From positions 1 through 37,607 of IMG/VR virus record IMGVR_UViG_3300021437_000053: a stretch of 37,607 nt of DNA; one strand, given 5' to 3'. Shown piece after piece: positions 1 to 37,607 of the stretch. Position 1 is the first letter of the stretch. Every line of letters begins with the position of its first letter. The position numbers were made by a program, and so were the translations under genes. The stretch comes from a virus. Under the pieces are notes generated by a model. The model was not told the origin of the DNA. It saw nothing but the letters and a program-made list of their open reading frames with translations, and did no database searches.

Positions 1-22
1 CTCGCGAATGACCCGCGATCGC
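1..22. other. left terminus, candidate cos half-site
   Basis: The first 13 bases (CTCGCGAATGACC) recur at 37594-37606. They sit in a small dyad: TCGCG at 2-6 and CGCGA at 14-18 around a 7-base loop. A second palindrome, GCGATCGC, lies at 15-22. Partial two-fold symmetry at a genome end just upstream of the small terminase gene (reached by joining the ends) is what lambda-type cosN sites show. The base after the repeat differs at the two ends (C at 14, A at 37607), so simple assembly overlap is not proven. A prophage attachment core is less likely, because the serine integrase lies far away in the middle of the window. Confidence 0.45.
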
Positions 23-42
23 CGAACCCCCAGGGAGTACCT

Positions 43-708
43 TTACCGCGCCGAGGCCATCGCCCGATCCAGCCCATCACCGAGCCGACCCGGCAGCTCA
101 GCCTGCGCCTGCTGGTTGCACACACCCCAGAAGTCGAAGCGCTGGCGGTAGGTGGCCGACGTCTTCGGGAACACCACCACCGGCACCAGGTGCCCACGGT
201 CACCGTTGACCCGCACCCGCTTGTAGATGCCAGCCGGCCGGCCGTCACCCGGCTCGCCGTAGAACAGATCCACCTCGCGGCTCACACCGAACCGCCGCTG
301 CTGGCTCTTCGTTGCACGGCGCCCAGCCTGCGCGCGAGCGACCAACTGCTTGATCAGCGAGCGCGGGATGTTGCCGTAGCCATCGAGCTGCACGTCACCC
401 GGCAGCTTCAGTGCTGTGCGTGTCGGTGCACGCACCCCACCATCCACCTGCCACTGCAGGTACTCAGCCTGCGTATCCTTGATGCCGACCACTGCCTGCA
501 GGTTGTCCTTGCGGGCTGGGGTGACGAACACACCGCGCAGCGTGAATGCGGTTGGGCGATCAAGCGCCGAGCTCATCTGCCCCGGCAGAGCATCACCGAT
601 GGCCCGAGCCTGCTCGGTCAGCGCTGCAGCAAATCCGAATGCTGCCTGCTTGGGCACCTGCTGCGCCTCGCGGTACATCGCATCGAAGCTGCTCTTCGCA
701 CTGAACAC
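43..708 (-). CDS. phage structural-type protein of unknown role, first late gene after Q
   Basis: About 221 residues from the GTG at 708. A GTG at 765 would add 19 Cys/Pro/Arg-rich residues that read through the hairpin at 728-756, so the inner start is preferred. The protein has no signal peptide or membrane segment. An Ala/Gln-rich helical N-terminus is followed by a basic middle part. The style (a stretch on binding or covering DNA ends, a GNIPR-like motif, Lys/Arg-rich centre) recalls minor tail or head-tail completion proteins, but I cannot place it in a named family. It is the last gene before the left end. In a circular or cos-joined genome it lies directly upstream of the small terminase gene, so it would be the first gene expressed under Q-mediated antitermination. 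Confidence 0.6.
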   Translation of the reverse strand: MFSAKSSFDAMYREAQQVPKQAAFGFAAALTEQARAIGDALPGQMSSALDRPTAFTLRGVFVTPARKDNLQAVVGIKDTQAEYLQWQVDGGVRAPTRTALKLPGDVQLDGYGNIPRSLIKQLVARAQAGRRATKSQQRRFGVSREVDLFYGEPGDGRPAGIYKRVRVNGDRGHLVPVVVFPKTSATYRQRFDFWGVCNQQAQAELPGRLGDGLDRAMASAR

Positions 709-720
709 CGTGACCCCACA

Positions 721-756
721 AAGCAAACAGCCCGGACGACAAAGCCGGCCGGGCTG
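721..756 (-). terminator. intrinsic terminator between Q-like gene and first late gene
   Basis: Perfect 8-bp stem, CAGCCCGG at 728-735 with CCGGGCTG at 749-756, followed on the minus strand by a T-rich run (plus-strand aagcaaa at 721-727). It lies 72 bases past the Q-like stop and before the next start. This is where lambdoid phages keep tR', the terminator that Q overrides. A second weaker signal, GATC-TTCA-GATC then a G run and six T, lies around 808-832. Confidence 0.6.
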
Positions 757-828
757 GAGACACACGAATCTGAATTTGCCTGAAATGTAGAGTAAAAAAG
801 ATATGGAAAAAACCCCCTGATCTGAAGA

Positions 829-1245
829 TCACGCACGGCGCTGTTCTTCTGCACCCCGAGCTTGCGCCTGCAGCGCGGCACCGACCCACTCTTCAGCCTG
901 CCTCAGCTTGCGCAGCACCGTGTCCCGGTGCATGTACAGGGCCTTTCCGATGTCGCTCGCACCCAGCACTCGCCGCCGATGCTGGCGCACCCGAGGATCA
1001 CCGAGGTACGCACACATCAGCACGCACCACAGTGCGCCGTCGTGCCGCCGCAGATGGCTTACCACTGCGTCCACCGCTTCGGCCTGCTGCAACCCGACTG
1101 GGATATGGTCTGTCGAGGCGCTCCGGCCGCCAGATCGAGCCAGCAGGTTGACCGACGGGTAGCCCAGCGCCCCCTTGTCCCGCGCATCAGCCCATACCGA
1201 CCATTGAATCAGCGCCTCCTTGACCCATGCATGGTGATCGCTCAT
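829..1245 (-). CDS. Q-like late antiterminator
   Basis: 138 residues. The N-terminus (roughly residues 9-20, IQWSVWADARDKG) matches the WGxWA opening of the phage antitermination Q family (PF06530 type). The C-terminal third has the helix-turn-helix-like pattern LGASDIGKALYMHRDTVL followed by a KLRQAEEWVGAAL helix, as in that family. Length is near the family norm (about 120-140). Its ATG overlaps the TGA of the upstream 59-residue gene (ATGA), so the two are translationally coupled. It is the last gene of the leftward early operon, followed by a hairpin terminator and then late genes. This is the classical Q position, and it is the main support for the call. I cannot identify the Q-binding DNA site. 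Confidence 0.6.
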   Translation of the reverse strand: MSDHHAWVKEALIQWSVWADARDKGALGYPSVNLLARSGGRSASTDHIPVGLQQAEAVDAVVSHLRRHDGALWCVLMCAYLGDPRVRQHRRRVLGASDIGKALYMHRDTVLRKLRQAEEWVGAALQAQARGAEEQRRA

Positions 1246-1421
1246 GCAACACCCGCGATCGTTGGGTCAGCCAGCACCAGCGTGCCAATCGCAATCGGCC
1301 CCTCTGCGGCCCATGCTGCACCGTGTTTCTCACGGCGCTCGGCCATCAACTGGGCGATCTTCGGCATGTGAGCCGGCAGCCAGTCCCAGCGCTTTTTCTG
1401 ATCTACCTGCTTCTCTTCCAT
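1242..1421 (-). CDS. small unknown protein, 59 residues
   Basis: Short open frame starting MEEKQVDQKKRWDWLPAHMP and ending just before the Q-like gene. The ATG at 1421 is preceded by a purine-rich ribosome site (AAGAAAGAAGAG). Its TGA overlaps the ATG of the Q-like gene by the ATGA pattern, a hallmark of coupled phage genes. The protein has a charged N-terminus, a KIAQLMAERREKHG amphipathic helix and a hydrophobic GPIAIGTLVLA segment that is too short for a secure membrane span. Family not recognised. The ribosome site and the stop/start overlap make it a believable gene despite its size. Confidence 0.6.
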   Translation of the reverse strand: MEEKQVDQKKRWDWLPAHMPKIAQLMAERREKHGAAWAAEGPIAIGTLVLADPTIAGVA

Positions 1422-1484
1422 TTTTCTCTTCTTTCTTGAGGAAATGAGGTGATGTTTCGGGGGTGTTTCGACGCTGTTTCGACG

Positions 1485-1654
1485 TAAGTTGTTGATGTCA
1501 CTGATGTTTCGGGTGTTTCGGGGTAGTCCTCACACATGAGAAAGCATTTGGGGGATCTGCTGATGAATCACACGCGCCCGCACCTGCACGCACACGCACA
1601 CGCACACGAGGAGACCCCCGAAACACCCGAAACATCAGTAACATCAACAACTTA
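1485..1654. repeat. long inverted repeat with GTTTCG iterations, possible origin
   Basis: Two 39-base arms, 1485-1523 and 1616-1654, are reverse complements with a single mismatch. Looser complementarity continues outward to about 1452 and 1685. The arms and flanks are built of TGTTTCG-type units: five on the left side (starting near 1454, 1464, 1475, 1506, 1515) and four or five CGAAAC-type units on the right (1619-1682). The 92-base centre contains a CACACG-type simple repeat (about 1587-1608). It lies directly behind the primase-helicase stop. Iterated sites beside a replication gene suggest an origin or a replication-protein binding region. A long transcribed hairpin is the alternative. 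Confidence 0.75.
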
Positions 1655-1691
1655 CAGCGAAACGCTATCGAAACAGGGATGAAACAGCGGA

Positions 1692-4172
1692 TCATTCGTC
1701 TGCCCCTCCGAAGCCCAGCTCACGGCAGAACCTGTCCAAATCAGACTGGAACGAGGCCGCCGACTCGAACGCCCATGCGCCCATGCTCGTGCCGTCTGGC
1801 GGTTGGCACGACTGCGGAATCCATGTGCGGATGCTCCGACGCTTGCCTGTCTCGTCCTTGTGCTGCACCGGCTTGCATTCGATGCATGGCGGCGCCCTGC
1901 GCCCGGTTACCAGATCACGCTCGACCGTCTCGGCCGCCCAGCGGTGCACCTCCTCGGTGAACGTGTCCCGGTTCGGTGGAAACCGCTCGCCAGACCGCGT
2001 GCACCAGCGCTGGAATGCCCGGTAGAGCTGATCGCCGCTGCACACCCGCACCGGCAACTCCAGATAGCCTTCCATCCACTCGTGCGCAAACCGGGCTGGG
2101 GCCTTCCAGCTCGCCTGAATCAGCCGCTGCTTGTCGCGCGTCATCGGCGGCTTGGTATGGGCGTGGAAGTCGCCCACGTCGTAGTGCTGCAGGTAGTACA
2201 GCCACTTCGCCAGCCCGCCAGCCGCCAGGAACGCCAGCACCTGACGGTACAGCTCATCATCGGCCGCCAGCGGCGTGTAAATCACGGTGTGCCGCCGGTC
2301 GCCATCGTCCAGAGCCAGTGGAACACGCTGGTTGCTCAGGAACACGATGTTCGCGGCGTTGCGCTCCCACCGAGTCGGCGTATGCATACCCCGGATCGGG
2401 AAGTCCTTGCCCTCAGTCACAATCATCTTGAGGGAGTCCTTGCGGTGGTACATCTCTTGCCGGCTCACCACCTCGTTGGCGACAAAAGCCAACTTGCACG
2501 AGATCCACTCATTGAACTTGTCCTCGATCTCGGTCTGGCCGATGGTCTTGCCGTAGTGGCCGTACAAGTCGCGCCAAGCATCGAAGAACAGGTTTTTGCC
2601 GGAGCCCTGCGGCCCGTGCATGATCACGGCCGTTGCCATCTTGGTGCCGATCTTCTGCAGCGGCAGGGCCAGCCAGCACAGCAGCCAGTGCACGATCTCG
2701 TCCACCTCATCAGCATGCTCGGCTGACTGGGCGCACAGATGGCGCAGCAGCATCAGCATCGGATCGACGTCGGCCGGCATGCACGGCACTGGCTCCAGAT
2801 CCAGCCCGTGAAACATGTTGACCCGGTGCTCACCAACTTCGACACCGGGCTCGAACACCAGGTCGGTCAAGTTGATCATCCGCCGGCTCGGCCGCGACAG
2901 CCACATGTTCACCGGATCCTTTCCGAAGGCGAGCCGCATGTGCGGCACCTTGATCAACATCGAGGTCTGCGCGTCCCAGCATGACTCGGTGCCATAGATC
3001 AGCGTGAACCGGTCCGACAGGTCGTCCACGACTTCCCAGAACCCCTCGGGCCGCTCCTTGTGCTTTGGCTTCTTGCCCTCCCCCTCTGGTGGGGGTTCCG
3101 GCACCAGAGCGACAGCGGCGCCCACATCGGGTGCGTCGATACCGATATCCGGCGGCACGGGGCGTGGGTCAGCCCCCTCGGTCGTTGGCGCGACCTCGAC
3201 GACGGCCTCATGCCCAGCCGCTTCAGCAGGCGGCTCCGGCCGCCGCACGGCTGGCCTGCCTGCACGTGCGGCTGGCTGCTGCCGCTCCGGGATGGCCCGT
3301 GGCGCAGTGAGCCCGGAACTGATGCCGCTGTCCAGCGTGCGTTGTGTTTCCAGGTCGCCGAGGCCGCAGCGCCGTGCTGCGTCACCGAGCACCGCGCGGA
3401 TCATGGACTCACTGATGCCACCGGTGTGCACCAGGCCGGCCAGCGCGTAGGCCTCAGCGTTCAGACGCTTGTTGCGCCCGCCCTCGGTCATGCCGGCCAG
3501 GCCAGCCGCTGCGGCATCGAGGGCGGTCAGGCAGTAGCGTGACGCAGTGCGATCGATGCCGACACCCGCTGCCGGCACCGCGACCGCCGGGGCCTCGGTT
3601 CCCTTGACGATCTCACGCAGCCGCTGCAGCGCAGCATCGGTGAGCGGAATCACGTCGCGCGGCTCGCCCCACGCCCGCCCCGTCACAGTGAAGTACTGGG
3701 CGTTGCGGAACACCTCGACGCCCACCGTGTTGGACTTGAAGGTCTTGAAGTCCAGCTCACCCGTCTCGACGATGATGTGCACGCCAGTGCCGCTCGGGCT
3801 CAGCTCGGTGTAGCTGCCGACCAGGTCGATGATCTCGCTGCACAGCGCGCCGACTTCGCCGGTATCGGTGTCGATCGCGTGGTCAATGTCGATCCCTGCC
3901 AGCCCGTCACCTGGCAGGAAGGCAAACCCGAGCCCGGTGTATTTGCCCTGCTCCAGAGCCCACAGTGCGGCATCGAACGTCGCCAGGCGGCGCCGGTCAG
4001 CCTCATTGCCCTGCTTGCCAACGCGCCGGCCACCGTCTGCGTAATACGGGACTTTGAGCGGCTTCGGCTTGCCCGGCTGCGGTTCGTAGCGCCACAGCAG
4101 CCATTGCAAGCGCTCGCGCATCGCTGCCGGCACAGCGTCCAGTGCCGCCAGTGTGTCTTTGTTTCTGCTCAT
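1692..4172 (-). CDS. primase-polymerase / SF3 helicase fusion replication protein
   Basis: 826 residues. The N-terminus is an archaeo-eukaryotic-type primase-polymerase: catalytic DID at residues 95-97, SPSGTGVH at 125-132 (the S-x-H element), and GVEVFRNAQYFTVTG at 151-165 with the third acidic residue. A Pro/Ala-rich linker occupies about 290-375. The C-terminal half is a DUF5906/D5-like superfamily 3 helicase: Walker A GPQGSGKN at 520-527, a Walker B-like KLAFVANEV ending near 568, and a downstream SNQRVPLALDDGDRR stretch with the sensor/arginine-finger look. Such proteins start and unwind phage or plasmid origins without host DnaA/DnaB loading. It is the main replication gene of the leftward operon and is followed by the long palindrome at 1485-1654. 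The ATG at 4172 comes just after a strong terminator, so full expression would need readthrough or a local promoter. Confidence 0.88.
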   Translation of the reverse strand: MSRNKDTLAALDAVPAAMRERLQWLLWRYEPQPGKPKPLKVPYYADGGRRVGKQGNEADRRRLATFDAALWALEQGKYTGLGFAFLPGDGLAGIDIDHAIDTDTGEVGALCSEIIDLVGSYTELSPSGTGVHIIVETGELDFKTFKSNTVGVEVFRNAQYFTVTGRAWGEPRDVIPLTDAALQRLREIVKGTEAPAVAVPAAGVGIDRTASRYCLTALDAAAAGLAGMTEGGRNKRLNAEAYALAGLVHTGGISESMIRAVLGDAARRCGLGDLETQRTLDSGISSGLTAPRAIPERQQPAARAGRPAVRRPEPPAEAAGHEAVVEVAPTTEGADPRPVPPDIGIDAPDVGAAVALVPEPPPEGEGKKPKHKERPEGFWEVVDDLSDRFTLIYGTESCWDAQTSMLIKVPHMRLAFGKDPVNMWLSRPSRRMINLTDLVFEPGVEVGEHRVNMFHGLDLEPVPCMPADVDPMLMLLRHLCAQSAEHADEVDEIVHWLLCWLALPLQKIGTKMATAVIMHGPQGSGKNLFFDAWRDLYGHYGKTIGQTEIEDKFNEWISCKLAFVANEVVSRQEMYHRKDSLKMIVTEGKDFPIRGMHTPTRWERNAANIVFLSNQRVPLALDDGDRRHTVIYTPLAADDELYRQVLAFLAAGGLAKWLYYLQHYDVGDFHAHTKPPMTRDKQRLIQASWKAPARFAHEWMEGYLELPVRVCSGDQLYRAFQRWCTRSGERFPPNRDTFTEEVHRWAAETVERDLVTGRRAPPCIECKPVQHKDETGKRRSIRTWIPQSCQPPDGTSMGAWAFESAASFQSDLDRFCRELGFGGADE

Positions 4173-4196
4173 CGGCCGTCACCCCGACGCGCCGAC

Positions 4197-4216
4197 AAAA
4201 AAAGGGGGATGCCCCC
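4197..4216 (-). terminator. intrinsic terminator ahead of the primase gene
   Basis: On the minus strand a GGGGG-CAT-CCCCC hairpin (plus coordinates 4204-4216) is followed at once by seven T (4197-4203). It lies 25 bases upstream of the primase-helicase ATG and so interrupts the leftward early operon. Confidence 0.7.
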
Positions 4217-4275
4217 CCCATCTGTCCTGTTGTTCATCTGCTGTCACCGTGGTTTTGTTTTGGAATCACTGCGCT

Positions 4276-4307
4276 GCTGGCCACTGGGGTGTCACCCCCA
4301 GGCCAGC
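4276..4307 (-). terminator. hairpin overlapping the stop of the 110-residue gene
   Basis: GCTGGCC (4276-4282) pairs with GGCCAGC (4301-4307). An inner TGGGG/CCCCA stem surrounds the TGA at 4292-4294. No T tract follows on either strand, so it may be an RNA-stability or regulatory hairpin and not a terminator. Confidence 0.4.
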
Positions 4308-4624
4308 AACATCTGCGCGACCGCGTGGCATCTGTCGGCCACTGCGGTCTGTCTTGCGGGCCCGATCTCGTCGGGCTGGGGAATCCGGTAGCCCATGGGC
4401 GGGCGTGTGCGACCTGCGCCGCGCATCGCGCCGGCCGGCACCAGCTCGCCGCGCTGGCACGAGCACCGCACAGCAATGCGCACCAGCTCCAGCTCGGCCG
4501 GCGCCGTGCCGATCACGTTGCGGATGACCAGCTCATCCGCCACCGTCCGCCAGGTCAAGACGGCACCGGTCGTGCGGTAGACCGAGAGCACCTCGGCCGT
4601 GATGGGGCTGCGCGGACGTGCCAT
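4292..4624 (-). CDS. unknown early phage protein, 110 residues
   Basis: Starts MARPRSPITAEVLSVYRTTG and is basic overall. The segment from residue 8 to about 60 (VLSVYRTTGAVLTWRTVADELV and following helices) looks like a small helical, possibly winged-helix, DNA-contacting fold, and the end is Ala/Gln rich. No family recognised. It lies in the leftward early operon between a terminator behind the preceding gene (4642-4678) and the one before the primase (4197-4216). It is therefore flanked by termination signals on both sides. Confidence 0.6.
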   Translation of the reverse strand: MARPRSPITAEVLSVYRTTGAVLTWRTVADELVIRNVIGTAPAELELVRIAVRCSCQRGELVPAGAMRGAGRTRPPMGYRIPQPDEIGPARQTAVADRCHAVAQMLLAWG

Positions 4625-4641
4625 CGTGTGTGTCTCGCGTC

Positions 4642-4678
4642 AAAAAAGACGCCCGCCGAGCGTCAGCCCGGCAGGCGT
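4642..4678 (-). terminator. intrinsic terminator upstream of the 110-residue gene
   Basis: A 10-bp stem (ACGCCTGCCG with CGGCGGGCGT on the minus strand, one G-T pair; plus 4649-4658 and 4669-4678) is followed by six T (4642-4647). It sits between 4756-5103 and 4292-4624. Confidence 0.65.
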
Positions 4679-4755
4679 GCAACGAGCGGCGGACCACTCG
4701 GGAGACAGCTCACGATGAGCCATTCGGAAGCCAGCCGGATGTATCTCGGCGCTGC

Positions 4756-5103
4756 TCATAGCCGCATCACTCCGCCTGGCGTGATTTCTCCTTGCTGATC
4801 GCGCCGTGTCCGGCGCTTCAGATCGATGTCGTACTCATCGTCCAAGAAAAAGCCCCCGATCTGGTTTGACCCAGATGGGGGCGAAGATGGGGGCGTGTCC
4901 AGCGCCTTGCCATCGAGAGGAGACACCGTTTCAGCCGCTGCTGATGACCCATAGATTTTCTTGAACAGCTTGCGGCATGTCTCACAAGCGTGAGTGCATG
5001 GCATGTGTGCCGCTGCGCATCCCACAGACTCTGTGAGACCACGTTCTTTGATCAACGCTGCTCGGATCAGCGATGCGTGGACGTAATCGTGTTCGGACGA
5101 CAT
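4756..5103 (-). CDS. unknown early protein with a Cys cluster, 115 residues
   Basis: The N-terminal half holds a cluster of cysteines and histidines (CAAAHMPCTHACETC, residues about 29-43), which could bind a metal. A Ser/Pro-rich linker and an acidic-then-basic tail follow. No family recognised. Its ATG lies inside the preceding gene (5067-5360), a 37-base overlap in another frame, which suggests coupled translation. It is followed by the terminator at 4642-4678. Confidence 0.55.
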   Translation of the reverse strand: MSSEHDYVHASLIRAALIKERGLTESVGCAAAHMPCTHACETCRKLFKKIYGSSAAAETVSPLDGKALDTPPSSPPSGSNQIGGFFLDDEYDIDLKRRTRRDQQGEITPGGVMRL

Positions 5104-5360
5104 ATAGGCCCCTTGTTGTCATTCAGAGATTGGCTTGCACCAAATTCGGGCATGTTTTGGCCTAAATCTGGGGCTCGACTTGCCAAGGCGGCACGGCGTA
5201 GGGTGGCTACATGCTCCCCGTACGTCACGCCATAAAGTTGCAGGTAAACCAGGTCACGCAGCAGGTCACTGACAGTGCAATCCGCATGACCCGCTCGCCT
5301 TCTGAACAGCGCCGCCGCTTCCTCATCAACATGCGTCGAGAGTTCAGTTATCAGCTTCAT
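5067..5360 (-). CDS. small RHH-like early protein, 97 residues
   Basis: The first 60 residues (MKLITELSTHVDEEAAALFR, then a CTVSDLLRDLVYLQLYG helix pair) resemble the strand-helix-helix of ribbon-helix-helix DNA-binding proteins. The following YGEHVATLRR is common in phage relatives of that sort. The C-terminal 35 residues look unstructured. The ATG overlaps the stop of the cro-like gene (ATGA at 5357-5360), so it is co-translated with it. A DNA-binding role is inference. Confidence 0.6.
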   Translation of the reverse strand: MKLITELSTHVDEEAAALFRRRAGHADCTVSDLLRDLVYLQLYGVTYGEHVATLRRAALASRAPDLGQNMPEFGASQSLNDNKGPICRPNTITSTHR

Positions 5361-5653
5361 GCCGCGCGCTCCTGCTCAGCGCGCAGCGCTTTAGATTGGC
5401 CTGCAGCAGCCGATATCACCGGTGCGTCCGGCCGCGCCATCAGCTCGGGCCAGATCTCCCACCAGTCTGTTGGGCGCAGATCCCAGCGCATCACGGCGCC
5501 AGAGGTGGCGCGTTCGATGCCGGCGCAGTAATCGGATGGGACTCTTCCTCGCTTCAACCACATGAACGGCGCGCTGTACGAAACCTTGCATGCGGAGGCA
5601 ATTGCAATGTTTCCGACTAGATCGACAGCTTTTCGGAGTGCGGGGCTTTCCAT
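5357..5653 (-). CDS. YdaS/Cro-like repressor
   Basis: 98 residues. The order LRKAVDLVGN...ACKVSYSAPFMWLKRGRVPSDYCAGIE with the ATSGAV..WDLRP.DW..IWPEL ending is the standard pattern of YdaS_antitoxin/Cro-like phage regulators: a helix-turn-helix of about 60 residues followed by the DLRP motif. It is divergent from the CI-like gene with 73 bases between the starts, which carry the operators. It heads the leftward early operon and is expected to shut off the lysogenic promoter. The -10-like GATAGA lies only 8 bases before its ATG, so the message may be leaderless or nearly so. Confidence 0.8.
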   Translation of the reverse strand: MESPALRKAVDLVGNIAIASACKVSYSAPFMWLKRGRVPSDYCAGIERATSGAVMRWDLRPTDWWEIWPELMARPDAPVISAAAGQSKALRAEQERAA

Positions 5654-5664
5654 GCCCGAAATCT

Positions 5665-5731
5665 ATCACGATCGTGATATCACAAGCAACACCAACGTGT
5701 TGACGCTATCAGGTTCAATCACAAGCGTGAA
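5665..5731. promoter_or_regulatory. cro/cI operator region
   Basis: A perfect 14-base palindrome, ATCACGATCGTGAT, lies at 5665-5678, a half-site ATCACAAGC at 5679-5687, and an imperfect copy ATCACAAGCGTGAA at 5718-5731 overlaps the repressor GTG start. The general form is ATCAC-N4-GTGAT. A leftward promoter can be drawn as TTGCTT, 16 bases, GATAGA on the minus strand, with the palindrome between the two boxes. The same palindrome appears at 7685-7698 in another promoter. Confidence 0.75.
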
Positions 5732-6176
5732 CACACTCGCAGACCGACTGAAATACGCACGTGAAGCACTGGGTTGGAGTCAGGAATACCTGGCCCAAAA
5801 GGCCGGTGTGTCGCAAGGCACGATCGGCAATGTCGAATCAGGACTTCGCAAACAGCCCCGCGACCTCGTGGAGATCGCAACAGCGATGGGCGTGAATGTC
5901 GAATGGCTGAAAAACGGCAAAGGCCCGATGCCAACACTTCCCACATCCGGGCCAGCTCCAGTGCGACATGCCCTTGATGCAGACCAGCAAGCCGCGACAC
6001 TGGCACAGGCGTTGCCGGTGGTGCTCGACGCCCTGGCCGGCCTGACGCCCGGCCGCTGGGGCATGGTGATGTCCGGGCTGCAGCCGCTGGCCGGGCACCC
6101 GGAGATGCGCGACGACGTCATCGCCGACGTGCTGCCGCTGCTCACTGCCGCGCCCAGCAAACGCATCGGGACATGA
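5727..6176 (+). CDS. CI-like repressor, short form
   Basis: 149 residues from the GTG at 5727. The frame is open upstream but would run through the operators. Residues about 4-65 form an HTH_3/XRE domain: LADRLKYAREALGWSQEYLA, then KAGVSQGTIGNVESG as turn and recognition helix, then the typical VNVEWLKNGKGPM linker. The rest (about 75 residues) is Ala/Leu-rich and helical. There is no S24/LexA-type peptidase domain and no Ser-Lys dyad, so RecA-stimulated self-cleavage is not expected. Induction may be through an antirepressor or another route. It is divergent from the cro-like gene, and its TGA overlaps an ATG of a 41-codon frame in the structured RNA region. Confidence 0.8.
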   Translation: MNTLADRLKYAREALGWSQEYLAQKAGVSQGTIGNVESGLRKQPRDLVEIATAMGVNVEWLKNGKGPMPTLPTSGPAPVRHALDADQQAATLAQALPVVLDALAGLTPGRWGMVMSGLQPLAGHPEMRDDVIADVLPLLTAAPSKRIGT

Positions 6177-6188
6177 GCCCGGGGGCCC

Positions 6189-6361
6189 GAATCTATCGGC
6201 TGCCGCCGCAGACCCGAGGCACCCTGAAGGGGGAGAACCCCGCGACTGCGGGGGCGCAGATCATCGACATCAGCCAGGCGTGGGGGCTGTTCTCGTGATG
6301 CGGCAAGAACACAACTCCGCCTTTTGGGGGAATGACCGATCGGCGGCGCCGGCATAGATTC
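6189..6361 (+). ncRNA. structured RNA, possible C4-type antisense RNA
   Basis: A closing helix joins 6189-6208 to 6341-6361: 8 bp (GAATCTAT with ATAGATTC), 3 bp, then 7 bp (GCCGCCG with CGGCGGC). Inside are CCCCGC-GACT-GCGGGG near 6237-6254 and a hairpin pairing TGTTCT (about 6289-6294) with AGAACA (about 6307-6312). Translation of the region gives strings (GENPATAGA, QAWGLF, GKNTTPPFGG) that I recall from spurious N-termini annotated on phage Icd-like proteins, where the C4 antisense RNA of P1/P7-type immunity systems lies. Placement just behind the repressor fits an immunity RNA. No icd or ant gene follows. The fold is seen in the sequence; the C4 name is inference. Confidence 0.5.
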
Positions 6362-6384
6362 GCCTCTATCTTGAGGAGCCAACC

Positions 6385-6588
6385 ATGCAAGTTTTCAGAC
6401 GGTCAATGATGATGGTAGCTGCCGCCCTGCTGCTCACCACGACTTCAGCATCCGTGCTGCAAGGGTGTGGTGGTGGCGGTGGCGACGGCTGCTGCAAGGT
6501 GTGCCAGACAGGCAAGGCCTGCGGGGATTCATGCATTGCCGCCAACGCCACATGCAACAGTCCATCAGGGTGTGCATGCAACCAATAG
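6385..6588 (+). CDS. small Cys-rich lipoprotein
   Basis: 67 residues with a good ribosome site (TTGAGGAG) before the ATG. Residues 1-27 form a lipoprotein signal (MQVFRR, a hydrophobic MMMVAAALLL core, lipobox LQGC). They are followed by a Gly-rich linker and a Cys-rich domain with nine cysteines (CCKVCQTGKACGDSCI...CACNQ). The KACGDSCI..TC..P.GCAC pattern recurs in small secreted proteins of many proteobacteria, function unknown. It is probably anchored in the envelope of the lysogen. It lies in the accessory block downstream of the structured RNA, with its own hairpin behind it, so it reads as a lysogenic-conversion gene. Confidence 0.75.
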   Translation: MQVFRRSMMMVAAALLLTTTSASVLQGCGGGGGDGCCKVCQTGKACGDSCIAANATCNSPSGCACNQ

Positions 6589-6609
6589 TCCGACAACGGC
6601 GGCATGACG

Positions 6610-6631
6610 GCAGTGCAGGCGTCTGCACTGC
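6610..6631 (+). terminator. hairpin behind the lipoprotein gene
   Basis: Perfect 8-bp stem, GCAGTGCA (6610-6617) and TGCACTGC (6624-6631), with a 6-base loop. No T tract follows, so termination would be weak or factor-dependent. Confidence 0.4.
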
Positions 6632-6703
6632 GTGTGACCGATCTGACGATCACCGGGCGCCAATCAGTACACACACCATGATCATGCAACCACATCTTGC
6701 GTT

Positions 6704-6723
6704 ACATTGACCCGGTTCAATGT
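6704..6723. promoter_or_regulatory. inverted repeat upstream of the toxin-antitoxin-like pair
   Basis: ACATTGA-CCCGGT-TCAATGT, two 7-base arms, lies 30 bases before the ATG at 6754. A palindrome CATGATCATG lies just upstream at 6677-6686. Autoregulatory operators in this position are usual for toxin-antitoxin pairs. No clear sigma70 boxes could be assigned. Confidence 0.45.
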
Positions 6724-6753
6724 TGCAATGCAGCACATCAACCAGGAGCCGCC

Positions 6754-6981
6754 ATGTCGATGGTCATCAAGAAAAATGTGCGTGTTAGCCTGCCGCCAGA
6801 CGATTTCTATCAGCCCATGACCTCGCGCATCCAGCGCCTGACCGATCCTGAGGTGAAACCCGCCATGGATGCCATGAAGGCGCGCATCAAGGCCGATCCT
6901 GCTTATGGCCAGGAGCTGCTGCGCAAGGCCGGCATCGTGGACGAGTATGGCAAGCTGACCAAGGCCTTTGGCGGCAATTGA
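6754..6981 (+). CDS. putative antitoxin, 75 residues
   Basis: The ATG at 6754 is chosen because it has a clean AGGAG ribosome site 6 bases upstream. An ATG at 6697 would run through the operator-like repeat. The protein opens MSMVIKKNVRVSLPPDDFYQ and continues as a helical, charged chain (LTDPEVKPAMDAMKARIKAD, then YGQELLRKAGI and YGKLTKAF). There is no known antitoxin domain that I can name. The short length, ending 15 bases before the ART-like gene, and an upstream inverted repeat suggest the antitoxin or immunity partner of that gene. Function is inference from context. Confidence 0.6.
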   Translation: MSMVIKKNVRVSLPPDDFYQPMTSRIQRLTDPEVKPAMDAMKARIKADPAYGQELLRKAGIVDEYGKLTKAFGGN

Positions 6982-6996
6982 TCCTGCGGCCCGCCC

Positions 6997-7587
6997 ATGT
7001 GGGATCTCTACAAGACACAGCCCTCGTTCGTTCTCGGTTTCCATGGCTGCGATGCCGACTTGGCGCGTCGGGTCGCCTCTGGCGAAGAGATGCTTGAGCC
7101 CAGCACCAAACCTTACGACTGGCTAGGCAGTGGCATCTACTTCTGGGAAGGCAGCCCGCATCGGGCCATGGAATGGGCCGAAGCCATGGCTAAACGCCCG
7201 AGCAGCAACCCGCGCCGGGTAAAGACACCTGGCGTGCTGGGCGCCGTCATCGACCTCGGGCACTGCTGCAACCTGATGGACAGCTCCGCCCTCGACGATC
7301 TGCGCGATGCATGGGACGTGTTGCAGCTCGCCGACGGTGAACTGCCTGAGAACAAGGGCAACACCGCCGACCGGCTCGGCAGGTACCGCGACCGCGCGGT
7401 CATCGAGCTGATGCACTCAATCCGCACCGAGCGCGGCTTGCCCGCTTACGACAGCGTCCGCGCGGCGTTCCCCGAGGGTGGCGAGCTGTACCCACAGGCC
7501 GGCTTCACGGCGCGCAGCCACATCCAGATCGCCGTCAGATCGCATGCGTGCATCAAGGGCTACTTCCTGCCGATCAAGCAGAAATAA
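6997..7587 (+). CDS. ADP-ribosyltransferase-fold toxin-like protein
   Basis: 196 residues. Near the N-terminus lie FVLGFHGCD (His16) and, 30 residues on, YDWLGSGIYFWEGSPHRAMEWAE (Tyr48). This matches the H...GxGIYF arrangement of PARP/diphtheria-toxin-like ADP-ribosyltransferases, in which His and Tyr grip NAD. Further conserved-looking blocks are GAVIDLGHC (82-90), RYRDRAVIELMH (129-140) and the C-terminal AAFPEGGELYPQAGF...HIQIAVR, where Glu160 or Glu163 could be the catalytic acid. It follows the small gene 6754-6981 by 15 bases with no good ribosome site of its own, so translation is probably coupled. A terminator at 7607-7630 closes the unit. An alternative is a phage-defence or superinfection-exclusion enzyme using the same fold. 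Confidence 0.6.
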   Translation: MWDLYKTQPSFVLGFHGCDADLARRVASGEEMLEPSTKPYDWLGSGIYFWEGSPHRAMEWAEAMAKRPSSNPRRVKTPGVLGAVIDLGHCCNLMDSSALDDLRDAWDVLQLADGELPENKGNTADRLGRYRDRAVIELMHSIRTERGLPAYDSVRAAFPEGGELYPQAGFTARSHIQIAVRSHACIKGYFLPIKQK

Positions 7588-7606
7588 CCCCAAGCCAACC
7601 GTACCC

Positions 7607-7630
7607 AGCCCGCCCCGTGCGGGCTTTTTT
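7607..7630 (+). terminator. intrinsic terminator closing the toxin-antitoxin-like unit
   Basis: AGCCCGC (7607-7613), 5-base loop, GCGGGCT (7619-7625), then six T. A second dyad, ACGCCCA-GTCGC-TGGGCGT, follows at 7631-7649. Confidence 0.85.
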
Positions 7631-7660
7631 ACGCCCAGTCGCTGGGCGTGATGGCATTCA

Positions 7661-7701
7661 ATCACGATTGTGTTGACATCGCAAATCACGATCGTGATAA
7701 T
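7661..7701 (+). promoter_or_regulatory. repressor-controlled promoter of the rightward operon
   Basis: TTGACA at 7673-7678, 17-base spacer, GATAAT at 7696-7701: nearly ideal sigma70 boxes. The palindrome ATCACGATCGTGAT fills the spacer and the start of the -10 (7685-7698). A weaker copy, ATCACGATTGTGTT, overlaps the -35 (7661-7674), 24 bases upstream centre to centre. The perfect copy is identical to the one at 5665-5678 in the cro/cI region, so the CI-like repressor and the Cro-like protein should both act here. Confidence 0.85.
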
Positions 7702-7758
7702 TTACCCCATCGCACCACGCCAGCCATCACCGATGGCGGTGGCGCGCAAGGGGTTGAG

Positions 7759-8157
7759 ATGGGACTGGAGAACGTGGCGGGGGTAGACCTTGAACGGTTG
7801 TCGCCGGACGAAGCGGCAGAGATCAAGGCGTCGCTGGACCGCTTGATCAAACAAGTGCAGCGAGCCACAGCCGAGCCGCTGCTCGCTCGGATCGACAGGC
7901 TGGAGGCCGAGATCGACGATCTGGCATCGGACCGCGCCGCGCTGGTCGCGAACATCATCGATTGGGCCCTCGACGGTGCCGATCGCACCAACCGCACTGA
8001 ATTGCGCACGCTACGCGGTAATTTGCAGTCCGCGCTCGACACGATAGACGCAGCCGTTGCCAGTCTGTCCGCCCCTGATGACGGACCGCTCGAAACTGCC
8101 GACCCGCAGCACGAACTCGTGAACGGCTCGGCCATCGACGACGTGGGTGCTCCATGA
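7759..8157 (+). CDS. coiled-coil protein of unknown role, 132 residues
   Basis: First gene of the rightward operon. The ATG at 7759 has AAGGGG upstream; the open frame further upstream runs through the promoter. After MGLENVAGVDLERLSPDEAA come about 90 residues of heptad-like helix (IKASLDRLIKQVQRATAEPL, LARIDRLEAEIDDLASDRAA) followed by a shorter helix. It is acidic, soluble and probably oligomeric. No family recognised. The stop overlaps the next ATG (ATGA at 8154-8157). Confidence 0.65.
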   Translation: MGLENVAGVDLERLSPDEAAEIKASLDRLIKQVQRATAEPLLARIDRLEAEIDDLASDRAALVANIIDWALDGADRTNRTELRTLRGNLQSALDTIDAAVASLSAPDDGPLETADPQHELVNGSAIDDVGAP

Positions 8158-8450
8158 ATCCGGAGCACTTCATGATCCTGGCGCGCCGCGACGAGCGCAT
8201 CGATACCGAGCGCACATTGCTCGTCAGGCTCATCACAGCACACGGCACGCCAGTGAAGTTCATCTTGCGCTGTGACCGTGCCGAGACCATCACACGCATG
8301 GCATGCGCCGTCTGGCCGGGTTGGCTGCACCTGTCGCTGATCGACCTGCGCACAGCACGCCGCACCGTGCTGACCCCAGACAGCGACAGCAGCCAGGCCA
8401 CCGCCGATGTCGACAACGGCCCGCCCACCATCCCGGCACTGCTGCACTGA
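8154..8450 (+). CDS. unknown early protein, 98 residues
   Basis: Starts MNPEHFMILARRDERIDTER by a 4-base overlap with the previous gene. The N-terminal 65 residues look like a compact alpha/beta fold (TLLVRLITAHGTPVKFILRC, then AVWPGWLHLSLIDLRTARRT). The tail is polar and probably disordered. Family not recognised. It is part of the CI-regulated rightward operon. Confidence 0.6.
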   Translation: MNPEHFMILARRDERIDTERTLLVRLITAHGTPVKFILRCDRAETITRMACAVWPGWLHLSLIDLRTARRTVLTPDSDSSQATADVDNGPPTIPALLH

Positions 8451-8451
8451 C

Positions 8452-8841
8452 ATGTCTTCCTCAATCACTCCCATGGCTGGGCACTACCGGCTCACGCTCG
8501 CCTATCCCGACGGAGAACGCAAGACGTTCTACATGCACATCGACTCCGAAGCCGACAGCGTCAGCTTGCTGGTGATGACGGCCGGCGCCATGCGCTGCGG
8601 CGTCACCGTGCAAGCCGAGCCCATCAGCCCCTATGCACGCCCCGCAGAACTGCTTGACCCACCACTGATGCAGGTGCTGCAGCTCTTCACGGGCCGGCAC
8701 TTCCTGGCCGCTGTGGTGCTGGTTTTCGCCTGCGCCATGGGCGTGCTGCTGGCGCCCGAGCCACGCGCCACCCACACCACCTACGCCGCAGCCGCGCCGG
8801 CCTCCTGCCCGCCCACCTCCACACCACCGAGAGCCCCGTGA
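8452..8841 (+). CDS. single-span membrane protein of unknown role, 129 residues
   Basis: The ATG at 8452 follows the previous stop directly. The first 75 residues form a soluble domain (GHYRLTLAYPDGERKTFYMH and onward). Then comes one membrane segment, FLAAVVLVFACAMGVLLA at about residues 83-100, and an Ala/Pro/Thr-rich tail. It probably sits in the inner membrane with the N-terminal domain in the cytoplasm. No family recognised. The TGA overlaps the GTG start of the next gene. Confidence 0.6.
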   Translation: MSSSITPMAGHYRLTLAYPDGERKTFYMHIDSEADSVSLLVMTAGAMRCGVTVQAEPISPYARPAELLDPPLMQVLQLFTGRHFLAAVVLVFACAMGVLLAPEPRATHTTYAAAAPASCPPTSTPPRAP

Positions 8842-9488
8842 ACAAGCGCACCTACACCCCCCAGCCCGGCAGCCTGCCGGCGCGCGTCTGCGCATTTTTT
8901 ACCCAGCAGCCTGATGAAGAGCTGGAGCCACTGGACATCGTCACAAAGTTCGATGCCATCCAGACGAGCGTTCAGTCGCAACTCAAGTTGCCCGTTGAAC
9001 ATGGCTTGCTGGCAATCCGCAAGAAAAACATCGGCAACAAAATCACCAGTGTCTATTGCGCCGGTCCAAAACTCACGCAAGGTCATGCAGCAACTGCACC
9101 AGCAGCCGCTCCCGCAGTAGAGCCGGCCACGCCGATCGCACGCCGATCCATCGACGACGCGACATCCACGGAATGGACAGCAGCATCACGCCAGGCGCTT
9201 GAGCAGATGCGAGCCAAGCCGCTTGAGTCAACCGCCACGGTGACCGACATCACTTACGAGCCGCTGGTCGAGAACACCACGAAAGCTGCCAGCGGAAAAT
9301 GGACGAAGCAACTGCAGGCAGTGTCTGCCCTGCCGATCACTGGACAAGGCCACCCGACCCAACGGTTCCCACGTGGAATCGGCAGATCGATCCAGAAAGC
9401 GATCCACACCTGGAACAAGCACCACCCTCAGAACAAGCTGCAAGCCCGGCTTCGGGGTGATCACACCATCGTGCAGCGGATCGCGTAA
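8838..9488 (+). CDS. winged-helix-like DNA-binding protein, 216 residues
   Basis: GTG start overlapping the previous stop (GTGA). Residues about 10-75 look like a winged helix: PGSLPARVCAFFTQQPDEEL, then TKFDAIQTSVQSQLKLPVEHG as helix-turn-helix, then LLAIRKKNIGNKITSVYCAG as wing. An Ala/Pro-rich linker follows (about 80-105). The C-terminal part is basic (GKWTKQLQAV...FPRGIGRSIQKAIHTWNK) and may also contact DNA. A regulatory role in the operon is inference. The stop overlaps the next ATG (TAATG). Confidence 0.6.
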   Translation: MNKRTYTPQPGSLPARVCAFFTQQPDEELEPLDIVTKFDAIQTSVQSQLKLPVEHGLLAIRKKNIGNKITSVYCAGPKLTQGHAATAPAAAPAVEPATPIARRSIDDATSTEWTAASRQALEQMRAKPLESTATVTDITYEPLVENTTKAASGKWTKQLQAVSALPITGQGHPTQRFPRGIGRSIQKAIHTWNKHHPQNKLQARLRGDHTIVQRIA

Positions 9489-10762
9489 TGCTGCGCACCC
9501 GCCTCACCCTCGGCGCTGCGGCGCTCGCCTCACTCATTGGCGTCGGCATGGCCGCTGCCGCTGCAGTGGAGCGTGGCGCCACACTGACCGATCGAACGCT
9601 GATCGTCGCTGTCGCTGTGGCGGTCACGCTCGGTGCCCACCTACTCCCGTCTGTCAGCCGTCGCGCTGACAGCTGGGTGTTGTGGTGCGTGTGTGTGGCA
9701 CTCACCGTCTACGGCCACGCCACGTTCTTCAGCGCGTCCGCTGCGCGGGCCGGCCGCGCCCGGGCTGAGGCAGTGCACCCCGACACCCGCCACCAGGCGC
9801 TGCGCGAGCAACTGGCCGGCATCACCGCCCGGCCGCTCGCGGCCATCGCCGCCGAGGTCGCCAGCGCCCGCAACCGCCAAGCCGCCGCTGAGCTGGCCCT
9901 GGCGCGCTGCGAGGCCAAGACGCCTGGCAAGTGCGGCGCGCCGAAGCTGGCCGCGCAGCAAGCCCAGCAGCGCGGCCAGGCGCTGCAGACCGAGCTGACT
10001 GAGGCCCAGCGCGCCCAAACACTGCGCGAGCAGCTCACTACCGCCGCCGGCCAGCTCGACACCCGGCGTGCCGAAGCCGCCATCGACCCCGTGTCGGCCC
10101 AGATCGCCGCTTTCACCGGCCTGCCCGCCGCCAGCGTGCTCACGCTGGTGTCGGTGCTGTCCGCCGTGGTGGTCGAGCTGCTGGCCGCCTTGCTGTGGTC
10201 CGAGGCCCTCGCCATTCCTACCCAAGTTCACCACCAGGAGATCCCGCATGGATCACATCACACACCTGCCGCTGTCGCAGCTCACGCAGAGCCCGACGAA
10301 TCCGCGACGAGCCTGCTCGCCCGCATCGCTCGACGAGCTCGTGCAGAGCATTGCATCACAGGGCCTGCTGCAGCCGATCACGGTGCGCCCGATCGTGCAG
10401 GAGGACATCAACCACCAGCAGGGCGAGCAGGCCGACGGCCGCCCCAGCTACGAAATCGTGTTCGGCCAGCGCCGGTACCAAGCCGTGCATCGGCTCGGTC
10501 TGGAGACAATCGCCTGCATCGTCCGCGCCATGACCGACCAGCAGGCCAGCGAAGCGCAGATCCACGAGAACCTGGAGCGGGATGGAATCCACCCGATCGA
10601 GGAGGGCGACGCCTACCGGTCGTTGATCGACCAGCACGGCATGAACATCAGCGACTTGATCGCTACTACCGGCAAGCCGCGCACGCACATCTACAGCCGC
10701 CTCAAGCTGGCCACCGGCCTGAGCGAACCGATGCGCCGCCTGTGCTTGGCCGGCACACTTGA
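9488..10762 (+). CDS. membrane protein with coiled coil; reading frame runs on into parB
   Basis: Residues 1-253 look real. Three hydrophobic spans lie at about 7-27, 37-54 and 62-80, then a long Ala/Gln/Arg-rich coiled coil at 90-200, and a fourth span at about 212-238. This is like small phage inner-membrane proteins with a cytoplasmic rod. The frame does not stop there. It continues 171 codons out of phase with the ParB-like gene to 10762, with an Arg/Pro/His-rich composition typical of a shadow frame. Either the stop has been lost, a frameshift is present near 10200-10248, or the overlap is genuine. Treat the end coordinate as uncertain. No family recognised. Confidence 0.55.
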   Translation: MLRTRLTLGAAALASLIGVGMAAAAAVERGATLTDRTLIVAVAVAVTLGAHLLPSVSRRADSWVLWCVCVALTVYGHATFFSASAARAGRARAEAVHPDTRHQALREQLAGITARPLAAIAAEVASARNRQAAAELALARCEAKTPGKCGAPKLAAQQAQQRGQALQTELTEAQRAQTLREQLTTAAGQLDTRRAEAAIDPVSAQIAAFTGLPAASVLTLVSVLSAVVVELLAALLWSEALAIPTQVHHQEIPHGSHHTPAAVAAHAEPDESATSLLARIARRARAEHCITGPAAADHGAPDRAGGHQPPAGRAGRRPPQLRNRVRPAPVPSRASARSGDNRLHRPRHDRPAGQRSADPREPGAGWNPPDRGGRRLPVVDRPARHEHQRLDRYYRQAAHAHLQPPQAGHRPERTDAPPVLGRHT

Positions 10763-11993
10763 TGCAGAAACCGCGCTGCTGGTGGCTCGCATCCCCAGCC
10801 CGAGCCTGCAGATGCAGGCGGCCGACGCGGTGCAGGGCAAAAGCTACCGCGAGGCCAAGCTCATCATTTCCGGCAAATACCAGACTGATCTGCGCAACGC
10901 AAAATGGGATCTGCTCGACGCAACGCTGGTCGAGTCGGCCGGTGACTGCCACAACTGCCAGCACCGCAGCATCAACGACAAGAGCCTCGACAGCAGTACA
11001 GACGTCTGCACATCGCCCGACTGCTACGCCGCGAAGCGCCACGCCCACGGCCGCCGCATGCTGGACAACCTGGCCGCCGATGGCTGGATAGTGACCGACA
11101 TCCTGCCGACACTCTCAGAGCGCATCACGATGACCGGACCGCTGCTAAGCACCATCGACCTGCTCAGCCCCGCACATCCGCACGTCCTGAAAATGCGCCG
11201 GGCTGCTCAGGACAACACCGGAGATGCAATAAAGTTCATATTGAACGCCGAAGCGACCGAAATCTCGCGCCTCTCCCTGGCTCGCACCCGCCCTGAGGCC
11301 TCGAATCCTTCACCCGAGGGGGGAGGGGATGACGAAGCCGAAGAAACGACGATGGCAACGCCGAGGGACAAGAGCCACGAGGAACCCAGCCCGCTCACGC
11401 GGGGGGAAGGGGACAGAACAGGGGGTGAACACGGCCTGCCGGCCGTGGGTGACGTGCCGGGTGATCAGCGCACGGTCACCACCGAGGTCAATGACCTGGT
11501 GATGCGTGTCCTGCGTGACCGTGGTCAGCGGGAATACACCGACCTCGTGTGGATTTGCGCGGCTTTGGTAGAGCTGGCGACCGAGCAAACGCGTCGGGCG
11601 ATCGGGATCCCGACGCACTCGGTCTTTGAATCGAGAGCCGACACGCTTGCGCACCTCAGGGGCCGATCGGCCGACGAACTCGGCCGCGTCGCGCTAGCCT
11701 GCGCCATCGACATGATCGATCTGTGGACCGACGACATGTACACCGTGCTGCCACTCATCCACCTGCGCCTGAGCGGGGGGGGATCAATCCAGACCAACGA
11801 CGCCGGCCTGACGGCCGACGATGACCAGGATGTGAATGAGTCGGCCCCGCGCGCTCGACCGCTCAAGCGCTCGGTCAAGTACCGGCACCCGACCACCGGT
11901 GAGACCTGGTCCGGTAAGGGCCTCCAGCCCGCTTGGTTCAAGCGGGAGATGGACAACGGCCGTTCGATCAGCGATTTCAAGGTGCATGCATGA
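10248..11993 (+). CDS. ParB-like protein with C-terminal H-NS-type DNA-binding motif
   Basis: 581 residues. The ATG at 10248 has AGGAG 9 bases upstream. Residues 1-125 form a ParB/Spo0J N-domain: LSQLTQSPTNPR, SLDELVQSIASQGLLQPITV, FGQRRYQAVHRLGL (the GxRR CTP/DNA clamp motif at 73-77) and IHENLERDGIHPIEEGDAY. A helix-turn-helix follows at about 130-160. Four cysteines (234, 237, 254, 259) in CHNC...CTSPDC could bind zinc. After a disordered linker (about 355-420) and a helical domain, the last 40 residues contain KYRHPTTGETWSGKGLQP, which matches the YrdP.TG.tWSGrGr.P core of the H-NS C-terminal domain. No ParA partner is visible. The likely role is DNA binding/spreading in early regulation or replication. 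Confidence 0.8.
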   Translation: MDHITHLPLSQLTQSPTNPRRACSPASLDELVQSIASQGLLQPITVRPIVQEDINHQQGEQADGRPSYEIVFGQRRYQAVHRLGLETIACIVRAMTDQQASEAQIHENLERDGIHPIEEGDAYRSLIDQHGMNISDLIATTGKPRTHIYSRLKLATGLSEPMRRLCLAGTLDAETALLVARIPSPSLQMQAADAVQGKSYREAKLIISGKYQTDLRNAKWDLLDATLVESAGDCHNCQHRSINDKSLDSSTDVCTSPDCYAAKRHAHGRRMLDNLAADGWIVTDILPTLSERITMTGPLLSTIDLLSPAHPHVLKMRRAAQDNTGDAIKFILNAEATEISRLSLARTRPEASNPSPEGGGDDEAEETTMATPRDKSHEEPSPLTRGEGDRTGGEHGLPAVGDVPGDQRTVTTEVNDLVMRVLRDRGQREYTDLVWICAALVELATEQTRRAIGIPTHSVFESRADTLAHLRGRSADELGRVALACAIDMIDLWTDDMYTVLPLIHLRLSGGGSIQTNDAGLTADDDQDVNESAPRARPLKRSVKYRHPTTGETWSGKGLQPAWFKREMDNGRSISDFKVHA

Positions 11994-12469
11994 CCCCGCG
12001 CCGCCCACTCAACGACAAGGCCCGCGCCATGCGCGACACCCGCGCCGTGCTCATGAGCAGCATGTGCCTGATCGCCAGCATGCCCGACGGCACGCCGTGC
12101 GCCGATGAGCTGCAATTCTTGTTCAAGGTCGCCAGGGTGATGCAGATCGGCCTGGCGGGCATTGGCGTCCGTCACGGCCGCATCTGGGACGCGATCGATG
12201 CCACGGTCGAGAGTTGCCAACATATGCTGCGCAATGGTGGCCGCTGGCGCGCCGATTTGGCCGACGCCGTGCTCATGGGCCAGCAGGCGCTTGCCAAGGC
12301 GCAGCTGATGCTGCCGGCAGATGCCGACTTGACGCCGGCACTCAGGGTCGCGTCGCACGAGCTTGACGCGCTCACCCGAACAGCGGTCGAAGTCGCGGCG
12401 CCGGCTGATCTGGCTTGGCATGCGCGGCAGATCGTGCAGCGCATGGGGTGGGCAGGAGGCGCATCATGA
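11990..12469 (+). CDS. unknown helical protein, 159 residues
   Basis: ATG overlapping the ParB stop (ATGA). All-helical look: basic start MTPRRPLNDKARAMRDTRAV, then QFLFKVARVMQIGLAGIGVR, WDAIDATVESCQHML, DAVLMGQQALAKAQLML and a C-terminal HELDALTRTAVEV segment. No membrane spans are certain and no family is recognised. It belongs to the rightward operon directly after the ParB-like gene. Confidence 0.6.
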   Translation: MTPRRPLNDKARAMRDTRAVLMSSMCLIASMPDGTPCADELQFLFKVARVMQIGLAGIGVRHGRIWDAIDATVESCQHMLRNGGRWRADLADAVLMGQQALAKAQLMLPADADLTPALRVASHELDALTRTAVEVAAPADLAWHARQIVQRMGWAGGAS

Positions 12470-12756
12470 TCACTCGAACCACAGACACCGCCAGCAGCCT
12501 GGCGCAGGCCGGCATCACGATCAGCGGGGTGTCGCACGCCCCGCTCAGCATCAGCATCAACGGCAGGCCGGGTAGGCTGGCCATCCTCGACGAGTCCGGC
12601 CAGGTGGTCAACGACAGCCAGGATGTGGCTGATGAGTGCGCAGCCGTCGTAGTCGGCGTTCTGCACAACTTCTGGGCTGCGCGCGGCTGGATCAAGGTGA
12701 TGAACTCGGCTGACCAGGTGGCGGCAGGAAAGACGGCGCTGCGCAGTGCGGCGTGA
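12466..12756 (+). CDS. unknown small protein, 96 residues
   Basis: A strong ribosome site (AGGAGG) precedes the ATG at 12466, which overlaps the previous stop. The protein looks like a small alpha/beta domain: TTDTASSLAQAGITISGVSH, INGRPGRLAILDESGQVVND, then a long helix (ADECAAVVVGVLHNFWAARG) and an Ala-rich end. Family not recognised. It is the last gene before the operon terminator at 12807. Confidence 0.65.
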   Translation: MITRTTDTASSLAQAGITISGVSHAPLSISINGRPGRLAILDESGQVVNDSQDVADECAAVVVGVLHNFWAARGWIKVMNSADQVAAGKTALRSAA

Positions 12757-12806
12757 AAGACGGATTAGCCGGCACTGCACCCCCTGGATCACATCACCAC
12801 TACACC

Positions 12807-12828
12807 GCCGCCTTCGGGCGGCTTTTTT
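12807..12828 (+). terminator. strong intrinsic terminator of the rightward operon
   Basis: GCCGCC-TTCG-GGCGGC (12807-12822) with a stable TTCG tetraloop, then six T. It separates the ParB operon from the integrase gene. Confidence 0.9.
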
Positions 12829-12845
12829 CTTGTCGGCGCGGTATA

Positions 12846-12892
12846 GATAGACTCTATCAGGGGCAACCGAGCGACACCATACCTATACTAGG
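12846..12892. promoter_or_regulatory. dyads upstream of the integrase gene
   Basis: GATAGA-C-TCTATC at 12846-12858 and CCTA-TAC-TAGG at 12882-12892, the latter containing a good -10 (TATACT, 12884-12889) but no convincing -35. Large serine integrases usually have attP next to their gene, and attP sites are imperfect dyads of about 50 bases. This 50-base stretch is the best candidate for attP or for the integrase promoter; the two cannot be told apart here. Confidence 0.35.
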
Positions 12893-12909
12893 CGGCTTCA
12901 TGGTCGTTG

Positions 12910-14568
12910 ATGCTGGGGTGCGAGGTGAGTCCATCGGTCTATAGCTACTTGAGGTTTTCGGACCCCCGCCAGAGTGCCGGGCACAGCGCCGAGCGGCAGT
13001 TGCAGTACGCCGCACGTTGGGCGGCTGAACGCGGCATGCAGCTCGACGCAGCGCTATCGATGCGGGACGAGGGATTGTCGGCCTACCACCAGCAGCACAT
13101 CAAGTCTGGGGCGTTGGGGCTGTTCCTAGCAGCGGTCGGCGAGGGCCGCATTGTGCCCGGCTCGGTGCTGATCGTCGAAGGTCTGGACCGCCTGAGCCGC
13201 GCCGAGCCTATCCAGGCCCAGGCCCAACTGGCACAGATCATCAATGCTGGTATCACTGTGGTGACGGCAAGCGACGGCAAGGAGTACACCCGTGAGGGGC
13301 TCAAGGCGACGCCGATGGATCTGGTCTACAGCCTACTCGTGATGATTCGCGCCCACGAAGAATCGGATACCAAGAGCAAGCGCGTTACCGCAGCGATCCG
13401 CCAGCAGTGCGAGCAGTGGCTGGCCGGAACCTGGCGCGGCGTGATCCGCAACGGCAAAGATCCCGCATGGCTGCGATGGGATGGCGCAGTGTGGATCGTG
13501 GACGATGCGCGCGCCGAGGCTGTTCGGGCCGCGCTCGATTTGTTCCGATCCGGCCACGGCGCGGGGCGGATCGTGCAGCGGCTGGCCGCTGCCGGCCTGT
13601 CAACCACCGGCCGCACGATGACAGCCAGCCACATCTACAAGCTGGTCCGCGCGCGCTGGCTGCGCGGCGAGAAAGAGATTGATGTCGGCGGCGAGACCTA
13701 CCGTCTGCCCGGGTACTACCCGGCACTGCTCACGCCGGCCGAGTGGGACGAGCTGCAGTTGCTTGCCGACGATCGTGGTCGCCGGCGCGTGAAAGGAACG
13801 CTGCCGCACATCGTCACCGGCATCGGCATCGCGCGCTGCGGATACTGTGGCCAGGCCATGGTCGGGCAGAACCTCGAAACGAAGCCCCGCCTGCCGGACG
13901 GACGCATCCGAGACAGCTACCGGCGCCTGCTGTGCTGCGGCAAGGCGATCGGCCATCCATGCACAGTGTCAGGGTCATGCTCAGTCGCGCCCATCGAGCA
14001 TGCGCTGCTGACCTACTGCTCGGATCAGATGCGGCTCGACGCGCTGCGCGGCGACGCTGACCGCAGTTCTGCACCACGCGCACAGATCGCGCAGGCGCGC
14101 CTGCGCATTGCCGAACTGCAACGGCAACTGGATCGCATCACCGACGCGCTGACCAGCGATAACGAGGCAGCACCACTGGCGTTCCTGCGCCGAGCACGCG
14201 ACCTGGAGCGAGAGATTACAGCCGAGCAGGCGCGACTTGAAACCGCTGAACGTGAACTGGCTGGCGTGACCGGTCAGGCTCTCACGCACGACCAAGCGCA
14301 ACGCTGGGCAGCCCTGCGCGAGGCTGTCGCTGCCCAGGACTACGACGCCCGGGTACAAGTGCGACAGATGATTGCCCAGACGTTTGCAGCGATCATCGTC
14401 TATCACGCCGGGCGCGATGCCCAGCGCCAAGGGCCGATTGACCTGGTGCTACAAGCCAAGGGCGGCGCGCCGCGCTGGCTGCGCATCGACCGCACTACCG
14501 GCGAGATGCTCACGGGGATCGATCTAGCTACTCCGCAGCACCATCCAGCGGCGTCCACCCAGACATGA
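12910..14568 (+). CDS. large serine integrase
   Basis: 552 residues from the ATG at 12910; a GTG at 12925 preceded by GGGG is an alternative start. The resolvase-type catalytic domain begins YSYLRFSDPRQSAGHSAERQ with nucleophile Ser17, followed by the GSVLIVEGLDRLSR block carrying the conserved Asp and Arg residues. Then come a recombinase domain (about 170-290, with TGRTMTASHIYKLVRARWLRG), a zinc-ribbon-like segment with Cys pairs (RCGYCGQAM, CC...HPC) and a long coiled coil (about 385-450), as in phiC31/Bxb1-type integrases. It performs site-specific integration without host factors. Its 3' end overlaps the convergent membrane gene 14528-14860 by 41 bases. Confidence 0.93.
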   Translation: MLGCEVSPSVYSYLRFSDPRQSAGHSAERQLQYAARWAAERGMQLDAALSMRDEGLSAYHQQHIKSGALGLFLAAVGEGRIVPGSVLIVEGLDRLSRAEPIQAQAQLAQIINAGITVVTASDGKEYTREGLKATPMDLVYSLLVMIRAHEESDTKSKRVTAAIRQQCEQWLAGTWRGVIRNGKDPAWLRWDGAVWIVDDARAEAVRAALDLFRSGHGAGRIVQRLAAAGLSTTGRTMTASHIYKLVRARWLRGEKEIDVGGETYRLPGYYPALLTPAEWDELQLLADDRGRRRVKGTLPHIVTGIGIARCGYCGQAMVGQNLETKPRLPDGRIRDSYRRLLCCGKAIGHPCTVSGSCSVAPIEHALLTYCSDQMRLDALRGDADRSSAPRAQIAQARLRIAELQRQLDRITDALTSDNEAAPLAFLRRARDLEREITAEQARLETAERELAGVTGQALTHDQAQRWAALREAVAAQDYDARVQVRQMIAQTFAAIIVYHAGRDAQRQGPIDLVLQAKGGAPRWLRIDRTTGEMLTGIDLATPQHHPAASTQT

Positions 14569-14860
14569 CGCGGACGGCATCGCGCGCCTGCGGTTGCCGG
14601 TAGATCCGCCAGGCTAGGCCGGTCACGGTCGCGAGCAGGCCGGCGCAGCAGATCGCCATGGCGCGCAGCAGCGCAGCGACACCAGGTAAGGGCTGCAGCA
14701 GCGGGATCTGCACAGCCAGGCCGAACAACCCCAGCGCAAGCATGATCAAGCCGCACTTGATGACAAGCCCTTCGTGGATGTGCGGCGTCACCACGATCCA
14801 GGCCACTGCACACATCAGTACGACCACGCACAGCGCGATGAAGGCGACAACGTAATCCAT
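14528..14860 (-). CDS. holin-like membrane protein, 110 residues
   Basis: Three to four hydrophobic spans: VVAFIALCVVVLMCAVAWIV (about 4-23), KCGLIMLALGLFGLAVQIPL (about 35-54), and LLRAMAICCAGLLATVTGLA (about 64-83). A polar tail of 27 residues follows. Size, topology and position at the very end of the late operon, right behind another small membrane protein, suggest a holin or holin partner. The last 41 bases overlap the integrase gene on the other strand. The start ATG is 2 bases beyond the previous stop. Confidence 0.6.
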   Translation of the reverse strand: MDYVVAFIALCVVVLMCAVAWIVVTPHIHEGLVIKCGLIMLALGLFGLAVQIPLLQPLPGVAALLRAMAICCAGLLATVTGLAWRIYRQPQARDAVRVMSGWTPLDGAAE

Positions 14861-14862
14861 GG

Positions 14863-15177
14863 TCAGCTCCCCTTGCGCAGCCAGCCGCCGAGGATCTCGG
14901 CCAGCTTGATTTCCCGCACAGCCTGCAAAACCGAGCCGGCCAGCGAGATACCGAGGAACCCCAGCATGAACGCCACCCCCATCTTGGCGTTGTCGCTGTG
15001 CAGCATCAGCACATCGGCCGCGCTCGGGCCGACGTAGCTGGCGATGGCCGTGCCCGAGACCACATTGACCGCCCGCTCGGCCCAGGTGAGCCCGGGTGCG
15101 AATCGCAGGCTGATCAGCGCACCCACCAGGCCGGCTCCCGGGGCGCTGCGAGCCAGCGTTTGTAGATCGAGGTCCAT
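14863..15177 (-). CDS. putative holin, 104 residues
   Basis: Begins MDLDLQTLARSAPGAGLVGA. Hydrophobic stretches lie at about 13-27, 42-58 and 69-90 (MGVAFMLGFLGISLAGSVLQ). The chain ends with an amphipathic REIKLAEILGGWLRKG. This arrangement (LxxxxRSAP start, RFAPGLTWAERAVNVVSGTA, WL end) is familiar from small membrane proteins annotated as putative holins in betaproteobacterial siphophages. Its ATG overlaps the TGA of the previous gene by one base. No endolysin gene was recognised next to it. Confidence 0.6.
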   Translation of the reverse strand: MDLDLQTLARSAPGAGLVGALISLRFAPGLTWAERAVNVVSGTAIASYVGPSAADVLMLHSDNAKMGVAFMLGFLGISLAGSVLQAVREIKLAEILGGWLRKGS

Positions 15178-15476
15178 CACACCACCACCGCACCAGCCCA
15201 ACGCGATGGCGTTGCCGTAGGGCCAGACTCGGCGCAAAGCTGCATGTAGGCCCAAGCCAGCGCATCCGCCCCGTCAGGCGGCGTACCCGATACCTGCACC
15301 TGGTCGATCGATAGGTGCGAGCGCCCAGCCCGGTGCATGGCCTCGCTGACATACCCACGCACGATGACAACACAAATCTGTGAGATCAGATCGATCGTTA
15401 TAGATGTGATGCGGTGGTAAGTGATTTTCGCGCCAGTGGCAGGGTCTTCAAGATCGATCTGCATTGCCATGATCAT
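15177..15476 (-). CDS. unknown tail-tip/late protein, 99 residues
   Basis: The ATG at 15476 has GAAGGA upstream. It starts MIMAMQIDLEDPATGAKITY, a beta-strand-rich first half (KITYHRITSITIDLISQICVV and onward), then GADALAWAYMQLCAESG. Small genes of this look lie between the tail fibre/J region and holins in related phages. Function unknown. Its stop overlaps the holin-like ATG. Confidence 0.6.
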   Translation of the reverse strand: MIMAMQIDLEDPATGAKITYHRITSITIDLISQICVVIVRGYVSEAMHRAGRSHLSIDQVQVSGTPPDGADALAWAYMQLCAESGPTATPSRWAGAVVV

Positions 15477-15487
15477 TTATCCTTCGG

Positions 15488-16246
15488 TTAAAGATTGGTC
15501 ACATCGACCAGGAATAACTTTCCAGCATTAGGCTGCCATGGACCAATTGGGCCGATGCCAGCGGGCAGCGTCTTGAATACCAAGCTACCAACATCAGCAC
15601 CAGTCGCTGATGTTCTGACACCTTCCCCAAAAATTGGATCAATAAGGCCGCCAGACACCACTCTATTTATCCTGGACATCGAAAGGCATGCCGCATACAA
15701 ACCTGCAGACACAACGATTGAGGCCGGGCCAGGATTGTTATCAGCAATGCCTACGATGCGAATCGGGTAGTTCGTGCTGTCAAATGTCAGCACACCGGCA
15801 TCGTTATAAACCTGCAGCCCAGCGCCAGATGTAGCCGTCAGCCGCATCTTGTCGAATACATACCAACCCACAGTCGCAGAGACGCCACTTCCTACAGCCA
15901 GGCGGTACGTGATGGTCGTGCCGGACCGGGTAGCCCCTTGCACCATGACGGTCACGTCAGACCGCAGGCATATCAGTGGCGTATCGACATCTGTGACCAG
16001 CAAGTCAACTGAGGTCGTGAACGTGGCTGTTCCCTTGTCTCTCAATCCAAGATTGACGGATGATCCATCAATCTGCAGATACCCATGATCACCGATGACT
16101 TGCAAACCTGCTGGCATGTTTTCGTAACCCTCTATTTGCTGCTGTGAGGCATTCACTCCATCTGATGCAATACCACCACCGCCACCGCCACCGCACCCAC
16201 TAATAAGTGCCGAAAATAATATAGCCAGGAACACCAGGACTCGCAT
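15488..16246 (-). CDS. tail-tip-type protein with lipoprotein signal, 252 residues
   Basis: The ATG at 16246 has GGAG 8 bases upstream. Residues 1-18 form a lipoprotein signal (MRVLVFLAILFSALISGC, Cys18) followed by seven Gly. From residue 44 (MPAGLQV) the chain turns into two repeats of a beta-rich domain, each opening with a GLQV...G.L.(F/I)D phrase (residues about 46-60 and 142-157), in the manner of small phage tail proteins of the DUF6453 type. The first 47 bases overlap the end of the previous gene. An internal ATG at 16117 would give a plain tail protein, so a membrane-anchored form and a virion form are both possible. Codon use is AT-richer than the neighbours. Confidence 0.65.
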   Translation of the reverse strand: MRVLVFLAILFSALISGCGGGGGGGIASDGVNASQQQIEGYENMPAGLQVIGDHGYLQIDGSSVNLGLRDKGTATFTTSVDLLVTDVDTPLICLRSDVTVMVQGATRSGTTITYRLAVGSGVSATVGWYVFDKMRLTATSGAGLQVYNDAGVLTFDSTNYPIRIVGIADNNPGPASIVVSAGLYAACLSMSRINRVVSGGLIDPIFGEGVRTSATGADVGSLVFKTLPAGIGPIGPWQPNAGKLFLVDVTNL

Positions 16247-16481
16247 TTGAATAGCTCCATGTAATGGTTGAACCAGAAATACCGATCACCGGGAAATTAG
16301 TGTTCGATGAGTTGTAATCAGGAAAGAAGGCAAAGAACGATTGATTGTTGAGTAGCGCATCACTGATAGCAGAGCCAGAAGCGCCCCCTGTCGCGACATA
16401 CCCAAGCACAAAGGCGAGCCGATCAGTCGCCAGGAACATCAGCCGCCCCTGCGCGTCGTAGCACTCCAGACCGGCCGCCAT
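16200..16481 (-). CDS. small tail-tip protein, 93 residues
   Basis: The ATG at 16481 overlaps the J stop (TGATG). It begins MAAGLECYDAQGRLMFLATD, the same GL-x-x-x-D..G.L opening seen in the next gene, and ends GVPGYIIFGTY, an ending common in phage proteins that follow J. It is probably attached to the tail tip or fibre. It is AT-richer than the tail genes upstream. Its end lies inside the signal-peptide coding part of the following lipoprotein gene. Confidence 0.6.
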   Translation of the reverse strand: MAAGLECYDAQGRLMFLATDRLAFVLGYVATGGASGSAISDALLNNQSFFAFFPDYNSSNTNFPVIGISGSTITWSYSNASPGVPGYIIFGTY

Positions 16482-19400
16482 CACCAGATCCCCAGGCGCA
16501 CGCGCATCACGCCCGCGCTGTCGTAAACGCGCACCTGTGAGTTGTCCAGCTCCATGCGCTGGCCGGTGGTGCTGCTGCGGATCGTGGTGGTGCCGTCTGA
16601 TGCGACCACGAAGCGGTTGTTGATGTTGAGTGTGCCGGCTGTGATGTCACCCAGGTTGGCCGAGATGGCCGAGAGCTGCGTCACGCTGATCTTGTCCGCC
16701 GTGAGCGTGTTGGTCTTGATGATGCCGCCGCTGATCTGCGTGCCGATGCCGGTCGGCACCCATGGCGAGGGGGCCGACTGGGCCGTCGACAGCGCAGGCG
16801 CACCCATCGGGCACACCGCGAACATCCAAGAATCAGCCTGCCCCGCCAGCGTCGCGAGCTTGCGATAGGTGAGCTGTGCCGTGACCGCGCCAGACGGCGC
16901 TGCGGCGACGGCGAACAGGCGCTTGTACCCGCTGAGCGCCTGGCCACCGCCGGTTTCATTGGCGTTGGTGGGCAGCGCTGTAGAGGTGATTACGGCCCCA
17001 GCCGCATCGCGCCAGGTCACGTAGCCGGTGACACTGCAGCGCAGCGCGCCAGAGTAAAAGCTGAACTCATACGGCTGGCCGCCCACCACAGGCCACGTCG
17101 GCCCAGCCATGTCGGCATATGCGGCACCATTGCCCGCCCCATCAACACCGGTCTGTCGCAGCGACAGCGTGTTAACACCGGTCAGTTGCCAAGCGGCGCC
17201 TGCCAGGTTCAAGCCGGATGTCAACACCCCAACCGGGATGACGGCGGCCGTTGAGAATATGTGCCCGTCGGCTTGCAGCAACCCGCCTGCATCCAGGTAA
17301 GTCGCCGCAAAAGCACTGTTCGGGATCAGATTTCCGCCCGGCAGGCCCGAGCTGATATGAGCCGCCGTCACGGCACCTGCTGCTATTTTGTCTGTTGTGA
17401 TTGCACTGGCGATGATCTTATCTGCAGTGATGGCATTGGCTGACACCTTATCTGTCGTAACTGCGCCCGCCAAAATCTTGCTGGAGATGATTGCACCATC
17501 GACAATCAGATCTGATGCAGCTTTTCTCAGTAGCCCAAATCGCCCAATTTGTATAGTGGCATTAGCAGCATAGCTAACATTTAACGCAGATGCCAGCCGC
17601 ATATATCTAGCATTGCTAGGTATCTTTGCAGTTTCATCATGCCCAAACGATAGGCTGTATTTTGTCCATATAGTAGGAGCAATAATATTAGCTATGAAAT
17701 AGCTATAATTTCCGTTACTTGGCCACCCAGTCGGATAACCCGCGCCAGACGGCTGCGCACTATTTGCATTAAGCAGTAACTTATTTGAGTCATACCACGC
17801 GACACCCAGAAAAATAGTTGCAGCAGTGGCGCCCACCTGTCTTATTACAGATTCAACAAAATAATTAAGTGTTGAATCAATTGGGATGTAATCAGCAGAT
17901 AACACGTCAACACGCACAGACGATACAGACTGCACTGCAGTCGCGCCGCCCATATCAAGATCAGAAATACCATTCGCCACGGATATGCCAGCACCAACCC
18001 ACGCCGACAAGTCGGAGCAATTTGGATCTGCGTTTAACTCGGATCCATTGCCTGTAACATACAACTTGTCAGTGCGTATAGCACCTGCCGATATCTCAGT
18101 CGCACTGACTGCACCAGCAGAAATCTTACCAGCGGTAACCGAATTTGCTGCCAATTCAGACGCGGTTATTGACCCAGCAGCAATTTTACCCGCAACAACA
18201 GAACCAGCCGCTATCTTTGGCGCAGTGATTGAATTGTCTGTGATTTGGGTTTCAACTACCTGCCCAGTCAAATCGGCCGCTGATACGCTGGCCACATACG
18301 CGGTGCCACTCCAGCGATACAGCTTGCCCTGCCAGGTCAGCGCCTCGGTCATCTTTGTAGTCGGCAGGCTTGGCGCCGTGCTGATGCTGACCGGCTCAAG
18401 GCCGGCGGCAAACTTGGCTGTGGTCACCGCGCCGTCGGCCAGCATCGTCGCGATCACTGACCCGACGTCCGGCACCATGCCGGCCACCGTGAACGTCAGC
18501 TCGCTGCTGTAGGCCAGACTGTCCTTGCCGAAGGCGTCATAGCCGGCCGCCTTGAGGTAGTACGTCGTCCCAGCAGCCAGCGCGGTACCGTTGGCGAGCT
18601 TGTTGATGGTGGTGAAAACGTCAGGCCCGTCGTACACCAGGTTGGCAGCCGTGGTGGCCACCGGCGAGGTCGTGGATACCCAGACCTGGATGCCCGCGAA
18701 GTCCAGATCGGCAGGCTGGGTGCACTGAAACGCTGCCTGCTTTGCCATCGGCGTGATGCTGAGCCCGGCGAGCGCACTGATCTGCGGATTGCTGGCGGTG
18801 ATCTGGGTCCAGGGCCCTTTGCGGCCGGTCACGGCCACTGGGCGCACGCGCAGGGCGATCGAGCGCCAGGGGCCGCCGTCGGCGCGTGCGTCATCGGCCG
18901 AGTAGGTCCACTGGCCCGAGGTCACGTTGCTGACGCTGCGTACCGTAGCCAGCGGTGCACCGGCCAGCGCCTCGACGTCGTAGCTGGTGGCGCCATCGAC
19001 CAGATCCCATTTGATCTGCGCTTCGCCGCCGACCCAGGGCTTGAGCAGTGCAAGGTTCTGCACGCCGGCCAGCGGCGCGCCGGTGATCAGGTAGGTGTAG
19101 GCCTGCACATCGGCCAGCGACTGCTGCCCCGCCCCGAAGATGTTGCGCGCGGTGAACTTGATGTAGATGGTGCGCCCGACCCACTGCTTGTCGTACGGGT
19201 AGCGCAGCACTGCATCGTCAAGCCGTGTGAACAGCGACCCGGCCGCATGCGCCGCAATGTCGGTGCCGTGCGCACCGCGCACCAGGTACTGCAGGTTGTA
19301 GGTGTTCACCCCGGTCAGCGTGGCGTCACGGTAGGCCAGCAGCTCGCCGCCTGCGTAGCACAGGGTGCTGAGGTCAGTGGCGTCCTGCGTGGTGCCGGCC

Positions 19401-20989
19401 AGCAGCACACCGCCCGAGACACCGAGCGACACGGCAAGGGTATTGACGGTGTCAATGACACCACCCACCGGCAACGTGGCAGTCAGGGCGCCGTGGCGGG
19501 CCTTGGCGGTGACCTCGGCGACGCGCTGGTAGGTGCTGCCGTCAGTGCTGACATGCATCTCGGCACCACCCCACAGCGGGCCGCCCGAGGTGGCAATCCA
19601 CACCTCAGGCGCACCGCCGGTCAAGCTCAAGGGCGGTTCGAACATGACGGGCGCGGCGACGTTGCCGGGCGATTGGTTGTAGTCCACCCCGCCGCCGGCA
19701 GGCGACTGCGGCGTGATCTGCACCACCTGCTGCGAGCCGATCGGGCAGTCTTCGGCCTCGACACGCAGATCGCCTTCATCACCCTCCTCGATCGAGGTGA
19801 TGCGCACGGTGACCTGGGACATGCCGTCCGGGGCATAGGTCAGCGCAACGATGTCCATCGGCTCCAGGCGGTCCCAGCGCAGCGAGAGCCGGAATTCGTA
19901 GGTAGTACGCACGGCGCCCGCGCGGTCGCGCCGGAAGTCGGCCAGCTTCTGCGCGACATGGCCGACGCAGATCTCGGCAAACTCGTCTGGCTCGGCCGAC
20001 AGCAGCCCGAAGCGTTCGATGCTGCCCAGATCCTTGCTTTCGATCGTGGCGGCGTTGTATTCGTTGCCCCGGTCGCTGTACTTGATCTGGAAGTGGTTCT
20101 TCGCGTCGGCGGCGCCCTTGCGCTTGATCTTGATGGGCGGGCCATCGCCGTCGGGCAGCAGGTCATCAGCAGTCAGCTCGGGGATCGAAGCCACGGCAGG
20201 CGTGTAGGTCGCGCCGTTCCCGGTGGCGGCCGTGTCGGAATACGGCACAAACTTCAGCGCGCCGTCGCTCCAGAACATGCCGCACTGCGCAATTTCAGCC
20301 AGGCGCACCAGCGCGTCCTTGGCGGCTTTCTGGTCATCGTAGGTCGGACTCGCGAAGATGCTGTTCGCGGCGCAGAAGTTGGCCATCTGGGTCAAGTCAC
20401 CCAGCTTGGCAGCCGGCATGCCGACGCCATCGACTTTGTCAGTCAACAGCGCGGTGATGATGTTTTCGATCCGTGCATCCGGGATGGTGTCGCTGATGCG
20501 GGTGGCCGACTTGATCTCGAAGGTGTGGCGATCGACGCTGCCGCCCGAGCCGAGATCCATCGACGCCTTGGCGGCATACGCCAGCCCCCGGTACGGCAGC
20601 GCCGTGGCAGCGTGGTTGGTGGCCCAGTGTGGATGTGCGGTTTGAACGTCGGTCCCGGTGTAGAGGTCGAGTCCGAGCGAGGTCGTGGTGTACTTTTTCT
20701 TGTCGGCCCAGATGGTGCCGACACCGCCGATCGGGCCACGGCAGATCGCCAGGATCACAGCGGCCTTGTATTCATAGCTGGTCGATTCGCCACCACCGCC
20801 TTTGCCACCCTGCTTCTGCTTTTTCTCGATCGCCTGGAAGTCGTCCCACTGGATGACGTTGGGCGCCACCCGGTTGGTGCCGAACACCCAGGGAATGCAG
20901 CGGCCGAGCACCGTCGTCTGCACCTTCATGCCGATGAGCTTGGTCTGCCCGGTATCGGCTTGGTTGTTGCGTCCTGCGAATCCGCTCAT
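16481..20989 (-). CDS. J-like host-specificity / tail tip protein
   Basis: 1502 residues, the largest tail-tip protein. The N-terminus (GMKVQTTVLGRCIPWVFGTN, YEYKAAVILAICRGPIGGVG) and the following 450 residues are the conserved hub of J-like proteins, with the phrase LEPMDIVALTYAPDGM near residue 380. Fibronectin-type beta domains fill about 500-890. Then comes a run of short repeats of the S(I/V)TA.KIAAG type (about 910-985), a module of about 190 residues rich in Asn/Ser/Tyr, the repeats again (about 1170-1215), and a C-terminal domain ending MRVRLGIW. The inserted module (about 17500-18050) is visibly AT-richer than the rest. The protein binds the host receptor at the tail tip. Confidence 0.88.
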   Translation of the reverse strand: MSGFAGRNNQADTGQTKLIGMKVQTTVLGRCIPWVFGTNRVAPNVIQWDDFQAIEKKQKQGGKGGGGESTSYEYKAAVILAICRGPIGGVGTIWADKKKYTTTSLGLDLYTGTDVQTAHPHWATNHAATALPYRGLAYAAKASMDLGSGGSVDRHTFEIKSATRISDTIPDARIENIITALLTDKVDGVGMPAAKLGDLTQMANFCAANSIFASPTYDDQKAAKDALVRLAEIAQCGMFWSDGALKFVPYSDTAATGNGATYTPAVASIPELTADDLLPDGDGPPIKIKRKGAADAKNHFQIKYSDRGNEYNAATIESKDLGSIERFGLLSAEPDEFAEICVGHVAQKLADFRRDRAGAVRTTYEFRLSLRWDRLEPMDIVALTYAPDGMSQVTVRITSIEEGDEGDLRVEAEDCPIGSQQVVQITPQSPAGGGVDYNQSPGNVAAPVMFEPPLSLTGGAPEVWIATSGGPLWGGAEMHVSTDGSTYQRVAEVTAKARHGALTATLPVGGVIDTVNTLAVSLGVSGGVLLAGTTQDATDLSTLCYAGGELLAYRDATLTGVNTYNLQYLVRGAHGTDIAAHAAGSLFTRLDDAVLRYPYDKQWVGRTIYIKFTARNIFGAGQQSLADVQAYTYLITGAPLAGVQNLALLKPWVGGEAQIKWDLVDGATSYDVEALAGAPLATVRSVSNVTSGQWTYSADDARADGGPWRSIALRVRPVAVTGRKGPWTQITASNPQISALAGLSITPMAKQAAFQCTQPADLDFAGIQVWVSTTSPVATTAANLVYDGPDVFTTINKLANGTALAAGTTYYLKAAGYDAFGKDSLAYSSELTFTVAGMVPDVGSVIATMLADGAVTTAKFAAGLEPVSISTAPSLPTTKMTEALTWQGKLYRWSGTAYVASVSAADLTGQVVETQITDNSITAPKIAAGSVVAGKIAAGSITASELAANSVTAGKISAGAVSATEISAGAIRTDKLYVTGNGSELNADPNCSDLSAWVGAGISVANGISDLDMGGATAVQSVSSVRVDVLSADYIPIDSTLNYFVESVIRQVGATAATIFLGVAWYDSNKLLLNANSAQPSGAGYPTGWPSNGNYSYFIANIIAPTIWTKYSLSFGHDETAKIPSNARYMRLASALNVSYAANATIQIGRFGLLRKAASDLIVDGAIISSKILAGAVTTDKVSANAITADKIIASAITTDKIAAGAVTAAHISSGLPGGNLIPNSAFAATYLDAGGLLQADGHIFSTAAVIPVGVLTSGLNLAGAAWQLTGVNTLSLRQTGVDGAGNGAAYADMAGPTWPVVGGQPYEFSFYSGALRCSVTGYVTWRDAAGAVITSTALPTNANETGGGQALSGYKRLFAVAAAPSGAVTAQLTYRKLATLAGQADSWMFAVCPMGAPALSTAQSAPSPWVPTGIGTQISGGIIKTNTLTADKISVTQLSAISANLGDITAGTLNINNRFVVASDGTTTIRSSTTGQRMELDNSQVRVYDSAGVMRVRLGIW

Positions 20990-21426
20990 GGGGTGATCAG
21001 TGAGTAGTAGCCGACCAGGCGCTCGGCCAGGTAGGCTGAGGTGCGCAGGTCAGAGATGACAACAGCCCCGTCAGGGGCGTAGGCATGCAGAACCACACTG
21101 GGCTCCAGCACGATGGCCGCGTGCGATGCAACACGGCCGAACTTGAACAGGGCGGCATCACCCGGCAACGGCTCGGCCACTGGCCTGCCAACGCTCAGCA
21201 CGCCGCGCAGAAAGCGCTCGTCGTCGCGATGCAGGTGCCAGTCCATCGGATAGTCGCCCGGATCGACCTGCCCCGGCTGGAGCAGCCCGACCGCTTCATA
21301 GACCGCCAGCAGTAGCTGAGCACAGTCCACCCCAGCACCACGCACCCTGGCCCGGTGGTGCCAGGGCGTACCGAGCCAGCACCAGGCCTCTGCACAGACC
21401 GCAGTGCGGATGTCGGGGACGCCCAT
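20986..21426 (-). CDS. NlpC/P60 tail assembly peptidase
   Basis: 146 residues, near the family norm for the phage NlpC/P60 group. Catalytic Cys35 lies in GAGVDCAQLL. The histidines are His102 (VASHAAIVL) and His114. PLPGDAALFKFG (87-98) is the usual strand before the catalytic His. It cleaves peptidoglycan cross-links and acts at the tail tip during DNA entry or in tail assembly. Its end overlaps the J start by 4 bases (ATGA), and it follows the DUF2163-type gene, the standard order. Confidence 0.88.
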   Translation of the reverse strand: MGVPDIRTAVCAEAWCWLGTPWHHRARVRGAGVDCAQLLLAVYEAVGLLQPGQVDPGDYPMDWHLHRDDERFLRGVLSVGRPVAEPLPGDAALFKFGRVASHAAIVLEPSVVLHAYAPDGAVVISDLRTSAYLAERLVGYYSLITP

Positions 21427-21428
21427 GC

Positions 21429-22286
21429 TCAGAGCGTCGTCTCGGGCGACGGCGTGTAAGGCTCGCCGCGAAAGTTAACGGCGTTGTTGAACTTCGCCGC
21501 ACAGGTGGCGCGCGTGTGGTCACAGCCAGCAGCGACAAGGAAGCCGTCACCACTGGCGGGAGCGACCGGCCAGGGCTCGGCAACGATCACAGCGCCACCG
21601 GTCAGGATGTGCTGCTTGACGCCCCGGATGACACCCGCGTTGGCGCCGGTCACGCCACGGATGATGCCGCCCGTGAACCAGCCATCGGCCTGCGTCAGCG
21701 CGGTGCCAATGCGTACGCGGGTGGCGCCGGCCGCAGCGTTGCAGCTGATCTCGGTCTTGAGCGCCTTGCAGGTCAAGGTGTCGTAGAGCGTGTTGCGGCA
21801 GCCGGCCTGGTAGAGGCTGCGCGGCACCTTGGTGCCGAATAGCTCGGTGGCGCTGCGCAGGGTGATCTTCAGCTCTGGCGCGCCGCCCTCGATGTCGCTC
21901 ACGCGGCCGTCGAAGACATGCAGCGTGCCAACGGCCGGCTGCGCCCAATCGGCCCAGTAGCCGCGCCGGATCGTTACCTCGGCGCCATCGAGCAGGCCGG
22001 TGCACATGACGTTCGACCACAATGTGGTACCGAGCAGATCGCCGGGCAGGTAAGTGACGGTCAGTGTCAGCGTCCCCACTTCGATGCCGAGCGTGCGCCG
22101 CGTGCCAGTGCGTTGGAACAACGGCGTGCCGCCGATCCAGGTCTGCGCATCAGCGGTAAGCACCAGGTCGCGGTTGCAGAAGCGGTAGGTATTGCCACCT
22201 GAAAGCGTGATCGCGATCAGGTCGGCCGTGAGTAGCAGGCGCGCCGAGGCAAGGTGGTCAATCAGGGGTACGGAAGCGGTTTTCAT
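21429..22286 (-). CDS. DUF2163-type tail tip (baseplate hub) protein
   Basis: 285 residues from the ATG at 22286; the frame is open to a TTG at 22298. The order is N-terminal LIDHLASARLLLTADLIAIT, then LVLTADAQTWIGGTPLF.R, a middle DIEGGAPELKITLRS.TELF, and the C-terminal cysteines YQAGCRNTLYDTLTC and GCDHTRATCAAKFNNAVNFRG. These are diagnostic of the phage DUF2163/BR0599 family (TIGR02218 type). The Cys-rich part probably binds iron or zinc, as in phage L-type tip proteins. It is next to DUF2460 and NlpC/P60 genes, as expected. Confidence 0.88.
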   Translation of the reverse strand: MKTASVPLIDHLASARLLLTADLIAITLSGGNTYRFCNRDLVLTADAQTWIGGTPLFQRTGTRRTLGIEVGTLTLTVTYLPGDLLGTTLWSNVMCTGLLDGAEVTIRRGYWADWAQPAVGTLHVFDGRVSDIEGGAPELKITLRSATELFGTKVPRSLYQAGCRNTLYDTLTCKALKTEISCNAAAGATRVRIGTALTQADGWFTGGIIRGVTGANAGVIRGVKQHILTGGAVIVAEPWPVAPASGDGFLVAAGCDHTRATCAAKFNNAVNFRGEPYTPSPETTL

Positions 22287-22290
22287 GGGG

Positions 22291-22893
22291 TTATCCAATC
22301 TGGTTGCCGAGCGCGCCGACCAGGTCGCACTTGTTCAGCTCCCAGATGTCTTGCATGAACTGGCGCGGCGAGAGCGTGTCGTCAGCGAAACGGCAGCGGT
22401 GGTAGTACTCGCCCGTCCAGCGCAGCACGGCGCCGAGCGCAGGTGCAGCCGTGAACGTGATCAGCCCGGTGGTGCCGATCGTGTAGGCGCTGGTGGCCGT
22501 GCCGTTGACGGTGATGCTGCCGATGGTCTTGATGTTGCGCACTGGCTGGACGAAGCCGCCCCAGGTGCTCACCAGGCTGAAGATCTTGTTCACCCCGTCG
22601 CCGGTGCCGAAGCTCTGGTTGGTGGCCTGGTAGTCGCTGGCGTCGAGCAACAGGAAGCTGTCGCACTGGCCCTGGTGCCGCAGGAACAGCCCCACGACGG
22701 CCTGGAGCTCAAGATAGGCCGCAGCGCTGCGGAGGAACTCGAACGACAGCTTGATCTGGTAGGTCGGGTAAGCGCGCTCAGCAAGGCGCACCTCATAACC
22801 ACTGACGGCGCGCACGACGCGGGTGCTGAACTCAGGCTCCTTTTCAATACCCCACTTGATGCCCGGCAGCGTGGGGAATACTTCGTTGCTCAT
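22291..22893 (-). CDS. DUF2460-type distal tail protein
   Basis: 200 residues. The start MSNEVFPTLPGIKWGIEKEP and the RCRFADDTLSPRQFMQDIWE region near the end are the signature of the DUF2460 family (TIGR02217 type), distal tail/baseplate proteins of phages and gene transfer agents. The middle GDGVNKIFSLVSTWGGFVQP...IGSITVNGT is a beta-rich insertion commonly seen in this family. The ATG overlaps the tape measure stop (ATGA). Confidence 0.88.
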   Translation of the reverse strand: MSNEVFPTLPGIKWGIEKEPEFSTRVVRAVSGYEVRLAERAYPTYQIKLSFEFLRSAAAYLELQAVVGLFLRHQGQCDSFLLLDASDYQATNQSFGTGDGVNKIFSLVSTWGGFVQPVRNIKTIGSITVNGTATSAYTIGTTGLITFTAAPALGAVLRWTGEYYHRCRFADDTLSPRQFMQDIWELNKCDLVGALGNQIG

Positions 22894-25800
22894 GCCCTGA
22901 TCCGGTTGTTCTTGACCTGCTGCGCCCAGATGTCGCCGAGCACGTTGGCGTTGCGGCGCAGGTCGTCGGCCGTCAGCCGGCCGGAGTGGTCGTTGTAGGT
23001 CACAGGCGCGCTGATGCGCTCGCCGCCCATGCCGGCGGCCGACATGGCCGCTACTGCGCCGCGAGCAAAGCCGCCTGGCTGTGCCGCCGAGGCGGTGGCC
23101 GGCGCATGCATCGCGGCCATCGGATCGATGGCGGGCAGCGGCAGACGCCCGGGCTGCTCAGGTTGCAGCGCGGTCATGGCCATGAACCCCAGGGCGCCGA
23201 GCGCACGGATGGTGTTGGCTTGCCGCCGAGGCAGCACCATTTCTTCTTCGTGGAGCTGGGTCAACGGGTTGGTTCCGGACGGGATGTCGTAGCCGCCCCG
23301 AGCCGATTTGACTTTGCTGGCGAGTGCAGATACCCCGGCAAACGCTGCAGCCGCAGCGCCGACGGCCAGGACCGGGCCGATGTAAGGCACGCCGATCATG
23401 GCCTTCCACGCGCCAGCCATGGCTTCCCAGGCGCTGCTCATGATGTTTTTGGTCGCGGTCATGGCCCACAACGCCACCGACTGCACTGACCCGGCTGTTT
23501 CGGCCGTGCCGCGCGCCGTGACACCAGCAACTGTGGCGCTCGTTTTTGTAGTCTCACCAAGCAGCCAAGCACCGACGCGCGGCTTGATCACCGAGTTCAT
23601 GAACCACATGACCATCTCGGATCCAATAGCTTTCTGGGCGTTTTTCCAGGTCAAGGTGCCGTTCATCATCGCGTTGACCCCCTGATCCCATAACCCGGAC
23701 ATGTGCTGCTGCAGCGAGTCCCAGACCTGTGCCTGCTCGCGGGCCGACTCGACTGCCGCCTGGCCGCGGATCTGCGCCAGACGCTGCTGGTGCTGCGCCT
23801 CCAGGGTCTCGATCTGGGCCTTGAGCTGGGCGTACTTGACCGGGTCGTTGGCCGGGTCGATCGCATCGATCTGGCTGGACAGCGCTTGCATGCGAATGGC
23901 TTGCTTGCGCTGCTCGAATGCCTCTTCTTGCTGCAGCAGCGCGGTCTTGGTGATCTGGCCGAGCGACTGGCTGCGTCGCGCTTCCTCTTCGAGAATGCCG
24001 ACCTTGGACAGCTCCTGCTCCTCCCATGAGCGCAACTGCGTCATCTGGATGTCTGCACTTTGGCGGTACTGCTCGCGGGTGATCGAACCCCGGATTTGGC
24101 TGACGCGGGTATTGTGTTGCACCTCCAGGGCCTGGATCTGCGCGTTGGTCTGCGCGACCTTCACGGTGTCGCGGGTCGGGTCGAGCCCGCCGAGCTGCTG
24201 CTGCAGCGCGTCGCGCCGAATGGCGGTACGGCGTGTCTCGAACTGGATTTCCTGTTCCAACAGCTCTACAGCCGACATCTGCCCGGTCTGCTGGCGGCGC
24301 CGGGCCGCTTCCTGTTCCTGATCGATCTGCGCGAGCGCTTCACGCTCGCTGGCCTGCAGCGTGATCTGGCCGATCTGCTGGGCCTGCTGCGCCTCGTCCT
24401 TCAGGACGGCGGTCTTGAGATCGCTGATCTTGCGCTGCACCGAGATGCGGTCGCTCGCGCTCATCTTCTCAGTGCGGGCGATGTTCTCCCAGAATGCCAG
24501 CTCGTCTTTCTGCGACATGCTGTGCAGTGCGTCTCGTTCGGCAGCGACATGGCGCTCGTTTGCAAGCTCTTCCTCGAACTTGCCCATGTGCGATTTTTCG
24601 GCCGGCTTCTGGTCCTTGTGCTTGGCAGCGATCGCCGCTTCATCATGCTTTTGCTGTTCGGCACTGATCTCCTGTCCAACGGCTTTCAGCGCTGCAGCGT
24701 GGCGGCGGTATTCCTTGATCTCCTTGTCGCGCTTCTCGGCCGGCGATGCGTTCTCGTCGCGCAGATGCTCGATCTTCTTGGTCGCCTCAATGGCCTGCTG
24801 GGTCTTTTCGGCCTGCTCTGCCTTCATGGCTGCGGCTTTCTGTTCGATCCGGGCCTGCTCCTGCAACATGGCTTGGCGCTCAGTCAATGCGGCGCGCTCC
24901 CGCTCCCAGCTTGACTGTGCCGCCCAGCCGCCGATGGCTGCAGCGTTGGGCTTGCTGGCCTCCAGCTTCTTGAGCCGCTCTGCGACCTGATCAATCTGCT
25001 CGCCGACCGTGTCAGCCTTGCCGATCCCTTTGGCCATGTCCCAAAACGCGCTCATGGCGTTACCGGCCGAGTGGGCAGCGCGCTCGATCCAGCCCAGGTG
25101 CTGAGGCTGCTCAGACAGTTGGCGCGTCATGGCCTCCATCGCCACGGCCGCGGCCTCTTGCGCACGGCCCTGCTCCTGCAGCGAACGGATGTGCGTGTAG
25201 GTCTCGATGGTCAGGAAGTGCAGTGAGTTGTTCTGCTCCTCGGCCCACTTTGCGGCATCCTTGCCGATGCCCTTGAAGTTCTGGGCGGCCTCTTGCGCCG
25301 TGACGCCAGTGGCCCGGGCATAGGCGGTGATGGCCTGGATGGCCGGACCAATGGCCGCCGCGCCAAACTCGCCGCTGGCCACTGCAGCCGCCCCCGCCTC
25401 GCGCGCCGAGCCGATCGAGGCGCCGGTGGCCTGCGCGGCCGAGCGTGCCAGCTCGTCGTACTTGGTCGCCGTGAGGCCCGATGCGTTGCCGGTGTTGCGC
25501 AATGCCAGGGCGAAGGCGTCGCTTTCTTTTTGCCCAGACATGAACGCGTAACCGACCGAGCCGACTACCGCGACAAAGCCCGCCACAGCCACCGCCACCG
25601 GCGTGATGAATGTGGCCAGCCCGGCAAACATGTTGCCGAACCCGCCGAAGCTGTCACGCAGCTGGCCACCCTGTTGCAGCAGGATCGTGAAGGGGTTCTG
25701 CCCGCCCTGGAGCTGCGTGATGATGTCGGTGAACTGCGCCGGCACCGTGCGCATCGCCGCGTTCATCTGGCCGGCCGAGATCTGGCCGGCCTTTCCTTGC

Positions 25801-26369
25801 TCGTGCAGCTTCTGGATCAGGTGGTCAGCCTGCTCACTCACACCTAGCTGCGCGGCGCGGTAGCGCAGCAGCTCTTCAGGTTTCAGGCCGGCGGTTTCAA
25901 CACGTTCCCGCATGGACTGCAGGAACTGCTGCTGCGCTGCCGTCTGCGCCCGGACCGCACGCTCGGCTTCGCGGGCGTCTGCAACTGCCTTGGCATCGGC
26001 AGCGGCCTTGGCCTCCGACGCTGCGCGCACCTCCTGCAGGCGCTGCACCAGCACCTCGGCCTGGGTGGACACGCCAAGCTGCGCCGCGCGGTAGCGGACC
26101 ATCTGCTCGGGGTCCAGGCCGCTGGTCTCGACCCGCTGTTGCAGCGACTGCAGGAACTGCTGCTGCGCAGCGGTCTGCGCGTGCACCGCCTGCTCGTACT
26201 CACGCGCCCGCTGAACCAGCCCGGCGGTCGAGCCGGCGTTGCCCTCAGCACCGCGCTCGACGTCGCCGAACATCTTCTGCACGGCCTGCATGGCTGCAGC
26301 CATCTGCTGCCAGCCGGCAACGAAGCCGCTGGCATCAGCGCTGATGACGTACTGTAGGTTCTTGTCCAT
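22890..26369 (-). CDS. tail tape measure protein
   Basis: 1159 residues, mostly helical. It contains an N-terminal tandem duplication (residues 61-113 and 138-190), a GpH-like region (QFTDIITQLQGGQNPFTIL, about 212-230), a membrane-like span FITPVAVAVAGFVAVVGSVG (about 253-272), and long Gln/Glu/Arg coiled coils with a further repeat of about 90 residues (about 720-890). The C-terminus has hydrophobic stretches (AWKAMIGVPYIGPVLAVGAA) and a GGYDIPSGTNPLTQLHEEEM segment typical of lambda-H-like proteins. By the usual 1.5 angstrom per residue rule the tail would be about 170 nm. The ATG lies just past the G-T frameshift product stop. Confidence 0.9.
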   Translation of the reverse strand: MDKNLQYVISADASGFVAGWQQMAAAMQAVQKMFGDVERGAEGNAGSTAGLVQRAREYEQAVHAQTAAQQQFLQSLQQRVETSGLDPEQMVRYRAAQLGVSTQAEVLVQRLQEVRAASEAKAAADAKAVADAREAERAVRAQTAAQQQFLQSMRERVETAGLKPEELLRYRAAQLGVSEQADHLIQKLHEQGKAGQISAGQMNAAMRTVPAQFTDIITQLQGGQNPFTILLQQGGQLRDSFGGFGNMFAGLATFITPVAVAVAGFVAVVGSVGYAFMSGQKESDAFALALRNTGNASGLTATKYDELARSAAQATGASIGSAREAGAAAVASGEFGAAAIGPAIQAITAYARATGVTAQEAAQNFKGIGKDAAKWAEEQNNSLHFLTIETYTHIRSLQEQGRAQEAAAVAMEAMTRQLSEQPQHLGWIERAAHSAGNAMSAFWDMAKGIGKADTVGEQIDQVAERLKKLEASKPNAAAIGGWAAQSSWERERAALTERQAMLQEQARIEQKAAAMKAEQAEKTQQAIEATKKIEHLRDENASPAEKRDKEIKEYRRHAAALKAVGQEISAEQQKHDEAAIAAKHKDQKPAEKSHMGKFEEELANERHVAAERDALHSMSQKDELAFWENIARTEKMSASDRISVQRKISDLKTAVLKDEAQQAQQIGQITLQASEREALAQIDQEQEAARRRQQTGQMSAVELLEQEIQFETRRTAIRRDALQQQLGGLDPTRDTVKVAQTNAQIQALEVQHNTRVSQIRGSITREQYRQSADIQMTQLRSWEEQELSKVGILEEEARRSQSLGQITKTALLQQEEAFEQRKQAIRMQALSSQIDAIDPANDPVKYAQLKAQIETLEAQHQQRLAQIRGQAAVESAREQAQVWDSLQQHMSGLWDQGVNAMMNGTLTWKNAQKAIGSEMVMWFMNSVIKPRVGAWLLGETTKTSATVAGVTARGTAETAGSVQSVALWAMTATKNIMSSAWEAMAGAWKAMIGVPYIGPVLAVGAAAAAFAGVSALASKVKSARGGYDIPSGTNPLTQLHEEEMVLPRRQANTIRALGALGFMAMTALQPEQPGRLPLPAIDPMAAMHAPATASAAQPGGFARGAVAAMSAAGMGGERISAPVTYNDHSGRLTADDLRRNANVLGDIWAQQVKNNRIRA
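25800..26189 (-). repeat. tandem duplication in the tape measure gene
   Basis: Two copies of a 53-codon unit (26031-26189 and 25800-25958), spaced 231 bases, code for AQTAAQQQFLQS..(R/Q)RVET(S/A)GL and (Y)RAAQLGVS repeats. DNA identity is high over the first 40 bases, so the duplication is fairly recent. Confidence 0.8.
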
Positions 26370-26372
26370 CGG

Positions 26373-26729
26373 TCAGTTTTCGGGGGTGAGCATGCGCACG
26401 GGCATCACAAACGGCCGGGGCTGGCCGCCCATCATCTGAACAAGGCCGCTCAGCTCGGCGTCGCGCTCGGCGTCGCCGCCAGTGTCTGGCGCAGCGGATG
26501 CGCGGCGCGCTTTCGGCGCCGGCTTGGGTGGTTCGCCGCCGAGCAGGAAATAGATCGACTGGGCGCTGATGTGGACGGGCGGATGCCGCGTCCAGTACGT
26601 CAGCAGCTCAGCGATCTGGTCGAGGCTCAGCTCGTCGATGTCGCGGTATCGCCAGCCGGTAGCGGTGGCGATGCCGGCGTAGACAGCACCCCAGTCCCAT
26701 CCGTCGGACCGAGCTGAGGTGCGAGCCAG
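26373..26729 (-). CDS. tail chaperone T-part, made by -1 frameshift (G-T fusion)
   Basis: A 118-codon frame without its own convincing start, running from the slippery site to the TGA at 26373-26375, two bases before the tape measure ATG. It encodes a real-looking domain: DGWDWGAVYAGIATATGWRY, DELSLDQIAELLTYWTRHPP, SAQSIYFLLGGEPP, then a polar Ala/Arg/Asp-rich tail ending RMLTPEN. It would be made only as an extension of the first 114 residues of the G gene (27070 down to 26729), giving a fusion of about 232 residues that escorts the tape measure during tail assembly, as lambda gpGT does. Confidence 0.82.
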   Translation of the reverse strand: MARTSARSDGWDWGAVYAGIATATGWRYRDIDELSLDQIAELLTYWTRHPPVHISAQSIYFLLGGEPPKPAPKARRASAAPDTGGDAERDAELSGLVQMMGGQPRPFVMPVRMLTPEN

Positions 26730-27070
26730 TTTCCCCGGAGCAGCTCCTGCGCCTCGACCCAGCGCAGCCAGGCGCCCCGGCCGAATACCATGGCGCTCAG
26801 CTCGGCGTAGTTGCTTACGTCGAGATGGTCATCGACCACGCCGCGCGCCAGCTCGGGGTAGTTGCGCAGCAGGCACTCGTGCACCAGATCGGCGGTCAGG
26901 TCGAGCTGATCGACCAGCGGCATGCCAGCGGGTTGCTGCATCTTTTCGATGCGCTCCCAGTGGCGCCGTGCCGTCTTGGCGCTCATCGCCGGCAGGATGT
27001 AGGTCTTGCCGGAGATGACGACCGGCATGCCATCGTGGTCCACAGCGGTGGATTGATCGGTGCTGCTCAT
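26627..27070 (-). CDS. tail assembly chaperone G
   Basis: 147 residues. It starts MSSTDQSTAVDHDGMPVVIS, then KTYILPAMSAKTARRHWERI and DLTADLVHECLLRNYPELAR, a typical helical G-type chaperone between tail tube and tape measure genes. At residues 112-114 (RGN) the message has the slippery heptamer G GGA AAC. Without frameshifting, translation ends with a polar Pro/Ser/Thr-rich tail at 26627. Confidence 0.85.
   Translation of the reverse strand: MSSTDQSTAVDHDGMPVVISGKTYILPAMSAKTARRHWERIEKMQQPAGMPLVDQLDLTADLVHECLLRNYPELARGVVDDHLDVSNYAELSAMVFGRGAWLRWVEAQELLRGNWLAPQLGPTDGTGVLSTPASPPLPAGDTATSTS
26729..26735 (-). promoter_or_regulatory. programmed -1 frameshift slippery site
   Basis: Minus-strand GGGAAAC, in frame as xxG GGA AAC in the G gene. 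After a one-base backward slip the reading continues CTG GCT CGC ACC into the T frame. It fits the X XXY YYZ rule, close to lambda GGGAAAG, and the frames on either side agree with a -1 change. Confidence 0.82.
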
Positions 27071-27072
27071 GA

Positions 27073-27828
27073 TCAGAGATCCAGAACCGAAAGGGTGCCG
27101 ATGTTGCCGCCCGCGTCGGAGCAGATCTTGAAGCCCATATCGGGGATGGTGAAGTCATCGTTCTTGAAGTCGAACTTGATGCCGTCAGCCACGCAGTTGT
27201 TGAACGAAAACAGCAGCGACTCGCCCTGATAAGTGGCGTATTGGTCGAGGCGGAATGTCGGCGCGTAGCCCATCGGCAGCGACTTGAGCGCAATCTGGCG
27301 CGCCGCAGTGACCGATGCGGCCGTGTAGCGGAAGTTGATGTACACCACCTTGCCGACATCCGCTGCAGCGAACGTGTAGACGCCGGCCGCAATGCTGTAC
27401 TGGCCTGTGACTGGAGCCGACGACACCCGGGTGTACGGCTGGCCGGTGGTGGCCGAGATCACGCCCAGATCTGCTGCGAACGTGCCGGTGTTCGGGATCG
27501 TGGGCGTCACAGTGGCGGCGATGGTGGTGCCAACGGTGTCCTGGCGCACCGCCATCAGGCCAGCGGTGCCGGCCTGGCCGAACACGATCGTTTCGAGCAT
27601 GCCTGGGAGGATGTTGGCCGACTTGACCTTGCCGGAGATGGTGCCCTTGGCACGCCCGATGGCGACCGAGAACTGGTTCTGTCCGAACAGTTCCTTGGTG
27701 TCGAACTTGAAGTCGATTTCCACGTCTTCCGTGGTCATGAACATCAGCGGCGTCGGGTTGGCGACGACGGCACCGTAGGCATCGGTATTGGGGGTCGCAA
27801 ATGCGACGCCTGCACCAAACGAGTACAT
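27073..27828 (-). CDS. major tail tube protein
   Basis: 251 residues with a strong ribosome site (AAAGGAG) before the ATG. The beta-rich chain starts MYSFGAGVAFATPNTDAYGA. It contains VEIDFKFDTKELFGQNQFSV and AKGTISGKVKSANILPGMLE, patterns of siphophage tail tube proteins that bear an Ig-like extension. It lies directly upstream of the G/G-T chaperones, the conserved position. It forms the stacked rings of the tail. Confidence 0.85.
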   Translation of the reverse strand: MYSFGAGVAFATPNTDAYGAVVANPTPLMFMTTEDVEIDFKFDTKELFGQNQFSVAIGRAKGTISGKVKSANILPGMLETIVFGQAGTAGLMAVRQDTVGTTIAATVTPTIPNTGTFAADLGVISATTGQPYTRVSSAPVTGQYSIAAGVYTFAAADVGKVVYINFRYTAASVTAARQIALKSLPMGYAPTFRLDQYATYQGESLLFSFNNCVADGIKFDFKNDDFTIPDMGFKICSDAGGNIGTLSVLDL

Positions 27829-27861
27829 GGAAACTCCTTTACGGGTGGGATGAAAGTACGG

Positions 27862-28296
27862 TCAGGCCAGGTCGGTGGCCTTGGACAGGTAGGTGAAGCT
27901 GTATTGCTGGCTGGCGTAGCCGAACGGCAGGTCGGCCGAAGCAGACCGCCATTCGCAGCGCTGGCGCGCGATCTCGAAGCCGTTGAGCACTGGATCGGCT
28001 GACAGCAGCCGGTGCGCCTCGATGCGCACCTGATCAGTCACGGCCTGCCATGCGGTGCTGCGCACGCAGATGGTCACCAGCACCACCAGGGTGGCCTGCT
28101 CGACGCGCAGGCCAGGCAGGCGGCCGCCGATGTTGGAGCGCGATATGGACTCTTCAAGCGCCTCGATCAGGATCGCGGGGCTTTCTTCGCGCGTCAGTGC
28201 GTCGTTGCGGTCACGCCAGACGTGCAGGCCGGCCGAGGTGGCGCCCATCAGCACGGCCTCGACGCGCTGGCAGATCTGCTCTGCAATGCTGGGCAT
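27862..28296 (-). CDS. tail terminator-like protein
   Basis: 144 residues starting MPSIAEQICQRVEAVLMGAT, with W.DR.DAL..EE.PAI.IEA..E and a closing LPFGYASQQYSFTYLSKA. This alpha/beta pattern is typical of gpU-like tail terminator/completion proteins, which cap the tail tube. The gene is in the right place, just upstream of the tail tube gene. The family assignment is from pattern and context. Confidence 0.7.
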   Translation of the reverse strand: MPSIAEQICQRVEAVLMGATSAGLHVWRDRNDALTREESPAILIEALEESISRSNIGGRLPGLRVEQATLVVLVTICVRSTAWQAVTDQVRIEAHRLLSADPVLNGFEIARQRCEWRSASADLPFGYASQQYSFTYLSKATDLA

Positions 28297-28298
28297 GG

Positions 28299-28595
28299 TC
28301 AGGTACGGCTCAGGGTGACCACCGAAAACACGCCGTCATCAATCTGGCGCGGCGCCTCACGCACGCTGTAGGCGACGCCGGCCACCGTGACCGGCAGGCC
28401 ACGAGTCAGCGTGACGTGTGCGGTGGCATACGTCAGCTCGTACTCGCTGCTGTGGGCCGATGCGCGCAGCGTGGTGCCGCGCTGCATCTGCATCAGCTCA
28501 TCGGGCTGGTCGAGCAGCCCCATGAACTGCACAGCTCCAGCGGTGCACGACTGGCCGAAATCAGCCAGGAACGGCACCAGGTCTTCGGTGAACAT
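28299..28595 (-). CDS. head-tail joining protein
   Basis: 98 residues: MFTEDLVPFLADFGQSCTAG, a beta-rich centre (YELTYATAHVTLTRGLPVTV) and a C-terminal YSVREAPRQIDDGVFSVVTL. The ending, describing a V..(P)..DDG.....L core, is characteristic of gpFII-like/head closure proteins with an OB-like barrel. It is placed between the small head genes and the tail terminator, as in lambda. Confidence 0.7.
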   Translation of the reverse strand: MFTEDLVPFLADFGQSCTAGAVQFMGLLDQPDELMQMQRGTTLRASAHSSEYELTYATAHVTLTRGLPVTVAGVAYSVREAPRQIDDGVFSVVTLSRT

Positions 28596-28598
28596 GGG

Positions 28599-28781
28599 TC
28601 ACTCCTGGGCCGGGTGGTCTGGCTGGTCAGCCGGCGGGGTGGCATTGGCCGGCTCGACCGGCTGGAGCAGGTGTGTCCAGCGGCTGGCGACGTCGTCTTC
28701 CAGGTCGATGGTGTCGCCAGCGACCAGCGCGGGGCCGGGCCCGACATTGAAACTGCCGGCCAGGATGCGGTAGGTTTTCAT
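28599..28781 (-). CDS. small head-region protein, 60 residues
   Basis: Starts MKTYRILAGSFNVGPGPALV, continues AGDTIDLEDDVASRWTHLLQ, and ends with a Pro/Ala-rich tail. The pattern K.Y.....G....G......GD.I.L.D..A.R.......P is that of small phage proteins encoded between capsid and head-tail joining genes. Exact function unknown; it may be a decoration or connector accessory protein. Confidence 0.65.
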   Translation of the reverse strand: MKTYRILAGSFNVGPGPALVAGDTIDLEDDVASRWTHLLQPVEPANATPPADQPDHPAQE

Positions 28782-28783
28782 GA

Positions 28784-29146
28784 TCAGAGGGTTCCTTGAG
28801 GCTTGGCTTGGGCGCTCAGCGCCTGCGCCACGGCAGCGGCCACCGAAGCGGCAATCAGGGCGGACAGACCGTCAGGGCTTTGCGCCTGGGCAGCTTGCTC
28901 ACGCGCCTTGCGCTCGGCGGTGATGGCGGCCAGAGCGCGTTTGGCGCGGGACTTGTCGTCCGCCGTGGCGGTGAACTGGCCTTTGGTCGGATCGTCGTCG
29001 CGGCTCAGGTAGAGCGCGCGGCCCATGCGGGTGAGTGCGGCGGCGTCGTCCTTGCTGACGTCCACCTCTTCCGACACCTCGGCATGCCGAGCGATTTCTT
29101 CGCCTGCGACCAGGCAGGCGTCGATGATGAGGAGCTTGATACCCAT
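28784..29146 (-). CDS. unknown head-region protein, 120 residues
   Basis: Starts MGIKLLIIDACLVAGEEIAR, followed by EEVDVSKDDAAALTRMGRAL and an Ala/Gln-rich coiled coil (KRALAAITAERKAREQAAQA and onward). Acidic-basic alternation and a position directly behind the capsid gene suggest a head completion or decoration role. Family not recognised. Confidence 0.6.
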   Translation of the reverse strand: MGIKLLIIDACLVAGEEIARHAEVSEEVDVSKDDAAALTRMGRALYLSRDDDPTKGQFTATADDKSRAKRALAAITAERKAREQAAQAQSPDGLSALIAASVAAAVAQALSAQAKPQGTL

Positions 29147-29162
29147 GGTGGTGAGTCCTTGA

Positions 29163-31235
29163 TCAGGTGGTCAGTGCGTCCAGCATCGCGGCGAAGCTGG
29201 TGGCGTAGCGGACGTTGCAGTCCACGTCTTGCAGGGCAACGACGCGCCGAGTGCCGGCAGTGGAGCCAGCGTAGGGATCCAGCATGATGTCCAGGCCGCC
29301 CCACATCGCGACGATCAAATCGCTCCAGTTGCCGTACGTGATGGCCGAGCACACACCTGCGCTGGTGCCCTTGGTCAAGTTGCTGGGCACCTGGTTGCTG
29401 ACGCGTGCCGGCGCACCGTTCAGCTCGGCACCGGTCCAGATCGCCTGGCCGTTGGTGCCGCTGAACTGCTGGGTCTTCTTGAGCTTGCCGCGCACCTTGG
29501 TGTTGGTCAGGTAGCCCAATGCACCGGTGGGTGCATTGGCGTTGGCGACCGCGCTTTCCAGATCGACGATGTTGTCCCAGGTCGGTGCAGCGCCGTTCAC
29601 ACCCCCCAACACCGAGCCAATGCCGGCGGTGTTGAGCAGGCCGCGCGGCTGGTTGCTGGAACCGGTGCCGGTGAGCGCGCCGAGGTCGATCATCAGCGCG
29701 ATGGTGCGGGCGATGTCCATGCGCACAAACGCTTCCACGGCGATCGACGCCTGCAGCAGCAGGCGGCGGCCGTAGTCCACGAATGCGCCGACGGTCTTGG
29801 GCGTGAGCGCGACCTGTTCGAAGGACGGGGCGCTTTCCGTCGGCGCACCGTTTTCCGCGACCCAGTAGCCGGTCGAGCCGCCCGTGGCGCGGGGGATGGC
29901 GACGTTGCCACTCAGCCCCGTCAGCATCGTGGCACCCATCTGCATCACCGACAGCTGGTTCACCAAAATGTCGATGAAGCTGCTGGCCAGCAGGTCGGTG
30001 GCGACCAGGTTGCCGCCGGCCGACGGCGTGCCGACCACCAGGTCACGCTGCTGGCCCAGGCGGCCGGCAGCCATGGCACGCTGCAACAGCAGCTTGGTGG
30101 CCTGTTCGGCATCGGCGCCGCGCATGTCGAGCGCACCGGCCAGGACATCGACCGGAATCGTGAAGGCGCCGTCGCGGTCCTTGCGCACGTCGTCGCGCTT
30201 GTCGGCGGCAGCGCGCGCGGCATCCATCTCGAAAGCCGCCATCTTGCGCACGGTCGGATCGTCCGGCCACATCGAGGCGGCGATCAGGTTCGTGAAGCGG
30301 AACTGCTGCACTTCCTTCTTGCTCAGGCCGATCTCGCTCGGCTCGGCCAGCTTCAGCGCGCCGGACTTCTCCAGGCCGCCGAACACGGCTTCACGGAAGG
30401 TGTCGTAGGGCGTGCCGGCCTCGATCGCGGCCTCGGCCTCGGCGCGCTTGCCGAACTTGCCGCCGAGGGCGGTGATGTCGCGGATGCGCTGGCGTTCGTG
30501 CGCCATGCCGTCCTCGCGGGCGCGCTTGGCTTCTGCGGGCAGCGCAGGCGTCTTCGGCGCCTGCGTCTTGCCGTTCTCGGTCAGGACTTCGTCTTCATCC
30601 ATGGATCGCTCCTTGCGATGGGGTTGGGATTGGGGGGTGGTCTGGGTGATGAGGCCGCGCACGGCGTGGCGGTCGAGGCTGCGGCCGACGCCGACAGTCG
30701 GGTCTGCAGGAATGGCGACGATCGAGACCTCGTAGGGCTCCCAGTCGGTGACCAGGTATTCGTCGTCGCCGGCATCGTTGGTGCGCACCAGCTTGGCGTC
30801 GTGGATGCGGTAGCCGACCGAGACGAGCGAGCGGATGCCGTCTTGCACGTCCTGGAAGATCTCCTGCGCCTGTGCGCCACGACCGAAGCGCACGATGGCG
30901 CGCGCCTTGCGGTCGGCATCGACCCAGGCGCGCTCGACCACACCGACCTGGTCATCGGGGCAGTGATTGACCAGCAGCGGGTGCTGGCCACCACTCAGGC
31001 GGCCCAGACGCACGGCCGAGCGATCCATCGACAGGGTCTCGATGCCCCACCAGCGCATGTACGGCTCTTCGCTGGCAAAGGCCAGCTCGACGGTGCGGGC
31101 TTCGACGTTGACGGCCTCGCGGGTCAGCGTCGCGGTGCGGTCGCACGGCAACTGGTCGAGCCGGGTCACCAGCGGCTGATCAGTGGCAGCAGGGCGATCG
31201 AGGGTCGCGGCGCCACTGCGGGTCAGCATGGTCAT
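29163..31235 (-). CDS. prohead protease - major capsid fusion (HK97 type)
   Basis: 690 residues. Residues about 25-215 form an S78-type prohead protease: VNVEARTVELAFASEEPYMR, ...HPLLVNHCPDDQVGVVERAW (active-site His region), IRSLVSVGYRIHDAKLV (the Ser-containing strand), and DWEPYEVSIVAIPADPTVGV. A linker and scaffold-like coiled helix (about 225-300) precede the HK97-fold capsid domain (about 330-690), with VAIPRATGGSTGYWVAENGA and ESAPSFEQVALTPKTVGAFV. The protease must cut itself free during capsid maturation. Fused protease-capsid genes are known but less common than separate ones. The start overlaps the portal stop. Confidence 0.9.
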   Translation of the reverse strand: MTMLTRSGAATLDRPAATDQPLVTRLDQLPCDRTATLTREAVNVEARTVELAFASEEPYMRWWGIETLSMDRSAVRLGRLSGGQHPLLVNHCPDDQVGVVERAWVDADRKARAIVRFGRGAQAQEIFQDVQDGIRSLVSVGYRIHDAKLVRTNDAGDDEYLVTDWEPYEVSIVAIPADPTVGVGRSLDRHAVRGLITQTTPQSQPHRKERSMDEDEVLTENGKTQAPKTPALPAEAKRAREDGMAHERQRIRDITALGGKFGKRAEAEAAIEAGTPYDTFREAVFGGLEKSGALKLAEPSEIGLSKKEVQQFRFTNLIAASMWPDDPTVRKMAAFEMDAARAAADKRDDVRKDRDGAFTIPVDVLAGALDMRGADAEQATKLLLQRAMAAGRLGQQRDLVVGTPSAGGNLVATDLLASSFIDILVNQLSVMQMGATMLTGLSGNVAIPRATGGSTGYWVAENGAPTESAPSFEQVALTPKTVGAFVDYGRRLLLQASIAVEAFVRMDIARTIALMIDLGALTGTGSSNQPRGLLNTAGIGSVLGGVNGAAPTWDNIVDLESAVANANAPTGALGYLTNTKVRGKLKKTQQFSGTNGQAIWTGAELNGAPARVSNQVPSNLTKGTSAGVCSAITYGNWSDLIVAMWGGLDIMLDPYAGSTAGTRRVVALQDVDCNVRYATSFAAMLDALTT

Positions 31236-32833
31236 GCTTTCTGTCCTCCAGAAACAGCAGCGCCCGCTGGTTGGGCGGGCGCTGCGGGGGGTTGCACGGG
31301 GTTGAGTGCTCGCCGTTTCTCGGCGAGCACCGCCATTCGATCGAGGTCGTGTTCCAGCTCTGTCCAGATCGCTTCCGGATCACCGCCCTGCTCGCGGATC
31401 GTGTTGCTGTAGCTGTTCAGGCCCTGGTTGATTTCGATGACGCGGGTCTCGACGTCGTTCTTCGGATCGACCCAAGTCCAGCGCCGGCCCTGCCAGGCGA
31501 AGCAGTCGTACTTGCTGAACTTGCTGACGGGCAGCGGGTCGAGCTGGCCCGACACGAAGCCCATCGACAGCCACTCGGGGCTGAGCGGCTCCAGGAACAT
31601 GTCCACGAACTCGCCCTGCAGACCCTTCCAGTCGTCGCGGCTTTCCAGGCTGCCGCTGCGCATGGAGCTGTAGTTGACGCCTTCCAGGTCGTTGGCCAGC
31701 GTGTTGTAGTCGCTGCCCGGCAGGCCCGCCGACACGCCGCGCAGCGCCGCTTTCAGGAAGGCGTCGAAGTTCTGGTGCGGGTAGTCGGGATCGAAGGTCT
31801 TGAAGTCGTAGCCGGCCGGAAGCTTTTCGTAGGTGCCCGGGGTCGATTCAGCGACCAGGTCGTCGGTGTCGTCATCTTCGACCAGGCCCTCTTCCAGCGC
31901 GCTCTGACCTTTCACCTCAGTGGCGGGTGGGATGTAGAAGCCCATCTTCGAGGCGCCGACGCGCGCCGCGATCACAGCGGCCTCGATGTAGCCGCCCAGG
32001 TCGTTGAGCCGGCGCATTGAGGCATGCACCCAGGGGACTCCGCGCACCTGGGCGGGCTCATCCTGCAGAAAGCCGTGCCAGATCTCTTCAGCCGGCACGC
32101 GCACACGCCGGCCGCCGCTGTAAGGCGCCATCTCGACGTCGGTCATGAAGTGGTAAGCGATCGGCCGATTCCAGACGTTCAGCTCGACGCCCAGGCGGAT
32201 CTTGCGGCCGTCGGGGAAGTCGGCCCGGTAGGTGTAGTCGAGCAGGATGGGGTCGATGACCTGCAGCGCGTAGCCGAAGGCGTTGAGGCTCTTGTCACGC
32301 ACGCGGCGCACGATGAACTCGCCGTCACGCGCCCAGCACAGCACGAGCAGGCGGCACAGGCGCCGGAACGACATGCGCCCGGTGACATCGCAGACGCCGC
32401 GCTTGGACCAGCGCGTGAACCCGGTCTCGACCACCCACTTGTCGAAGGTGTCGATCTTGCCGTCGGGGCGCTTGCACGGCACCGACAGCCCGAACCCGGC
32501 CGGGCCGACGATGTGGTTCTGCGCCATGCGCAGGAATTTGCGCACGTAGGGGTCGTTCTTGGCGAGCTGGCGGGACCGGCCGACCAGGAGCGGTAGCTGC
32601 ACCGCCAGATCGCGATTGATGCTGCCCAGGTCGCCGCTGAAGCTGGCGGTCAGGTTATCGACGGCTGCACCGCTGTAGCTGCGGCGCATCTTTGCCGAGC
32701 CGCGCACAGGCGTCCGTGTAGACGTCTGCACGACCGACCGCGCAGCCTCGCGCTGTGCCATCCAGTTGCGCAGTATCACCGAGCCGGGCTGCGCGACGCG
32801 CTCGACGTTGTACCAAGGGGTAGGCATCGCCAT
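31232..32833 (-). CDS. portal protein, lambda family
   Basis: 533 residues from the ATG at 32833 (a TTG at 32839 and an ATG at 32827 are alternatives). Contains NRDLAVQLPLLVGRSRQLAK, YVRKFLRMAQNHIVGPAGFG, CWARDGEFIVRRVRD, GVPWVHASMRRLNDLGGYIE and the G..YNTLANDLEGVNYSSMRSG block of lambda gpB-like portals. It forms the dodecameric DNA channel of the head. It overlaps the protease-capsid gene by 4 bases at its end. Confidence 0.92.
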   Translation of the reverse strand: MAMPTPWYNVERVAQPGSVILRNWMAQREAARSVVQTSTRTPVRGSAKMRRSYSGAAVDNLTASFSGDLGSINRDLAVQLPLLVGRSRQLAKNDPYVRKFLRMAQNHIVGPAGFGLSVPCKRPDGKIDTFDKWVVETGFTRWSKRGVCDVTGRMSFRRLCRLLVLCWARDGEFIVRRVRDKSLNAFGYALQVIDPILLDYTYRADFPDGRKIRLGVELNVWNRPIAYHFMTDVEMAPYSGGRRVRVPAEEIWHGFLQDEPAQVRGVPWVHASMRRLNDLGGYIEAAVIAARVGASKMGFYIPPATEVKGQSALEEGLVEDDDTDDLVAESTPGTYEKLPAGYDFKTFDPDYPHQNFDAFLKAALRGVSAGLPGSDYNTLANDLEGVNYSSMRSGSLESRDDWKGLQGEFVDMFLEPLSPEWLSMGFVSGQLDPLPVSKFSKYDCFAWQGRRWTWVDPKNDVETRVIEINQGLNSYSNTIREQGGDPEAIWTELEHDLDRMAVLAEKRRALNPVQPPAAPAQPAGAAVSGGQKA

Positions 32834-32835
32834 GT

Positions 32836-33366
32836 TCAAAGCCTGGTGTGAATGATTCGGCGCACCTTCAGCGCGCCGGCAGCAATCTGTTCGCGCGCCA
32901 CCTCGCCCTGCCAGTACTTCACGCAGGCAGATGCGTCAGCCCATTCGCGGAATTCCATCTCGCGCCCGCCGATGCGGTAGCGCCGCCGTGTCGGCGACCA
33001 GGTCGCCAGCGCGGCGCGCGCATCGTCGAGGGCCTTCTGTGCCAGGCTGCGGCTGTCGTGACCGGGTGCCACCTGGCGCGGGTCCGGCAGGATGGTGATC
33101 TGGCCGGTCTCGATGGTGTACGACTCGGTGCCCTTCTCGACCCACGATGCCCAGGCGTAGGTGTCAGCCGCCCAGGTGGCCGTCGTGCTGGCTGATGCAC
33201 TCAGCCGGTGATCATCGCCCTCGGCCGTGCTGTCCACCACCACCACAACTCCACTAGCCCCGCGCGGCGTCAACCGCAAATGTAGCTGCCATCCAGCAGA
33301 GGCCGGGTAATTCCCACCCGGCACCAGCAGCGACAATGTATCGCCCGCGATGATATTTTTTATCAT
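32836..33366 (-). CDS. head-tail connector, beta domain plus gpW-like end
   Basis: 176 residues. The first 100 form a beta-sandwich-like domain (GDTLSLLVPGGNYPASAGWQ, then TIETGQITILPDPRQVAPGH). The last 75 are helical (QKALDDARAALATW.P..RRYRIGGREMEFREWADA). This second part is the motif of small gpW-like head-joining proteins, usually a separate gene. It thus looks like a two-domain version. The ATG at 33366 has no neighbour overlap; 57 bases separate it from the SGNH gene. Confidence 0.65.
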   Translation of the reverse strand: MIKNIIAGDTLSLLVPGGNYPASAGWQLHLRLTPRGASGVVVVVDSTAEGDDHRLSASASTTATWAADTYAWASWVEKGTESYTIETGQITILPDPRQVAPGHDSRSLAQKALDDARAALATWSPTRRRYRIGGREMEFREWADASACVKYWQGEVAREQIAAGALKVRRIIHTRL

Positions 33367-33423
33367 GGCTGATATTTATGTGGTGTGTTGTGCATTTTCA
33401 ATACTCACCGGCAAGGGATAAGA

Positions 33424-34860
33424 TCAGAACAGCAGCTTCGCCGCCGCGTACAGATTAGCAGCGAGGTTGGTTTGCCCGTCCGGCGTCATGTGGTTATCGT
33501 CTTCCGCCCATCCTGGTTGCCATGCACCAGTCAGCCCACCGTATAACGCGATCGGGTCAACAATCGGCGCAAGGCCACCGCAGAAACTCACAAACTCCTG
33601 CACCTGGCTCCACATTGCCCCGTATCCAGCTGTTGACGAAGGAAACATCGGCACCAACATCGGAATGATCTTGTTGGTTTTGCGGCAGGTGTCCACGAAC
33701 TGCACAACCCGACCTTTTGCCTCAGCAAGCAATTGCTCCGTTGGGAATCCGTCATTGATTGAATATCCCAGTGCAATTGCAACTGTCGGCTGGATAACAG
33801 CATCCAACAGCATTTCGTTTACGCGCTGGAAAAATACTGCCGTTGTTTTTCCGCCCTGCGCGACACGTAATGTTTTTACGGCTTTCCCATCTGCAACTGA
33901 GGCCTGCTCAAATCTATGCGACATTGTCCTGTAAGCATACGTCGCAGACTCGGAATTTGGCGCTGATCCGAATCTGCTATCGCCGACCCACAAAACAGAT
34001 GGAACATCGTAAGGGCCGTACGCCTCGATCAGCAGGGGAATAACAGAAGAATCACTAAACGACGGAGTTCCGGCGGCAGACCACCCGGAAAGGTTGGCTA
34101 CGTGGTCACCTCCCCCGCGATTTGCGCCGAGTACGACCATTGGCCCGCAATCTGTCAAAAATTTAGCTGCGTCGGAAAACCCAACATAAGACCCGCGCGA
34201 GTAAAAACCAGCGCCTGGGAATACTCGAACGAGTAGCGGATAATATCCGGAAAAACGTCCAGTCGGGTCGGACGCCAGCGGCAATGCCTGCACGGCAATC
34301 AGGTCAGACCAGATCACATCATAATTATCTGTGCCCTTGTCTGTTGCAGATCCAGTTGCAGAACCTCCCCAAGTAACCGCTTTCCACCCAGCAAATGACA
34401 GGGTATTTTGTTCCGCGCCGTCTCGGTACGGCGTCACAAATCTCTTGCCAAGAGTCGTATTTGTGTTGGACAGGTCGCCAATATCTGTCGTAGATGCAGC
34501 GACCATCCGCAACCCCGACAGCGCGCCATTTCCGCCCTGGTGAATCCATCCCAATCTCACCGCAGAAAACTTTTTCGGGATCATGATCAACTGGCAGTAA
34601 GTCGCCAGATTTACGGAATTGTCCACGTTGGACAACCCGCTGGCGAATCCCGCGTAACACGTCGGCCGCCGAGCCAGCAGCGTTGCCGTCTGCGCACTCC
34701 CACCACTTGACACCGGGGGCAGAACTGGATTCATATAATCTGCACGCCGCTGGGACACCAAATGATTAGCAAAACCAGCTTCCAGCGTCTGCGCTGATCC
34801 GACAGGCATGAGCACCTGATCTGCAGCAAATACGTTAGCCAGCATGCGGACTTGGATCAT
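33424..34860 (-). CDS. SGNH/GDSL-type hydrolase inserted in the head operon
   Basis: 478 residues from the ATG at 34860 (GTG at 34863 directly before it). The C-terminal 200 residues hold the SGNH blocks: SVLWVGDSRFG with the nucleophile Ser near 295, IALGYSINDGFP with the block III Asn near 369, and the D-x-x-H pair in EDDNHMTPDGQ (about 454-463). The N-terminal 280 residues are beta-rich (GYYPLLVRVFPGAGFYSRGS and similar) and could be a binding or virion-attachment domain. No signal peptide. Base composition is AT-richer than terminase and portal genes on either side, so it was probably acquired. Likely a sugar O-deacetylase or esterase carried on or released with the virion; substrate unknown. 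Confidence 0.75.
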   Translation of the reverse strand: MIQVRMLANVFAADQVLMPVGSAQTLEAGFANHLVSQRRADYMNPVLPPVSSGGSAQTATLLARRPTCYAGFASGLSNVDNSVNLATYCQLIMIPKKFSAVRLGWIHQGGNGALSGLRMVAASTTDIGDLSNTNTTLGKRFVTPYRDGAEQNTLSFAGWKAVTWGGSATGSATDKGTDNYDVIWSDLIAVQALPLASDPTGRFSGYYPLLVRVFPGAGFYSRGSYVGFSDAAKFLTDCGPMVVLGANRGGGDHVANLSGWSAAGTPSFSDSSVIPLLIEAYGPYDVPSVLWVGDSRFGSAPNSESATYAYRTMSHRFEQASVADGKAVKTLRVAQGGKTTAVFFQRVNEMLLDAVIQPTVAIALGYSINDGFPTEQLLAEAKGRVVQFVDTCRKTNKIIPMLVPMFPSSTAGYGAMWSQVQEFVSFCGGLAPIVDPIALYGGLTGAWQPGWAEDDNHMTPDGQTNLAANLYAAAKLLF

Positions 34861-34863
34861 CAC

Positions 34864-36963
34864 TTATCCCCAATACGTTGCAAATCCGCCCCTTCCAGGG
34901 CGCTTCAATTTCGTTGCGCGGCGTGCCGCGATCTGTTGCACCAGTACATCGGCTGGCGGTTCGTCTGCCACCAGGTCTGTAGCTTCCTGGGCGGGCTCGG
35001 CCACGCTGGTGGCAGCGGGTACTTCTATCTCTGCGCGCTGCGCCTCATGCACAGCCATTGCGACCGCATGGACCACTGCCGCCGAGAAATCCAGCCCAGG
35101 CTGCAGCTGCGTACCGTAGACCTGCTCGCGCGCCGCCCAGACGGTCTCGGCATGCCGGCCGCTCATGGCGTACAACAGCGCCGCGTAGGCGTAGACCTCG
35201 CAGTCCCAGGCTTCGTTGCGCTTGCTCGTTTCATCCCACAACAGCCGCTTCACGCCCCGGCTGTCGCGCTTCCAGATGCGCCGCTCGGAGCGCATCTGCC
35301 TGTAGTACTCGGCGCCGAACCCGAGCGGGAAGTGGTAGTAGCCCCCGCCCGGCTGCTGCAGCTTCAGCCGCCCATCGATCAGCGTCTTGATCGCCTGCGT
35401 GCCGATCTGGCGCAGCTCGGCGCCGCCCGGCACGGCCTGACCGCGCCAGGTGAATTCCTGCGTCTTCGGGCGCCCGAGCTTCGGTGCGTCGTAGCTCGAT
35501 GCGCCCTTGATCGCGAACCAGTGCTTGCCGCGCATCTGCGCGTCACGGGCAAACGCGTAGACGTCCTCGCGGTGGTGGCCGCCGCTGTCGATCGCCACCG
35601 CGTCGATGCGCATCGACTGCCCCGACTCGTGTCGCACCGGCGTGTCGAGCAGCTCGCGCAGCTTCTTCCACACGTCCGGCAGCGACGGGTCGCCGTAGAT
35701 CTCGCCGTGCCAGATGCCCCAAGACTCTTCGCCCCGACCCCACCCTCGGATGACGACCGCCAGGCGGTTGTCCTGCGTGTCCACGCCCGCCGTGATCGCC
35801 AGCACGCCGCGCGGCGCGGTCATCAGCTCGTACTGCTCGGCGCGCTGCTGGAGGATGTCGGCGCCGATCGTAGCCACCGCAGCCACCCGCCAGGTGCGCC
35901 CCAGCATGTTGTTGGTGAACACGATCAGCGGATCGTCGTCACCCTCACGCAACTTCTCATGCGCGGCCTGGAACTCAGCCGCAAGGGCTGCCCAGGGCCG
36001 CCAGCCAAGAGGCGCCATCAGCGCCCCGCCGGACTCGGCCCACGACGCCACACCAGGCTCTCCGACCGCCGTGGCCCGCCAAAAGGCCCGACCGCTGGCC
36101 GCCGCTTCCTCTTCAGTCATCCCGCGCGGCCTGGCACGGTAGGACTCGCGCTTCCAAGCCGCCTCGTCGTGCAGCTCGCCGCACTCCTCGCACGACAGCA
36201 TGGCCGTGTCGAGGTTCAGCCGCTCCCACTGCAGCACCTGCGCATGCCCGCACGATGGGCACGGCACGTACCAGCGGCGCTGATCGCCGCGAGCCACCTG
36301 CGCCGCGATGGCGCTACGCCCCTCGACCGTCGGCGTGCCATCGCCGAAGATCTTGGCGCGGCGGCCAAAGTTACTGGTCCGGCCGATCGTTGTAGCGATC
36401 AGCGAGCCCTGGCCTTTGACGTTGGCAGGGTAGTCGTCAGGCTCCTCAAATTTCACGTAGCGGATCGTGCTGGATTTGACGGGTCTGTTTGCGCCCAGCA
36501 GCCGCAGCACCCCACCGGGATACTTTTTGCGCAGCTTGGTGTTATCGCTGCCTTTCTTGTCGCTCGGCTTGATCCTGCGCCGCAGCGGTCGCGTGTTGGC
36601 GCGCATCTGCTCGAACCGCGTCATCTCCCACTGTTTTGCGTCATCGAGCGTTGGAAACACCACCAGCGCCGAGCCGGCCGCCGAGCATATCCAAGCGCCG
36701 AGCATGTTCTCGCCTGACACCGACCCGCCCACCTGGTGGGGCTTCATCCACCAGCCCTCGCGCCAGGGCGACCCGGGCGACATCGTGCGCTGGATGTCGA
36801 TCAGGTACGGCGTGCGGGCGTTGCGGTATGGCCCGGGCTCGGGGGTGTCAGGCGGCAACACCCGGTTGTCTTCAGCCCACTCATCCACCAGCACCTTCGG
36901 GTCGGGCCGCAGCGCGTCGGAGATGGCGCGGCGGACCGAGTCAATCGGCTGCGTCGTCGTCAT
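34864..36963 (-). CDS. terminase large subunit (GpA family)
   Basis: 699 residues from the ATG at 36963 (upstream frame open to 37008). ATPase part: KPHQVGGSVSGEN (about 74-86) in the Walker A place, VVFPTLDDAK (101-110), and YVKFEEPDDYP (169-179) in the Walker B place. A zinc ribbon follows with CPSC (235-238) and CEEC (258-261), as usual in GpA. The nuclease part has AGVDTQDNRLAVVIRGWGRG and IDAVAIDSGGHH with the metal-binding aspartates. The Walker regions differ from the common K.xQxGxTE and DEVDAYP forms. It cuts at cos and pumps DNA into the head. Overlaps the small subunit gene by 23 bases. Confidence 0.92.
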   Translation of the reverse strand: MTTTQPIDSVRRAISDALRPDPKVLVDEWAEDNRVLPPDTPEPGPYRNARTPYLIDIQRTMSPGSPWREGWWMKPHQVGGSVSGENMLGAWICSAAGSALVVFPTLDDAKQWEMTRFEQMRANTRPLRRRIKPSDKKGSDNTKLRKKYPGGVLRLLGANRPVKSSTIRYVKFEEPDDYPANVKGQGSLIATTIGRTSNFGRRAKIFGDGTPTVEGRSAIAAQVARGDQRRWYVPCPSCGHAQVLQWERLNLDTAMLSCEECGELHDEAAWKRESYRARPRGMTEEEAAASGRAFWRATAVGEPGVASWAESGGALMAPLGWRPWAALAAEFQAAHEKLREGDDDPLIVFTNNMLGRTWRVAAVATIGADILQQRAEQYELMTAPRGVLAITAGVDTQDNRLAVVIRGWGRGEESWGIWHGEIYGDPSLPDVWKKLRELLDTPVRHESGQSMRIDAVAIDSGGHHREDVYAFARDAQMRGKHWFAIKGASSYDAPKLGRPKTQEFTWRGQAVPGGAELRQIGTQAIKTLIDGRLKLQQPGGGYYHFPLGFGAEYYRQMRSERRIWKRDSRGVKRLLWDETSKRNEAWDCEVYAYAALLYAMSGRHAETVWAAREQVYGTQLQPGLDFSAAVVHAVAMAVHEAQRAEIEVPAATSVAEPAQEATDLVADEPPADVLVQQIAARRATKLKRPGRGGFATYWG

Positions 36964-37516
36964 CGTCCACGTCTTGCAGCACGTCGCGCACGAGCACCTG
37001 GTCAGCAAACGTAGTCAGCACATCCGCCAGGGCGTCCAGGTAGAGCTGCTCGCAGCGGATCGGGTCCGACTCCACAGCGACCAGCGGCGCCAGGCGCGGT
37101 GCGAGGTTGCCCAGCGCATCACGCAGGGCGCGAAACTCGGTGAAGCGCAGCCGGGCCACTTCGGCGCGGCTGACCACTTCACCCAGATCGCGTTGCAGCT
37201 CCAGGCGCTCGCGGTCGCGCTTGATCTTGGCAGCATCTGTGCGTACCTCGCGGTATTCGGCCGTGCCGTCATCCACCTCATCGTCATCGGCGCCAGCCGG
37301 GGCGGCAGGCGGCACCGACGGGCCAGCGCTGAACAGCGGCGACCGGGCGACGGGGTCAGTGTGGGTGGTCCAGTCGCGGTCGGCCTGGTCGCTGTCAATC
37401 TTCGTCTTGCCATCGACAAAGACCGCCGTGATTCGGCGCGCCTCGATCGCTTTCTGGACCGCGCGCAGGGCGACGCCACGGTGCCGCGCGTACTCTCGAT
37501 ACCCCATCAACGCCAT
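36941..37516 (-). CDS. terminase small subunit (Nu1-like)
   Basis: 191 residues. The N-terminal winged helix-turn-helix MGYREYARHRGVALRAVQKA (residues 4-23) is followed by the RRITAVFVDGKTKIDSDQAD turn that is diagnostic of Nu1-like proteins. Then come an acidic linker, a coiled coil (AKIKRDRERLELQRDLGEVV, about 95-115), a basic helix and an acidic tail. It recognises the packaging site and recruits the large subunit. Its ATG at 37516 is two bases from the first GACTAC repeat (37518), which is a candidate binding site. Confidence 0.88.
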   Translation of the reverse strand: MALMGYREYARHRGVALRAVQKAIEARRITAVFVDGKTKIDSDQADRDWTTHTDPVARSPLFSAGPSVPPAAPAGADDDEVDDGTAEYREVRTDAAKIKRDRERLELQRDLGEVVSRAEVARLRFTEFRALRDALGNLAPRLAPLVAVESDPIRCEQLYLDALADVLTTFADQVLVRDVLQDVDDDDDAAD

Positions 37517-37517
37517 T

Positions 37518-37558
37518 GACTACCGCCCGACTACCTGACTACTCGACTACCTGACTAC
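37518..37558. repeat. GACTAC iterons upstream of the small terminase gene
   Basis: Five copies of GACTAC start at 37518, 37529, 37537, 37545 and 37553, the last four on an exact 8-base period. Position between genome end and terS suggests binding sites for the small terminase subunit, as the R sites of cosB. Confidence 0.7.
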
Positions 37559-37576
37559 CCCATGCGAAACCCTGCC

Positions 37577-37607
37577 AGCGCGTGAAAAGCGCGCTCGCGA
37601 ATGACCA
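37577..37607. other. right terminus: hairpin and repeat of the left end
   Basis: AGCGCG (37577-37582) pairs with CGCGCT (37590-37595) around a 7-base loop. The 13 bases CTCGCGAATGACC (37594-37606) repeat positions 1-13. Together with the iterons at 37518-37558 and the dyad at 2-18, this is the candidate cos region. Confidence 0.45.

Follow-up and report, generated by a model that had tools for sequence, protein, structure and literature searches.

A phage-encoded orphan ParB protein with a C-terminal H-NS DNA-binding domain

What use would a temperate phage have for a ParB-type protein that comes without a ParA and ends in the DNA-binding domain of H-NS, the host's silencer of foreign DNA? 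The question is raised by the protein here called parB-hns, encoded in a window that is the complete 37,607-base record of a virus in IMG/VR. The genes are those of a temperate tailed phage, with terminases, portal, and head and tail genes on the minus strand, together with a primase, repressors of the Cro and cI types, and a large serine recombinase (Table 1). Scans of the window for Rfam families and tRNAs were empty. The two ends of the record (1–13 and 37594–37606) share a 13-mer, CTCGCGAATGACC, possibly an end repeat. The lowest GC content of the phage lies in the tail genes at 15300–18100 (0.40 around 17,500, versus 0.64 overall), a region of possibly acquired DNA that is also a possible target of H-NS.

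Table 1. Features of the parB-hns locus, in window coordinates.
Feature	Position	Strand	Basis or remark
Cro-like repressor	5357–5653	-	phrog_35, E 4e-12
cI-type repressor ORF	5562–6176	+	PHROG transcriptional repressor, E 4e-17; true start probably internal
Operator palindrome TATCACGATCGTGATA, between cro and cI	5664–5679	+	
Operon promoter, TTGACA-N17-GATAAT	7673–7701	+	Sequence; homologous TTGACA promoter in L005
Operator palindrome AATCACGATCGTGATA, within operon promoter	7684–7699	+	Partial copy AATCACGATTGTG at 7660–7672
Upstream ORF	9488–10762	+	Frame continues open for 515 nt within parB; coding signal stops near 10240
parB-hns, 581-aa orphan ParB with C-terminal H-NS DNA-binding domain	10248–11993	+	
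ParB_N (CTPase-fold), residues 3–109	10254–10574	+	Pfam PF02195, E 9e-20
GQRR nucleotide motif, residues 73–76	10464–10475	+	Q74 corresponds to B. subtilis Spo0J E78 (alignment to 6sdk)
ENLER motif, residues 107–111	10566–10580	+	E107 and N108 invariant
ParB helix-turn-helix (HTH_ParB), residues 114–198	10587–10841	+	Pfam PF17762, E 4e-7
Four-Cys cluster, C234-x2-C237...C254-x4-C259	10947–11024	+	Invariant in 116/116 relatives
Helical region, residues 407–508, flanked by two disordered linkers	11466–11771	+	AlphaFold2 model
H-NS C-terminal DNA-binding domain (Histone_HNS), residues 543–579, AT-hook loop WSGKGLQP	11874–11984	+	Pfam PF00816, E 2e-13
Downstream gene, ATGA overlap with parB stop	11990–12469	+	Without family match
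Large serine recombinase (integrase)	12907–14568	+	Pfam Resolvase/Recombinase; 55% to Burkholderia phage Bcep176

The parB-hns gene starts with an ATG at 10248, preceded by AGGAG, stops at 11991–11993, and encodes ParB_N, HTH_ParB, and Histone_HNS domains in one open reading frame, bearing out the original prediction of a ParB-like protein with an H-NS-type C-terminus. The GxRR motif and four-Cys cluster expected in the N-terminal half are both present: the motif reads GQRR, and the cysteines are residues 234, 237, 254, and 259, from which we infer a probable zinc site. The C-terminal residues fit the H-NS profile over its full length: the PF00816 match covers all 38 model positions and scores 50 bits, against a curated cut-off of 25.6. 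The protein also matches the ParB family TIGR00180, with an E-value of 8e-33. Pfam searches of parB-hns found neither the canonical ParB C-terminal dimerization domain, the place of which is taken by the H-NS domain, nor the N-terminal H-NS oligomerization domain, the N-terminus being that of a ParB.

Domain searches of both ends and structure prediction give the same picture, a ParB N-terminal half and an H-NS-family tail. In particular, sequence searches of the PDB lead from the N-terminal half to ParB, Spo0J, and Noc, and from the tail to Bv3F, Ler, and H-NS (2l92, 2lev, and 1hnr). An AlphaFold2 model, computed from an alignment of 63 sequences from which plasmid and phage-record rows were left out, has a mean pLDDT of 79.5 and comprises an ordered N-terminal half, a disordered segment (residues 357–408), a helical region (407–508), a second disordered segment (510–540), and an ordered tail. 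Foldseek matches the N-terminal half to CTP/CDP-bound M. xanthus ParB (7bnr, E 3e-13), Noc, and KorB. With the tail modeled alone, the five best PDB matches are Bv3F, Ler, H-NS (two entries), and MvaT; the best E-value, 0.016, is weak because the domain has only 50 residues, and the probabilities for the first three matches are 0.99–1.0.

Single-sequence searches of genome and viral collections returned no relatives of parB-hns. An alignment of the ParBs of phages VarioGold and Aval and of a plasmid-form prophage of Comamonas odontotermitis, used as query, returned 436 viral and 42 genomic loci, and the best 80 of the 436 viral loci together with the genomic loci yielded 116 distinct proteins. 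The query proteins, like phrog_18726, share with parB-hns the Cys4 N-terminal half, a position between cI and integrase, and the lack of a ParA; the VarioGold and Comamonas proteins end, as judged by eye, in a KOW/SH3-like sequence rather than in H-NS, and the Aval protein has no H-NS match. The ParB of PRTRC systems (TIGR03734) also matches parB-hns beyond the ParB core (residues 15–276, E 4e-25), with a score of 88 bits where the cut-off is 279, and the C-termini differ.

The four cysteines are invariant in this family, and the C-terminus is variable. An H-NS domain is present in 24 of the 116 proteins; the other C-termini, classified by eye, include KOW/SH3-like ends, Lys/Arg-rich tails, and ends with an AWPFP or an [RY]C.KT.DM[FL]E motif. 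In a quick maximum-likelihood tree of the N-terminal halves, the distribution of the H-NS domain needs 13 gains or losses, of which at least 8 are forced by well-supported branches, and the number is unaltered when proteins cut at contig ends are dropped. The concern raised with the original prediction, that homologues might lack the H-NS end, thus holds for 92 of 116; the remaining 24 carry it through repeated gains or losses, which argues that it is a swappable module and not noise. One relative (L095) has its H-NS domain at the N-terminus, from the start Met (5992–6144); the two modules are combined there in a separate, independent way. Overall, parB-hns shares 78% identity with its nearest relative (L005), and identity changes from N- to C-terminus: 94.5% in ParB_N, 89% in the HTH, 84% in the Cys4 region, then 74%, 70%, 49%, and 64.5%, and 82.5% in the H-NS domain. 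The tail thus stands out as an island of conservation that follows variable linkers.

Two of the C-terminal motifs recur across the family. Many phage ParBs, whether or not they have an H-NS domain, terminate in the peptide [RY]C.KT.DM[FL]E (L006, L008, L017, L027, L028, L037, L048, L054, L059, L064, L074, and L097). This peptide is similar to the beta-clamp binding motif QADMF of DnaE, and it may tie the ParB clamp to the replisome. The AWPFP motif recurs especially in Oxalobacteraceae (L001, L003, L012, L021, L091, L092, L099–L101, L105, L106, and others).

The nucleotide motifs, GERR and ENLQR in reference ParBs, read GQRR and ENLER in parB-hns. The binding Arg, E107, and N108 are kept, and R76, E107, and N108 are invariant in 116 of 116 relatives. 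We regard parB-hns as probably a CTP-using DNA clamp; against CTP binding counts a 2025 survey of ParB-fold fusions, in which NTP binding was absent from 17 of 28 purified proteins of this fold (PMC12704722). Regarding hydrolysis, E107 corresponds to the second catalytic Glu of B. subtilis, E111, and is kept, and the second position of GxRR, a Glu in 102 of the 116 relatives, is a Gln in two, parB-hns and L005. The corresponding B. subtilis substitution, E78Q, yields a protein that binds and clamps DNA with no appreciable CTP hydrolysis and with wider spreading (PMC8494293), and VirB, which has one of the two hydrolysis residues, shows almost no CTPase activity (PMC10770331). By analogy, parB-hns would, like VirB, be left with one of the two residues, and is predicted not to hydrolyze CTP. 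Elsewhere in the family, the hydrolysis Glu of GERR is replaced by Ala or His in 12 members (L015, L086, L087, L090, L097, L098, L109, L112, L114, L115, L121, and L123), and CTP hydrolysis may have been lost several times among these phage ParBs.

Sequence comparison also indicates when the protein would be made. The palindrome within the operon promoter differs by one base from the palindrome between cro and cI, with 0.08 such window matches expected by chance. In L005, the surroundings of the promoter are conserved, and the operator reads TTAGCCATTAGCTA, with a second near-identical copy present; TTAGCCATTAGCTA also lies between the cro and cI genes of L005, and the DNA-binding part of those genes has changed too. 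The window and L005 have thus switched both operators together, indicating that the promoter is bound by the phage cI or Cro. Repressor control of the operon was part of the original prediction; the shared operators support cI as that repressor well, and they are strong evidence that parB would be silent during lysogeny and expressed early. At 57 family loci, a gene of the cI type precedes parB on the same strand. The joint exchange in L005 also identifies the palindromes at 5664 and 7684 as cI/cro operators, and they were rejected as candidate parS sites. Between cI and a terminator-like hairpin (about 7607–7630, by eye), outside the cI-controlled operon, lies cargo at 6385–7587: a small Cys-rich lipoprotein-like ORF (6385–6588), a 75-residue ORF, and a 196-residue ORF matching phrog_14664.

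Less can be said for the membrane and winged-helix neighbors that were predicted along with the operon: the upstream ORF has hydrophobic stretches as judged by eye, and the pair has no meaningful Pfam or PHROG match. We considered and rejected a frameshift or membrane-anchored fusion between the upstream ORF and parB, since the codon pattern shifts where parB begins and the overlap has accumulated substitutions in keeping with the parB frame. The upstream ORF of L005 is likewise open 515 nt into parB, and codon statistics indicate that the overlap is non-coding in that frame.

The absence of a ParA was confirmed: none (PF13614, AAA_31) was found in the window and 42 related records, with control genomes positive. 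The ParA-binding motif LG[RK]GL is absent from parB-hns and present in 1 of 116 relatives. A palindrome search for parS returned a single weak candidate, CCAGCGTGCTCACGCTGG (10131–10148), inside the upstream gene and 100 bp before parB. L005 shares this palindrome, in a segment where substitutions are unusually rare, and it is a candidate loading site.

The tail of parB-hns resembles the H-NS of likely host lineages. Host genomes encode H-NS-domain proteins above the family cut-off in eight of nine cases, mostly stand-alone, and the ninth has a sub-threshold match only. For five genome-linked prophages with an H-NS-type ParB, compared with the H-NS of the five hosts, the host's own H-NS was the best of the five in four cases, with 2 of 120 permutations scoring as high; the test comprises five pairs and a 45-residue domain, with phage and host lineage confounded. 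Further pairs were sought in 300 genomes of Burkholderiales and in 294 from the family of the Duganella host; H-NS-type ParB is rare there, with one additional case (L164), and the test stays at five pairs. For example, the Paracandidimonas H-NS reads ...TGDTWTGRGKAPRWI and its prophage protein ...TGDTWTGRGKPPRWI, and the H-NS proteins of Rhizobacter, Piscinibacter, and a Burkholderiales MAG read ...W(S/T)GRGLQPxWLK, like WSGKGLQPAWFK in the window. The H-NS domain of the window is nearest to that of Piscinibacter (54%), in agreement with the ParB tree, where the Rhizobacter and Piscinibacter prophage proteins are sisters of parB-hns. The AT-hook loop reads K-G-L, versus Q-G-R in E. coli H-NS; the Q/R-G-R loop is absent from the tail of parB-hns, the classical Arg being missing. 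Since related Burkholderiales stand-alone H-NS proteins read R-G-L, K-G-L is a host-lineage variant. A Leu at the third place of the loop is also present in L071, L097, and L113. Binding to AT-rich DNA and an architectural role as a nucleoid protein, both originally proposed for parB-hns, are putative.

Orphan ParB-type CTP clamps with roles outside partition include VirB of Shigella, KorB of RK2, Noc, and BisD of ICEclc, all of which have, like parB-hns, ParB_N and HTH domains and act without ParA. They keep the ParB-type C-terminal dimerization domain, whereas parB-hns is without it, and neither an H-NS domain nor a Cys4 module, both present in parB-hns, is reported for any of them. VirB is a ParB-type H-NS antagonist that loads and slides (PMC10770331). 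Ler is H-NS-like in its C-terminal domain only and displaces H-NS (PMC7074111). Ler and further antagonists of the H-NS family that mobile elements carry have, like parB-hns, an H-NS-type C-terminus on an unrelated N-terminus within a horizontally acquired element; in contrast to Ler, parB-hns has a KGL instead of a VGR loop, and its N-terminus is a ParB clamp.

By analogy with these proteins, we tentatively favor, with somewhat less than even confidence, the reading that parB-hns is an orphan ParB clamp outside partition, a VirB-like clamp with a Ler-like tail, that acts as a counter-silencer. Once cI is off, by induction or infection, parB-hns would be made early, would load at a parS-like site via its HTH, and would close as a CTP clamp and slide. 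With one of the two hydrolysis residues replaced, the E78Q-equivalent substitution would give it a long residence on DNA, as is thought for VirB. The tail, presumably captured from a host-type H-NS, would have the DNA preference of the host silencer, and parB-hns would for that reason displace or prevent H-NS filaments on phage DNA, perhaps also at host loci; it might either keep host H-NS off phage DNA or reach H-NS-covered regions. The host-matched H-NS domains and the stand-alone H-NS of the hosts count for counter-silencing. Against it count the single weak parS candidate, the K-G-L loop without Arg, the missing dimerization domain, and the phage genome itself, which averages 64% GC and has few AT-rich tracts. 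Most relatives, moreover, do the basic job of the family without an H-NS domain, so antagonism of H-NS would be at most an added function. More doubtful is the broader proposal that temperate phages of Burkholderiales repeatedly grafted the H-NS domain of their own host onto a ParB-type CTP clamp, creating a counter-silencer under cI repression that would load at a single site, slide from there, and be directed to just that DNA which the host silencer would cover.

The main rival to counter-silencing is a DNA-organizing role, in which parB-hns would be an early DNA-architecture, replication, or recombination factor, its clamp coating phage DNA and its H-NS domain serving as an interchangeable, non-specific anchor, with no antagonism of H-NS. 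The exchange of C-termini among generic-looking DNA-binding ends would fit such a factor, as would the 92 relatives that work without H-NS and the early operon of VarioGold, where the family member lies near an annotated ssDNA-binding protein and a dNMP kinase. There is, however, no reason to expect a generic anchor to look like the H-NS of its host, and the KOW/SH3-like and Lys-rich ends were called by eye; we consider this role unlikely. An improbable variant on regulation is a KorB-like long-range repressor or silencer, whose clamp would spread from an operator while the tail extends silencing over genes of the phage or the host, for example in shutting off the early operon. The H-NS oligomerization domain, needed for silencing filaments, is absent from parB-hns, which makes silencing less likely, and repression would keep parB off in the lysogen, the very stage at which a silencer would be of most use. 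For this reading, the N-terminal half matches KorB structures among others, and KorB itself regulates plasmid genes over long range with the help of CTP, according to the ParB-fold survey (PMC12704722); the L005-conserved palindrome 100 bp upstream of parB could serve as an operator but lies within coding sequence.

That parB-hns is instead a partition protein, the ParB of an episomal form borrowing a host ParA, would accord with the strength of the TIGR00180 match (E 8e-33) and with the deposition of one relative, from Comamonas, as a plasmid. We regard it as very improbable: none of the 43 records has a ParA, the ParA-binding motif is confined to one relative, the phage has a serine integrase, cI repression would turn parB off in the lysogen, and partition requires CTP hydrolysis (PMC8494293), a step that parB-hns is predicted to have lost. 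Scarcely credible is a fortuitous or decaying fusion with a functionless tail; the tail follows a disordered and variable linker and lacks the AT-hook Arg, but it is a conserved island between the window protein and L005, it matches the PF00816 profile over its full length, and the H-NS domain recurs in 24 relatives.

Orphan ParBs, phage ParB-fold fusions, and H-NS-derived antagonists are each already known singly. In the open-access literature, we found no paper describing a ParB with an H-NS domain or naming both PF00816 and PF02195, and the main text of the 2025 survey of ParB-fold fusions describes no H-NS fusion and mentions H-NS once, in the title of a VirB reference (PMC12704722). Domain databases may list the architecture. 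ParA-less ParB clamps have a recognized role in gene regulation, and VirB counteracts H-NS; here the DNA-binding machinery of both opponents is naturally fused, which offers a ready-made test system for clamp versus silencing. The H-NS domain has been gained or lost repeatedly among these phages and is similar to the H-NS of the host, and the phage ParB family is one in which the C-terminus is an exchangeable module. If phages did graft host H-NS domains onto ParB clamps to make counter-silencers, VirB and Ler would be combined in one molecule.
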